A stretch of DNA of 42,207 bases from positions 1 to 42,207 of the IMG/VR virus record IMGVR_UViG_3300030430_003170. One strand, 5' to 3'. Numbering within the stretch: position 1 is the stretch's first letter; the number at the start of each line of letters is the position of its first letter. Positions 1 through 42,207 of this stretch are shown in pieces. The notes below the pieces were generated by a model. It searched no databases, was not told the origin of the DNA, and saw only the letters and a program-made list of their open reading frames with translations. Origin of the DNA: a virus. Made by a program: the position numbers and the translations under genes.

Positions 1-2
1 GT

Positions 3-131
3 GATACTCTAACATTACCTAACTCAACTGCGGTAAATGCTAGAGTAAGATTAACTTGCATTAAGGACGATGGTACTAACTCAACTTACAAAGCTGAGAC
101 TTTATCAACTCCTATTGCAACAATAGCGTAA
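3..131 (+). CDS. C-terminal end of an unidentified (probably virion) protein, partial
   Basis: An open frame runs in from the left edge and stops at TAA 129-131, giving the last 42 residues of a protein. They are rich in Thr, Ser, Asn and Ala with alternating hydrophobic residues, as in beta-rich phage structural proteins, and end in the residues PIATIA. A hairpin and then another small beta-rich gene follow, so a head or tail component is the most likely identity. The fragment is too short to name a family; the true start lies outside the window. Confidence 0.6.
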   Translation, partial: DTLTLPNSTAVNARVRLTCIKDDGTNSTYKAETLSTPIATIA

Positions 132-141
132 TAATTAATCA

Positions 142-161
142 GTGGCTCCTTCGGGAGCCAC
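142..161 (+). terminator. Stable UUCG-tetraloop hairpin, terminator or processing site
   Basis: GTGGCTCC (142-149) pairs perfectly with GGAGCCAC (154-161) around a TTCG loop, a C(UUCG)G tetraloop of exceptional stability. It lies 10 bases after the stop of the first gene and 22 bases before the next start. No T-run follows, so it may be an mRNA 3'-end stabiliser or weak terminator rather than a classical intrinsic terminator. Confidence 0.6.
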
Positions 162-183
162 ATAAAAGTTAAAGGAGAAAATT

Positions 184-507
184 ATGGCAGGCGGAGGATC
201 GTTTTCAAGTGACCAAAGTTCCACAAGAATAGCTTCAACTGGACAAGTTAAAACTGTTTCTGGTGGATCAACAAATTTAGGTCCTTGTAGAATTACGTAC
301 ATACAAGCAAAAGGCTCAGGAGCATTTACAACTGACGCTTCTCTTATTTTAAGAGATAGTGTTGGTGCTGGTGGAGAAATATTATTTGAAGGGCATTGTA
401 AACAAGAAGGTCTTGATATTTATTTACCAGGTAGTGGCATAAGATTTAGAACTGCAGTTCATGCAACTTTGTCTAACACTGCTTCTGTTACTTTAATTTA
501 TACTTAA
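184..507 (+). CDS. Small beta-rich virion-type protein
   Basis: A 107-residue protein preceded by a strong ribosome binding site (AAAGGAG, 171-177). After a Gly/Ser-rich N-terminus it is made of short beta-prone segments (ITYIQA, ASLILRD, EILFEG, IRFRTAV, ASVTLIY) separated by Gly, Ser and Thr turns, the pattern of a single small beta-sandwich. Similar size and composition are seen in the protein at 17005-17349. Its place after a virion-type gene and behind a hairpin suggests a head-decoration or minor structural role. I cannot name a family. Confidence 0.7.
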   Translation: MAGGGSFSSDQSSTRIASTGQVKTVSGGSTNLGPCRITYIQAKGSGAFTTDASLILRDSVGAGGEILFEGHCKQEGLDIYLPGSGIRFRTAVHATLSNTASVTLIYT

Positions 508-525
508 TCATAGTGTGGTATTCTA

Positions 526-1185
526 ATGAGTTATTTGAATGCAAACATACCTTTAGAATACGCACAAATTAGGAGAGAGTATTTATATGATCTCAAAAAA
601 CACCATGGAGAAGTTGAAGACTGTATTATCTTTGGCATTACATCGCTTACAGGGAGGTCTATACTCTTTCATGCAATTATGGAAAATGGTGCAGTCTACT
701 ATCGTCTCCCGATTAGTGCATTTATACAAAGAGGTTTTGATCCAGAGAAAGTTCCTAAACGTAGACTTGATGAGTTGGAACTATGGAATAGTTTTAGTTA
801 TTATCCTGCTATTACTACTTGGGATATCTTAGGCGGAGTATCAGGTAAATATTGGGGAAAGGATAAAAAATGGCATCCTGGAAAATATCTTTTTACCATA
901 GATTGGGGTCATCCAGATGCTAACGTTCTTGACTCTGATCATTCAGAAATTCCACAAGAACATAAGTGTGCACATATAATTGCTTTGAAAGATGGTAATT
1001 ATGCTGCACAGCCTAACAATCGTATCCTTTGGGATCTACCATCATTTACTGTTAAAAATGATGTCCCAGATTGGAAGGTTCAAACAACCGAATGGAATGC
1101 AGAGGATACAAGTAAATGGATAACAGAAGATTCTGATAGATTCTTCTATAACATTGAGGAGATAAAAGATGATGATAGCAATTAA
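526..1185 (+). CDS. Conserved-type phage protein of unknown function
   Basis: A 219-residue soluble protein with no signal peptide or membrane segment. It is rich in Trp and Tyr in the central part (residues about 90-130 contain several WG and WD pairs) and ends in an acidic tail (EEIKDDDSN). No catalytic motif is recognised. The start has no convincing Shine-Dalgarno sequence. Its 3' end overlaps the small reading frame at 1169. Coding looks solid because of length and composition; function is unknown. Confidence 0.65.
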   Translation: MSYLNANIPLEYAQIRREYLYDLKKHHGEVEDCIIFGITSLTGRSILFHAIMENGAVYYRLPISAFIQRGFDPEKVPKRRLDELELWNSFSYYPAITTWDILGGVSGKYWGKDKKWHPGKYLFTIDWGHPDANVLDSDHSEIPQEHKCAHIIALKDGNYAAQPNNRILWDLPSFTVKNDVPDWKVQTTEWNAEDTSKWITEDSDRFFYNIEEIKDDDSN

Positions 1186-1246
1186 AAGATTCTTTAGAAA
1201 AATTTCTAACTGGATCACAGACCAATATAAAAAAATAGGTAAGTAA
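1169..1246 (+). CDS. Micro-protein, basic amphipathic, 25 residues
   Basis: The frame starts with two ATG codons inside the end of the upstream gene, 5 bases behind a good ribosome binding site (GAGGAG). The peptide has alternating basic and aromatic/hydrophobic residues (KRFFRKISNWITDQY), consistent with an amphipathic helix. The overlap suggests translational coupling to the upstream gene. Too short to assign; it may be a membrane-active peptide or a spurious frame. Confidence 0.4.
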   Translation: MMIAIKRFFRKISNWITDQYKKIGK

Positions 1247-1248
1247 TC

Positions 1249-1395
1249 ATGAAAACTTGTAAGAAGTGCGGTCATCTGTGCCATTGCACAGAGGATCAAC
1301 ACCAAGGGTGTGAGTGTACAGACTGTAGGTGTAGTCATGCACCATCAGAGGGTGTTATAATTGATGACAGTAATGAATGCGAGTCATGTCAATGA
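1249..1395 (+). CDS. Cysteine-rich metallothionein-like micro-protein
   Basis: A 48-residue protein with 10 Cys (positions 4, 7, 11, 13, 21, 23, 26, 28, 44, 47) and 4 His. The cysteines form CxxC, CxC, CxC, CxxC, CxC and CxxC pairs, the spacing used by metallothioneins and compact zinc-binding proteins. It starts 2 bases after the stop of the 25-residue frame and has a modest ribosome binding site (AGGTAAG). No longer zinc-ribbon fold can be recognised. A metal-binding or redox-sensitive role is inferred from cysteine content only. Bacterial metallothioneins are known; a phage one in this context would be uncommon. Confidence 0.6.
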   Translation: MKTCKKCGHLCHCTEDQHQGCECTDCRCSHAPSEGVIIDDSNECESCQ

Positions 1396-1407
1396 TTAGG
1401 GTAAGTT

Positions 1408-1545
1408 ATGAAATACAGAACCTTAAAAAAATTGAGAGTTTTAAAACTTGCACGAAAAGAAGCAGCAAGAAGGCTTAAGATTATGAACTGGATGATATTT
1501 GTATTATGTTTAATAATAATTTTTGTAGGATTAACTAATGGCTAA
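1408..1545 (+). CDS. Small single-pass membrane protein
   Basis: A 45-residue protein. Residues 1-24 are strongly basic (KKLRVLKLARKEAARR), followed by one hydrophobic segment (about residues 26-43, NWMIFVLCLIIIFVGL), so an N-in membrane anchor is predicted. The stop overlaps the ATG of the next gene at 1538, an arrangement that favours coupled translation. It belongs to a run of small membrane-associated genes that may be a lysis or envelope-modifying cassette; no family is recognised. Confidence 0.55.
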   Translation: MKYRTLKKLRVLKLARKEAARRLKIMNWMIFVLCLIIIFVGLTNG

Positions 1546-1852
1546 AAAACCAAAAAGCAAATTAGAATGGTTTAAAAAGAATATAGTTATTGTACCTGTT
1601 GTAGGTGCAATTTTAGCAGGGACATTTACATCTGTAAGATATGTAATATCTATGACAGACACTATTCAGGTTAACAAAGAAATACTTGAAACGGTGACTA
1701 GAGATTTAGAAATACAAAAAGAAATGGTAAATGATATCAAACAAAGATTAGCTAGAGCTGAGGCTACTTGGGATATGGCTGAAAATATTTTTCAACAATT
1801 AGCAGATCAGGTGAGACGACATGAATACGATATTAAAGATCTTAGCCGTTAG
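1538..1852 (+). CDS. Membrane-anchored coiled-coil protein, inner-membrane spanin-like
   Basis: A 104-residue protein with a basic N-terminus (KKPKSKLEWFKK), one hydrophobic segment at about residues 16-34 and then a long charged helix (about 40-104) with heptad-like spacing. This topology (short cytoplasmic end, one membrane span, periplasmic coiled coil) is that of an i-spanin such as Rz, but also of other phage membrane proteins. The downstream gene overlaps it by 32 bases in another frame and encodes a secreted protein, which recalls overlapping spanin gene pairs. The partner lacks a lipobox, so the spanin assignment is tentative. Confidence 0.6.
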   Translation: MAKKPKSKLEWFKKNIVIVPVVGAILAGTFTSVRYVISMTDTIQVNKEILETVTRDLEIQKEMVNDIKQRLARAEATWDMAENIFQQLADQVRRHEYDIKDLSR

Positions 1853-2309
1853 TGTCTTCTTTGCATTGTTTTCTACAACGGTGCAGGCACGTAATGAATA
1901 TCTCAATGATGGCACAAACACTTGTGATCAAGGTAGTTGGGAAGCTTATACAGAAATAAGACAAAATGAATATAAAAGCGGAAATAATGATGAATATCAA
2001 AATCAAACAATAGGTTGGAGATTTAGAAAATCTATTGGTGATGCATGTTCTGATGAATTTATTGCTGAACAACATTTAAAACAAAAACTTAAAACCCAAC
2101 TTGAACTAGTAAAAGAGTGTAAGCGGGTGCCTAGAATTAGCCCACCACCTGTAGAATTTGCTGAATTGATAAATATGTGTATGAAATTAGGCGTTATGTC
2201 TACTGCTAGTTTTGAGGATAGACCAGATGATAGCATTAGTTACTGGACTGTGTTAAAAGAAGATTGGAAAAAGGAGAATCCAGATAAACCAATATTTGAA
2301 TCAAAATGA
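1821..2309 (+). CDS. Secreted protein of unknown function with signal peptide
   Basis: A 162-residue protein with a typical Sec signal peptide (residues 1-23, hydrophobic core LAVSVFFALFS, likely cleavage after VQA). The mature part is polar, with Cys at about 35, 74, 99 and 119 that could form disulfides in the periplasm. There is no lipobox Cys at the cleavage site. It begins inside the preceding membrane-protein gene and its stop overlaps the next start (2306). A periplasmic role in lysis or superinfection control is possible but not shown by sequence. Confidence 0.6.
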   Translation: MNTILKILAVSVFFALFSTTVQARNEYLNDGTNTCDQGSWEAYTEIRQNEYKSGNNDEYQNQTIGWRFRKSIGDACSDEFIAEQHLKQKLKTQLELVKECKRVPRISPPPVEFAELINMCMKLGVMSTASFEDRPDDSISYWTVLKEDWKKENPDKPIFESK

Positions 2310-2722
2310 GTAAACCTTTAAAAATATCAGAACAAGCTGCAGTACAAATGCCTATGAAAACTGTTGCAAGTTTAATTTGCATGGTAGCTTTAGGAACTTG
2401 GGCTTACTTTGGTCTACATGAATCTCTTAATGCAACTAAAACTAAGGTTGAATTAATGGAGAAGGATCTTGAACAGAATACTGAATTTAGGATAAAATAC
2501 CCTAGAGGACAGTTAGGTAAATCATCTGGAGAAGCAGAGCTTTACATGCTAGTAGAGGATTTATATAAGTCTGTAGATCGTTTGAATAAAGCTATCGAGG
2601 ATGGAATGCACAACAAAGTAAATATAGAATTTTTAACAAAACAAATGAACAAAGCTTTATCTGATATTGAAAAATTAAAAGATAAACAAAGAACATTTGC
2701 AAATGGGAAAGGAGCATACTAA
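2306..2722 (+). CDS. Membrane-anchored coiled-coil protein
   Basis: A 138-residue protein with one hydrophobic segment (about residues 19-36, VASLICMVALGTWAYFG) and a long charged helical region after it (about 42-130), again an N-anchored coiled-coil topology like the gene at 1538. Start and stop overlap the neighbours by 4 and 1 bases, so it is part of one translational unit from 1538 to 2907. The family is not recognised; lysis-related or envelope-spanning roles are candidates. Confidence 0.6.
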   Translation: MSKPLKISEQAAVQMPMKTVASLICMVALGTWAYFGLHESLNATKTKVELMEKDLEQNTEFRIKYPRGQLGKSSGEAELYMLVEDLYKSVDRLNKAIEDGMHNKVNIEFLTKQMNKALSDIEKLKDKQRTFANGKGAY

Positions 2723-2907
2723 TGGCTAAACTATGTCCAAGAGGAAAAGCAGCTGCAAAGCGTAAATTTAAAGTTTACCCTTCTGCGTACGCAAACATGT
2801 ACGCGTCTGCAGTTTGTTCAGGCAAAATCACACCAGGAGGAAAGAAAAATAAAAAAAATAAAGGTGGTATGATAATGTTTGATATGACTAAATCAGTAGA
2901 GGTTTAA
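2722..2907 (+). CDS. Small lysine-rich protein
   Basis: A 61-residue basic protein. Residues 3-35 (CPRGKAAAKRKFKVYPS, then YANMYASAVCSGK) match a pattern I associate with very common small proteins of marine phages, of unknown role. Two Cys are retained (residues 5 and 32). The start ATG shares a base with the upstream stop and a good ribosome binding site (GGGAAAGGAG) precedes it. It begins a series of tiny basic proteins that continues to about 4050. Confidence 0.6.
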   Translation: MAKLCPRGKAAAKRKFKVYPSAYANMYASAVCSGKITPGGKKNKKNKGGMIMFDMTKSVEV

Positions 2908-3254
2908 TGGCAAAAAAAGGATTAAGGGCTTGGGTTAAAGAGAACTGGGTTGATATAGCAAACCGCAGACCAGACGGATCATTTCCAAAATGTGGTAGAA
3001 GCGGTGGAGAAAAAAGAAAAAATTACCCTAAATGTGTTCCAATAGCTAAAGCGAGAGCAATGTCAAAAGGTCAAAGAAGATCTGCAGTCGCTAGAAAACA
3101 AGCTGCAGCAAATGTTGGTCCAAAACCAACTAATGTTAAAACAATTTTAAAAAAATCAGTTGGCGGATATATTGGTAGTTATATTAAATCAGAGATTGAT
3201 GGTAAAAAAATTTCAAATAAAAGTTATGAAAAATATTATAAAGGGATGATCTAA
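2907..3254 (+). CDS. Small basic protein, DUF5872-like
   Basis: A 115-residue, Lys/Arg-rich protein. The N-terminal half has GLRAWVKENWVDI, then CGRSGGEKRKNYPKCVP and a segment with MSKGQRRSAVARK, which resembles the family I remember as DUF5872 in viruses and phages; the family name is from memory. The C-terminal 45 residues (GGYIGSYIKSEIDGKK and onward) are a poorly conserved extension. A virion-packaged or nucleic-acid-binding role is suggested only by charge. Confidence 0.6.
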   Translation: MAKKGLRAWVKENWVDIANRRPDGSFPKCGRSGGEKRKNYPKCVPIAKARAMSKGQRRSAVARKQAAANVGPKPTNVKTILKKSVGGYIGSYIKSEIDGKKISNKSYEKYYKGMI

Positions 3255-3676
3255 TGAATGATTATTACAAAGACTTAATATTACCAAAGAAAAAACCATC
3301 TGATATATTAAGAAAAAGAAAAATTCAAAATTACCAAAAAATAAAACCATTTCTTGAACTTCCAACACAAATGTACGTTGAAGATGTAATGAAATTAAGT
3401 AAAGGCACAATGCCAGCTAGAAATAAAAAAAATTTTAGACCTACTAAGAAAGGGGCTGGTATGACAGAAGCTGGAGTTAAAGCTTACAGAAGACTTAATC
3501 CAGGATCTAAACTTAAAACAGCAGTAACAGGTAAAGTAAAACCAGGATCAAAAGATGCAAAAAGAAGAAAATCTTATTGTGCTAGATCTTTAGGTCAATT
3601 AAAAAGAGCTTCGGCAAAAACAAGAAATGATCCTAACTCAAGAATAAGACAAGCAAGAAGAAGATGGAAGTGTTAA
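3254..3676 (+). CDS. Small basic protein, DUF6321-like
   Basis: A 140-residue, very basic protein. Residues 65-140 contain AGMTEAGVKAYRRLNPGSKL, TAVTGKVKPGSKDAKRRKS, YCARSLGQ and a C-terminal RRRWKC, a pattern I associate with a cyanophage/marine-phage family (DUF6321 from memory). The N-terminal 60 residues are less basic and look like an added segment (LILPKKKPSDILRKRKIQNYQ). It follows the previous gene with a one-base overlap. Function unknown. Confidence 0.6.
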   Translation: MNDYYKDLILPKKKPSDILRKRKIQNYQKIKPFLELPTQMYVEDVMKLSKGTMPARNKKNFRPTKKGAGMTEAGVKAYRRLNPGSKLKTAVTGKVKPGSKDAKRRKSYCARSLGQLKRASAKTRNDPNSRIRQARRRWKC

Positions 3677-3886
3677 ATGGTTGAAACAGTAGTTGCATTA
3701 TTGATGTTTATAAACGGTGAAATTAAAGAACACCGTATACAAGAAAATATGGCTGTCTGCTTACGTGGTAAGAGAGTTGCAGAAAGAGATTATAACCCAA
3801 GTGTAAGTTACAAATGTATCAAAGCTAACGCTGAAACTGAAATATACATGGGTCAAAAAAGCATTAAAAAAATTATATTAGATTAA
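3677..3886 (+). CDS. Small protein with hydrophobic N-terminus and two cysteines
   Basis: A 69-residue protein beginning MVETVVALLMFINGEIKEHR, with the hydrophobic stretch at residues 4-13, and two Cys (28 and 47) that could pair. A similar style of protein lies at 40509-40715. The hydrophobic run is short for a membrane span, so it could be a buried strand of a small beta protein. Start directly abuts the upstream stop. Function unknown. Confidence 0.55.
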   Translation: MVETVVALLMFINGEIKEHRIQENMAVCLRGKRVAERDYNPSVSYKCIKANAETEIYMGQKSIKKIILD

Positions 3887-4047
3887 TGGCTATATACGCA
3901 GATTGTCAAAGTAAAAGAGAAGCTAGATTAAGATGGCGAAAAAGCCCTAAAGGAAAAGCATGGGATCAAGCGTACTATCAAAGACCTTATGTTAAAGCTA
4001 GACGTTTAAAAAAGTATTTAGAAAATAAAGCTAGATTAGAAAAATAA
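3886..4047 (+). CDS. Small basic protein, 53 residues
   Basis: The ATG overlaps the upstream stop by one base and the frame ends at TAA 4045-4047. The 53 residues are rich in Lys, Arg and Tyr (for example REARLRWRKSPKGKAWDQ) and end in a helical basic tail. It completes the first run of tiny basic proteins. The absence of any gap before it and its codon pattern support coding. No family recognised. Confidence 0.55.
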   Translation: MAIYADCQSKREARLRWRKSPKGKAWDQAYYQRPYVKARRLKKYLENKARLEK

Positions 4048-4054
4048 AATTTGT

Positions 4055-4060
4055 TATACG
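4055..4060 (+). promoter_or_regulatory. TATACG -10-like box 6 bases before a start codon
   Basis: TATACG ends 6 bases upstream of ATG 4067. No Shine-Dalgarno sequence and no good -35 hexamer are seen. The spacing matches the boxes before 12218, 14667, 17509 and the minus-strand gene starting at 37128, so a leaderless transcript is possible. Confidence 0.3.
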
Positions 4061-4066
4061 CTTTTT

Positions 4067-4747
4067 ATGGCTAAAGTCATATTTAAGTGTTTTTTAAAAG
4101 AAGTCAAAGACAAATTTCCAATACAAAAAATATCAAGTAAAGACTTCAAATGGTTTGATAGAATGAATAAATTTTATCAAGATAATCCAAGGAAAGTTCA
4201 AACTAATAAATGTCCAGGTATTTTGAGCACTTTGCAAACAGGCTGGATTCAAAAAACTTATCAACCAATTACAATAACAACTAATGGTGACAAAAAAACT
4301 TTTAGTTGGCACACACCTTACAATCAAAAAAAAGGTGAGAACGGATTTTTAATAGACAATTATGTTTCAAGTCATGAATATGATCAGTTAGCAAAATTTA
4401 AAAATTTAGGTGATAGTGTCTTAGATACAGTAATCAAAATACAATCACCATGGAGAGTAATCATACCTAAAGATTATTATTTGTTATCCACTGCAATACC
4501 TTATAACGATGATGTAAATTTTACCGCAGCCACAGGATTATTAATGGGTGAAAACTTTTTAAATGTGCAGCTTTTTTGGCATAAATTAAAGGGTGATTAT
4601 ACTATACCATCAGGAACTCCTTTATGTTATTATCTCTTAATCAAAAAAGAAAAGTTTGATAGTGAAATAAGTATGTTGAATAATGAAGAAATTGATATTA
4701 TAAAACAGGATCAAATAAATTTTTTTAACAAAAAATTAAAATCATAA
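4067..4747 (+). CDS. DUF6065-like protein of unknown function
   Basis: A 226-residue soluble protein. The section at about residues 126-195 (IQSPWRVIIPKDYYLL, then a conserved TAATGLLMG and a segment on IPSGTPLCYYLLIKK) resembles the family I remember as DUF6065, which is scattered in phages and bacteria and has no known activity; the name is from memory. Aromatic residues and a central SWHTPYN motif suggest a beta-rich fold. It starts a new group after a 19-base gap and is followed without a gap by the peptidase gene. Confidence 0.6.
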   Translation: MAKVIFKCFLKEVKDKFPIQKISSKDFKWFDRMNKFYQDNPRKVQTNKCPGILSTLQTGWIQKTYQPITITTNGDKKTFSWHTPYNQKKGENGFLIDNYVSSHEYDQLAKFKNLGDSVLDTVIKIQSPWRVIIPKDYYLLSTAIPYNDDVNFTAATGLLMGENFLNVQLFWHKLKGDYTIPSGTPLCYYLLIKKEKFDSEISMLNNEEIDIIKQDQINFFNKKLKS

Positions 4748-5223
4748 TGCAATTAACAAGAAATTTTTCTCTATCAGAATTAACTAAAAGCGACACGGCT
4801 ATTAGAAAAGGTATTGATAATAATCCTAACGCCGAACAAGTTGATAAATTAAAATTACTTTGTGAAAATATATTACAACCTGTAAGAGATCATTTTGGTA
4901 GAGTTAAAGTAACCTCAGGCTATCGTTCCCCTGAGCTGTGTGTAGCAATCGGCAGCTCCGTTAATTCTCAACATGCAAAAGCGGAGGCTTGTGACTTTGA
5001 AGTTATAGGTGTATCAAATGCAGAACTGAGTGATTGGATTTTTAATAATTTACAACCAGATCAATTGATTTTAGAATTTTGGAATCCAGGAGAAAAAAAT
5101 AGTGGTTGGGTTCACTGTAGTTATGTTGAAGACTCTCCAAGAAAACAATATTTAAGAGCTTATAGAAAAGACGGAAAAGTAAAATACGAACCAATTTTAG
5201 GAAACGCTACATCTATTTTTTAA
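4747..5223 (+). CDS. M15-family zinc D-Ala-D-Ala peptidase, probable endolysin
   Basis: A 158-residue protein matching the compact peptidase M15A fold that cuts peptidoglycan peptide stems. It has NFSLSELTKSDTA at the start, VTSGYRSPELC at residues 55-65, the zinc motif SQHAKAEACDFE (His76, Asp83), a Glu at 110 in the position of the catalytic acid, and WVHCSY with the third ligand His123. No signal peptide is present, so release to the periplasm would need a holin. The length fits phage endolysins of this family. Start overlaps the upstream stop by one base. Confidence 0.85.
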   Translation: MQLTRNFSLSELTKSDTAIRKGIDNNPNAEQVDKLKLLCENILQPVRDHFGRVKVTSGYRSPELCVAIGSSVNSQHAKAEACDFEVIGVSNAELSDWIFNNLQPDQLILEFWNPGEKNSGWVHCSYVEDSPRKQYLRAYRKDGKVKYEPILGNATSIF

Positions 5224-5696
5224 TGTACCTAAAAGATAAAGTTTTTGATCCCTTATTAATAGTTTATTTAAATGATTTTATTTTAAAAAGTAAAATGAAT
5301 TTACAATGCAGTGATGAAGGTGATGGTAGTCAATTTTTACAGACAAATTTTAGTTTAGAAGATCCTCTAATTCAATATTTAGCTATTAAAATTTTTAATT
5401 CATTCGATGAAAAAATAAAAAATAAAAGTGTAAGAAGAGCTTATGCAAATATACAATTTGCAGGAATGGACGGGTGTTTTCATAAAGATGATGGAGATTA
5501 TACTGGATTGTTGATGGTTTCGAAAACTTTAGATAAAGGTGATGGATGTTTTGTTACTGAAAAAGAAAGTGTTGATTTTGTCAGTAATAGAGTTATAGTA
5601 TTTAATGCAAAGGAGAAACATAAAGGTAATGCACCAAAAGATAATTCTAAAGGGCCTAGGATTACATTAGCTTTTAAAACTACAAATGGCGATTAG
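5223..5696 (+). CDS. 2OG-Fe(II) oxygenase, prolyl-4-hydroxylase-like (1 of 6)
   Basis: A 157-residue double-stranded beta-helix dioxygenase. Iron ligands are His87 and Asp89 (FHKDD) and His133 (KEKHKGNAP); Arg146 (GPRITLAF) is the 2-oxoglutarate anchor. The family couples oxidation of 2-oxoglutarate to hydroxylation of a protein, sugar, lipid or nucleobase; the substrate here is unknown. It is nearly minimal in length and overlaps both neighbours, lying between the endolysin candidate and small basic proteins. Confidence 0.85.
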   Translation: MYLKDKVFDPLLIVYLNDFILKSKMNLQCSDEGDGSQFLQTNFSLEDPLIQYLAIKIFNSFDEKIKNKSVRRAYANIQFAGMDGCFHKDDGDYTGLLMVSKTLDKGDGCFVTEKESVDFVSNRVIVFNAKEKHKGNAPKDNSKGPRITLAFKTTNGD

Positions 5697-5904
5697 CAGA
5701 TCACAAATACCAAAAGAAATTGAGGGCAAATTAAGAGGAGCAAGAGACGAAAAGAAAAAAGTTAAAACTTATAAAGGAGGCGGAATGAAAAACGGAAGAT
5801 TGAAGAAAGTAGCTTCAGCATTAAACAAAGCTTCTAAACTTCACAAGAAACAATCTAAAATTATAAAGAAGCATATCAAGGAGATGAAACGTGGCAGATC
5901 CTAA
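5686..5904 (+). CDS. Small lysine-rich protein
   Basis: A 72-residue protein that starts inside the oxygenase gene (11-base overlap). The N-terminal part (MAISRSQIPKEIEGKLRGA) and a glycine-rich turn at residues 31-33 lead into a strongly basic helix. A near-perfect Shine-Dalgarno sequence (AAAGGAGG) lies 5 bases before an internal in-frame ATG at 5785, so a 39-residue form may also be made. The same bases also encode the Gly-rich turn. Function unknown. Confidence 0.5.
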   Translation: MAISRSQIPKEIEGKLRGARDEKKKVKTYKGGGMKNGRLKKVASALNKASKLHKKQSKIIKKHIKEMKRGRS

Positions 5905-6169
5905 ATTAGGCACTGGTAAAAAACCAAAAGGTTCTGATAGAAGATTATATACAGACGAAAATCCTAGAGATACAGTCAAAATTAAGTTTGCAACACCAGC
6001 AGATGCAAGGGCCACCGTGGCTAAAGTCAAAAGAGTAAACAAACCTTTTGCTAGAAAAATACAAATTTTAACAGTTATGGAGCAACGTGCTAAGGTTATG
6101 GGTAAAACTCAGGTGGTTAATATTGCAAAAAAAGGTAAAGAATCCATACGCAAAAATCGTAAGGTCTAG
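5891..6169 (+). CDS. Small basic conserved-type phage protein (GTG start)
   Basis: A 92-residue protein starting at GTG 5891 behind AAGGAG, with the sequence ADPKLGTGKKPKGSDRRLYT followed by FATPADARATVAKVKR, a pattern I recall as widespread in marine phages. It is rich in Lys and Arg throughout. The start overlaps the end of the preceding gene by 14 bases. No function is known; adjacency to other tiny basic proteins suggests they are co-expressed late. Confidence 0.6.
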   Translation: MADPKLGTGKKPKGSDRRLYTDENPRDTVKIKFATPADARATVAKVKRVNKPFARKIQILTVMEQRAKVMGKTQVVNIAKKGKESIRKNRKV

Positions 6170-6185
6170 AACATTTAAATCCAAA

Positions 6186-6269
6186 GTGATACAATCAAGT
6201 AAGTTGTACAACCGCAAAAAGGAGAAATATGCTCTCAAAGCGGCCGCAAAAGAGGATTTAAATGAGTGA
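6186..6269 (+). CDS. Very small basic protein, start uncertain
   Basis: The frame ending at TGA 6267-6269 encodes a Lys-rich tail (KVIQSSKLYNRKKEKYALK then AAAKEDLNE) that looks coding and overlaps the next ATG. A GTG at 6186 gives 27 residues. An in-frame ATG at 6087 exists, but the extra residues are a shifted reading of the upstream gene and unlikely to be real. No good ribosome binding site supports either start. Confidence 0.35.
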   Translation: MIQSSKLYNRKKEKYALKAAAKEDLNE

Positions 6270-6495
6270 TTATAAAAACCCTAAACAAAAAACTAAAGGT
6301 AAATTTAAAATAGATTTATTTAGAATTGAATCTCAACCTTATAAACCAGGTGATGAAATTTTAGGTCCAAAAAGATCTAAAGCTTATTTTGATCCAAATT
6401 TATCTTATAGTAGAATTTATAAAAAGGGTGTGGAAATTGACATGGGTATAAGCAAAAAAGGACATGCTGGTTTCCGTATAAAGAAAACATTTTAA
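6262..6495 (+). CDS. Small protein of unknown function
   Basis: A 77-residue Lys-rich protein with several aromatic and Pro residues (DEILGPKRSKAYFDPNLSYS) and a C-terminal GHAGFRIKKTF that recalls the last strand of a small beta-barrel. The start overlaps the upstream stop. No family is recognised. Composition is like its neighbours, so it is kept as a real gene. Confidence 0.55.
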   Translation: MSDYKNPKQKTKGKFKIDLFRIESQPYKPGDEILGPKRSKAYFDPNLSYSRIYKKGVEIDMGISKKGHAGFRIKKTF

Positions 6496-6497
6496 AT

Positions 6498-6683
6498 ATG
6501 CCAGGACCATTTATAGGAGTAGCTTTTAAATTAGGACAACCGATTGTTAAAGGTGCATCAAAAAAATTTATGAAAATATTTAAAAAAGAATATAATGAAA
6601 ACAGAGCTGCAGGATTAAGTTCTACATCTGCTCATAGAGAAGCATCTCAATCTACGAATAAAATTTTGAAGGAGTTTAAATAA
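6498..6683 (+). CDS. Small basic protein before the adaptor genes
   Basis: A 61-residue protein with a Gly-Pro-rich N-terminus (MPGPFIGVAFKLGQP) and a helical, Lys-rich remainder. It shares one base with the adaptor start at 6683. It could be a minor structural or assembly component, but nothing in the sequence decides this. Confidence 0.5.
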   Translation: MPGPFIGVAFKLGQPIVKGASKKFMKIFKKEYNENRAAGLSSTSAHREASQSTNKILKEFK

Positions 6684-7384
6684 TGGCTACATCAGGATCA
6701 ACAAGTTTTAACTTAAACATAGATGAAATCATAGAAGAAGCTTACGAAAGATGTGGCGGTCTAAGAGGAATGTCTGGATATGATCTTAAAACTGCAAGAA
6801 GATCTTTGAATTTGTTATTTGCAGATTGGGGCAACAGAGGTATTCATTTATGGAAAGTTGAATTAAATGAGCAAACATTAACTGCAGGAACTGAGACATA
6901 TACTGTGCCTACAAATGTTAATGATGTTTTAGAGGCCTACATATCTACAACAGCCACTGCTTCTAATACTGCAAACACTCAAGATGTGGCTTTAACTAAA
7001 ATTGACAGGTCAACTTATTCTGCTTTACCTAATAAGTACGCTACTGGACAACCTTCACAATATTATGTTGACAGACAAACTACACCAAAAATTAGTTTAT
7101 ATTTAGCACCTGACGCTTCTACTTACACAGTTTTAAAATTTTATTCAATAAATAGAATTGAAGATGCTACAGCTTATTATGATCAACAAGCAGATGTTGT
7201 TTACAGATTTTTACCATGTATGTGTGCTGGATTAGCATATTATTTATCTATGAAAAAAGTTCCAGACATGACAGATAAAATGAAATTAATATATGAGGAT
7301 GAATTAAAAAGGGCTTTGGAAGAAGATGGTCAAAGGGCTTCAACATTTGTTACGCCACAATCTTATTTTCCAAATGTAAGTTAA
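6683..7384 (+). CDS. Head-to-tail adaptor / neck protein (gp4-like)
   Basis: A 233-residue protein with the features of podovirus portal-adaptor proteins: N-terminal helices containing IIEEAYERCGG and RRSLNLLFADWGNRGIHLWK, a central beta region (YTVPTNVNDVLEAYI) and C-terminal helices after LYLAPDASTYTVLKFYS. Such proteins form a ring below the portal and stabilise packaged DNA. A good ribosome binding site (AAGGAG) precedes it. It leads the structural block with two further genes in the same order seen in other podoviruses. Confidence 0.7.
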   Translation: MATSGSTSFNLNIDEIIEEAYERCGGLRGMSGYDLKTARRSLNLLFADWGNRGIHLWKVELNEQTLTAGTETYTVPTNVNDVLEAYISTTATASNTANTQDVALTKIDRSTYSALPNKYATGQPSQYYVDRQTTPKISLYLAPDASTYTVLKFYSINRIEDATAYYDQQADVVYRFLPCMCAGLAYYLSMKKVPDMTDKMKLIYEDELKRALEEDGQRASTFVTPQSYFPNVS

Positions 7385-7385
7385 T

Positions 7386-7847
7386 ATGGCAAAATACGCA
7401 TCAGGTAGAAGATCATTAGCTATATCAGATAGAAGTGGTATGGCTTTTCCTTATTCTGAAATGGTTACAGAATGGAATGGATCTTTTGTTCACATATCAG
7501 AGTACGAACCTAAGCAACCACAAATCAGAAGAAAAAGAGTTGTTGCAGATGCTATCGCTTTACAAAAAGTTAGACCACAAAGATTTCAACAACCACAAGA
7601 AATGAAAGTATTAAATCCAACTTTTGCAGCTAATGATAATACGATTGTATCATCTGGTGGTGAGAGTGTTGGTATTGCTGATTTGAGTTTACCTGGAATG
7701 TTTGCTTTCAGCACTTTTTCTAATATTACCACTAACGATGGTATAACAACTTCTATTCAATCAATGGTTCCTAGGGATCCTTCTTTACAAAACGCTAGAA
7801 GACAGCTTCGTATGGGATTAGGACCAGTAACAGTGAGTATAACATAA
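7386..7847 (+). CDS. Conserved-type structural protein
   Basis: A 153-residue protein between two adaptor genes. The N-terminal part has SLAISDRSGMAFPYSEM then TEWNGSFVHISEYEPKQPQ, a pattern I associate with small virion proteins in many marine phages. The C-terminal half is Ser/Thr/Asn-rich and beta-prone. Its location between gp4-like and gp6-like genes argues for a neck or connector component. Its stop overlaps the next start by one base. Confidence 0.6.
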   Translation: MAKYASGRRSLAISDRSGMAFPYSEMVTEWNGSFVHISEYEPKQPQIRRKRVVADAIALQKVRPQRFQQPQEMKVLNPTFAANDNTIVSSGGESVGIADLSLPGMFAFSTFSNITTNDGITTSIQSMVPRDPSLQNARRQLRMGLGPVTVSIT

Positions 7848-8500
7848 TGGCAATTACACATTCAGCATTTTTAACTCAAGTTAGAAACTATACAGAAACA
7901 GATAGCAATGTTTTAACAGATACTATTTTAGACCAATTCATTAGAAACGTTGAATTAGAGATAGCTGGGCAAGTTGATTATGATGATTTAAGAAAATATG
8001 CAACGTCATCAACAACTGCTAGTAATCGATATGTGAGTTTACCTTCAGATCTTCTGATTTTAAGATCGGTCCAAGTTATTACATCTAATGTTAGAGATTT
8101 TTTAGAAAAGAGAGATACTAGTTTTATTGCTGAGTTTAGTCCGAATAACACAACTACAGGATTACCTAAATATTTCGCTAATTGGGACGAAGTTCATATT
8201 TTATTAGCTCCCACTCCTGATCAAGCATACGATATACAAATAAATTACATTAAAGACCCACCTCATTTTGATAGTTCTACTAACACCTATCTATCAACTC
8301 ACCATGAGAACCTACTTCTCTACGGAGTGTTAAAAGAAGCTTTCGGATACCTAAAAGGACCTGATGATCTATACAAAATCTATTCTGGAAGGTATAATGA
8401 AAGTATTCAAGCTTTTGGTCTACAACAAATGGGTAGACGAAGAAGAGGAGAATACGATAGTGGAGTTCCTCGAATAAAAATACCTTCACCATCACCATAA
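7847..8500 (+). CDS. Head-tail adaptor protein (gp6/gp4-like)
   Basis: A 217-residue protein with an N-terminal helical region (LDQFIRNVELEIAGQVDYDD), a central strand block (RYVSLPSDLLILRSVQV), the motif LLAPTPDQAYDIQINYIKDP, and C-terminal helices (LLLYGVLKEAFGYLKGPDD). This is the usual order in phage adaptor proteins that sit on the portal. The basic tail (MGRRRRGEYD) may contact DNA or the portal. It is separated from the next gene by a normal ribosome binding site. Confidence 0.7.
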   Translation: MAITHSAFLTQVRNYTETDSNVLTDTILDQFIRNVELEIAGQVDYDDLRKYATSSTTASNRYVSLPSDLLILRSVQVITSNVRDFLEKRDTSFIAEFSPNNTTTGLPKYFANWDEVHILLAPTPDQAYDIQINYIKDPPHFDSSTNTYLSTHHENLLLYGVLKEAFGYLKGPDDLYKIYSGRYNESIQAFGLQQMGRRRRGEYDSGVPRIKIPSPSP

Positions 8501-8520
8501 TTAATTAAGGAGATATTAAA

Positions 8521-8955
8521 ATGGCAATAACAAGTAACGCAATATGCAACTCTTTTAAAAAAGAACTTTTAGAAGCGAAGCATAACTTTAGCAATCCAGG
8601 TGGTAATTCATTCAAGTTAGCAATGTATACATCTGCGGCTGTTATCGGAAAATCTACAACATCGTTTTTAACAACTGGTCAAGTAAGTTCTCCATCAGGT
8701 TATTCTTCTGGTGGTAAAGCCTTAACAAATGTAGGAACGTCATTAGCTACAAATACAGCTATTACAGACTTTGCTGATTTATCATTTACAGGTGTTACAC
8801 TTACTGCAAGAGGTGCATTAATTTACAATGATACCAATGAAGACAGGGCTGTTTGTGTTTTAGATTTCGGTGGAGATAAAACTGCAACTGCAGGAACATT
8901 TACTATTCAGTTCCCTGCTTTTACAACATCTGCTGCGATTCTAAGAATAGCATAA
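8521..8955 (+). CDS. Phage structural protein, beta-rich
   Basis: A 144-residue protein with a strong ribosome binding site (AAGGAG, 8508-8513). It begins with a helix (ICNSFKKELLEAKHNF) followed by beta strands, including ARGALIYNDTNEDRAVCVLD and a closing IQFPAFTTSAAILRIA. This pattern is common among marine phage virion proteins of about this size. It is probably a tail or head-completion component; the exact role is unknown. Confidence 0.65.
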   Translation: MAITSNAICNSFKKELLEAKHNFSNPGGNSFKLAMYTSAAVIGKSTTSFLTTGQVSSPSGYSSGGKALTNVGTSLATNTAITDFADLSFTGVTLTARGALIYNDTNEDRAVCVLDFGGDKTATAGTFTIQFPAFTTSAAILRIA

Positions 8956-8973
8956 TGAAAGGAGCTCGACTCA

Positions 8974-10428
8974 GTGTCTGTAACGCGAACATTTACTGTA
9001 ACAGTTGTTTCAACTGGGTCGGGCAATAAATATGCAATTGACGGAGTTCAACAAGCTACCGTCCAATTAGGTGAAGGTTATACCTATCGTTTTGATCAAT
9101 CTGATTCCTCTAACGGAACTGGTGGCGGTCACCCTTTAAGATTTTCAACTACATCTGACGGAACTCATGGAGGCGGAGGATCCGAATACACTGTTGGTGT
9201 TACTACTAACGGTACTCCTGGAAGTGCGGGAGCTTATACACAAATTCAAGTCGCTTTTTCAGCACCACAACTTTATTATTATTGTTCTAATCACCCTAAC
9301 ATGGGAGGAGAAGCTGATACTCCTGCTGGAGACACATGGGGTTTAAACGCTTGGGGCAATAACCAATGGGGAAATCAAGATCAAAACAAAGCTATAGTAA
9401 CAACCGCTGGATCATTATCAACTTCTGTTGGATCAGTAACAACTGATGAAGAAATTAACACAGGTTGGGGCAGATTAACTTGGGGAGAAAATTCTTGGGG
9501 TGCTGCTGGAGACGTGGTAGCAGTAGGTCAATCTTTAACAACAAGTCCTGGTTCTGTAACTGCGAGAGCAGGTGCCTCAGGAGCTCCATCAGGAAACGTT
9601 GCAACATTATCAGCTGGCACAAGCACCTCTTTTGACATCGGTGCTACTGTTCAAGTTACAACCGCAGGACTATTAAATGCAACAGCAGCTTCACCACAAT
9701 CAGTCGGAGGAGACGGATCATTCCAAATTTCAAGTGGTGTTTCTGCTAGCACGTCAGTTGGTTCAGTAGAAATCGATGCTCGTATTGGAGAAGGTTGGGG
9801 TAGAAGAACTTGGGGTAATTTAGTTTGGGGCGGTAACTTCTCAACAGAGGTTACTGGTATATCCATGACTGCAAGTATTGGTACGTTACAAAGCGTATTT
9901 ACAGATGTAACGGTTGAAGTAACTGGTGCAGGTCTATTAACATCTACAATAGGTTTAGAGTCAATTCAAATTGACAATAGCATTTTTGTTTTTGCTTTTG
10001 AACCTGACATGACATTAGGTCTTGGAAGTCAAAGTTTAGTACAATCGACTGTTGAACCAGTCACAGGTCAAGCACTTAATACAAGTGTAAATTCAGTTTT
10101 ACCAGAACCAATATTAGAAGTAGATGTAAGTGGTATTTCTGCATCTTTAAATTTAGGATCAATAAGTTTAGTACAAGGAACTACTGAACCTGTAACAGGT
10201 CAAGCTTTAGCTGCTTCTGTAAACTCAGTAATCGATTTTGTTGCATATCCAGTAACAGGATCTGCAGCGTCAACATCAGTGGGATCAGTAACTGCAGTAG
10301 GAACTGCAGGAACATCTGTAACTGGTATAGGGTTGACAACAAATATAGGCACAGTTAACATAACTTCGTGGAATGAGATTGACACTGGCGTAAATAATAC
10401 GTGGACAGAGGTTGATCTTGCTGCATAG
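8974..10428 (+). CDS. Tail protein with N-terminal cupredoxin-like domain and WG repeats
   Basis: A 484-residue protein starting at GTG 8974, 9 bases after AAAGGAG; the ATG at 8955 is in another frame and terminates early. Residues 1-115 form a cupredoxin-like domain: upstream His53 (GGHPLRFS) and the cluster YYYCSNHPNMGG with Cys104, His107 and Met110. This C-x2-H-x2-M spacing equals the type 1 copper loop of amicyanin. Three tryptophan-glycine motifs follow (about 122-133, 164-176, 274-287), then Ser/Thr/Val-rich repeats such as TGQALNTSVNSV and TGQALAASVNSV in the C-terminal third. Probably a tail fibre or tip component. Copper binding is inferred. Confidence 0.7.
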   Translation: MSVTRTFTVTVVSTGSGNKYAIDGVQQATVQLGEGYTYRFDQSDSSNGTGGGHPLRFSTTSDGTHGGGGSEYTVGVTTNGTPGSAGAYTQIQVAFSAPQLYYYCSNHPNMGGEADTPAGDTWGLNAWGNNQWGNQDQNKAIVTTAGSLSTSVGSVTTDEEINTGWGRLTWGENSWGAAGDVVAVGQSLTTSPGSVTARAGASGAPSGNVATLSAGTSTSFDIGATVQVTTAGLLNATAASPQSVGGDGSFQISSGVSASTSVGSVEIDARIGEGWGRRTWGNLVWGGNFSTEVTGISMTASIGTLQSVFTDVTVEVTGAGLLTSTIGLESIQIDNSIFVFAFEPDMTLGLGSQSLVQSTVEPVTGQALNTSVNSVLPEPILEVDVSGISASLNLGSISLVQGTTEPVTGQALAASVNSVIDFVAYPVTGSAASTSVGSVTAVGTAGTSVTGIGLTTNIGTVNITSWNEIDTGVNNTWTEVDLAA

Positions 10429-10449
10429 TTTTGATAGGATAGATAAAAA

Positions 10450-11682
10450 ATGACATCAGCATACTCAACAGATTTAAAACTAGAATTAATGGTCACTGGC
10501 GAAAACGCTGGTACATGGGGTGATAAAACTAACACCAATTTAAATTTAGTACAACAAGCCATAGCTGGTTTTGAACAGGTAACACTATCAAGTGGTGGAA
10601 CTTTAGCACTTGCAATGACAAATGCTACTTTGTCAAACGCGAGAAACATGGTAATCAAATTTGCTACTGCTTCAATAGCATCTAGCACAGTTTGCACAAT
10701 ACCAGATGGAATAGAAAAATTTTATATTTTTGATTGCACAGGATTAACTAACCCTTCTAATTTAACAATTAAAACGGCTTCTGGAACTGGTTTCTCTCCA
10801 GACAGAGCAGCTATTTTTGCTGCATATGCAGACGGAACAAATTTAAAAGAAGTATCACTAGATACATTAGGTGGAACAGTAGCTGCTGCTCAAATAGCAG
10901 ATGATGCTGTAACCACTGCAAAAATTTCAAACGCAAACGTAACTACTGCAAAAATTGCTGACAATGCAATTACCACTGCTAAAATTTCAGCTTTACAAGT
11001 AACAGGTGCTAAAATGGCAGCTACAACTGTTACAATTTCTAAAATGGCAGCTAACTCTGTTGGACCTAATCAATTAGTAGCTACTGGCGTTACTGCTGCA
11101 TCTTACACAACTGCTAACATAACTGTTGACGCTGACGGTAGAATTACCGCTGCATCTTCAGGATCTGGTGGTGGAACAACTCAATTAACTTTCCAACAAA
11201 TGGATGCAGGAACTTACAGTTTTCAATCTCAACCTAACGCTACTAAAATTGGAGTTTATATAGCTGGCGGTGGTGGCGGATCAGGCTCACAGAGATCAGG
11301 TGGAGATGGTGGTTTTGGTATAAAATTTGTAGATATTACTGGACCTTACTCACAAAATTTAACTATTGGTGCTGGCGGTACTATGGTGCCTGCTCCAAAC
11401 CCAGGTCCTGGTCAAGCTGGACAAGCATCAACTTTTGGTGACCCATCAGTTTTAATAACTGCAAACGCTGGTAGTGGTGGACCACAAGCTTACTCACCAG
11501 GTTATGGCTCTCCAGGTAATTGTCCTGACAGTGACGTAGTTATGTTCAGAACAAACCCAGAAGCAATTTATGATTTTACTTTAAATCCTAAAACCGATTT
11601 CCCTAAAAAATTACCTGCAACAGCTACAGCTGCAGATGTTGACGGCAGAGACGGTTTCTGCATGATATACGAGACGTTTTAA
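10450..11682 (+). CDS. Tail fibre protein with 10-residue repeats and glycine-rich tip
   Basis: A 410-residue fibre-type protein. Residues 1-45 (SAYSTDLKLELMVTGENAG and GTWGDKTNTNLNLVQQAI) are a typical fibre N-terminus of marine phages. Residues about 147-206 carry six copies of a 10-residue repeat built on VTTAKI-like units, expected to form a triple-stranded shaft. The section 245-345 is Gly-rich (IAGGGGGSGSQRSGGDGGFG), as in glycine-rich adhesin tips, and the end is a compact domain. The tip probably binds the host surface. It is followed closely by a possible accessory gene. Confidence 0.75.
   Translation: MTSAYSTDLKLELMVTGENAGTWGDKTNTNLNLVQQAIAGFEQVTLSSGGTLALAMTNATLSNARNMVIKFATASIASSTVCTIPDGIEKFYIFDCTGLTNPSNLTIKTASGTGFSPDRAAIFAAYADGTNLKEVSLDTLGGTVAAAQIADDAVTTAKISNANVTTAKIADNAITTAKISALQVTGAKMAATTVTISKMAANSVGPNQLVATGVTAASYTTANITVDADGRITAASSGSGGGTTQLTFQQMDAGTYSFQSQPNATKIGVYIAGGGGGSGSQRSGGDGGFGIKFVDITGPYSQNLTIGAGGTMVPAPNPGPGQAGQASTFGDPSVLITANAGSGGPQAYSPGYGSPGNCPDSDVVMFRTNPEAIYDFTLNPKTDFPKKLPATATAADVDGRDGFCMIYETF
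10888..11067 (+). repeat. 30-bp coding tandem repeats in the tail fibre shaft
   Basis: Six imperfect 30-bp units encode the 10-residue repeat (for example AKISNANVTT, AKIADNAITT, AKISALQVTG). DNA similarity between units is only moderate, so the repeat is maintained mainly at the protein level. Confidence 0.55.
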
Positions 11683-11684
11683 TT

Positions 11685-12182
11685 ATGGCTAAAAAATTAC
11701 TAAAAACACCAACTGGGGGATTTGTAATGATAGGACAATCAGAGGCTGATATGAAATGCTTTATACCTACTTGGGATACTACTGTGGCTGGTAAAAATTT
11801 AGTTATTGATATTTCTGATGAAGATTATGAATCTTTAAACCATGAAGAAAAAATTGTTGACGAAGAAATAGTTGGATCTAATGTGGTAATGAAAGATCAA
11901 GATATGCCACCTCCATCAGATGGTTATGTTGCCAAAACTGCTTGGTTTGAGAATCAAACACAAATGGATGAAAACATTACTAAAATTTGCAATAGATTAG
12001 ACAAAGCTTTACAAAAAGGTAATTTTACAGATAATGCTTCTTTTCAACAAAGAATTATGGACTATAAAGCAGCATTACAAAGTATTGACACATCAAGTGT
12101 ATCTTTTCCAATGAACAAAACGCTAGAAAGATATTTTACTGATGCTGGTTTAGGCACACCTATAAGTAGATTTAACCTCTAG
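11685..12182 (+). CDS. Possible tail fibre accessory protein
   Basis: A 165-residue, acidic, soluble protein that begins 2 bases after the fibre gene. The central part (residues 40-70) is rich in Asp and Glu, and the C-terminal half is helical (ENQTQMDENITKICNRLDKA). Position directly after the fibre is typical of fibre assembly chaperones, but no family signature is seen. It ends the structural transcription unit before the promoter at 12183. Confidence 0.55.
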   Translation: MAKKLLKTPTGGFVMIGQSEADMKCFIPTWDTTVAGKNLVIDISDEDYESLNHEEKIVDEEIVGSNVVMKDQDMPPPSDGYVAKTAWFENQTQMDENITKICNRLDKALQKGNFTDNASFQQRIMDYKAALQSIDTSSVSFPMNKTLERYFTDAGLGTPISRFNL

Positions 12183-12211
12183 TTTACAAAAATAATACAA
12201 TCGTATATAAC
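12183..12211 (+). promoter_or_regulatory. Sigma70-type promoter for the 2OG oxygenase cluster, probably leaderless
   Basis: TTTACA (12183-12188) and TATAAC (12206-12211) are separated by exactly 17 bases, each one mismatch from consensus. The -10 box ends 6 bases before ATG 12218 and no Shine-Dalgarno sequence is present, so transcription would begin at or next to the start codon. Confidence 0.6.
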
Positions 12212-12217
12212 AAACGT

Positions 12218-12796
12218 ATGTTATTCGACAAATACGTTTACATCCAAGATAATAAAATTGACCCTGAAATAATTGCAAAGTTAATTAAATTTTTAAACTT
12301 TGCTTACGAAAAAAAATGGTATCGAGAAGGTCAGATTTTTACAAATCAATCTGCTGCAAGCTTAATAAAAGAAATAAGAAACGTAGAAACTATGGGTCTT
12401 ACAAACTTACATGAATCATTAACTTTAAGTCATTGGGCTAATCTTGTAACTTATTACTTGAGTATATCAATAAATAATTATTGTCGTGTACACAAAGATG
12501 TGCCTGAAGCATCTATCAATGATATTCAAGCACTAAGATATGAAAAAGGTGGTCATTATAAATTACATATTGATGACGGCGGTAATACCTACAGAAGAAT
12601 AAGTCAAATATTATATTTAAATAATGATTATGAAGGTGGTAATTTAATTTTTGAATCCACAGATGGTAAGGATAAAAAAGTGGTTGAACCCAAAGCTGGA
12701 AGAATAATAACTTGGCCAAGTAATTTTTTATTTAGACATGGCATAGAGCCAATAACTAAAGGAGTAAGACATTCAATAGTATCATGGGCAGTTTAG
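12218..12796 (+). CDS. 2OG-Fe(II) oxygenase, PKHD-type (2 of 6)
   Basis: A 192-residue dioxygenase with a clear PKHD-like C-terminal half. Iron ligands are His117 and Asp119 in YKLHIDDGG and His174 in FRHGIEPI; Arg184 in GVRHSIVSW anchors 2-oxoglutarate. YLNNDYEGGNLIF (133-145) is the strand between them. The N-terminal 100 residues are helical. It opens a four-oxygenase cluster under its own promoter, so it may be expressed apart from the tail genes on either side. Substrate unknown. Confidence 0.9.
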   Translation: MLFDKYVYIQDNKIDPEIIAKLIKFLNFAYEKKWYREGQIFTNQSAASLIKEIRNVETMGLTNLHESLTLSHWANLVTYYLSISINNYCRVHKDVPEASINDIQALRYEKGGHYKLHIDDGGNTYRRISQILYLNNDYEGGNLIFESTDGKDKKVVEPKAGRIITWPSNFLFRHGIEPITKGVRHSIVSWAV

Positions 12797-13341
12797 ATAA
12801 ATACAAAGTAATTAAAAATTTTTTAACTAAAGAAGAACAAGAGTTGTTAAGATTTTATACAGTTATTAAACATAGAATTAATCAAAACGAATTTGATTTT
12901 CAGCAATGCAAAGGTTTACCCATGTTTTACGGAGATCCTATCATGGAAGCATTGATGGTACATAAGGCAGAAATTATGGAAAAAGAAACAGGTTTAAAAG
13001 TTTTACCAACTTATTCTTGTTGGAGGATGTATATTTTAGGAGCTGATTTAAAAAAACATAAGGACAGACCATCTTGTGAAATAAGTGTAACCGTTCAAAT
13101 AGCTTCATCGAGTAAGTGGCCATTATACATAGATGGTAATGAAATAACTTTAGAAGATGGAGATGCAGTAATTTACAGAGGTTGTGATGTTGAACATTGG
13201 AGAAACGAATATAAAAGTGATTATCATGCTCAAGTGTTTTTACATTATGTAGACAAAAATGGTCCTCATCGAAACAATTACAAAGATGGTCGACCTTTAT
13301 TTGGGTTACCAGCCTCAAAAAGGAATCAATTACCAGGATGA
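12784..13341 (+). CDS. 2OG-Fe(II) oxygenase-like protein, 2OG anchor not evident (3 of 6)
   Basis: A 185-residue protein overlapping the previous gene by 13 bases. Candidate iron ligands are His92 and Asp94 (LKKHKDRPS) and His138 (VEHWRNEY), with the typical strand EDGDAVIYRGCDVEH. Where the family usually has Arg or Lys about ten residues after the distal His, this protein has His148 (KSDYHAQVFLHYV), so 2-oxoglutarate may be held differently or the activity altered. The C-terminal 30 residues (GPHRNNYKDGRPLF) are an extension seen in phage members as far as I recall. Confidence 0.75.
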   Translation: MGSLDKYKVIKNFLTKEEQELLRFYTVIKHRINQNEFDFQQCKGLPMFYGDPIMEALMVHKAEIMEKETGLKVLPTYSCWRMYILGADLKKHKDRPSCEISVTVQIASSSKWPLYIDGNEITLEDGDAVIYRGCDVEHWRNEYKSDYHAQVFLHYVDKNGPHRNNYKDGRPLFGLPASKRNQLPG

Positions 13342-13559
13342 AGTTTAGACAAAGCAAAGAAGATGGATCTTGTGATTTAATTTTTTCAGACGAAGAAATT
13401 GAATCTTTAAATAAAAATAAAAAATTACATTTTACTCCAGAAACTTTAAAAACTTTTGGTAATGTTTTAGTTCACATGGTTGGTACTTTTAATTCAAATT
13501 TTAAAGAAGAACTACAAAACAAAATGACTAAACCCGATGAGAAAGTTAATCTTAAGTAA
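13338..13559 (+). CDS. Small protein within the oxygenase cluster
   Basis: A 73-residue soluble protein with a beta-like start (MKFRQSKEDGSCDLIFSDEE) and helical remainder ending in a charged tail. Start and stop both overlap oxygenase genes (4 and 23 bases), so it is translated as part of the cluster. It could be a partner or regulator of the enzymes; nothing more can be concluded. Confidence 0.6.
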   Translation: MKFRQSKEDGSCDLIFSDEEIESLNKNKKLHFTPETLKTFGNVLVHMVGTFNSNFKEELQNKMTKPDEKVNLK

Positions 13560-14055
13560 ATATATACAAAAACCAATAGAACAAGAAGTTTTATTTTATT
13601 CAGGAAAAATAGAAACTGATGCTAAATATTTCATAGATAAGATTGAGCAGGGTATAAAACATAAAGAAAACAAAAATTATGTAACTAACGTAAAAGGTCA
13701 AATGACCGATTGGAAATATTTTTTAGATGACAAATATTTTATTGAATTGGTTACTGACATATTTAAATCAGCGAATGTTATGCACAAAAACCTACCATCT
13801 TGTAGATTAACAGATGCTTGGGGTATTAAGTTACAACCACATGACCATACAAATATTCATGATCACAGGCCTAACTTATACTCTGGTGCTATTTATTTAA
13901 CACCTAGTAATCAACACTTAGAGTTTCCTGAAATCAATATTACATTAAAACCTGAAGTAGGTGAGTTTGCTTTGTTTAGTTCTTTTTTAAAACACTTTGC
14001 AACTAAAGGCTCTGATAAAGCTATTAAATATGGACTATCTTTTAACTTAGGATGA
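13537..14055 (+). CDS. 2OG-Fe(II) oxygenase, group-5-like with HxH site (4 of 6)
   Basis: A 172-residue protein. The segment HDHTNIHDHRPNLYSGAIYL (102-121) corresponds to the region of Fe2OG_Oxy_5-type enzymes in which HxHP is followed by a SGxxYL strand; ligand candidates are His108 and His110. The distal ligand is His153 (FLKHFATKG), with Lys161 or Lys164 in place of the usual Arg. The C-terminal SFNLG strand is typical. Use of HxH in place of HxD is known in this group. Substrate unknown. It overlaps the next gene by 4 bases (ATGA). Confidence 0.75.
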   Translation: MRKLILSKYIQKPIEQEVLFYSGKIETDAKYFIDKIEQGIKHKENKNYVTNVKGQMTDWKYFLDDKYFIELVTDIFKSANVMHKNLPSCRLTDAWGIKLQPHDHTNIHDHRPNLYSGAIYLTPSNQHLEFPEINITLKPEVGEFALFSSFLKHFATKGSDKAIKYGLSFNLG

Positions 14056-14636
14056 AAAATTCAAATGTCGATACCTTGATGAGATCTTGGTATATTGATA
14101 CAAAAATCTGCGATCAAATATTACTATGGGCTGATAACAATGATCATCTCTATCATGATGTAAAACTTGAAAGACCAAATAAAAAGATTGAGTATGATAA
14201 ACGGGAGATTAATATTTCAAGTAATGATTTCTCCAAGCCATGGTATTTTTATAGGAAAGCTTTAAATAGTTGTGCAGCAGAATATATAAAACAGTTGCCA
14301 CATGTAAATTTTGTTTTTCACACAGACATTGTAGAACCTTATAATTTACAACATTACAAACCTGGACAAGGTTTCTATAATTGGCACTGCGAAAACAATG
14401 GAACACCTAATCATCTAAGAAAAAGAAATTTAGTATTTATGACTTATCTAAATGATGTTGAAAAAGGTGGCACAGAGTTTTACCATCAAAACCTAACAGT
14501 GCCAGCCAAGAAAGGCTTAACTTTAATTTGGCCTGCATACTGGACTCATACTCATAGGGGTCAAATAACAAAAATAGACCATAAATACATAGTAACTGGT
14601 TGGTATAGCTTTTTAGATAAAGAGCCAAGTCTATAA
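14052..14636 (+). CDS. 2OG-Fe(II) oxygenase with HxE site (5 of 6)
   Basis: A 194-residue dioxygenase. His112 and Glu114 (YNWHCENNG) occupy the HxD position as an HxE variant, followed by the strand LVFMTYLNDVEKGGTEFY. The distal His is 168 (THTHRGQ) and Lys178 (DHKYIVTGWYSF) takes the 2-oxoglutarate anchor position, exactly 10 residues later. HxE sites occur in some active members of this superfamily. It closes the cluster and is followed by a new promoter box before the gp10-like gene. Confidence 0.85.
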   Translation: MKNSNVDTLMRSWYIDTKICDQILLWADNNDHLYHDVKLERPNKKIEYDKREINISSNDFSKPWYFYRKALNSCAAEYIKQLPHVNFVFHTDIVEPYNLQHYKPGQGFYNWHCENNGTPNHLRKRNLVFMTYLNDVEKGGTEFYHQNLTVPAKKGLTLIWPAYWTHTHRGQITKIDHKYIVTGWYSFLDKEPSL

Positions 14637-14654
14637 ATCACACTAGAACTTTAG

Positions 14655-14660
14655 TATAAT
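14655..14660 (+). promoter_or_regulatory. TATAAT box 6 bases before the gp10-like gene
   Basis: A perfect TATAAT ends 6 bases upstream of ATG 14667 and no Shine-Dalgarno sequence is present. No convincing -35 hexamer is found at 16-18 bases. The spacing repeats the arrangement at 12206-12218. Confidence 0.45.
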
Positions 14661-14666
14661 GACAAT

Positions 14667-16841
14667 ATGCCTTTATCAAAAGTACGTATAGTCCCAGGTT
14701 TTGACAAACAAGCTACTCCAGCAGAAGCTGAAGGTAGATGGGTTGATGGTGACAATGTTAGATTCAGATATGGTGAACCAGAAAAAATTGGTGGTTGGAG
14801 TGCACTTACAGAAAATACTATAGTTGGTGCAGCTAGAGCTCAACACGTTTGGTCCAATACAGATGGTAAAAAATTTGCTGCGATTGGCACTGATAAAGTT
14901 TTAATTATTTATTATGCTGGTGCTTTCTATGATGTAACACCTTTAGAAACTGACAACTTCTCTACAGGAGCAAGTATAACAACGACCAACGGATCAGCTA
15001 CTGTTACTATAACTACTTCAGCATCACACAATTTAGAAGTTGGAGAGTTAACTACTTTTGCTAATGCAGCTTCTTTTACATCTGCTAATACAGACTACAC
15101 TGCTGCAGATTTTGATGATCAAGTTTTTGAAGTTCAATCTGTTCCTACTATAACAACTTTCACAATTACAATGCCATCAGCAGAATCTAAATCTGGTGTA
15201 ACAACTGATGGATCATTAGATGTTAGACCTTACGAACCAGTTGGACCACTCAATCAAACTTTTGGTTATGGTTGGGGGACTTACTTATGGGGTGGTAGGA
15301 CGGTTGCTCAAGTAACAACAACTATGAACAATGGTGGAGCTTTACTAGTTGGTGGCTCTTCTGTAACTCTTACTAGTGCCACTAACTTTCCAACCTCTGG
15401 AACTATTAGAATTGGTTCTGAGGACATTACTTACTCAGGTAAAAACAGCAATGAGTTAACTGGTTTAGGTCGTGGAGCTAACGGCACAACACCAGCAGAG
15501 CATTCCGATGGATCAACCGTTACTAATATTTCTGATTACGTTGGCTGGGGTGATGCTTCAACATCCAGTAATGTAACCATAGATCCTGCCAATTGGTCAT
15601 TAGATAATTATGGTAATTTACTTATAGCTACAGTTCACAACGGTCGAACTTTTACTTGGGATGCGTCAGCAACAAATGCTTTAACTACTAGAGCTACTAT
15701 AGGAACAGGCATGCCTACTAGGTCTGTAATGACAATGGTCTCTGATAGGGATAGACACTTATTTCATTTAGGAACTGAAACAACCATAGGAACTCCATCC
15801 ACACAAGATAAAATGTTCATAAGATTTTCTGATCAAGAAAGTTTAACCGATTATGCACCTACATCAACTAACACTGCAGGGACTTTTAGATTAGATGATG
15901 GAACACAAATTATTGGTGCCATCAAAGGTAAAGATTATATTATAGTTTTAACTGACACTGCATCATATATAGTTCAGTTTGTTGGACCACCTTTTACTTT
16001 TTCTATTCTTAAAGTAGGTTCGAATAATGGTATGATTGGACAACATGCGGGAATCTTTGCAAACGGTGCTGTTTATTGGATGGGTAAAACAGGCGGTTTT
16101 TATGTCTATGACGGAACTGTAAAATCATTACCTTGTTTAGTAGAAGATTTCGTATTTACAACAAACGGTAACAACCCTGGAATAAATTATACTTCTGGTC
16201 AATTAGTATATGCAGGTATAAATGAATTATATTCTGAAATAAATTGGTTTTATGCTACTGCAAATTCACAAGTTGTAAACAGATGTGTAACCTATAACTT
16301 TGCTGAAAATGTTTGGACAACTAGCACATTGGATAGAACTACATGGGTTGGATCTACCGTGTATGAACAACCTTATGCAACAGATTATGAATCTTCAATA
16401 ACGCCAACTTTTCCAACTGTAAATGGTGTTTCAGCTGGTGCTTCAATTTATTATCAACATGAAATAGGTGTGAATCAAGTAAATACTGATCAGTCATCAA
16501 CTGCAATACCAGCGTTTATAAAATCTGGTGAATTTGATTTAAATGGTAATTCAGGAGTACCTGGTGATGGTGAATTCTTGATGAGTATTAGTAGATTTTT
16601 ACCAGACTTTAAACGTATTAGTGGTAACGCAAAAGTTACTATTTTCTTGAACTCTTTTGCTCAAGGATCTGTAGCTGCATCAAGTCCATTAGGACCATTT
16701 ACTATAAGTTCTAGCACCACTAAAGTAAACACAAGAGCAAGAGCAAGATTTGCTGCTGTGCAAATCGAAAACGAAAGTTTAGACGAGAGTTGGCGATATG
16801 GCACTTTCAGATTTGATGTAAGAGTGGATGGTAGAAGATAA
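14667..16841 (+). CDS. P22 gp10-like tail hub / DNA stabilisation protein
   Basis: A 724-residue protein. The start (FDKQATPAEAEGRWVDGDN, then VRFRYGEPEKIGGW) is the signature of gp10-like packaged-DNA stabilisation proteins, which close the portal-adaptor channel and connect the tail. The middle is beta-rich, with blocks such as LLIATVHNGRTFTWD, DRHLFHLG, IIGAIKGKDYIIVLTD and GAVYWMGKTGGFYVYDG consistent with a propeller-like fold. An insert at about residues 95-300 carries Thr/Ser-rich strands and a GYGWGTYLWGG motif resembling the WG motifs of the protein at 8974. The C-terminus contains FRFDVRVDGRR. Confidence 0.8.
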   Translation: MPLSKVRIVPGFDKQATPAEAEGRWVDGDNVRFRYGEPEKIGGWSALTENTIVGAARAQHVWSNTDGKKFAAIGTDKVLIIYYAGAFYDVTPLETDNFSTGASITTTNGSATVTITTSASHNLEVGELTTFANAASFTSANTDYTAADFDDQVFEVQSVPTITTFTITMPSAESKSGVTTDGSLDVRPYEPVGPLNQTFGYGWGTYLWGGRTVAQVTTTMNNGGALLVGGSSVTLTSATNFPTSGTIRIGSEDITYSGKNSNELTGLGRGANGTTPAEHSDGSTVTNISDYVGWGDASTSSNVTIDPANWSLDNYGNLLIATVHNGRTFTWDASATNALTTRATIGTGMPTRSVMTMVSDRDRHLFHLGTETTIGTPSTQDKMFIRFSDQESLTDYAPTSTNTAGTFRLDDGTQIIGAIKGKDYIIVLTDTASYIVQFVGPPFTFSILKVGSNNGMIGQHAGIFANGAVYWMGKTGGFYVYDGTVKSLPCLVEDFVFTTNGNNPGINYTSGQLVYAGINELYSEINWFYATANSQVVNRCVTYNFAENVWTTSTLDRTTWVGSTVYEQPYATDYESSITPTFPTVNGVSAGASIYYQHEIGVNQVNTDQSSTAIPAFIKSGEFDLNGNSGVPGDGEFLMSISRFLPDFKRISGNAKVTIFLNSFAQGSVAASSPLGPFTISSSTTKVNTRARARFAAVQIENESLDESWRYGTFRFDVRVDGRR

Positions 16842-17005
16842 TGGCTAGAATAGTTATACAATTACCAGAACCAGCTAGTGAATACTCTACAGATAATCAA
16901 AGACAAATTTTACAGGCTTTAAGAACTTTGCAACAGCAATTGAATTTTTCTTTTACAACTGATATTAAAAACGAACAAAATAGTTTTAACTATTTTTTAA
17001 TGTAA
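16841..17005 (+). CDS. Small coiled-coil protein, 54 residues
   Basis: The ATG overlaps the gp10-like stop (ATAATG) and the frame stops at 17005, overlapping the next start. The sequence has a short strand (ARIVIQLPEP) then a helix with QRQILQALRTLQQQL, followed by a Phe/Asn-rich end. Such short helix-rich proteins after tail genes can be minor tail components. Coding is supported by the seamless overlaps on both sides. Confidence 0.55.
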   Translation: MARIVIQLPEPASEYSTDNQRQILQALRTLQQQLNFSFTTDIKNEQNSFNYFLM

Positions 17006-17349
17006 TGACTATACAATATAAAAATCAAGGTTTTACTTTAACGACCACAAGCACTGTTAGTGTTTTGACAGCTAACACTAGCTCAACAGTGCTAGTTAAA
17101 CAAATACAAGCATCTAACGGTTCTGGATCATCCGCTATTTCGTTGGTAACGCAAGTGACTGATACCTCAGCTAGTGCAACCTTTAGAATAGGTAATCAAT
17201 CAATAGCAGCTTCTTCAACCACAGATATAATAAATCAAACCTTAGTATTAGAAGCTGGTGATGTAATTAAAATGACAACTGGCACTGCGAACGAAATACA
17301 AGGTATTATATCATACGCACAATTAGATAGATCACAGGAAAATGGCTAA
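17005..17349 (+). CDS. Small beta-rich virion-type protein
   Basis: A 114-residue protein made of alternating strands rich in Thr, Ser and Val (FTLTTTSTVSVLTANTSS, then TVLVKQIQASNGSG and ATFRIGNQSIAASST). It resembles the protein at 184-507 in size and character, so both could be small decoration or fibre-tip proteins. A strong hairpin is embedded in codons 16-30. It overlaps both neighbours. Confidence 0.65.
   Translation: MTIQYKNQGFTLTTTSTVSVLTANTSSTVLVKQIQASNGSGSSAISLVTQVTDTSASATFRIGNQSIAASSTTDIINQTLVLEAGDVIKMTTGTANEIQGIISYAQLDRSQENG
17050..17093 (+). other. Extended RNA/DNA hairpin inside a coding sequence
   Basis: AGCACTGTT (17050-17058) pairs with AACAGTGCT (17085-17093), and directly inside AGTGTT (17059-17064) pairs with AACACT (17074-17079). 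Together they give 15 base pairs with a 9-base loop and a 5-base bulge on the 3' side. An alternative helix, ACTAGC (17077-17082) with GCTAGT (17091-17096), excludes the main fold. Confidence 0.5.
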
Positions 17350-17479
17350 AAGAAATAGATTCGGCGTTAACACATACGTAAAGCGAACTCGTCCTAAAAT
17401 AGGTAGACACAAAAAGCGTATGAATAAAGCGGAGAAAAGAACACACAAACCAACAATCGGCCAGGGTAAACCATTGTAA
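17342..17479 (+). CDS. Small arginine/lysine-rich protein
   Basis: A 45-residue, very basic protein (AKRNRFGVNTYVKRTRPKIG followed by RHKKRMNKAEKRTHK) that starts 8 bases before the end of the previous gene. The same kind of sequence is, as far as I recall, common in marine phages next to tail genes. Charge suggests nucleic-acid or virion binding. The gene sits at the end of the tail group, before the promoter of the glycosyltransferase group. Confidence 0.6.
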   Translation: MAKRNRFGVNTYVKRTRPKIGRHKKRMNKAEKRTHKPTIGQGKPL

Positions 17480-17498
17480 AAAGATAATAATTATTGTA

Positions 17499-17504
17499 TA
17501 TAAT
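17499..17504 (+). promoter_or_regulatory. TATAAT box 4 bases before the glycosyltransferase group
   Basis: A perfect TATAAT ends 4 bases before ATG 17509. A weak -35-like TTGTAA (17474-17479) lies 19 bases upstream of the box, longer than ideal. No Shine-Dalgarno sequence separates box and start codon, which again suggests a leaderless transcript. Confidence 0.45.
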
Positions 17505-17508
17505 TTAC

Positions 17509-17685
17509 ATGACCGTTTATCACAAAGTTAAGTGCACCACTAAAACAATCTATAGAAGTAAGAAGTCAGGTAAAAAATACGATACAAAAGAAGAATTTTT
17601 AAAAGAAAATCCAATTGAAGATATTGCATCAGATGTAGTTGTTCAGGTGCCTGATTTACCTATATTTAGTAAAACTAAAAAATGA
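17509..17685 (+). CDS. Small protein preceding the glycosyltransferases
   Basis: A 58-residue protein. I chose ATG 17509 because it directly follows the TATAAT box; a TTG at 17494 is inside the promoter. It contains VKCTTKTIYRSKKSGKKYDT and a Pro-rich, acidic end. The pattern SGKKYDTKEEFLKEN is like short zinc-free domains in phage proteins, but no family is certain. Its stop overlaps the glycosyltransferase start by 4 bases. Confidence 0.55.
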   Translation: MTVYHKVKCTTKTIYRSKKSGKKYDTKEEFLKENPIEDIASDVVVQVPDLPIFSKTKK

Positions 17686-18614
17686 AACCTCTTGGTGGCA
17701 CAGAGTTACAACATGCATTTTTAGAAAAATATGTATCTAAAGATGTGTTAGATAAATTTCAGATATGCACATCCATACCTGGTAAAGTTCCTATTGATCC
17801 AAAAAAAATTAATATACTATGGCAAAAAAATTCTTGGAATCAACCAAATATAGAACCTTGGTTTACTAAAAAAAGTAATCATGATCTGTATGATTATTAT
17901 GTATTTAACAGTCATTGGAACTATGAAAAATTTAGAATGTGTTTTGATATACCAACACACAAATGCACTGTAATAAAAAATGGTATACCTAAAATAAAAT
18001 TAAGAGATGTAAATAAAAAATCTGACAAAACTAGATTAATATTTACTCCTACACCATGGCGTGGATTAAATGTTTTACTTGCAGCTATGCAACTAATAAA
18101 AAGTAAAAATATTGTTTGTGATGTATATTCAAGCACGTCTATATATGGAGATAAATTTAAAGAAGCAAACGATAAACAATTTCAAGGTCTATATGAACAG
18201 TGTCGGCAATTACCAAATGTAAACTACATAGGTTATAAACCTCATGATTATATTTTGGAACATTTACATGAATATGATGCTTTTGTTTATCCTAACGTTT
18301 GGGAAGAAACATTTTGTATATCTGCTTTAGAAGCTTTAGCAACAGGTTTATACACTGTTACAACAGATTACGGAGCATTATTTGAAACTTGTGCTGAGTT
18401 TCCTGTGTATGTTCCTTTTGATACAGACTATGATAGATTAGCTGAACAGTTTGCTTTTGCTATAGACTTGATACCACAACACTTACAACAACAAGGTTGT
18501 AGAGATCATCTTAAATTTCAACAAAAATATTTTAATTACTTTTACAGTTGGGACAGGGTAGCACCTAATTGGATTAATTTTTTAAACGGAGCTCTTAATG
18601 CAAGATCCAAGTAA
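17682..18614 (+). CDS. Glycosyltransferase, GT4-like (GT-B fold)
   Basis: A 310-residue protein with the C-terminal half of GT-B retaining glycosyltransferases: LIFTPTPWRGLNVLLAAM (119-136, donor-domain start), VNYIGYKPHDYILEHLHEYDAFVYP (180-204) and the E-x7-E motif WEETFCISALE (Glu209 and Glu217) that holds the nucleotide-sugar, then ALATGLYTVTTDYGAL. The N-terminal acceptor domain is short (GGTELQHAFLEKY, residues 5-17). It would transfer a sugar to an unknown acceptor, such as a virion protein, host surface glycan or a phage-made molecule. It overlaps the next glycosyltransferase by 17 bases. Confidence 0.85.
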   Translation: MKPLGGTELQHAFLEKYVSKDVLDKFQICTSIPGKVPIDPKKINILWQKNSWNQPNIEPWFTKKSNHDLYDYYVFNSHWNYEKFRMCFDIPTHKCTVIKNGIPKIKLRDVNKKSDKTRLIFTPTPWRGLNVLLAAMQLIKSKNIVCDVYSSTSIYGDKFKEANDKQFQGLYEQCRQLPNVNYIGYKPHDYILEHLHEYDAFVYPNVWEETFCISALEALATGLYTVTTDYGALFETCAEFPVYVPFDTDYDRLAEQFAFAIDLIPQHLQQQGCRDHLKFQQKYFNYFYSWDRVAPNWINFLNGALNARSK

Positions 18615-19419
18615 ACCTATATGGGTAAACAAAAAGAAGATTAATACAGTAGAATTAAAAGCTAAAAAAACATCTTTGTTTTTAGCCACACCTGTACATA
18701 GCAGTGTATCAATACATTATACGCAAGCATGTTTAGAATTTCAAAAAACATGTATGCGTAATGGTATATTAATTATGTTTCAATTAATGAAATCATCATT
18801 GGTAACACAAGGTAGAAATCTATGCGTATCTGGTTTCATGGAAAGTGATGCAACACATTTATTATTTGTTGACTCTGATATAGATTTTTCTCCTGAATCT
18901 ATTTTTAAAATGTTATCGGCTGATAAGGATGTAATCTCAATACCTTACCCTCTAAAAACAATGGCTTGGGATAAAGCTTGGGAACAAATTAAAAATGGAA
19001 GAATAAAGAGTTCAGAAGATTTACAATACAAAGCATTATACACCTATCCTATGAAAGTGCCTGATGATAATAATATTAAAATAGATAATGGTATTATAGA
19101 AGTTACACACTCACCAACTGGCTGTATGTTAATTAAAAGAAGTGTTATTGAAAAAATGATACAAGCTTATCCAGAAAAAGAGATAGTGCAAAACACGGTA
19201 ATCAATGGACAATTAATGAAAAGACCATTCCTATACAATTTTTTTGATACTTGGTTTGATCCAGAGACTAAGACTTATACTGGTGAGGATTTTGCATTCT
19301 GCAAAAGATGGAAGGATTTAGGTGGTAAATGTCATGCTTTAATTACAGAAAAAATAACACATGTTGGAGAACATCAATATAGAGCCTCCTTTGGCGATGA
19401 GTTGATTAAAACTAAGTAA
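18598..19419 (+). CDS. Glycosyltransferase, GT-A fold with DxD motif
   Basis: A 273-residue protein. KTSLFLATPVHSSVS opens the Rossmann-like half, THLLFVDSDIDFSPES (86-101) holds the DxD metal motif (Asp92, Asp94), CMLIKRSVIEKM is the central strand-helix, and TGEDFAFCKRWKDLGGKCHA then HVGEH form the acceptor side with metal-binding candidates. This arrangement is like GT2-type or phage-type GT-A enzymes. It is coupled to the GT-B enzyme, and the two probably act in one modification pathway. Confidence 0.8.
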   Translation: MQDPSKPIWVNKKKINTVELKAKKTSLFLATPVHSSVSIHYTQACLEFQKTCMRNGILIMFQLMKSSLVTQGRNLCVSGFMESDATHLLFVDSDIDFSPESIFKMLSADKDVISIPYPLKTMAWDKAWEQIKNGRIKSSEDLQYKALYTYPMKVPDDNNIKIDNGIIEVTHSPTGCMLIKRSVIEKMIQAYPEKEIVQNTVINGQLMKRPFLYNFFDTWFDPETKTYTGEDFAFCKRWKDLGGKCHALITEKITHVGEHQYRASFGDELIKTK

Positions 19420-19432
19420 AATGATAATATTC

Positions 19433-19438
19433 TATAAT
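19433..19438 (+). promoter_or_regulatory. TATAAT box upstream of the internal virion gene group
   Basis: A perfect TATAAT ends 28 bases before ATG 19467, and an AAAGGA ribosome binding site lies between them. Unlike the other TATAAT boxes here, this would give a normal leader. A clear -35 hexamer is not visible. Confidence 0.35.
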
Positions 19439-19466
19439 TAGCTAATAAAGGATCATTTATATAAAT

Positions 19467-20576
19467 ATGTTACAATTTTTACCATACGCATTAGCAGCTT
19501 ACGGAGGATATAGAGGTTATAGATCAGGAAGAGATGCTGGTGCTTCTGGTTTACAAAGTATTTTGCGAGGTGCGACTGGAGCTTTCTTAGGATATCAAGG
19601 TGGTCAAATGGTGCCTGGTGTTCAAGCAGCAGGTTTCACACCATTCACACAAATACCTGCAGTAGCAGCATTAGGTCAAAGATTTCCAACTTTAGCTGGC
19701 ACAACTATGGGTGGTGGAGATCCAAATATGATTACAGGCGGCACAATGGGTCGTATGCCAGTTATGGCTGGTACGGGAGATATTGCAAATCCAATGTCAT
19801 TTAGAAACATGTTAAATGTTGCAGGACCAAATCTTGTTGATAATAGAAATATGAATAATGTTAACAATCAAGGTGGCATGATGGATTTATTTAATAAATT
19901 GTTAAGAAGAAAAAGATTCGTAGATGGTGTAAATACAGGAGAAATGGAATTCAGTCCTGGTAAAGTTGCAGCTGCAATCGGTATTGGATCATATCTAGGT
20001 GGTGTCTTTGATAAAGAACCTCAAGACATTTATACTCCAACATATAATTTAGCAGTAGCAGAATTACAAAAACAACGAGGTGGTTTTAAATACATTGATG
20101 CTGAGACTGGTGTAGAAAAAGTTTATGATCAACCATATATACCAGAAGCGGATCCTAGAAACAGAGGCGACTTGCAAATAGGACCTTACGCAGTTAGCAG
20201 ACAAAGATTAAAAGAAGGTGGTCTTGCAGAGATTAAAAAATTCAATACAGGTGGAGTAAATTATTTACCAAGTAAAAGAACACATGACGAAGATGATGCA
20301 AACAATTATGTAAGAGCATCTGGATACGTTGAGGATGGTTCAGGTACAGGTAACAAAGACGAAGATACAATGTTAGCTCAATTAGCAGACGGAGAGTTTG
20401 TAACAAGAGCAGATGGAGTATTAGGTGCGGGAATCATAGCTGGTGCTAGTCCTAATAGCATTAAAGATATGAGAGAAAAAGGTGCTGAATACTTCTACAA
20501 TCAACAAAGACGATATAAAAGAGTCTTTGATTTATTACAAAAAGGTAGAAATGCACAAGCACAAGCTCAATCGTAA
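19467..20576 (+). CDS. Virion-associated protein, first of the internal virion group
   Basis: A 369-residue protein. The N-terminal 60 residues are Gly/Ala-rich (LAAYGGYRGYRSGRDAGASG) with weakly hydrophobic helices, then a low-complexity Asn/Gly/Met region (about 80-135). The C-terminal region has DTMLAQLADGEFVTRADGVLGAG, a motif seen in phage internal virion or tail-associated proteins of marine podoviruses. It precedes a GNAT-like protein and three ejection-type proteins, so a role in DNA delivery is likely. Confidence 0.6.
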   Translation: MLQFLPYALAAYGGYRGYRSGRDAGASGLQSILRGATGAFLGYQGGQMVPGVQAAGFTPFTQIPAVAALGQRFPTLAGTTMGGGDPNMITGGTMGRMPVMAGTGDIANPMSFRNMLNVAGPNLVDNRNMNNVNNQGGMMDLFNKLLRRKRFVDGVNTGEMEFSPGKVAAAIGIGSYLGGVFDKEPQDIYTPTYNLAVAELQKQRGGFKYIDAETGVEKVYDQPYIPEADPRNRGDLQIGPYAVSRQRLKEGGLAEIKKFNTGGVNYLPSKRTHDEDDANNYVRASGYVEDGSGTGNKDEDTMLAQLADGEFVTRADGVLGAGIIAGASPNSIKDMREKGAEYFYNQQRRYKRVFDLLQKGRNAQAQAQS

Positions 20577-21012
20577 AAAACCAGATATATCTGTATTATC
20601 TGTTGAACCAAAATTCGTAGAAAAATTCTGGCCACTTTGCGATTTTATGGTTGCTGAAGCTTTAAAATATTCTGGTGAATTTGCAGAACCTAGAGATCTA
20701 AAAGAATTATTATTAAAAGATGAAGCTCAATTATTTATTGTGTTTGGAAGTGATGAAGAAGAAATCAATCAAGTGTTTGGTTTGTTTATAACTAGAATAG
20801 CTGCTTTACCAAATTATAATCAATTAGAGGCTATAATTTGCACAGGTAGAAAAAGAGATTTATGGGAAGATAAGATAGTAAAAACAGTAACTAGTTTTGC
20901 TCAAGTAAACAAATGTAAAAGATTATGTTTTTGGGTTAGACCTGGTTGGTCAAGAGTTTCAAAAAAATGGGGATGGAAAGCTAAACATATTCAAATGGTG
21001 AAGGACGTATAA
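20551..21012 (+). CDS. GNAT-like acetyltransferase fold protein, possible internal virion component
   Basis: A 153-residue protein. I chose ATG 20551, which has AAGGT upstream; an earlier start at 20482 adds only a shifted reading of the preceding gene. The fold pattern is GNAT-like: AQLFIVFGSDEEEINQVFGLF (strand pair), a central IICTGRKRD, and the C-terminal CFWVRPGWSRVSKKWGWKAK typical of phage GNAT proteins that lie next to internal virion genes. Enzymatic activity is not certain. The stop overlaps the next start by one base. Confidence 0.65.
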   Translation: MHKHKLNRKKPDISVLSVEPKFVEKFWPLCDFMVAEALKYSGEFAEPRDLKELLLKDEAQLFIVFGSDEEEINQVFGLFITRIAALPNYNQLEAIICTGRKRDLWEDKIVKTVTSFAQVNKCKRLCFWVRPGWSRVSKKWGWKAKHIQMVKDV

Positions 21013-21875
21013 TGGGAAGTTTGGTAAGTAGTATTTTTGGTGGAGGAGGCGGAGGCGGCGGCCAGCCAGCTTCAGGATCTCAATTTACACAAAGTATAAT
21101 TAGAGAAGCACCAGGTATCGAAGAACGTAAAATAGAATTAATGGACTTAGCAAGAGGTATTGCTGGTCAACCTGTAACAATACCTGCTCAACAAGTTGCT
21201 CCCTTTGGTGCTTTAGAACAACAAGGATTAACTGCAGCTGGTACAACTGGGGTTGGTGCACCAACAGTAACTTCTGGATTAGGACAGTTACTTGCTGCTC
21301 AAACACCAAACATAAGTCAATTTTTAAATCCATATCAATCATATGTAATTGATGAAATTAATAGACAAGCTCAACAAGCTCAGAATCAATTATCTGCTAG
21401 AGCAGTAGGTGTAGGTGCTTTTGGTGGTGGAAGAGAAGGAGTTCAAGCTGCAGAAATAGAAAGAGCTAGATTAGGTCAAGTAGGTTTAGCACAGCAAAGA
21501 GGATTTGGTACCGCATTAGATGCAGCACAAAGACAACAACAACTTTTAGGAAACATTGGATCTCAAATGGCCCAAATAGGTGGTCAACAACAACAAATGG
21601 CTCAAGGAGATATTCAACAATTAATTGCAGCTGGTGGTTTACAAAGACAGTTAGCTCAACAAACTTTAGATGCTGCTAGAACATCACAATTGCAACAAGC
21701 TTATGAACCGTTCCAGAGAGCAGACTTCTTATCAAATATTTATGCTGCAGGTCCTAAATCTCAAGCATCAGTGGTTGCTGCAACAGCACCACAAACAAGT
21801 CCATTAGCTCAATCTTTAGGAGCAGGTATTGCTGCGTTTCAAGCTTTCCAAGGCTTAGGCCAACAGAGGAGGTAA
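21012..21875 (+). CDS. Internal virion / DNA ejection protein (gp14-like)
   Basis: A 287-residue Gln/Ala/Gly-rich protein. An opening Gly run (residues 10-17) is followed by LNPYQSYVIDEINRQAQQAQ (105-124) and AVGVGAFGGGREGVQAAEIE (131-150), a pattern shared by many podovirus internal virion proteins. The rest is predicted helical with a strong coiled-coil section rich in Gln (160-230). Such proteins are released into the host envelope to form the DNA channel. A good start context and overlapping neighbour support the coordinates. Confidence 0.65.
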   Translation: MGSLVSSIFGGGGGGGGQPASGSQFTQSIIREAPGIEERKIELMDLARGIAGQPVTIPAQQVAPFGALEQQGLTAAGTTGVGAPTVTSGLGQLLAAQTPNISQFLNPYQSYVIDEINRQAQQAQNQLSARAVGVGAFGGGREGVQAAEIERARLGQVGLAQQRGFGTALDAAQRQQQLLGNIGSQMAQIGGQQQQMAQGDIQQLIAAGGLQRQLAQQTLDAARTSQLQQAYEPFQRADFLSNIYAAGPKSQASVVAATAPQTSPLAQSLGAGIAAFQAFQGLGQQRR

Positions 21876-21876
21876 C

Positions 21877-24153
21877 GTGTCATTAAACAAAGTTTTAAAT
21901 AGACCTTTATTTAGAAAACAGGCACTTAAAAAAGGTGCACTAAAACCAATAACAGCACAAACAGGTATTATGGTTGGTTCTCCTATGGGTATGAACACAA
22001 CTCAAGCAACGAGTGGATTTATGCCTCCAGCAATAAACGAACAAGGTTTTTATGGTCGTAACATCAGACCTTTTTTTCAAAGAGCTAGAACTGGTATCGC
22101 AAATTTACCAGGAAGAATAGCAGGAGATGTAAGATCATTCATAGCTAATCCTAGACAAGCTTTAACATCAGGAAGACCAGGTTTTGGTACTGCTGCAACT
22201 CTAAGTGCTTTTGGTACATTTCCTATAATGGAAGAAGTAACTAGAAAATTAGGAATGACAGGAGTTCCAAAAGATGTTGTAGATTTATTAGGTGCTTACG
22301 GTATGACAAGAAATCCATATACTTTAGGTTTAGGTTTGACTTACATGGGTTATCAAGGAGTAAGACCAGCTGTTGCTGCTTTGGTTGATGATGTAAGAAA
22401 TTTACCACAAGGTACTACAGCTGCAGATAAAAATTTTATGCCTAGTGTTAAAGGTGCATTAGGTAAACCTTTTGAGTTTAGAAGTTTTGAGGAAGTAGTA
22501 AAAGCTAACCCACAATTATCAGCTAGAGCAGAAGGCACAGTTGATGAAGCTACAACTAAAATAGCTTCTGGTAGAGGAGCTGGTGACGTTGCTACTGGAA
22601 TAGGTAGAGATGAATTAAGAACTGCAAAAAAAGGTGATGACGTTCTTACTGCTAAAGACAATGAAACACAGATAGGTAATAATCAATTTGTAGATCTTTC
22701 TAAAGTTGCAACAAACGCTTCTGGTGCTACACCACCAGACGCTGTAATTGCACCACCGCCCCCTCCAGCACCCGTCACAGAAAAAATTACAACAGAGAAA
22801 AAAGAAACTGTGACAGATGATGGTAAAAAAATAACTGAAACAGAAAAAAAAGTATTTGATCAAGCTTCACCATTTGCCAAACAAATAGAACAAGCAAGAC
22901 AAATAGCAAATGAACTTAAAGGTGGTAGAACTTCGAATGCAAGAGCAGTATTCTTGACTAATTTAGCTTCTGGTCTTTTAACGGGTACAACAAGAAGACA
23001 AGGTTTAGGTGGAGCTTTGGAAGTTTTAGGTCAAGCTTTAGGTCCAGCCGTTAATAATTCTGTAATGATACAAATGAAAGAAGATGAACTAGATCAAAAA
23101 CTTTTAGGTCGAGCATTAGAATTTTCTAATAGTTTTTTAAAAGCTCAGAACGAAGCTTATGCTTTACCAGACACTAAGGAAGTTGGTGTAATACAATACA
23201 TAAATAAAAATGGAAGAATAGTTAACGTTGCTGGTAGAATGTTAAAAGATGGTACAAAACAAATTCAAATACCAGGTGCAGTTAATCCTAATGGAACTTC
23301 GGTATACAGGACAGCTCCTGCAGGAACAACTTTCATAGCTAATAAAGACATGAACAAAGAAACACTAAAAGCAGCCGCTGATCTTGGTGGTAAATATTCT
23401 GCGTTAGAGTTAATTAATAGAAGTTTAGGCATTATTGAAAGGGGTGAAGCACAAGCTGGTGTTAAAGGTGCAGTAGGATTGTACACTGGTCGTATTTCAG
23501 ATGCTTTAGGAGATTTAGCTCCATTCCTCAATAGAAGTACAGATGAAAAATCAGGTAGAGCTGCTTTTAATGCTCAACAATTAGATGCTGCAAAAGCACT
23601 TGTAAAAGGGGGTGAGTTTGACTCAATACAAGAAGCTCAAAATTATTTAACTAAAGAGCTAGGTAGCTTTAATAAAAATAAAAGGAAAAGTTTCAATAAT
23701 ATCAAAAAAAGATTAGAGGGAGGCAGTAAACTAGATTATGAAAGGCTTGCAATTAATGAAACTGTTTTAGTTTATAGATTAGCTAACTCATTAAAATCAA
23801 AAGATAGATTAACACAAAAAGATATTCAAATGGCTAAAGAACTTGTTCAAGTATTTCCAATATTTAGAGGAGAAGAATCAGTTGTGTCTGCTTTAATCGC
23901 TGTAGGTGAAACTATTCTTGATGATATAAAACAACAAGAGAATAATTATTTAAAAGCTGGTGGTTCTACTGAATATTTAATAAAAGAAAGACAAAGTTAT
24001 GGTTTATTGGATTCTGATGCTAATGTAAATGATTTTAATGATTTAGGTGACATATTCGGAAAAAGAAAGAAAGGTATTCAAGGTTTCAGCCGAGAAGAAT
24101 TACTTAATAGATTAAGGTTGGATCGTTTACTTGAAAAATCAAGGGCACAGTAA
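21877..24153 (+). CDS. Large internal virion protein (ejection protein, gp15-like position)
   Basis: A 758-residue protein with a GTG start 4 bases after GAGGAGGT. The N-terminal part has many Gly/Pro/Arg residues. A Pro-rich linker at about 286-325 (PPDAVIAPPPPPAP and onwards, then Lys/Glu/Thr repeats) separates it from a long helical C-terminal region with AFSREELLNRLRLDRL-like ends. No enzyme motif is seen. Size and position, second in the ejection group, suggest an inner-core protein. Confidence 0.6.
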   Translation: MSLNKVLNRPLFRKQALKKGALKPITAQTGIMVGSPMGMNTTQATSGFMPPAINEQGFYGRNIRPFFQRARTGIANLPGRIAGDVRSFIANPRQALTSGRPGFGTAATLSAFGTFPIMEEVTRKLGMTGVPKDVVDLLGAYGMTRNPYTLGLGLTYMGYQGVRPAVAALVDDVRNLPQGTTAADKNFMPSVKGALGKPFEFRSFEEVVKANPQLSARAEGTVDEATTKIASGRGAGDVATGIGRDELRTAKKGDDVLTAKDNETQIGNNQFVDLSKVATNASGATPPDAVIAPPPPPAPVTEKITTEKKETVTDDGKKITETEKKVFDQASPFAKQIEQARQIANELKGGRTSNARAVFLTNLASGLLTGTTRRQGLGGALEVLGQALGPAVNNSVMIQMKEDELDQKLLGRALEFSNSFLKAQNEAYALPDTKEVGVIQYINKNGRIVNVAGRMLKDGTKQIQIPGAVNPNGTSVYRTAPAGTTFIANKDMNKETLKAAADLGGKYSALELINRSLGIIERGEAQAGVKGAVGLYTGRISDALGDLAPFLNRSTDEKSGRAAFNAQQLDAAKALVKGGEFDSIQEAQNYLTKELGSFNKNKRKSFNNIKKRLEGGSKLDYERLAINETVLVYRLANSLKSKDRLTQKDIQMAKELVQVFPIFRGEESVVSALIAVGETILDDIKQQENNYLKAGGSTEYLIKERQSYGLLDSDANVNDFNDLGDIFGKRKKGIQGFSREELLNRLRLDRLLEKSRAQ

Positions 24154-27100
24154 TGCAAATTGAAGAATTACAAAATTTATTAGATCAAAAAAAATTAAAT
24201 CCAAATGATTTATCAAGAGAGGATAAAGCCATCATTGATGAATTAATTAGAAGAGGTGATATCACTGGGCCTACTATGAGTGAGTTATCTCAAGAAAGAA
24301 AACAAGCAGCCTCTGATTTAGCAAGAGAAAAAGAATTTCAAAAAGACCCTATTGCAACTGCATTAGCTGCAGAAGATTCTTTTTTAAAAGGTAGACCAAC
24401 AGCAGTATTAGCAGGCGACTTAACTGGAAGTATATATCCATATCTAAAAATGAAAAACAAAATTTTTGGTGCTGCAAAATCAGGAAATCTTTGGCAAAAA
24501 GGTCCAGGTATTTTTGCAAGAAACGCAACTAAAGTTGCAGACAAATTACCAGGACGTTTTAAATTATTTGGCACAGCTTTAAAAACTTTAGCTAGAGTAG
24601 CAGATGCACCAGCTAAGGTAGTTGCTAGTCCATTAGGTAGAGCAGAAATTTACTCAGTATTAGGTGGCACAGCAGGTGCAGGTGTTGGCTCTATAACCTA
24701 TGATATGTTAAATGAACAAGCTGGCACTTACATAGCATCCGCTATATCTGATGATTTTGCAGATGTTCCAAAAAAAGAAGTTGATGCAGATATTTTATTA
24801 AACTCTAGTGAAGAAATGAAAACTGCATTAATGTGGAATTCAGGAGCAGCACTTTTAACACCTTTTCTTTTAGGTCCATTAGGAAAACTAGGTAGAAAAT
24901 TGTTTGGAACTAAAGGTCAAAAACAAAAAGAGTTAGCTGATTTCGCAAGAGACAAAGGTTTACCAGTCCCAATGATTCAAGGCATGACGGATGGTCCATT
25001 TAGTGAAATAGGAAATACGTTCTTTGGAACAGTTGGTGTTTTTCCTTTTATTGGTAGTGTTGCAAAAAAATCTTTTCAAGAAGCTGAACAACAAGCTGGT
25101 AGAATGTTTTTAGAAAACATAACTACTTATGCACCACTTATGAAAACTTCTGCACTATCACACTCAATTTATAATCAGGCTGCTAAAGTATTTAATGATA
25201 ACATGGCACTCATTGGATCTAAGTATGATGCTTTTGATAGATTAGCTGACACGGTTGGAAATCCTGCTGTAATAAAATTAGATAAAACTGTAGCAAAAGC
25301 AGCAGAACTTAAACAACAATTTTCACAACTGTTTCCAAGTGTTCAAAGAACTTTTAATGCAAAAAACATAGAAGAAGTTTTACAAAAATCTGGCGATCCT
25401 GTAAATTTATTTTACGATGCAATGGATGCCATAGGAACAAACATGATTACACCTAAACAATATAAAGGTGTGATACAAATGTTGAATAATGCGATTCAAG
25501 GAACAGAGTATAAAACTTTTGGAAGATCATTATTTGTATTAAGAGAAGCACTAGAAAATGATTTAGCAGCTTTTGGTGCAAATTTAAACAAAGGTACATT
25601 TTTAAAAGACGCAGGAATTAGAGAAGTATATGAAGGATTAGCTAAGAGTAGCCCTGTAAGAGCAGAGGCTTTTATAAATCAAAACATAGAGAATGCAACT
25701 AAACTTAGAGATAAGTTATATGACGCTAATACTACATTTAATAAAATTTTAAATTTTTATAATAGTCCATCAGCCGTAAGAACATTACAAAAATTCGATA
25801 GAACTTTATTTACTAATAAAGGAACTTTTGGAATAGTTGGTAGAGAAGCTTTACCAAGAGATCTATTGTTTGAAACAATGGAAAGAGATGTGTTTGGTTC
25901 TAATTCAGTTGAAGCTTTAAAGACGTTTAAATCTTTAATTGGAGCTGCTGGCAAAAACGCTACAAAAGAGGGTAAATTATTGTTTGATGCAGCAAAAGCA
26001 AGATACATGTTTAATGCTTTTTTAGAATCTTTTCCACCTGGATCTTCTCCACAAGCTGTATCTATATTCAGAAATACAATTGATTTAGCTCCTGGTGTCA
26101 AAGCAGGAACAGAATATGCTCAAGATGCAATGGCTAGACTTGGCACAGACAGTATAGAGAGAGCTAGGGGATTTAGAATAGAAGATGTAAAATTAGATAA
26201 CGGCGTGTTTAACCTTAAAGATATTAGATTTGGACCAGATGACTTTGAAAATTTTCAAATTGGAACGTTTATGAAAAAATTAGGTCTTGAGAGAGCCACT
26301 GGAGATTTACCCAGAGAAAAAATGATTGAGATGTTGGGTAAAGAGGGAGCTTCAGAATTTTATAAGTTTACTAACTACATGAAAAGATTATCAGATATTC
26401 CAATATCAGATACAGCTACTTTCTTGAAAAGAAGATTTATTTTAGGGGGATCAGTAGCTGGAGGTATGATAGTGGGCTCTGGATTTTTAGCTGGGCCTTT
26501 TGCACCACTAGTATTTATTCTATTAGCTAGAAGAGCTGGTAGAATGTTAACTGATCCTGTAGCATTAAGATACATGAACGATGCATTATTACCTGAAGAA
26601 ACTTTGAAATTGCTTAAAAATAAAACAATTGGTCCAGGTCAAGAAACATTGTTTGGCAGAACTTTTTTCAGAGGCAGAAGTGCTGTGGGTAAGCCTACAG
26701 CTTTAGGATTAACACAAAAAAGAGAAGCTTTTGCAAGACTGTATAATTATTTTGCAGATAATGAAAGAGATTTACCAAGAATTGATCCTAAAAATATTGA
26801 TCCAGAAGAGATAAGACAAAGATTATTAAGTCTTCCTTATTCTATCCCACAACCAATATATGATGAAAAGAATATACCAAAAGATAATTACGAAACATTA
26901 TTTGCTGGTGATTTTACAAAATCTTCTGGTGAAGTAAATACAGACAACGATATGGTTGCATACTTAGATCAAACTGTTGCAGCTGATCTTACTTCTGATG
27001 TTGAAGAAGCTGAAAGAGATGCTGAAGCAGATCAAATGGTAACAGCTGATTTAGAGTTACAAAACCCTGTTCAAACACAGCAACCTACTGCTCAAGTAAC

Positions 27101-27182
27101 ATCTCAACAAGTTCAAAGTTTATTCCCTTTTGATACTACTGCTATTGCAGCAGCCCAAAGGAGAGAACGTGGTCAAGGCTAA
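24153..27182 (+). CDS. Giant internal virion protein with hydrophobic segments (gp16-like position)
   Basis: A 1009-residue, mostly helical protein, the largest in the window. Early glycine-rich helix residues near 165-185 (GGTAGAGVGSITYDM) and a later hydrophobic stretch at about 762-795 (GGSVAGGMIVGSGFLAGPFA then PLVFILLARRAG) are membrane-insertion candidates, as expected of a protein that enters the host envelope. I see no transglycosylase motif, unlike T7 gp16. It overlaps the holin-like gene by 14 bases. Confidence 0.65.
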   Translation: MQIEELQNLLDQKKLNPNDLSREDKAIIDELIRRGDITGPTMSELSQERKQAASDLAREKEFQKDPIATALAAEDSFLKGRPTAVLAGDLTGSIYPYLKMKNKIFGAAKSGNLWQKGPGIFARNATKVADKLPGRFKLFGTALKTLARVADAPAKVVASPLGRAEIYSVLGGTAGAGVGSITYDMLNEQAGTYIASAISDDFADVPKKEVDADILLNSSEEMKTALMWNSGAALLTPFLLGPLGKLGRKLFGTKGQKQKELADFARDKGLPVPMIQGMTDGPFSEIGNTFFGTVGVFPFIGSVAKKSFQEAEQQAGRMFLENITTYAPLMKTSALSHSIYNQAAKVFNDNMALIGSKYDAFDRLADTVGNPAVIKLDKTVAKAAELKQQFSQLFPSVQRTFNAKNIEEVLQKSGDPVNLFYDAMDAIGTNMITPKQYKGVIQMLNNAIQGTEYKTFGRSLFVLREALENDLAAFGANLNKGTFLKDAGIREVYEGLAKSSPVRAEAFINQNIENATKLRDKLYDANTTFNKILNFYNSPSAVRTLQKFDRTLFTNKGTFGIVGREALPRDLLFETMERDVFGSNSVEALKTFKSLIGAAGKNATKEGKLLFDAAKARYMFNAFLESFPPGSSPQAVSIFRNTIDLAPGVKAGTEYAQDAMARLGTDSIERARGFRIEDVKLDNGVFNLKDIRFGPDDFENFQIGTFMKKLGLERATGDLPREKMIEMLGKEGASEFYKFTNYMKRLSDIPISDTATFLKRRFILGGSVAGGMIVGSGFLAGPFAPLVFILLARRAGRMLTDPVALRYMNDALLPEETLKLLKNKTIGPGQETLFGRTFFRGRSAVGKPTALGLTQKREAFARLYNYFADNERDLPRIDPKNIDPEEIRQRLLSLPYSIPQPIYDEKNIPKDNYETLFAGDFTKSSGEVNTDNDMVAYLDQTVAADLTSDVEEAERDAEADQMVTADLELQNPVQTQQPTAQVTSQQVQSLFPFDTTAIAAAQRRERGQG

Positions 27183-27390
27183 AAAACTATCCAAATCAGA
27201 TACACTTGCTCATCAGAGAATAACTGATCATGAAAAACTATGTCGTATCATGCAAGAAGAAACAAACAAAAAAATAAAAAATTTGCATGACGATATACAT
27301 CGAATAGAAAAGATATTAATTGCAGCATCTGGTTTTTTAATAACTAGTATGCTTGGTTTAATTGTTGCATTAATCATTCAAGTGTTCTAA
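27169..27390 (+). CDS. XhlA/holin-like membrane protein (GTG start)
   Basis: A 73-residue protein. GTG 27169 follows AAAGGAG at a normal distance and gives a sensible N-terminus; earlier starts lie in the coding region of the preceding gene. A charged helix (ITDHEKLCRIMQEETNKKIK then NLHDDIHRIEKIL) leads into a C-terminal membrane span (about residues 50-72, AASGFLITSMLGLIVALIIQ). This order matches hemolysin XhlA-type proteins that often accompany holins and endolysins. It could release the M15 endolysin encoded at 4747, though that gene is distant. Confidence 0.65.
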   Translation: MVKAKKLSKSDTLAHQRITDHEKLCRIMQEETNKKIKNLHDDIHRIEKILIAASGFLITSMLGLIVALIIQVF

Positions 27391-27399
27391 AAGAATACT

Positions 27400-28065
27400 G
27401 TGAAGCGAATCAAAAAATATACATATAAAAAACATAATAGATTCCAATCAGAACAGGGACGAAAATATTTGGTAGATGAAATAGGTGTACCAAGTGTTAC
27501 TACTATTTTGTCTGCGACTAAAGATAAAAAGTTTTTAGATGATTGGCGTAGAAGAATTGGTAATGAAGAAGCAGATAAGATCATGAAACAAGCTTCTACA
27601 AGGGGATCTGAAATGCATAGAGTTTTAGAATACTATTACAATGGAGAAAAATATTTTAATGAAATGGAAGAAGGTATTAAACCTAGAAAGATGGCTAGTG
27701 TAATAATAGACAATTTGAAAGTGCAAGAGGTATGGGGTAATGAAGTATCATTAGCTTATAATAAAGAATTTGCTGGCACTACTGATTTAGTTGCATTGTC
27801 TTACGATAAACCAACAATCATAGATTTTAAACAAGCTAACAAGCCAAAACGTGAAGATTGGATAGAAGACTACAAATGTCAGTTAGGTGCCTATTATTTG
27901 GCCCATAAAACGCATTACGGGCCCATAGAGCTAGGTATAATCGCTATTGCGACCCGAGACCTGCAATATCAACAATTCGTGTTCTCAGAGGCTGTATTGA
28001 TGGAATACGCAGACAAATTTCTAGAAAGATTAGAAATATACAAGAAAACATTAAAAAAAGGTTAA
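27400..28065 (+). CDS. PD-(D/E)XK exonuclease, RecB/Cas4-like
   Basis: A 221-residue protein with a GTG start. Motifs of the RecB/Cas4-like nuclease family: GSEMHRVLEYYY with His73, EVSLAYNKEFAGTTDLVAL with Asp129, IIDFKQANKPK with Asp142 and Lys144, and QLGAYYLA (Gln161, Tyr165). Asp129, Asp142 and Lys144 form the metal-dependent cleavage centre. No iron-sulfur cysteines are seen. In phages such enzymes trim DNA for recombination or degrade host DNA. It is the first gene of the replication module and converges on the SNF2 helicase. Confidence 0.85.
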   Translation: MKRIKKYTYKKHNRFQSEQGRKYLVDEIGVPSVTTILSATKDKKFLDDWRRRIGNEEADKIMKQASTRGSEMHRVLEYYYNGEKYFNEMEEGIKPRKMASVIIDNLKVQEVWGNEVSLAYNKEFAGTTDLVALSYDKPTIIDFKQANKPKREDWIEDYKCQLGAYYLAHKTHYGPIELGIIAIATRDLQYQQFVFSEAVLMEYADKFLERLEIYKKTLKKG

Positions 28066-28072
28066 AGTAACC
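28052..28072 (-). terminator. Intrinsic terminator for the SNF2 gene, at the convergent gene end
   Basis: Read on the minus strand, GGTTA and TAACC form a 5-bp stem with a 3-base loop followed by seven Ts. The helix contains the stop codons of both converging genes, TAA 28063-28065 on plus and TAA 28064-28062 on minus. Because the T-run is on the minus strand, it should stop the helicase transcript rather than the nuclease transcript. Confidence 0.5.
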
Positions 28073-29498
28073 AATCTTTAGCTTTATCCCCTAATGTTTG
28101 TGCAGATAGCTGTATTTTACGTTTTAAAGCCTTAACTATTTTTTCATCGATAGTATCCTTAGCCATGATGTCTATGTATACAACATTTTTTGTTTGACCA
28201 ATTCTATGAGCTCTATCTTCCGATTGTAATCTAACTTCCAGATTATAATTATTAGAATAATAAATAACATATTTTGCTGCTGTTAAAGTCAAACCATAAC
28301 CAGCTGTTGATGGATTACCAACCAAGAATCTACATTTAGAATCTTTTTGAAAACGGTCAACGGCCAACATTCTATCTTGTTGTTCTGTTTGACCATATAT
28401 TGATACCACAGACTCAGTGCCATACTTGTCATTCAAAGCTGCTATGATTTCATTTATGTTATGTACGTAGGTAGCATAGATAATAACCTTTTGATCTGTC
28501 TCTTCCAATATTTCTAATAAAGCTTTAAGCTTTTCATTATTAAATTGTAATATTTCACCATCATCACTTTTAACGTAACCATTTGCTACTTGATGTAATC
28601 TTAGAATTTCAGTTAATTGATTATGAACTGATATTGTTTCATTCTCAAATTTAGCTAAAGCTTCTCTACGTAATCGATCATAAACACGTCTTTGATCCCC
28701 AGATATGATTACCTCTCTTTTCTGATATATCTTATCAGGTATATCTAAACATTCATCTTTGGTTACACGAGTTGAAAAACCTTTAAGTTTCTCCTCAAGT
28801 TCTTCTAAATTTGTATAGCCATCTGGTACCATGATAGCCTCTCCCCTTGATATATATACTTCATCAAAAGTACAGTATCTGTTTCTAAAAGCGTAATAAC
28901 TTTTAAAGCCTAATAATGCTGGATCAAGAAAGGCACATTGTGTATAAAGATCTAATGGAGATTTTGTTACTGGTGATCCTGTTAATATACGCCGCTTATG
29001 GGCTCGCCATCGTAGTGCTAAAATGTTTTTTGTTCGTTTTGCTTTTGGGTTTTTTATGGTGGTGGATTCATCAATTACCATTATATTTTGGTTTTGGTTA
29101 ATTAAAAATTTATTACATATCTCCAAACCATTCTTAGTTGATAATGCCTCTACATTGATTAAAAAAAATTTTAAGGCATCTGACATCATAAACTTTAAAA
29201 AATGTTTTGGTTTATCGACCTTCCATGCAAACACAACTCTTTTTATTTCATCAGGTAGATGAGTAAGTATTTCATTTTTCCATACGGTATATACAGATTT
29301 AGGTGCAACTATAAGTGCTGCATCTAATTTACCTTTTAAATGTAGGTATCCTATATTATCAATCGTGGTTTTGGTTTTACCAGTACCCATTTCCATAAAA
29401 TAAGCATAGGTTACTTTATCAGCAGACGCAGCTAATGCTTGTCTTTGATGCTCATAGGGTTTAGTTTTATAGGGGTATTTCCAATTTCCCATATCCAT
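28062..29498 (-). CDS. SNF2-family DNA helicase/translocase, encoded on the opposite strand
   Basis: A 478-residue SF2 ATPase of the Snf2 type. I start at the ATG 29498 (sequence MDMGNWKYPYK); a TTG at 29531 adds 11 residues. Motifs: MEMGTGKTKTTI (Walker A, 36-47), VIDESTTIKNPKAKR (143 region, DEST in place of DEAH), TGSPVTKSPLDLY (173-), and the C-terminal domain with VGNPSTAGYGLTLTAAKYV and QSEDRAHRIGQT (about 425-436). The family moves along double-stranded DNA and remodels complexes. It is alone on the minus strand among replication genes, suggesting separate timing or acquisition. Confidence 0.9.
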   Translation of the reverse strand: MDMGNWKYPYKTKPYEHQRQALAASADKVTYAYFMEMGTGKTKTTIDNIGYLHLKGKLDAALIVAPKSVYTVWKNEILTHLPDEIKRVVFAWKVDKPKHFLKFMMSDALKFFLINVEALSTKNGLEICNKFLINQNQNIMVIDESTTIKNPKAKRTKNILALRWRAHKRRILTGSPVTKSPLDLYTQCAFLDPALLGFKSYYAFRNRYCTFDEVYISRGEAIMVPDGYTNLEELEEKLKGFSTRVTKDECLDIPDKIYQKREVIISGDQRRVYDRLRREALAKFENETISVHNQLTEILRLHQVANGYVKSDDGEILQFNNEKLKALLEILEETDQKVIIYATYVHNINEIIAALNDKYGTESVVSIYGQTEQQDRMLAVDRFQKDSKCRFLVGNPSTAGYGLTLTAAKYVIYYSNNYNLEVRLQSEDRAHRIGQTKNVVYIDIMAKDTIDEKIVKALKRKIQLSAQTLGDKAKDWLL

Positions 29499-29558
29499 AA
29501 TTCTTTTACATTTTATTATTGCCTTTAGCAAGATATTTTGTTATTAAACGAATCAGAT

Positions 29559-30101
29559 ATGGATATCGAAAAGTTTTCAAATTTAGAGGTTGATACTGCA
29601 AGCACTAAATCAATATCAGATGCTTGTAATCAAATGAAAAAACTTGAAAGCGAGATAGAACAAGCAGAAGAGGCCTTATCCTTAAAGAAAGCTAAATACA
29701 AAGATTATCAGGAACGTAAGATACCAGAGCTTATGCAAGAAGCTGGTGTAAACGCAATTAAACTTGCTGATGGTACGCAAGTTGAAGTTAAACCATTTTA
29801 TGGTGCAAGAATACCTGAGAGTCGTACTGATGAAGCTTTCTCTTGGCTTAGAGAAAAAGGTTTTGGTGACTTAATTAAAAATACAGTTACTGCTACTTTT
29901 AATAGAGGACAAGACAATCAAGTTGCAGAAATAGTACAAGTCTGTGAAAAATTTGGATTTAAGTATTTACAAAAGCAAAAGGTTGAACCCATGACTCTCA
30001 AAGCATTTGCCAGAGAGCAGGTTGAAAAAGGAAAAGAACTCCCGTTTGATTTATTTGGTATCTATATTGCAAATAAAGCAAAACTAAAAACGAAGGAGTA
30101 A
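29559..30101 (+). CDS. Coiled-coil replication-module protein of unknown function
   Basis: A 180-residue protein from ATG 29559; a TTG at 29538 adds 7 residues and cannot be excluded. It has an N-terminal coiled coil (about 15-55, QMKKLESEIEQAEEALSLKK) followed by a compact alpha/beta part with IPELMQEAGVNAIKLADGTQ, VEVKPFYGARIPESR and FSWLREKGFGDLIKNTV. The fold style recalls phage proteins between nuclease and ssDNA-binding genes. Function unknown. Confidence 0.55.
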   Translation: MDIEKFSNLEVDTASTKSISDACNQMKKLESEIEQAEEALSLKKAKYKDYQERKIPELMQEAGVNAIKLADGTQVEVKPFYGARIPESRTDEAFSWLREKGFGDLIKNTVTATFNRGQDNQVAEIVQVCEKFGFKYLQKQKVEPMTLKAFAREQVEKGKELPFDLFGIYIANKAKLKTKE

Positions 30102-30102
30102 C

Positions 30103-30882
30103 ATGTCAAATAAACAAGATGTAGCTACAAAAAAGACGAACGCTGTAGCAACGATAGATATAGAAAAATTTGCTGATCAAGGTTTTGAAAACATTGATAG
30201 CAAATCATTGCAGTTACCATTTCTAAAAATTTTAGGACAGTTGTCACCACAAGTTACAGCTGGAGATTCTAAATATATAGAAGCTGCAAAACCAGGAATG
30301 ATCTACAATACTGTAACAGATACACTGTATGACGGTACAAAAGGCATACTGGTTGTCCCTGCTTATTATAAGTTTGAATACATAGAATGGGCGGACAGAG
30401 GACAAGAAGGTAGTAGTGCACCAAGAAACATTTATCCAGCCGATAGTGATATCATGTCTAAAACTAACAGAGGTGATGATGGTAAGGATAGATTAGAAAA
30501 TGGAAACTACATAGAAGAAACTGCATCACACTTTGTTGTAGTGGTTAATGATGATTCAGCTACTGAAGCATTAATTACCATGAAGTCCACTCAAAGAAAA
30601 AAATCTAAGAAGTGGAATTCTATGATGAACTTAATGCAAGTTCCAAAGAAAGATGGTAAAGGTTTTTTTAGACCTGCTCCATTCACCCAAAAATATCTAT
30701 TGAAAACTGTATTGGAAAAAAACCAATTAGGTTCATGGTATGGTTGGGAAATCATATCCAAAGGATTAGTGGATAACGAATCACTTGTAACAAGAGCTTA
30801 CAAATTTAGACAATCTCTAATGAGTGGCACAGTGAAAGTTAAACACGGTCAAGAAGAAGAAGCAGCGAAAACCCCATTCTAA
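30103..30882 (+). CDS. Candidate ssDNA-binding protein
   Basis: A 259-residue protein preceded by a strong ribosome binding site (AAGGAG). The central part has beta strands with aromatic residues (KGILVVPAYYKFEYIEWADR, SHFVVVVND, GSWYGWEIISKG) and basic patches (STQRKKSKKWNSMMN). The end is acidic and terminates in PF (HGQEEEAAKTPF), as do the protein-binding tails of SSBs. Position next to primase and helicase supports a replication role. It has no OB-fold signature I can certify, so the label is inference. Confidence 0.5.
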   Translation: MSNKQDVATKKTNAVATIDIEKFADQGFENIDSKSLQLPFLKILGQLSPQVTAGDSKYIEAAKPGMIYNTVTDTLYDGTKGILVVPAYYKFEYIEWADRGQEGSSAPRNIYPADSDIMSKTNRGDDGKDRLENGNYIEETASHFVVVVNDDSATEALITMKSTQRKKSKKWNSMMNLMQVPKKDGKGFFRPAPFTQKYLLKTVLEKNQLGSWYGWEIISKGLVDNESLVTRAYKFRQSLMSGTVKVKHGQEEEAAKTPF

Positions 30883-30884
30883 AA

Positions 30885-32456
30885 ATGGATTTCTCTCATA
30901 CCTTGGAACAGTTCAAAAAACTGTTCCAAGGCTCCCACACTTATCACGGTCAATCTAAACCGTTAGGCAAAAAAAATGCTAAGGGTAAAGAAGAATATAA
31001 AAGTTGGATTAATCCTATACCCATTACTGATGACAATTGGTTAGATCATTTAAAAGGTAAATCGATGTATGGCATCATACCAATTAGAGATGATTCAACT
31101 TGTTCTTGGGGAGTAATAGATGTTGATAGATACAACATCGATCATAAAAAATTTATTAAAATGATTAGAGATCGTAAGTATCCTTTTATACCTTACAGAT
31201 CTAAATCAAACGGATTACATTTAATTTTACATTTGTCTGAAACTGTACACGCAAGTTTAATGCGTAAAAAATTAATAGCAATCGCATCTGATCTTGGTGT
31301 TAACGATACCACTACAGATATTTTTCCTGCACAAGACACAGTGGATCTTACACCTGAAAATTGGGATGATAAACAAAAAGGACAGTTTGTAAATCTGCCA
31401 TATCATAATGCAAAGTTTGCAACAAGATGTGCTATGGATGATGAAGCTAATAGTCTAAGCTTTGAAAAGTATTTAGAATACACCAAAAAATTTATTATTA
31501 CTAAAAAAGAATTTGAAAATTTAAAAACAGCTACTGATAAAGAAAATAAACAATGGCCTAATTGTGTAAATAAATTTATTAGAAATCAGATAAGAGAAGG
31601 TGAGGGTCGTAATGATGCTATGTTCAATGTTGGTGTCTTAGCTAAAAAATTAAATGATGATAAAGATTATTGGCACGAACATATGAGACAACTTAATAAA
31701 GAAATATGTGTGCCACCACTTAATCCTAAAGAATTAAATAAAGTAATATCTCAAGTAGAAAAACACGAATACTCTTATAAGTGTGGTACATCAGTGGCTA
31801 GAATGTATTGCAATGGCTCACAACAATGTGCAAAACGGAAATTTGGTATTGGTTTAAATGAAGCTATACCAGAGGTTGGTAAACTAATAAAAGTAAATTC
31901 TTATCCAGATCCTTATTGGTTGTTACCTATACAAGGTAAAATGGTAAAACTTGATACTAAACAATTATATCAACAACAATTATTAGGTGAACGTTTATTA
32001 AACTACGATATTGTTTGGAGACCACTTAGACCGTCCAAAAGAGATCCTGACCCTTACAGAGATTGGCTTGAAGAACTTTTAGCAAACAAACAAGACATGG
32101 AAGGTTTTGATGGCGAGGAAGAAAGAAAAGAAGTATTTAATACAAGGATAATCAAATTTTTCGAAGATACAGATATTATAACTGAGTTTGATCAAATAGA
32201 ACATGATAACATTTGGCAAGAGGGGAATGAAATAAGATTTAAACTTGAAACATTTAGACAATTCATGAAAAAACAAGGGTATAACTGGTCGGAAAAAGAT
32301 TGTACTATGTTTCTACAAGGGGGAGGATGTATTAAAAGTGCGAAGTTCCAAGGTACACAAGCGAGGCACTGGGTTGCAACGTTACCAAAACAAACACAAC
32401 ACAAAAACAAAAATGTCAAATTCAATAAAACTAAAACTCCGTGGGAAGACAATTAA
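30885..32456 (+). CDS. Archaeo-eukaryotic-type primase with PriCT region
   Basis: A 523-residue protein. The AEP core contains SWGVIDVDRYNID with catalytic Asp79 and Asp81 and PYRSKSNGLHLILHL with Ser106 and His112, the DxD and SxH motifs that bind metal and nucleotide. The helical region about 230-310 (GEGRNDAMFNVGVLAKKL then VPPLNPKELNKVISQV) resembles PriCT domains, and YKCGTSVARMYCNGSQQCAK gives a Cys cluster that may bind zinc. The C-terminal 190 residues are unassigned. It makes primers for the PolA-type polymerase. A 13-bp perfect palindrome lies in codons 6-16. Confidence 0.8.
   Translation: MDFSHTLEQFKKLFQGSHTYHGQSKPLGKKNAKGKEEYKSWINPIPITDDNWLDHLKGKSMYGIIPIRDDSTCSWGVIDVDRYNIDHKKFIKMIRDRKYPFIPYRSKSNGLHLILHLSETVHASLMRKKLIAIASDLGVNDTTTDIFPAQDTVDLTPENWDDKQKGQFVNLPYHNAKFATRCAMDDEANSLSFEKYLEYTKKFIITKKEFENLKTATDKENKQWPNCVNKFIRNQIREGEGRNDAMFNVGVLAKKLNDDKDYWHEHMRQLNKEICVPPLNPKELNKVISQVEKHEYSYKCGTSVARMYCNGSQQCAKRKFGIGLNEAIPEVGKLIKVNSYPDPYWLLPIQGKMVKLDTKQLYQQQLLGERLLNYDIVWRPLRPSKRDPDPYRDWLEELLANKQDMEGFDGEEERKEVFNTRIIKFFEDTDIITEFDQIEHDNIWQEGNEIRFKLETFRQFMKKQGYNWSEKDCTMFLQGGGCIKSAKFQGTQARHWVATLPKQTQHKNKNVKFNKTKTPWEDN
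30901..30931. repeat. Perfect 13-bp inverted repeat in the primase gene
   Basis: CCTTGGAACAGTT (30901-30913) is followed by a 5-base CAAAA spacer and its exact reverse complement AACTGTTCCAAGG (30919-30931). It begins 16 bases after the primase start. As RNA it would form a strong hairpin behind the start codon; as DNA it is an operator-like palindrome. Confidence 0.75.
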
Positions 32457-34029
32457 ATTTTTTGGTCCACCTGGAACAGGAAAAACTCACAGACTTTTAA
32501 AAAGAGTTAAAAGATTTTTAAAACTTGGTATATCGCCAGATGAGATTTGCTACATATCATTTACAAACAAAGCTATCGAAGAATGTTTAGATAGAGTTAG
32601 AAAAGAATTTAAAGGTTACGATGAAGAGGATTTTAAATATTTTAGAACCTTGCATAGTTTAGCTAGGCAACAGTTTTCTGAAATACCAGTGCTTGATCCT
32701 AAAGTTGACATGTTACAGTTTCACACACAGTACGGAACAGTAAAACTAAATTACAAACCAACGTGGGATGATAAAAAAGTTTACAACAATTGGTCTTTAC
32801 AAATTTATGATAGAGCAAGAAATATTAAAATGGATCCAATAGAACTTTATAAAAAAGAACCAAGAAAAAGAGTTAGATTACAACAATTTAAATCTATTAT
32901 AGCTGGTTATGAAAACTATAAAATGTATGAGTCTGAGCCAGGTAAATTTAAAAATGATCGTTTAGATTTTACGGACATGGTCCAAAAATATATAGACGTT
33001 GGATTACCAATACCATTTAAAATTTTAATGGTGGATGAAGCACAAGATCTTACACCTTTACAGTGGGACATGGTCGTAAAGTTAGCATTAAATTCTGACA
33101 AAGTTTATTTAGCTGGTGATGATGATCAAGCTATTTACGAATGGAATGGTGCTGATGTTACGTTCTTTCAAACTTTTCCAGGCACTGTAAAAATTTTACA
33201 AAAGTCTAGACGACTTAATAAAAAAGTACATTTCTTTTCTAAGTGTTTATTAAACGGTATGGAAGGACACCGTATCGAAAAAGAATTTACATCTAACGGA
33301 GAAGATGGAGAGATATATAAATGGAGCACATTAAAAAAAGTTCCGTGGAATATGAAAGGATCTTGGTTGGTGTTAGCTAGAATAAATGATGTTAAAAAAG
33401 AATTACAAGACGAAGTTAGAAAGATGGGTTTATATTTTCAAGATGTTAGAGGTAACAAGTCATACGATACTAATCAATGGCAAGCAATAAAAGACTGGGA
33501 GAAAATTTGTGATGGTGGATCTATTACGAGAGAGGAGGCATGTAACGTTTACAATTATTTATTAAACATAGATCATGGCTACCGATCAGCGGACAGCAAG
33601 AAGTGGAGCTTCGCACATCCTAAACAAGTATTTAGTTTTGAACAGTTACATTTGCAAGGTGGTATGGTCGAAGAAAAACAGCCATGGCAAGATGCTTTTA
33701 AAAGAAAATTCAAAGATAAGGATAAAGTTTATTTTAATAAATTAATGAATAATGAAATAGACTTAGATGATAAAGCTAAAATTATTATAGACACCATACA
33801 CCAAGTAAAAGGCGGTGAAGCAGATAATGTATTAATATCAGCTAAGTGTAATTTTCCATCACACTTCGATAGAAAAAATTTGTTTGATAGAATAAAAGAA
33901 TTAAGAGTTTGGTATACTGGTGTTACAAGAACAATTAACACTTTACATTTATTAGGAACAAATCATATTTATCATTTTCCCTTGTCTAAATACTATAAAT
34001 TGTATAAAAGTAACTATGTCGGTTTTTAA
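32413..34029 (+). CDS. UvrD/Rep-like SF1 DNA helicase
   Basis: A 538-residue protein from ATG 32413; the upstream 25 codons are a shifted reading of the primase tail. Motifs: FFGPPGTGKTHRLLKR (Walker A, 18-25), TLHSLARQQF (Q/TxGx-type element about 79), ILMVDEAQDLTPLQWDM (Walker B, DEAQD 208-212), LAGDDDQAIYEWNGAD (motif III), HQVKGGEADNVLIS (motif V) and WYTGVTRTINTLHLLG (motif VI). Such enzymes unwind DNA 3' to 5'. It is shorter than UvrD (about 720 residues), because the 2B-type region is reduced. It overlaps the primase by 44 bases and the next gene by 14. Confidence 0.9.
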   Translation: MSNSIKLKLRGKTIKFFGPPGTGKTHRLLKRVKRFLKLGISPDEICYISFTNKAIEECLDRVRKEFKGYDEEDFKYFRTLHSLARQQFSEIPVLDPKVDMLQFHTQYGTVKLNYKPTWDDKKVYNNWSLQIYDRARNIKMDPIELYKKEPRKRVRLQQFKSIIAGYENYKMYESEPGKFKNDRLDFTDMVQKYIDVGLPIPFKILMVDEAQDLTPLQWDMVVKLALNSDKVYLAGDDDQAIYEWNGADVTFFQTFPGTVKILQKSRRLNKKVHFFSKCLLNGMEGHRIEKEFTSNGEDGEIYKWSTLKKVPWNMKGSWLVLARINDVKKELQDEVRKMGLYFQDVRGNKSYDTNQWQAIKDWEKICDGGSITREEACNVYNYLLNIDHGYRSADSKKWSFAHPKQVFSFEQLHLQGGMVEEKQPWQDAFKRKFKDKDKVYFNKLMNNEIDLDDKAKIIIDTIHQVKGGEADNVLISAKCNFPSHFDRKNLFDRIKELRVWYTGVTRTINTLHLLGTNHIYHFPLSKYYKLYKSNYVGF

Positions 34030-34333
34030 AAAACAAGAAGGTGGATCTCACTATCAATCTTTTAAGATACAACCAGCACAATACTCAATAAAAAATAATT
34101 TACCGTGGCCTGAGGGTGAAGCTATAAAATACATAACGAGACACAAACTCAAAGGTGGTAAAAAAGATTTAGAAAAAGCTAAACACTGTATTGATATGAT
34201 TATCGAAAGAGATTATGAAGAAGCGGTTGTTGATATTCATGCAGAAGATTCACATGCAGCAACTGAAGATTGGTCTGCAATGATAGCACAAATGCAAGAC
34301 ACAGGGAGAAAACATAAAAGAAAGAAGAAATGA
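34016..34333 (+). CDS. DUF3310 protein
   Basis: A 105-residue protein carrying the DUF3310 pattern: GGSHYQSFKIQPAQYSIKN, then GEAIKYITRHKLKGGKKDLE with KAKHCIDMI. The same domain occurs in the T7 gp1.7 nucleotide kinase and in many phages, but the isolated domain has no proven activity. Residues 70-105 are an acidic-to-basic extension ending RKHKRKKK. It lies between the helicase and polymerase genes with overlaps at both ends, fitting a nucleotide or replication role. Confidence 0.8.
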   Translation: MSVFKKQEGGSHYQSFKIQPAQYSIKNNLPWPEGEAIKYITRHKLKGGKKDLEKAKHCIDMIIERDYEEAVVDIHAEDSHAATEDWSAMIAQMQDTGRKHKRKKK

Positions 34334-34509
34334 AAAAAAATATTTTTATAGTTTACGATGAGGATAAAATAAAAACTATTAAATTAGATAAATTTTTAAC
34401 AAAACTTAATCAACAATTATTTGAAAAAAAATGTTTTCTTAATAAGCAAGACGCAAAACGTTATATTAAAGATCAAACAAAAACAAAAAGTTTTAAATTA
34501 ATGTCATGA
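34330..34509 (+). CDS. Small protein between DUF3310 and polymerase genes
   Basis: A 59-residue Lys-rich protein with ATGA overlaps on both ends (34330 and 34506). It begins with a strand (NIFIVYDED) and continues as helices (LDKFLTKLNQQLFEKK) ending SFKLMS. The seamless overlap with both neighbours strongly supports coding. No family recognised. Confidence 0.6.
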   Translation: MKKNIFIVYDEDKIKTIKLDKFLTKLNQQLFEKKCFLNKQDAKRYIKDQTKTKSFKLMS

Positions 34510-36377
34510 GTCATCAATTAAATTTTATTTATAATGATTCAGATTGGGTTGCTCCCTCTGAATATCCAGATCTTAGAGAAGCTAATGAAGTGGCTATTGA
34601 CTTAGAGACTAAAGATACAGAACTTAAAAAACTAGGATCAGGTTGGGCTACAGGTAAAGGGCACATAGTTGGTTTTGCTGTAGCTGCTTTAGGCAAACAA
34701 TGGTATTTTCCAATACATCACGATGCTGGCGGCAACATGGATTCTGCAGTCACAACGGCTTGGATGGTAGATTTATTAAAGAGACCAAGCACAAAAATAT
34801 TTCATAATGCATCTTATGATGTTGGTTGGTTGTTAATGAATGGTTTTGAAATTAATGGCAAGATAGTTGACACTATGATTACAGCAGCTCTAATTGATGA
34901 AAATAGGTGGAGCTTTTCCTTAAACGCTTGTGCGAAAGACTACTTGGGTGAAATAAAAAACGAAACATTCTTAAATGAAAAAGCTAAAGAGTGGGGCATA
35001 GACGCTAAACAAGATTTATGGAAAATGCCAGCAGGTTACGTTGGCTTTTATGCTGAGCAAGATGCTGGATTAACATTACGACTATGGCACAGATTTAAGG
35101 CAGAAATACAAAAACAATCTTTGAATGATGTTTGGGAAATGGAAATGGAGCTGTTACCAATATTAATTAAGATGAGAAGGCAAGGTATTAGAGTTGATGA
35201 ATACAAAGCCATACAATTAAAAAAAGAATTTAAACAAAAAGAAAATTCTGTACTTAAAAAAATTAAAGATGAGACTAGTTTAGATGTAGATATTTGGGCA
35301 GCTAGGAGTGTTGCAAAAGCTTTTGATAGACTAGGGGTAGAGTATCCACGGACAGCTAAATCTGATGAACCGTCTTTTACAACTAATTGGTTACAAAATT
35401 GTGATCATCCTCTTGCAGCAATGGTAAGGGAAGCTAGAGAAATAAATAAATTTCATTCAACATTCATTGATTCAATTCAAAGATACGTGCATAAGGGTAG
35501 AATACATTCTGAAATAAATCAATTAAGATCTGATCAGGGTGGTACAGTATCAGGCCGTTTGTCTTACGCAAATCCTAATTTACAACAGATCCCTGCTCGT
35601 AATAAAGAATTTGGTAATAAGATTAGATCTTTGTTTTTACCTGAGGAAGGTAGACAATGGGGATCATTTGATTATTCACAACAAGAACCAAGATTAGTTG
35701 CTCATTATTCAGCTAGCATTGGAGAGAAGTTAGATGGCTCTGAAGAGTTTATACAAGCTTATGAAGATGAATCAGCAGACTTCCACCAGATAGTCGCTGA
35801 CATGGCTGGTATATCTAGAACTCAAGCTAAGACTATTAACTTAGGTTTATTCTATGGCATGGGCAAAGGTAAGTTGTCTAAAGAATTAGGAATATCGAAA
35901 GACAAAGCCGAAATACTTTTAAACAAATATAATTCTCGTGTGCCATTTGTAAAAAAATTAGCATCAGCTGTAACACAATCAGCTAGTAAGTTTGGTTTCA
36001 TTAGAACTATAAAAGGTAGAAAATGTAGATTTGATAAGTGGGAACCAGCTACGTTTGGTATGAATCAGGCTATGAACTATAATGAGGCTAAAGCTAACTA
36101 TGGTAACAATATTAGACGGGCTTTTACTTATAAAGCTCTTAATAGATTAATACAAGGATCTGCAGCTGATCAGGCTAAACAAGCTATGATAGACTGTGAT
36201 AAGGCAGGTTTTACTCCGTTATTACAAATACACGACGAACTTTGTTTTAGTGTTAATGAAACTAAAGATATTAAATTAATAAAAGGTAAAATGGAAAACA
36301 CAATTGAAAATTTAAAAGTACCATTTAAAGTTGATGTTGCTTTGGGTAAAAGTTGGGGTGAGGCTAAAGATGAATAA
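34506..36377 (+). CDS. Family A DNA polymerase with 3'-5' exonuclease domain
   Basis: A 623-residue replicative polymerase. Exonuclease residues: Asp32 and Glu34 (AIDLETKD), His100-Asp105 (FHNASYDVG), Tyr182 and Asp186 (YAEQD). Polymerase motif A is SFDYSQQEPRL (Asp389), motif B has Arg438, Lys442, Leu446 and Tyr450 (RTQAKTINLGLFYG), and motif C is HDE (576-578). Leu446 matches position 762 of E. coli Pol I, where Leu has been linked in marine phages to slower or temperate lifestyles. There is no 5' nuclease domain and no long insertion between motifs. It copies the phage genome with the primase and helicases. Confidence 0.95.
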   Translation: MSHQLNFIYNDSDWVAPSEYPDLREANEVAIDLETKDTELKKLGSGWATGKGHIVGFAVAALGKQWYFPIHHDAGGNMDSAVTTAWMVDLLKRPSTKIFHNASYDVGWLLMNGFEINGKIVDTMITAALIDENRWSFSLNACAKDYLGEIKNETFLNEKAKEWGIDAKQDLWKMPAGYVGFYAEQDAGLTLRLWHRFKAEIQKQSLNDVWEMEMELLPILIKMRRQGIRVDEYKAIQLKKEFKQKENSVLKKIKDETSLDVDIWAARSVAKAFDRLGVEYPRTAKSDEPSFTTNWLQNCDHPLAAMVREAREINKFHSTFIDSIQRYVHKGRIHSEINQLRSDQGGTVSGRLSYANPNLQQIPARNKEFGNKIRSLFLPEEGRQWGSFDYSQQEPRLVAHYSASIGEKLDGSEEFIQAYEDESADFHQIVADMAGISRTQAKTINLGLFYGMGKGKLSKELGISKDKAEILLNKYNSRVPFVKKLASAVTQSASKFGFIRTIKGRKCRFDKWEPATFGMNQAMNYNEAKANYGNNIRRAFTYKALNRLIQGSAADQAKQAMIDCDKAGFTPLLQIHDELCFSVNETKDIKLIKGKMENTIENLKVPFKVDVALGKSWGEAKDE

Positions 36378-36534
36378 AACTTTTTGCTTAAGATGTAATG
36401 ATAATAAATTTATAACTGTTTGGAAAGATATAACAGAGAAAGAAAAGATTACAGTATCCTGTCCAATGTGCACCGAACAACGGCCACCGTTAGAACTTAA
36501 TCAATCTTTATGCCACGCTAGTGTGGAATCTTGA
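36370..36534 (+). CDS. Small zinc-ribbon protein
   Basis: A 54-residue protein. ATG 36370 overlaps the polymerase stop and is preceded by GGTGAGG. Two CxxC pairs (FCLRCND and SCPMCTE) separated by about 24 residues with WKDI strands form a classic zinc-ribbon outline. The last 17 residues are an unstructured tail. Zinc ribbons bind nucleic acid or protein; the gene is at the end of the replication unit. Its 3' end overlaps the convergent minus gene. Confidence 0.65.
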   Translation: MNKTFCLRCNDNKFITVWKDITEKEKITVSCPMCTEQRPPLELNQSLCHASVES

Positions 36535-36540
36535 TTGATT
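36499..36540. repeat. Inverted repeat at the convergent gene ends
   Basis: AATCAATC (36499-36506) and GATTGATT (36533-36540) form 8 base pairs, with an inner CCAC (36513-36516) pairing GTGG (36523-36526). The structure spans the overlapping stops of the plus gene (36534) and minus gene (36501), so it may be a bidirectional terminator-like element. No T-run is attached. Confidence 0.45.
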
Positions 36541-36707
36541 GACTTGGTAATCCTTTGTGGTCTTTTATAACTTTGCCATTTACAATTATAGGTGTGGACT
36601 CCACTTTGTGTAACAATCTTAATAATGTGACCTCTTTCGGTGGACTCAACATAATGCCGAATATAGTTAGGAATATCATGATAGCTATCTCCTTTTGATT
36701 GGGCCAT
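36501..36707 (-). CDS. Small protein of the minus-strand islet
   Basis: A 68-residue protein with an upstream AAGGG 5 bases from the ATG. Sequence is polar with beta-prone parts (RGHIIKIVTQSGVHTYNCK) and a basic end (SYKRPQRITKS). It overlaps the convergent zinc-ribbon gene by 34 bases. No family recognised; the good ribosome binding site supports a real gene. Confidence 0.45.
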   Translation of the reverse strand: MAQSKGDSYHDIPNYIRHYVESTERGHIIKIVTQSGVHTYNCKWQSYKRPQRITKSINQDSTLAWHKD

Positions 36708-36743
36708 ACTTACCCTTACTTATAAATGATTTTTAGATAGGTT

Positions 36744-36763
36744 GCTAGTCTTTTTTTACTAGC
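36744..36763. terminator. Hairpin with T-rich loop at the end of a minus-strand gene
   Basis: GCTAGT (36744-36749) pairs with ACTAGC (36758-36763) around CTTTTTTT. It covers the stop codon of the minus-strand gene 36759-36944. The T run is in the loop rather than after the stem, so terminator function is uncertain. Confidence 0.3.
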
Positions 36764-36944
36764 TATTTACTGCAAGATCATTATGAGCATCTTCTAAATT
36801 TTGCTCATTAATTTTTCTTTTAAGATCTTTGATCTTAATATCAATCCACTTCATATCTGTTGTGACTTTACCCTGTCTCAACGCTTGGTTCGCCCATCTG
36901 GACTCCAGCTGAAGTTTCTCCGATATCAACTTCTGTAGTGCCAT
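36759..36944 (-). CDS. Small helical protein of the minus-strand islet
   Basis: A 61-residue, mostly helical protein (LQKLISEKLQLESRWANQAL then IKIKDLKRKINEQNLEDA), probably a coiled coil. A strong ribosome binding site (AGGAG) precedes the ATG, and the gene overlaps its upstream neighbour by 77 bases, unusually long, with the start inside that gene's 3' end. The overlap suggests translational coupling. Function unknown. Confidence 0.55.
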   Translation of the reverse strand: MALQKLISEKLQLESRWANQALRQGKVTTDMKWIDIKIKDLKRKINEQNLEDAHNDLAVNS

Positions 36945-37128
36945 TTTTTAGCTCCTCATAAGTTATGTAGACTCTATCGCTATAATAGAAGCCTTCATAT
37001 TTACCTTTGACCTCACCATTTTTCAGTTTTTCAGCAAACTGTCGTAAAGCCTCAGTATCGTTTTGAGCTACTACTATCCCATCAAAATACCAACCTTCTG
37101 ATCGTATCTGTATTCGATAGCGGCTCAT
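36868..37128 (-). CDS. Small alpha/beta protein of the minus-strand islet
   Basis: An 86-residue protein with a clean N-terminal fold pattern: YRIQIRSEGWYFDGIVVAQN, then a helix (DTEALRQFAEKLKNGE) and strand (YYSDRVYITYEEL). It is preceded only by a promoter with TATAAT 5 bases before the ATG and no Shine-Dalgarno sequence. The C-terminal 25 residues are polar and overlap the next gene. Function unknown. Confidence 0.55.
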   Translation of the reverse strand: MSRYRIQIRSEGWYFDGIVVAQNDTEALRQFAEKLKNGEVKGKYEGFYYSDRVYITYEELKNGTTEVDIGETSAGVQMGEPSVETG

Positions 37129-37133
37129 GAGAG

Positions 37134-37163
37134 ATTATATAGCATAATGTGGGTACAATGCAA
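37134..37163 (-). promoter_or_regulatory. Minus-strand promoter giving a probable leaderless transcript
   Basis: On the minus strand TTGCAT (plus 37158-37163) and TATAAT (plus 37134-37139) are 18 bases apart, and TATAAT ends 5 bases before the ATG at 37128. This repeats the plus-strand arrangement seen before 12218, 14667 and 17509. Confidence 0.55.
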
Positions 37164-37165
37164 CC

Positions 37166-37378
37166 CTATGTTTCTGAGATTTGTGTACAAGCATATTTTG
37201 TGGCTAAAAGCTTGTTGTCTACTAGATCTTGATCCATGTTTCGTATGAGTTTTGTAGATTCTATGTGAGCCGCATAAACGCATTCTTTCCATGTATCAAA
37301 TTTTGTTGGATATTGAAAGCCCAGAGTACAGGTGCCATCAAAAAAAGAACACACGTATAACGTTAATATAAACTTCAT
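37166..37378 (-). CDS. Small secreted-type protein, first of the minus-strand islet
   Basis: A 70-residue protein; I start at ATG 37378, which has GGGAG 5 bases upstream, rather than three codons earlier. It begins MKFILTLYVCSFFDGTCTLG, with a hydrophobic start and Cys pair, and later has Cys at about 33 and 66. Similar small proteins with a hydrophobic N-terminus and four cysteines are, as I recall, common in marine phages. A short signal-like sequence is possible. Function unknown. Confidence 0.55.
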   Translation of the reverse strand: MKFILTLYVCSFFDGTCTLGFQYPTKFDTWKECVYAAHIESTKLIRNMDQDLVDNKLLATKYACTQISET

Positions 37379-37394
37379 ATCTCCCATTTAGTCC

Positions 37395-37422
37395 TTGCAT
37401 TTATTATCTGTTTTGATATAAG
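37395..37422 (+). promoter_or_regulatory. Candidate plus-strand promoter in the divergent gap
   Basis: TTGCAT (37395-37400) and TATAAG (37417-37422) are 16 bases apart within the 71-base gap between the divergent genes starting at 37378 (minus) and 37450 (plus). An AAGGAG ribosome binding site follows. It would drive the run of small genes to about 38.8 kb. Confidence 0.4.
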
Positions 37423-37449
37423 AAATTTAGACAATACAAGGAGTATAAC

Positions 37450-37806
37450 ATGGATATAAATGACAAAAAAGTTACGAGTGACACTGTTACAGGAAAACCT
37501 GTTGCCAGCGGGCCTTCCTCTACTACTAGTAATTTTTCTGCTGCATCAACTCATGGCACTGTAATTAATTTAGATAAAAGCAAATCTTTTACTAAAATTG
37601 TACAAGAAATAGATGATGGGACAGAGGCACTTCTAATAACTTACGATAAAGATAAGGGACAAATAGATGTTTATCATAATGGTGAAAAAATAAATACATC
37701 TGTTTTTGACTCGCAATTAAATGGTTTATCAAGTTTTTACGAGTTAGTAAAAAATGTTTTAGATAAATGTAGGAAATGGAGCACAGCATGGATGCCATCA
37801 AATTAA
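37450..37806 (+). CDS. Unknown protein with Ser/Thr-rich N-terminus
   Basis: A 118-residue protein with a clear AAGGAG ribosome binding site. Residues 10-40 are disordered and Ser/Thr-rich; residues 45-80 have a beta-hairpin pattern (GTEALLITYDKDKGQIDVYH) and the end is helical (SSFYELVKNVLDKCRKW). It leads the plus-strand group of small genes after the divergent promoter region, as early genes often do. Function unknown. Confidence 0.6.
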   Translation: MDINDKKVTSDTVTGKPVASGPSSTTSNFSAASTHGTVINLDKSKSFTKIVQEIDDGTEALLITYDKDKGQIDVYHNGEKINTSVFDSQLNGLSSFYELVKNVLDKCRKWSTAWMPSN

Positions 37807-38069
37807 AGTGTAGCTCACATTTGTTTAAAAAGTTTGTGAAAGAGATGGATGAAGTTTTATCTAAAACTCAAACACATACGGTAAATGGAGCTCAAACATC
37901 TGAAAAGGATGAGCACTTCAAAGAACAAAGAGCTAGATTAGCTGGTGTAAAAGTAGACATACCAATGTGTCCAGTTTATCCAATAAATGAATGGTTAGCT
38001 GAAGATTTCTTAAGAGATGAAATAGAAACTAAAACTTACGAACAAGACAAAGAGAAAGGATGGGACTAA
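37788..38069 (+). CDS. Small acidic protein of unknown function
   Basis: A 93-residue protein. I chose ATG 37788, 7 bases after GGAG; the frame remains open a few codons upstream. It has a helical start (SSHLFKKFVKEMDEVLSK) and a helical, charged end (INEWLAEDFLRDEIETK). It overlaps the previous gene by 19 bases and the next by one. No family recognised. Confidence 0.5.
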   Translation: MDAIKLKCSSHLFKKFVKEMDEVLSKTQTHTVNGAQTSEKDEHFKEQRARLAGVKVDIPMCPVYPINEWLAEDFLRDEIETKTYEQDKEKGWD

Positions 38070-38188
38070 TGATGGAAAGATTTGGTTGGTTTATAGTCTG
38101 TTGCATAATATTTTTTATACCAGCAAAAGTATTATTTGTTTTATTAGCTGGTTTAAGTTACATACTTTTTGGAGGATATTATGGCTGA
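38069..38188 (+). CDS. Very small hydrophobic membrane protein
   Basis: A 39-residue protein (a second ATG follows directly) that is almost all hydrophobic: FGWFIVCCIIFFIPA and VLFVLLAGLSYILFGGYY form one long or two short membrane spans with a Lys between. It overlaps both neighbours. Such tiny hydrophobic proteins may alter host membranes or aid lysis; nothing specific can be said. Confidence 0.5.
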   Translation: MMERFGWFIVCCIIFFIPAKVLFVLLAGLSYILFGGYYG

Positions 38189-38369
38189 TTGGAAGAACAA
38201 AAGAATAAATGCTATCAATAGAAAAGCAAATAGACATACTGTTGATACTTATGCTGATGAAGCAGATAGAATATACAAAAGTAAGGCTAAGAATAAGAAA
38301 GAGTATAAAAAAGAACTTGCTAAATTAATTGATAATTTAGAAGATGCTCATATAGATGGAGGCTTTTAA
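38181..38369 (+). CDS. Small charged helical protein
   Basis: A 62-residue protein starting at ATG 38181, 5 bases after GGAGG; an earlier in-frame ATG at 38169 is less well placed. It is highly charged and helical (NKRINAINRKANRHTVDTYA then SKAKNKKEYKKELAKLID). A nucleic-acid or protein-binding role is possible. It overlaps the next gene by one base. Confidence 0.5.
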   Translation: MADWKNKRINAINRKANRHTVDTYADEADRIYKSKAKNKKEYKKELAKLIDNLEDAHIDGGF

Positions 38370-38635
38370 TGTTTGATAATAACTTTGAAGAACTAGACAA
38401 AAAATATTCAGCAACTTATGAAGCTGAAAAACGATTTACTGAACCATACAACAGCACTGGTAGGACAGTACCTAATTATGTTGGCTTAAGCTTTAGTAGT
38501 CATTTAGATCAATTAGAATATAATCAATATAAGATGATGAGAGAATCTAATATGGAAGCTAAAAAAAAATTAGTAGAAGTTTGCCCACATTGTGGCGAGA
38601 ATCCAAACGAACCAAAGGAGAGATCATGGACGTAA
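38369..38635 (+). CDS. Small protein with C-terminal CPHC motif
   Basis: An 88-residue protein, helical with many Glu and Tyr, ending in a single CPHCGENPNEPK zinc-knuckle-like pair. One pair alone cannot complete a zinc site, so dimerisation or partner ligands would be needed. Its end overlaps the start of the ribbon-helix-helix candidate by 10 bases. Function unknown. Confidence 0.5.
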   Translation: MFDNNFEELDKKYSATYEAEKRFTEPYNSTGRTVPNYVGLSFSSHLDQLEYNQYKMMRESNMEAKKKLVEVCPHCGENPNEPKERSWT

Positions 38636-38844
38636 ACAAATGGAAAAGTGTAGCTGTAGATATAGAAACTTATTCTATAATACGTGCTATGGGTGAGAAT
38701 GGTTTCAGAAGACCTGGAGCTATGATTGCCAAATTAGCTGACAACGAAGTTAAAAAATTGGCTAAAAAGCTTGGTGTTTCTTACGAAAAGCTTAAATCTG
38801 ACCTGTTAGTCAAAGGCGATAAAATCTTAAAAAAAACCAAATAA
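38626..38844 (+). CDS. Candidate ribbon-helix-helix DNA-binding protein
   Basis: A 72-residue protein from ATG 38626 behind AAAGGAG. The start has an RHH-like order: a strand WKSVAVDIETYS, then a helix with IIRAMGENGFRRPGAMIAKL and a second helix with KKLAKKLGVSYEKLKSDLL. RHH proteins bind DNA as dimers and repress phage promoters. The gene is immediately upstream of the palindromic and structured region 38852-38955, so autoregulation is an attractive inference. An alternative is another small helix-turn fold. Confidence 0.5.
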   Translation: MDVNKWKSVAVDIETYSIIRAMGENGFRRPGAMIAKLADNEVKKLAKKLGVSYEKLKSDLLVKGDKILKKTK

Positions 38845-38851
38845 CAACATT

Positions 38852-38899
38852 TAGTATGATGGGCACAATTAACCACTAGACATTGTGTCCGTCATGCTA
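38852..38899 (+). ncRNA. Long stem in the intergenic leader (18 bp with three G-U pairs)
   Basis: TAGTATGATGGGCACAAT (38852-38869) and ATTGTGTCCGTCATGCTA (38882-38899) pair over 18 positions around a 12-base loop. All three non-Watson-Crick positions are G-U pairs, which favours an RNA structure over a DNA operator. A TATACT box (38898-38903) overlaps the 3' arm, so a promoter role is also possible. The whole gap 38845-39007 holds no gene. Confidence 0.6.
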
Positions 38900-38922
38900 T
38901 ACTAATTAATTGTATTCCTCAT

Positions 38923-38955
38923 AACCTGATGAAAAGTAGAGGTTTCAAGCTACTT
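38923..38955 (+). ncRNA. Candidate H-type pseudoknot in the leader of the gene at 39008
   Basis: AACCT (38923-38927) pairs with AGGTT (38940-38944). AAGTAG (38934-38939), located in its loop, pairs with CTACTT (38950-38955). The two helices abut at 38939/38940, with loops of 6 and 5 bases, the geometry of compact H-type pseudoknots used by small riboswitches. It lies 52 bases before the TTG start at 39008. I could not match it to a known riboswitch consensus. Confidence 0.5.
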
Positions 38956-39007
38956 ATAATTACCTAACAACGAAAGAAACATTTTTTAATTTAATTAGGA
39001 GATTGTT

Positions 39008-39262
39008 TTGGCAGTTACAAATGTAAAAGGGAAAAACTTAGACGAAGTTTTTAGTCAAGGGCTAGACAAGTTAGTAATGATTTGTCCAAACAAAAAAACT
39101 TTTGATGAAATAACTTCTATAATGTTTCAACTTTACTGTGGTAATGACTATGGGATGGGGAATTTTAGCTTGAGCTTTATAGATAAAGCTGAACAGGCTT
39201 GGCAAAAAGGACGAAAGAAGATTGCAAAAAATCAAGGTTTGTCTTTAGTTAAAAATGTATAG
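39008..39262 (+). CDS. Unknown protein behind a structured leader (TTG start)
   Basis: An 84-residue protein with TTG 39008 placed 6 bases after AGGAG. It has a helical body (GKNLDEVFSQGLDKLVMICP then FDEITSIMFQLYCGND) and a Lys-rich end. The unusual start codon and the structured leader point to controlled translation. No family is recognised. Confidence 0.55.
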   Translation: MAVTNVKGKNLDEVFSQGLDKLVMICPNKKTFDEITSIMFQLYCGNDYGMGNFSLSFIDKAEQAWQKGRKKIAKNQGLSLVKNV

Positions 39263-39307
39263 CCACCAGTCACCATATCCATATCATTGTCTTTCCAAAA
39301 CTGGTGG
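39263..39307 (+). promoter_or_regulatory. Hairpin covering a ribosome binding site
   Basis: CCACCAGT (39263-39270) is the exact reverse complement of ACTGGTGG (39300-39307), with a 29-base loop. The 3' arm contains GGTGG, 8 bases upstream of ATG 39316, so pairing would hide the ribosome binding site. Confidence 0.5.
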
Positions 39308-39315
39308 TTATGCAG

Positions 39316-39507
39316 ATGAGTTTATTCGATTACATCTATCAGGTAATTAATCTAAAAGATTTAAAAGAGTATGATGGTATGAAACGTACCTGGGCTATAA
39401 ATGATATCTATTTAGATTGGTCCAAAGCAAAAAACTCCAATAATACTGAAATGGAGAAATTTTATAGTGAGCTTCTCACCGAACTTATTAAAAATTATGG
39501 GCATTGA
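39316..39507 (+). CDS. Small protein translated from a hairpin-controlled start
   Basis: A 63-residue protein; ATG 39316 is preferred since GGTGG is 8 bases upstream, although ATG 39310 and GTG 39304 are in frame. Helical and Trp/Tyr-rich (FDYIYQVINLKDLKEYDGM, WAINDIYLDWSKAKN). No family recognised. Its end overlaps the next gene by 11 bases or more. Confidence 0.5.
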   Translation: MSLFDYIYQVINLKDLKEYDGMKRTWAINDIYLDWSKAKNSNNTEMEKFYSELLTELIKNYGH

Positions 39508-39904
39508 TTTAGCTACTGAGATAATCAAAACACCTAGCAGATCAGAGCATAGGTTGTATCAAGCTGTAATTATACAAGCTTTTGAAGATTGCTTGTACAC
39601 GCTAGGCGGTAAAAATGAGGCGTACAATAAAAAAGAAGCACATGAATGGTTTATGAATAATAGTGACGACTTTCAAAATGTTTGTTATCTTGCTAACTTA
39701 GAACCAAGTATGGTACGAAATAGATATATAGAGTGTTTAAAAAAACAAGTTATTGTATTTACAGAAGTGCAATGTTATTGGATTGAATATAAGAATGAAT
39801 ATAAAAATTATAGAGCTGCTGAAACAAAGGAACAAAGAAAATCTATAAAAGAAAAGATAGATCAAATTAGATATAAATTAAAATTAAAGGATAAAAAGAA
39901 ATGA
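39497..39904 (+). CDS. Conserved-type phage protein of unknown function
   Basis: A 135-residue helical protein from ATG 39497; a GTG at 39467 would add 10 residues. The pattern EHRLYQAVIIQAFEDCLYTL, AHEWFMNNSDDFQNVCYLAN and LEPSMVRNRYIECLKK recalls a phage family with WF, VC and LxPxxVR motifs that looks helix-turn-helix-like, but I do not know its function. The C-terminus is Lys-rich. It overlaps the following oxygenase by 4 bases. Confidence 0.6.
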   Translation: MGIDLATEIIKTPSRSEHRLYQAVIIQAFEDCLYTLGGKNEAYNKKEAHEWFMNNSDDFQNVCYLANLEPSMVRNRYIECLKKQVIVFTEVQCYWIEYKNEYKNYRAAETKEQRKSIKEKIDQIRYKLKLKDKKK

Positions 39905-40512
39905 AACCTATACTAGACGGCATATTATGTACACCAGTTTACATTAATACTATTGAAAGAAATTATACAAAAGAAGAAGTACAATTTTTTGCAGATCAAA
40001 GTAATAAATGTGTGGGTAATCAAGGTAATAGATATACAGAAAATACATATATTCTTAATCGTCCTGAAATGTCTAATATTAAAAAGTTTGTTGAGAAAAG
40101 TATTGATGATTATGTAGATAAAATAGTTAAACCCATCGATGATATTAAAGTGTACCTTACACAATCATGGATAAACTACACAGAAAAAAATGGTTTTCAT
40201 CACAAACACTCTCATCCGAACTCTTATTTATCAGGCACATTGTATTTAAGTGCAGACGAGGCAACAGACACAGTTACTTTTAGACAAGAGAGACAAGAGG
40301 CCATAGCTGTGAAAAGTAGATTAACTAAATTAAATTCACCTGGTTGGTCGTACAAGGTTAAGTCTGGCATTATTATGATCTTTCCCTCTACTACTTTACA
40401 TGAAGTACAAAAAGCTAAAGGTGATCATACAAGAATAAGTTTATCTTTTAATACATTTTTAAAAGGTAGTTTAGGCAACTTACAGAATAGTTTAGTTAAG
40501 TTAGACATATGA
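39901..40512 (+). CDS. 2OG-Fe(II) oxygenase, group-5-like with HxH site (6 of 6)
   Basis: A 203-residue dioxygenase distant from the others. The core has LTQSWINYTEKNGFHHKHSH (residues 86-105) with His103 and His105 as the HxH pair, then PNSYLSGTLYLSADEA. The distal His167 (STTLHEVQKA) and Arg178 (HTRISLSFNTF) complete the site. The pattern is that of Fe2OG_Oxy_5-type enzymes, and is closest in style to the protein at 13537. It overlaps the small protein at 40509 by 4 bases. Substrate unknown. Confidence 0.85.
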   Translation: MKPILDGILCTPVYINTIERNYTKEEVQFFADQSNKCVGNQGNRYTENTYILNRPEMSNIKKFVEKSIDDYVDKIVKPIDDIKVYLTQSWINYTEKNGFHHKHSHPNSYLSGTLYLSADEATDTVTFRQERQEAIAVKSRLTKLNSPGWSYKVKSGIIMIFPSTTLHEVQKAKGDHTRISLSFNTFLKGSLGNLQNSLVKLDI

Positions 40513-40715
40513 AAGAACTGGTCATTTACTTGATAATGGCAAAGGGTGTGCTTTTACCTATCAATATAATGGATACATCTTGCAGTAATTGGTATCTTAA
40601 AAATGTTGAAATAAAAGAAAAAATCATTAAACTCAAGAATCGAAATCATTACGTGCATAAGTATAATGGACAAGTAGTTTTTGGTTATGTATGTAGTAAT
40701 AGTAGGCCAATGTAA
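40509..40715 (+). CDS. Small protein with hydrophobic N-terminus and cysteines
   Basis: A 68-residue protein with an ATGA overlap with the oxygenase. It starts with a hydrophobic stretch (LVIYLIMAKGVLLPIN), then has DTSCSNWYLKN and a C-terminal VVFGYVCSNSRPM with the second Cys. The style is that of the proteins at 3677 and 37166 (minus): hydrophobic N-terminus and a spaced Cys pair. Function unknown. Confidence 0.55.
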   Translation: MKELVIYLIMAKGVLLPINIMDTSCSNWYLKNVEIKEKIIKLKNRNHYVHKYNGQVVFGYVCSNSRPM

Positions 40716-40716
40716 T

Positions 40717-40821
40717 ATGGATCCAAGAGATAAATTTTTTATGTTTGTTACAAGTGTGTTTTTATTTTTAATACCACTGTGTTTATTTATGATTCTAACA
40801 GGGTGCGTGGGATGGACTTAA
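40717..40821 (+). CDS. Tiny membrane peptide with a lipobox-like LTGC
   Basis: A 34-residue peptide: charged start (MDPRDKF), a hydrophobic run (FMFVTSVFLFLIPLCLFMI) and LTGC at residues 27-30, a sequence fit for lipobox processing. The product would be a lipid-anchored five-residue peptide if processed, so the match may be accidental and the peptide simply a membrane span. Its ATG follows the upstream stop by one base. Confidence 0.4.
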   Translation: MDPRDKFFMFVTSVFLFLIPLCLFMILTGCVGWT

Positions 40822-40925
40822 TTAAAAAATTATTTAGAATCATTCTAAACTGGTTTAAACCTAAACCCAAATCTATTGAAATAATAAATCTTAAGGACGT
40901 ACAAAAAGAAATACGTGATGAATAA
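40812..40925 (+). CDS. Micro-protein, 37 residues
   Basis: A short frame beginning inside the end of the previous one (10-base overlap). It has an amphipathic N-terminus (LIKKLFRIILNWFKPKPK) and a charged second half. Overlaps on both sides support coding. Membrane association through the N-terminal helix is possible. Confidence 0.4.
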   Translation: MDLIKKLFRIILNWFKPKPKSIEIINLKDVQKEIRDE

Positions 40926-41064
40926 GATGTCTTTGCTTATAAAAATTGAACAAGCTGCTAATTCGTATAACAAAACTAAAAAAGATAGATATAAAAAAGA
41001 ATGGTACAGGTTAGTTAAAAAATTTAGCGATTGGGCTTCTAGTAAATATAATAAGAAAAAATGA
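40918..41064 (+). CDS. Small basic helical protein, 48 residues
   Basis: The frame runs from ATG 40918 to TGA 41062-41064 and overlaps the carbamoyltransferase start (ATGA). The residues are Lys-rich and helical (EQAANSYNKTKKDRYKKEW then YRLVKKFSDWASSKYNKKK). No family recognised. The overlaps on both sides suggest it is co-translated with its neighbours. Confidence 0.5.
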   Translation: MNKMSLLIKIEQAANSYNKTKKDRYKKEWYRLVKKFSDWASSKYNKKK

Positions 41065-42207
41065 ACATATTAGCTATACATACTTCTCATGATGGGAGTA
41101 TGACATACGTTAAGGAAAACAAAGTTGTGTTTCATACACAGCTGGATAGACTTAACAGACTTAAGAATATGCCTATGCCTAGCCGTAGAGCATTTAGAAT
41201 AATAGAAAAAATAGACTTTGATGTAATAATCTTTACAGGTTTAAAAGAAAGTAATTGCTTAGACATGTGGATGCAATACATGAACCAGAATAAAATTATC
41301 CAATCTAAAATGACAAAAGCAGAGATCTTAATAAGATTTGATGAACATCACTTGTACCATTGTTATGCAAGTTTAGCCTGGAACAAAGATATTAGTAACA
41401 TTCTTGTTATGGACATGGGTGGTGTTTATAAGACAAATAAGTTTGGAGATCGGACAGCGGAACAAGAAAGCATTTACTCATACGGTCATCATATTAAAAC
41501 TACAAGCTTAAATATCGGTAACAAATTTGGACAAGGTAGTAAGGACATTTACAAAAGATTTTTTCAAGAAGGTAAACTATTGGCTTATTCTTTACATGAT
41601 CAAAGGGCTAGAGCTCTACAAGTATTGTTTGAGTCAGAGTTTGATTTATATATAAAAAACAATGATTTAAAGGACGATCTTATACTTACTGGTGGGTGTG
41701 CACAGAACGTAATTAATAATAGTAAACAAATAAAAAATTTTAATACGTTATGGCCAGATCCTTTCAATGGTGACTTTGGTATAAGTCTTGGTGCTATTAA
41801 CTATCATTTAAGTAATAGATTAAAAATAGATAATGTGTTCTTAGGTGTTAAACAAAAATTAGATTTTAATTTATTTAAAGATTGTGAGTTAAGAGATACA
41901 TCTCCGCAAGAAGTTGCCTCTATATTAATCAATGAACCAGTAGCTATCTTTCAGTCAAGAAGTGAGCAAGGACAGAGAGGACTTGGTAACAGATCGTTAC
42001 TCATGAATGCTAATCACATGGTAGCTATGGAGAAAGTTAATGCCATTAAAGAACGTGAATGGTATAGGCCTTTTGCTTGTACTATTATCCAGACCGAAGC
42101 AGCAGCCTGGTTTGATATGACAGTTAAGGAGTCTCCTTACATGATGTTTACTTTTAAAGTTTTGGAAGATAAAAAACATTACTTTAAAACTGGTCTTGCT
42201 AAAGACG
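41061..42207 (+). CDS. Carbamoyltransferase (NodU/CmcH/TobZ type), 3' end beyond the window
   Basis: An open frame of 382 codons that reaches the right edge without a stop. Recognisable parts of the NodU/CmcH family: NILAIHTSHDGSMT (start of the Kae1-like domain), FDEHHLYHCYASLAW with the metal site His96-His100 region (93-107), VMDMGG (116-121), LTGGCAQNV (about 210-218), and the YrdC-like part beginning SRSEQGQRGLGNRS (about 299-312) then EREWYRPFACTI. These enzymes use carbamoyl phosphate and ATP to carbamoylate hydroxyls of sugars or other small molecules. The N-terminal EER-type motif is altered. About a quarter of the usual length is missing. Confidence 0.9.
   Translation, partial: MNILAIHTSHDGSMTYVKENKVVFHTQLDRLNRLKNMPMPSRRAFRIIEKIDFDVIIFTGLKESNCLDMWMQYMNQNKIIQSKMTKAEILIRFDEHHLYHCYASLAWNKDISNILVMDMGGVYKTNKFGDRTAEQESIYSYGHHIKTTSLNIGNKFGQGSKDIYKRFFQEGKLLAYSLHDQRARALQVLFESEFDLYIKNNDLKDDLILTGGCAQNVINNSKQIKNFNTLWPDPFNGDFGISLGAINYHLSNRLKIDNVFLGVKQKLDFNLFKDCELRDTSPQEVASILINEPVAIFQSRSEQGQRGLGNRSLLMNANHMVAMEKVNAIKEREWYRPFACTIIQTEAAAWFDMTVKESPYMMFTFKVLEDKKHYFKTGLAKD

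Follow-up and report, generated by a model that had tools for sequence, protein, structure and literature searches.

Clustering of 2OG genes with a gene called 'ferrochelatase' has been described in HTVC023P-type pelagiphages (Wittmers 2022, PMC9599517). Elsewhere, 'ferrochelatase' figures among auxiliary metabolic genes with seasonal enrichment (PMC11561400), and it is entered as 'Hyp. with ferrochetalase domain' in a study in which 2OG genes were proposed to act in nitrogen signalling (PMC3037559); in a further report, EGLN3-like phage proteins and PHROG 61 are noted, with ferrochelatase unmentioned (PMC12774648). The window analyzed here, i.e. the whole 42,207-base stretch of an IMG/VR virus record, gives a weak nucleotide match to pelagiphage HTVC023P; the phage is marine, is related to SAR11 phages and is an HTVC023P-like podovirus. 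The locus resembles the published gene group in that it occurs in the same group of phages, holds several non-orthologous 2OG genes close together and has a 'ferrochelatase' adjoining one of them.

Six oxygenase-type genes and their setting

The original prediction had placed four overlapping oxygenase genes and one small extra gene in a cluster (g1 to g5, Table 1) and had counted six oxygenases in the phage with the addition of two distant genes (g6 and g7). The coordinates of the cluster are correct and the overlaps are present, and family profiles pick exactly six such genes across the window, all of which fall into families of the 2OG-Fe(II) type whose metal-ligand residues are conserved. 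In the Pfam search, g1, g4, g5 and g7 scored above the cut-off, and g2 and g6 had no significant match. When the non-redundant family sets were compared, the metal ligands were invariant for g1 (R184, 98%) and 99-100% conserved for g7, the His residues of the site were invariant for g4, and H112 and H168 were invariant for g5, the acidic ligand E114 not being among the conserved positions listed for that family. With Pfam scores above the cut-off and conserved metal ligands, g1, g4, g5 and g7 are predicted members of the 2OG-Fe(II) oxygenase superfamily. The assignment of all six families to the 2OG-Fe(II) type is well supported, with catalysis putative.

Four of the six oxygenase genes fall within five consecutive genes (chance P = 0.005, with 66 genes assumed), and the conservation of the cluster in more than 200 loci is stronger evidence of a non-random arrangement than this P value. 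The placement between tail genes was also borne out, a tail fibre gene lying before the cassette and a virion structural protein gene after it. Away from the cluster, the window contains a carbamoyltransferase gene cut by the contig end (41061-42206) and a group 1 glycosyltransferase gene (17682-18614).

Table 1 Features of the window discussed in the text, in order of position.
Feature	Coordinates	Strand	Assignment	Evidence
phrog_7084 gene	4067..4747	+	phrog_7084 protein, remote DUF6065 relative	phrog_7084 3e-32; hhalign to DUF6065 93%
g6	5223..5696	+	2OG-Fe(II) oxygenase family (phrog_274), H87xD89...H133...R146	phrog_274 2.5e-18
tail fibre gene	10450..11682	+	tail fibre, candidate substrate	phrog_863, phrog_28766, other tail-fibre families
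TTTACA-N17-TATAAC	12183..12211	+	promoter-like string	exact string present
g1	12218..12796	+	2OG-Fe(II) oxygenase (Oxy_3, phrog_61), H117xD119...H174...R184	PF13640 2e-18
g2	12784..13341	+	2OG-Fe(II)-oxygenase-fold protein (phrog_2954), H92xD94...H138	phrog_2954 8e-50; AF2 model
g3	13338..13559	+	small protein, 73 aa, companion of g2 in close relatives	profile search
g4	13537..14055	+	2OG-Fe(II) oxygenase (Oxy_5, phrog_81), H108xH110...H153	PF13759 5e-7
g5	14052..14636	+	2OG-Fe(II) oxygenase (Oxy_3, phrog_61), H112xE114...H168...K178	PF13640 5e-10
virion structural gene	14667..16841	+	virion structural protein, downstream border of cassette	phrog_3287 2e-77; same place in 156 loci
g7	39901..40512	+	2OG-Fe(II) oxygenase (Oxy_5, phrog_81), H103xH105...H167	PF13759 3e-22

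The TTTACA-N17-TATAAC string that had been proposed as the cluster's own promoter is present exactly where predicted, but a promoter function did not hold up. Strings of this kind occur in the window at chance level (38 observed vs. 30.9 +/- 4.8 expected). Only 6 nt separate the -10 box from the ATG of g1, so that a transcript would start approximately at the start codon, with no leader and no ribosome site. An overlap of g1 with the gene ahead of it, seen in 67 of 71 close relatives, leaves no gap for a promoter there. On these three grounds, the string was rejected as the cluster promoter and probably is none. In close relatives, the phrog_7084 gene lies directly before g1, and in the window it is displaced to position 4067; the gap before g1 was probably left after the loss of this gene there. 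The oxygenases would be expressed together with the late structural genes.

The PHROG family of g6 (PHROG 274) is named 'DNA endonuclease V'. There is no match to PF03013 (T4-type endonuclease V) in the window, and in Mosig and S-T4 the true EndoV family (PF03013) is found at genes other than those annotated as 'EndoV', which belong to the g6 family. Within the non-redundant set of that family, H87, D89, H133 and R146 are invariant; hhalign connects g6 with g1, g4, g5 and g7 (probability 96-98), and a weak match to the NCBIfam FlmC 2OG family (1.5e-5) falls under the cut-off. Given the lack of PF03013, the 2OG-type site and the profile relation to the other four genes, g6 was rejected as DNA endonuclease V; judged by motifs and profiles, PHROG 274 is a misnamed 2OG-Fe(II) oxygenase family. 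Further members were located in loci L084 (10624-11136) and L089 (6256-6819).

The small gene g3 is present together with g2 in almost every close relative (80 were found by the g2 search), and 79 sequences from the close loci match its profile; among cultured phages, the profile search found no g3 relatives.

Predicted fold and metal site of the PHROG 2954 protein

The PHROGs label of g2 (PHROG 2954) is 'ferrochelatase'. Neither Pfam nor NCBIfam recognises the family, and a sequence search of g2 against PDB gave nothing useful. A structure prediction from the single sequence reached a pLDDT of 35 and was replaced by an AlphaFold2 model based on an alignment of 68 relatives (pLDDT 95.2, pTM 0.90), in which g2, the hardest case among the claimed oxygenases, is predicted to have the 2OG-oxygenase fold and an HxD...H site. 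The best solved Foldseek matches of the model were P. putida prolyl-4-hydroxylase (9e-8), PHD enzymes and other 2OG oxygenases, and the top VIA match was 2rg4 (2.2 A over 148 residues); other structural matches include SnoN, PolD and EctD as well as some AlkB. From the matches to P4H, PHD2 and 2rg4, a double-stranded beta-helix with the prolyl-hydroxylase fold is predicted for g2 with high confidence.

All 248 g2-family ORFs compared share residues H92, D94, H138 and Y83. An Arg or Lys that binds 2OG about 10 residues after the distal His is usual in P4H-type members, but not universal in the superfamily. In the g2 family, this column is occupied by C, H, Y or Q and never by R or K among the common residues; g2 is therefore classed as an oxygenase-fold iron protein for which 2OG is only a putative co-substrate. 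Three other residues, R81, R140 and Q150, are nearly invariant in the family, and one of these may substitute for the missing Arg or Lys. Fusions of g2 to a canonical 2OG oxygenase domain of the g1 family, located C-terminally, occur in 22 proteins, and g1 and g2 are probably a working pair.

The ferrochelatase family PF00762, for which 10 of 14 control genomes were positive, gave no match at E <= 1 in the window or in nine g2-carrying phage records (0 of 10). In the nine phage records, the g2 profile picks the genes annotated as ferrochelatase or, in S-SCSM2R, as a 2OG superfamily protein. Ferrochelatase is absent among the structural matches listed for the g2 model, although an unlisted family could still exist. 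Without the PF00762 signature and with a beta-helix oxygenase fold predicted, g2 cannot be recognised as a ferrochelatase, and this name is not supported for PHROG 2954.

The cassette in related phages and its possible role

In related phages, the oxygenase genes stay linked rather than scattered, as expected from the original prediction. The usual order is a tail fibre gene, genes for proteins of ~150 aa and ~250 aa (phrog_7084), g1, optional oxygenases, g2, variable genes, g3, further variable genes and the structural protein gene; g2 is usually preceded by g1 and, in close relatives, followed by g3. Beside the tail fibre, the cassette is conserved yet hypervariable in many HTVC023P-like podoviruses: other oxygenases and carbamoyl-, sulfo- and sugar-transferases are swapped between cassettes, and the variable genes encode further 2OG families, carbamoyltransferases, a sulfotransferase, a sugar-transferase-like protein and a QueC-like protein. 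The last of these, ~218 aa long, occurs in ten close cassettes (L021 5043-5699; L040 7720-8373). In 172 loci, a tail-fibre family is encoded no more than 7 genes away, usually on the upstream side; 156 loci have a virion structural gene downstream of the cassette. In the three groups that were sampled, 2OG genes average 3.7, 3.3 and 2.8 per cluster, values that are limited by contig ends and by the relatedness of the phages. In several pelagi- and cyanomyoviruses, the cassette is likewise found close to genes for the tail or neck. Similar clusters close to such genes are seen in HTVC023P, HTVC033P, Mosig, HTVC008M, S-MbCM6 and S-T4; in P-SSM7 and ACG-2014f, g2 is not beside tail genes.

Tentatively, and with slightly less than an even chance, we read the locus as a tailoring-enzyme cassette in a tail-gene module, which would modify the tail fibre encoded next to it or a glycan carried by this fibre. 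Adjacency to the tail fibre, together with the transferase partners, favours such modification; the fold and site of g2, the ligands of the six families, the 22 g2-g1 fusions and the kept gene order are further support, as are the transferases in sister cassettes and the carbamoyltransferase and glycosyltransferase in the window. Counted against it are the position of g2 away from tail genes in P-SSM7 and ACG-2014f, the NRPS/PKS-linked cellular relatives and the absence of the usual Arg/Lys from g2. The cassette enzymes would hydroxylate the fibre or its glycan, other enzymes may next carbamoylate, sulfate or glycosylate the hydroxyl groups, and the modified fibre would differ in receptor binding or be shielded. 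The broader proposal that a swappable cassette chemically diversifies receptor-binding fibres, by hydroxylation followed by addition of carbamoyl, sulfate or sugar, with natural-product-type enzymes and the 'ferrochelatase' as a core member, is conceivable, at about one chance in several. No report of phage tail hydroxylation was found in the literature searched (subscription journals and preprints left out).

A genome scan for g2 relatives yielded 41 loci, several of them phage-like. Relatives in cellular settings are surrounded by NRPS/PKS genes in Brasilonema and by NRPS-like genes in Rhizonema; in a Bacteroidetes MAG, a neighbouring gene encodes a phosphopantetheinyl transferase (L271 5956-6624; L269 3985-4704; L276 5782-6426). 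The NRPS/PKS setting suggests small-molecule substrates, and the main rival to fibre or glycan tailoring is that the enzymes act on free amino acids or on a peptide- or sugar-like metabolite, so that infection would yield a modified metabolite and not a modified virion. The structural matches of g2 to SnoN, PolD and EctD are in keeping with this alternative, which we nevertheless consider rather unlikely: the adjacency to tail fibres persists over many phages, and carrier or synthetase genes are absent from the phage cassettes examined. The tail-protein or glycan substrate suggested in the original prediction fits the neighbourhood and the transferases, whereas the cellular relatives point partly to small molecules.

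In Nocardia and in Verrucomicrobia MAGs, DUF6065 lies directly before g2 or overlaps it, and phrog_7084 is, by profile comparison, a remote relative of DUF6065 (hhalign controls, <1%). Besides the window gene, phrog_7084 or DUF6065 genes were located beside g2-family genes of phages and bacteria in L291 (5035-5844), L272 (316-1215) and L288 (1061-1909); an apparent DUF6065-g2 fusion in L287 was discarded because the joined stretch holds unknown bases. The phage gene set is tied, by association only, to tailoring enzymes of specialised metabolism.

It is improbable that the cassette genes serve as auxiliary metabolic genes by reducing the 2-oxoglutarate of the host or changing iron/haem metabolism, as proposed in PMC3037559 and PMC9599517. 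Infection by HTVC027P, a related phage, does raise host iron-uptake genes (PMC12753301), but the haem part conflicts with the missing ferrochelatase signature and different predicted fold of g2, and a set of several divergent enzymes, placed at a tail-gene locus of swappable content, would presumably not be needed to drain 2OG. Modification or repair of nucleic acid, to which some structural matches to AlkB, the PHROG name 'DNA endonuclease' for 274 and 2297 and a repair role cited in PMC3037559 might point, is very improbable, the Pfam matches being Oxy_3 and Oxy_5 and not AlkB-type, the true EndoV family being at other genes and the cassette sitting in a tail module.

Comparison with described systems

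The 'ferrochelatase' of PHROG 2954 is taken as evidence that viruses affect haem and iron metabolism (PMC9599517), a view in which the g2 family is read as a haem enzyme, whereas here it appears as an oxygenase-fold protein in a cassette that lies by a tail fibre and includes transferases. If PHROG 2954 is an oxygenase-fold protein, the readings of PMC9599517 and PMC11561400 need revision, and phage annotation libraries need correction; no published correction of the name was found in the literature searched, with subscription journals and preprints left out. New in the present analysis are the predicted fold and the site of PHROG 2954, the fusion of this family to oxygenases of the g1 type, the correction of PHROG 274, the conserved g3 and the link to DUF6065.

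Among proteins of solved structure, g2 resembles the prolyl hydroxylases (P. putida P4H 4j25, the top Foldseek match, and PHD2; Z ~15) in its HxD...H site and differs from them in sequence (~15% identity) and in having no Arg/Lys at the distal His +10. The g2 model is also similar to 2rg4 and 3bvc, uncharacterised marine alphaproteobacterial proteins (Z 16.3 and 15.2), with an identity of just 12%. In PHROG 3531, the cyanophage 362-aa 'ferrochelatase' (ACG-2014f gp210), the N-terminal half corresponds to g2 and the C-terminal half is g1-like; this is one fused protein, whereas the window has two overlapping genes.

Follow-up and report, generated by a model that had tools for sequence, protein, structure and literature searches.

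Two gene families of HTVC023P-like pelagiphages keep a promoter box directly before the start codon, as expected of leaderless genes

Introduction

Leaderless genes are already known from bacteria and their phages. In bacteria, ‘TA-led’ genes carry a TATAAT-like signal some 10–12 bp before the start codon and have no Shine–Dalgarno (SD) sequence (Zheng et al., 2011, PMC3160421), and cellular genes of Deinococcus–Thermus whose −10 region adjoins the open reading frame have been tested experimentally for leaderless expression (PMC12340547). Phage transcripts have been described as often leaderless (PMC5312081); one case is the lambda cI repressor gene, whose leaderless state has been demonstrated by experiment (PMC3160421, PMC9031893), and the cluster O mycobacteriophage promoters PL1, PR2 and PL2 are predicted, across five related phages, to start at the first codon (PMC4351075). 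A literature search that left most subscription journals outside its scope returned no report of leaderless promoters in pelagiphages.

Here we describe two genes, starting at positions 14667 and 37128 of a 42,207-base virus record (GC 33%; ‘the window’ throughout, meaning this whole stretch of DNA), whose promoters appear to abut the start codon. Both gene families have a −10-like box about 10–12 bp before the start codon, and thus resemble the TA-led genes, as described, in signal distance and in the lack of an SD sequence; the TA-led genes, however, are a genome-wide feature of bacteria (PMC3160421), whereas the present case concerns just two genes in a single phage group. The position of the −10 beside the start codon and the proposed leaderless expression are shared with the Deinococcus–Thermus genes (PMC12340547), but at the pelagiphage loci a −35-like element is conserved together with the box. 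As with lambda cI, a phage gene would have a leaderless mRNA, although cI encodes a repressor and its leaderless state was established directly (PMC3160421, PMC9031893). The cluster O promoters, in turn, belong to actinobacterial phages, unlike the pelagiphage group considered here (PMC4351075).

Results and discussion

The window and its boxes

The nearest annotated relatives of the window's structural protein (14667) and DNA polymerase (34506) are the pelagiphages HTVC023P and HTVC027P, which are the best isolate matches, and the record 023Pt_psg01. The window also carries 2OG-Fe(II) oxygenases and ferrochelatase-like proteins, a cargo reported for HTVC023P-type phages (PMC9599517). Judged by gene homology and cargo, it is a relative of the HTVC023P-type pelagiphages, a common ocean phage group, and because of this kinship its host is probably SAR11.

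The original prediction placed TATAAT-like boxes shortly before five start codons, and all five are indeed found there (Table 1). No SD-like run precedes any of these starts, again as predicted, and the companion statement that SD sequences are often present at internal genes agrees with their occurrence at 277 of 814 other starts in related phage loci, or about one-third. Taken by itself, the window is a weak case against chance, and the comparison with relatives decides. Among its 60 starts, four exact TATAAT boxes lie at gaps of 0–40 nt (counted from box to start codon), three of them at gaps 4–6; boxes matching at least five of six positions are no richer at gaps 4–6 than at other gaps, and scanning the first 20 kb for promoters in general gave 88 sites against 86.4 expected. 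A contrasting arrangement is seen at 19467, where an exact TATAAT lies 28 nt before the ATG and is followed by an AAGGA SD word, as in an ordinary leadered promoter.

Table 1. Boxes, promoter elements and genes in the window; gap, nucleotides between box and ATG.
Feature	Position	Strand	Remarks
Weak box TATACG	4055–4060	+	gap 6 to ATG 4067
Box TATAAC	12206–12211	+	gap 6 to ATG 12218
Candidate promoter	12183–12211	+	TTTACA (12183–12188)-17-TATAAC (12206–12211); starts directly after upstream stop codon; gap 6
2OG-Fe(II) oxygenase	12218–12796	+	first gene of cargo run
−35-like TATAAA	14632–14637	+	17 bp before −10 box; overlaps upstream gene's stop codon; family TTTAAA-like there
−10 box TATAAT of 14667 gene	14655–14660	+	gap 6 to ATG 14667; exact TATAAT at gap 5–7 in 69/81 loci
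6-nt discriminator, box to start codon	14661–14666	+	last base pyrimidine (T)
Virion structural protein, phrog_3287	14667–16841	+	proposed +1 is the A of the ATG
Doubtful promoter of 17509 gene	17474–17504	+	TATAAT (17499–17504), gap 4, or TTGTAA (17474–17479), 17 bp, TATATA (17497–17502), gap 6
Box TATAAT	17499–17504	+	gap 4 to ATG 17509
−35-like TTGCAT	37158–37163	−	two bases past upstream gene's stop codon; GGGTTG invariant in family
−10 box TATAAT of 37128 gene	37139–37134	−	gap 5 to ATG 37128
Discriminator CTCTC, 5 nt, all pyrimidine	37129–37133	−
86-aa protein, unknown function	36868–37128	−	proposed +1 is the A of the ATG

Conservation at 14667 and 37128

Surveying the box-to-start distance in relatives, the check proposed with the original prediction, separates the five boxes: box, distance and upstream elements are kept at 14667 and 37128, far above chance, while the boxes at 4067 and 12218 fail and that at 17509 is doubtful. 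At the two conserved starts there is, moreover, neither an SD sequence nor a likely alternative start codon.

The 14667 gene, whose product is named a stabilization or constituent protein in related records, was compared across the window and the best 80 of at least 600 matching IMG/VR stretches (81 loci, 66 distinct 40-nt upstream sequences). In this set an exact TATAAT precedes the ATG at gap 5 in 46 loci, gap 6 in 22 and gap 7 in one, with a close variant of the box in nine more and none in three. TATAAT at gaps 4–7 occurs in 56 of the 66 distinct upstream sequences, against a mean of 0.85 and a maximum of 4 in 200 shuffles. When 62 distinct rows are aligned on the box, T is found at −23 in 58 and A at −20 in 49, and the T and G of an extended −10 in 56 and 52, giving a family promoter with a TTTAAA-like −35, a 17-bp spacer, TATAAT and the extended −10 TGn, for which the window's own copy has TAG. 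A 4-base SD-like word is present in four of the 66 upstream sequences, compared with 277/814 at other starts. On the protein tree the gap has changed at least 18 times and is still 5–7. The N-terminal codons are weakly informative, with pN/pS of about 1 for codons 2–8 and 0.36 for codons 9–14. Of five related phage records outside IMG/VR, HTVC023P alone carries a box (TAAAAT, gap 5); none precedes the homologues in HTVC027P, 023Pt_psg01, DSL-LC04 and CRP-901, and 023Pt_psg01 has an SD-like AGGAG there.

The gene immediately upstream of 14667 varies by locus. Across 74 loci (seven of the 80 relatives had too little upstream sequence to be included), it is ferrochelatase-like in 28, an oxygenase of the 13537 type in 17 and something else in others; in four it is reversed, leaving 54–96 nt for a promoter, and three of these four keep the box at gap 5 (the fourth, L026, has none). 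These changing and reversed neighbours suggest that the promoter would restart transcription just 3′ of a slot of changing cargo genes, and so keep the structural gene running whatever cargo occupies that slot.

At 37128, on the minus strand, 36 family loci were found; two partial loci were dropped, and the 34 with the start present, together with the window, make 35. Every one of the 35 has its box at exactly gap 5 (TATAAT in 28, TATACT in seven), and TATAAT occurs in 19 of 23 distinct upstream sequences against a shuffled mean of 0.14. The family promoter has a TTGTAT-like −35, an 18-bp spacer and TATAAT, with GGGTTG invariant upstream, and none of the 23 distinct rows contains a 4-base SD word. 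The two small genes here (36868–37387, minus strand) are separated by 37 nt, from the stop codon of the first to the start of the 37128 gene, and this interval holds the complete promoter; the counterpart pair in HTVC023P (gp10, gp09) overlaps by 4 nt and has no room for a promoter between. The 86-aa product has no match in PHROGs or Pfam.

The arrangement sets these two genes apart from other families. We compared 40 in-register gene families, each with eight or more members among the collected relatives. TATANT at gaps 5–6 reaches a frequency of 1.00 in the 37128 family (n = 28) and 0.90 in the 14667 family (n = 59); no other family exceeds 0.11, so these two alone show the box-at-start pattern. 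Likewise, 50 of 73 TGnTATA[AC]T sites with an open reading frame within 40 nt lie at gap 5 or 6, and all 50 belong to the 14667 gene except one at a 54-aa gene (L351). A TANNNT motif at gap 5 from the 17005 gene (frequency 0.55) was set aside, as it looks, by eye, like the coding sequence of the preceding gene.

We also considered SAR11 itself as the source of the pattern and rejected it: among 743 called genes (800 kb, three SAR11 genomes) there is no sharp TATAAT peak at gap 5–6. TGnTATAAT-N4-8-ATG occurs at about twice the frequency of its reversed control in eight SAR11 genomes, so leaderless expression may exist at a few host genes. For strict TTGACA promoters close to an ATG the numbers are too small for comparison (2 of 12 SAR11 genomes; across the phylum, 2 of 60).

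The boxes at 12218, 17509 and 4067

The leaderless reading originally proposed for these three starts does not gain the support found at 14667 and 37128, as neither box nor spacing is kept in relatives in the same way. We lean slightly towards the view that all three are TATA-like words due to chance, the genome being AT-rich, in keeping both with the unexceptional frequency of 5/6-match boxes at gaps 4–6 in the window and with the scarcity of these boxes beyond near-identical relatives. The 12218 box is retained in two identical (100%) relatives among 25 of 80 loci examined, with a TATAAT at gap 7 before the homologue in L035, and the 4067 box is present in three relatives of 98–100% identity and absent from the other 15 (18 of 24 loci examined). 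Against chance, TTTACA-17-TATAAC before 12218 makes a good −35/−10 pair, and the 17509 family (55 of 59 loci used; 33 distinct) holds TRTANT at gap 8 in 23 of 33 rows, though TATAAT at gaps 4–8 in only two of 33. For 17509 in the window, TTGTAA-17-TATATA-6-ATG fits better than the box with the 4-nt gap, although this assignment is doubtful.

An open reading frame for a 45-aa basic protein lies at 17342–17479, too short for the ORF list, which starts at 60 aa; its counterpart in relatives is a conserved 44-aa gene. In three loci (L312, L314, L319) the 17509 homologue follows a small basic gene, and the interval from that gene's stop codon to the ATG contains a perfect, operator-like palindrome, TTTAGTATACTAAA. 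Judged by eye, the TTGACA promoters of small genes starting at 11280 and 11832 in HTVC027P (L202) show possible operators in their −10 region, namely palindromes such as ATAGGATAGTCCTAT or AGGATAATCCT.

Where transcription would start

At both conserved starts the hexamers are separated by a distance within the 16–18 bp of sigma-70 promoters (17 bp at 14667, 18 bp at 37128). We consider it very likely, from the sequence comparisons above, that the boxes are −10 elements of sigma-70 (RpoD-type) promoters: the host's main sigma factor would read them, RNA polymerase would initiate on the A of the ATG or no more than a base from it, giving an mRNA that lacks both a leader and an SD site. Start sites are preferentially at position 7 after the −10, on a purine that follows a pyrimidine (PMC5730371), and gaps of 5–7 place the A of the ATG at positions 6–8. 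If transcription starts 6–7 nt after the box, the A of the AUG becomes the first base, which makes a leaderless mRNA the best reading. The base before the ATG is a pyrimidine in 63 of 66 rows at 14667 and in 23 of 23 at 37128, as against 391 of 814 other starts; an in-frame stop lies upstream of the ATG in 61/66 and 23/23, and an internal start with an SD sequence occurs in 1/66 and 0/23. Together with the start position, these features make it most likely that the message begins at the AUG; recognition by the host polymerase and translation from a 5′-terminal AUG are proposed with it. The pyrimidine is a supporting sign only, because other families (at least 95% pyrimidine in six of 40, including these two) and leadered starts phage-wide are equally pyrimidine-rich.

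Several observations weigh against the leaderless reading. With a gap of 5 the A falls at position 6, whereas position 7 is preferred; pyrimidine-rich discriminators also favour downstream starts (PMC5730371), so at 37128 transcription could begin inside the codon. The missing box in L026, behind a reversed upstream gene, and in four of the five related records, the overlapping gene pair of HTVC023P and the lack of a bulk peak in SAR11 point the same way. It is conceivable, then, that the promoters are real but that transcription starts 1–3 nt away, leaving a leader of 1–3 nt or a partial AUG, with near-leaderless translation or a start elsewhere. The variation of the gap between 5 and 7 and the several-base window of start-site choice (PMC5730371) would suit such an offset, but we think it quite unlikely, given that SD-bearing internal starts are almost absent and that the pyrimidine before the ATG has been kept despite repeated changes of gap and base: on the 14667-family tree this base changed at least 20 times, only three of them between pyrimidine and purine.

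Readings in which the boxes are not host promoters at all fare worse. That the genes are read as part of an operon from promoters upstream, the AT-rich element at the cargo junction serving as a signal for translation or recombination, would agree with a same-strand upstream neighbour in 70 of 74 loci at 14667; yet a −35-like element at 17 bp and an extended −10 are conserved along with the box, most loci with a reversed upstream gene (three of four) keep it, and a read-through message would have no SD in 62 of 66 cases, so that we regard this as very unlikely. Equally improbable, in our view, is recognition by a phage-specific polymerase or sigma factor. The T4-type late promoter is TATAAATA, with ATA after TATAA; this A-T-A extension is absent here, the base after the 14667-family box being mixed (A 23, C 16, G 7, T 16; n = 62), and the −35-like and TG elements point to sigma-70. 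The phage could carry a factor of its own, and some of its small genes are unannotated, but no RNA polymerase or sigma factor was found among the proteins searched (about half of the genes).

Short box-to-start distances in other phages

IMG/VR was scanned twice for TTGACA-17/18-TATAAT with an ATG no more than 30 nt away, the ATG being part of the search pattern; this gave at least 235 loci and at least 331 sites (L447–L681) in phages of unassigned host; the figures that follow hold among the matches listed. For 192 sites, an ATG that opens 50 codons or more follows within 60 nt, and the first such ATG is at gap 4–8 in 54, 9–17 in 18 and 18–40 in 95. The distribution of distances is two-humped, with the short-gap class peaking at gaps 6 and 7, and an anagram control gave three of 41 at gap 4–8 compared with 54 of 192 (Fisher p 0.004). 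The genes behind the 54 short-gap sites belong to 42 families, among them DNA polymerase, DNA primase and clamp loader. A phage-wide signature of a pyrimidine before the ATG was tried and discarded, as it does not separate leaderless (41/54) from leadered (78/109) sites, and SD absence in the gap 4–8 class, being partly forced by the short interval, was excluded as evidence. No box at gap 4–8 precedes the T4-like DNA polymerase in eight named-record upstream sequences, and Melnitz has a leadered promoter there.

A bolder extension, which we judge unlikely as a whole, is that leaderless sigma-70 promoters would be a second standard gene start of phages, accounting for about one-quarter of strong consensus gene-adjacent promoters. 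HTVC023P-type phages might then keep them at chosen genes, even though in SAR11, the likely host, leaderless genes leave no bulk signal, perhaps because the altered ribosome pool of an infected cell favours 5′-terminal AUGs.

Significance

Gene callers that seek an SD sequence will misplace or doubt starts of this kind, and the distance from box to ATG is a strong sign for promoter searches in uncultured phages. The two-humped distribution in IMG/VR makes the leaderless share of phage genes testable at scale. Leaderless phage genes as such are not new; what the conserved upstream sequences suggest here is that evolution would keep them at two particular genes of the pelagiphages.
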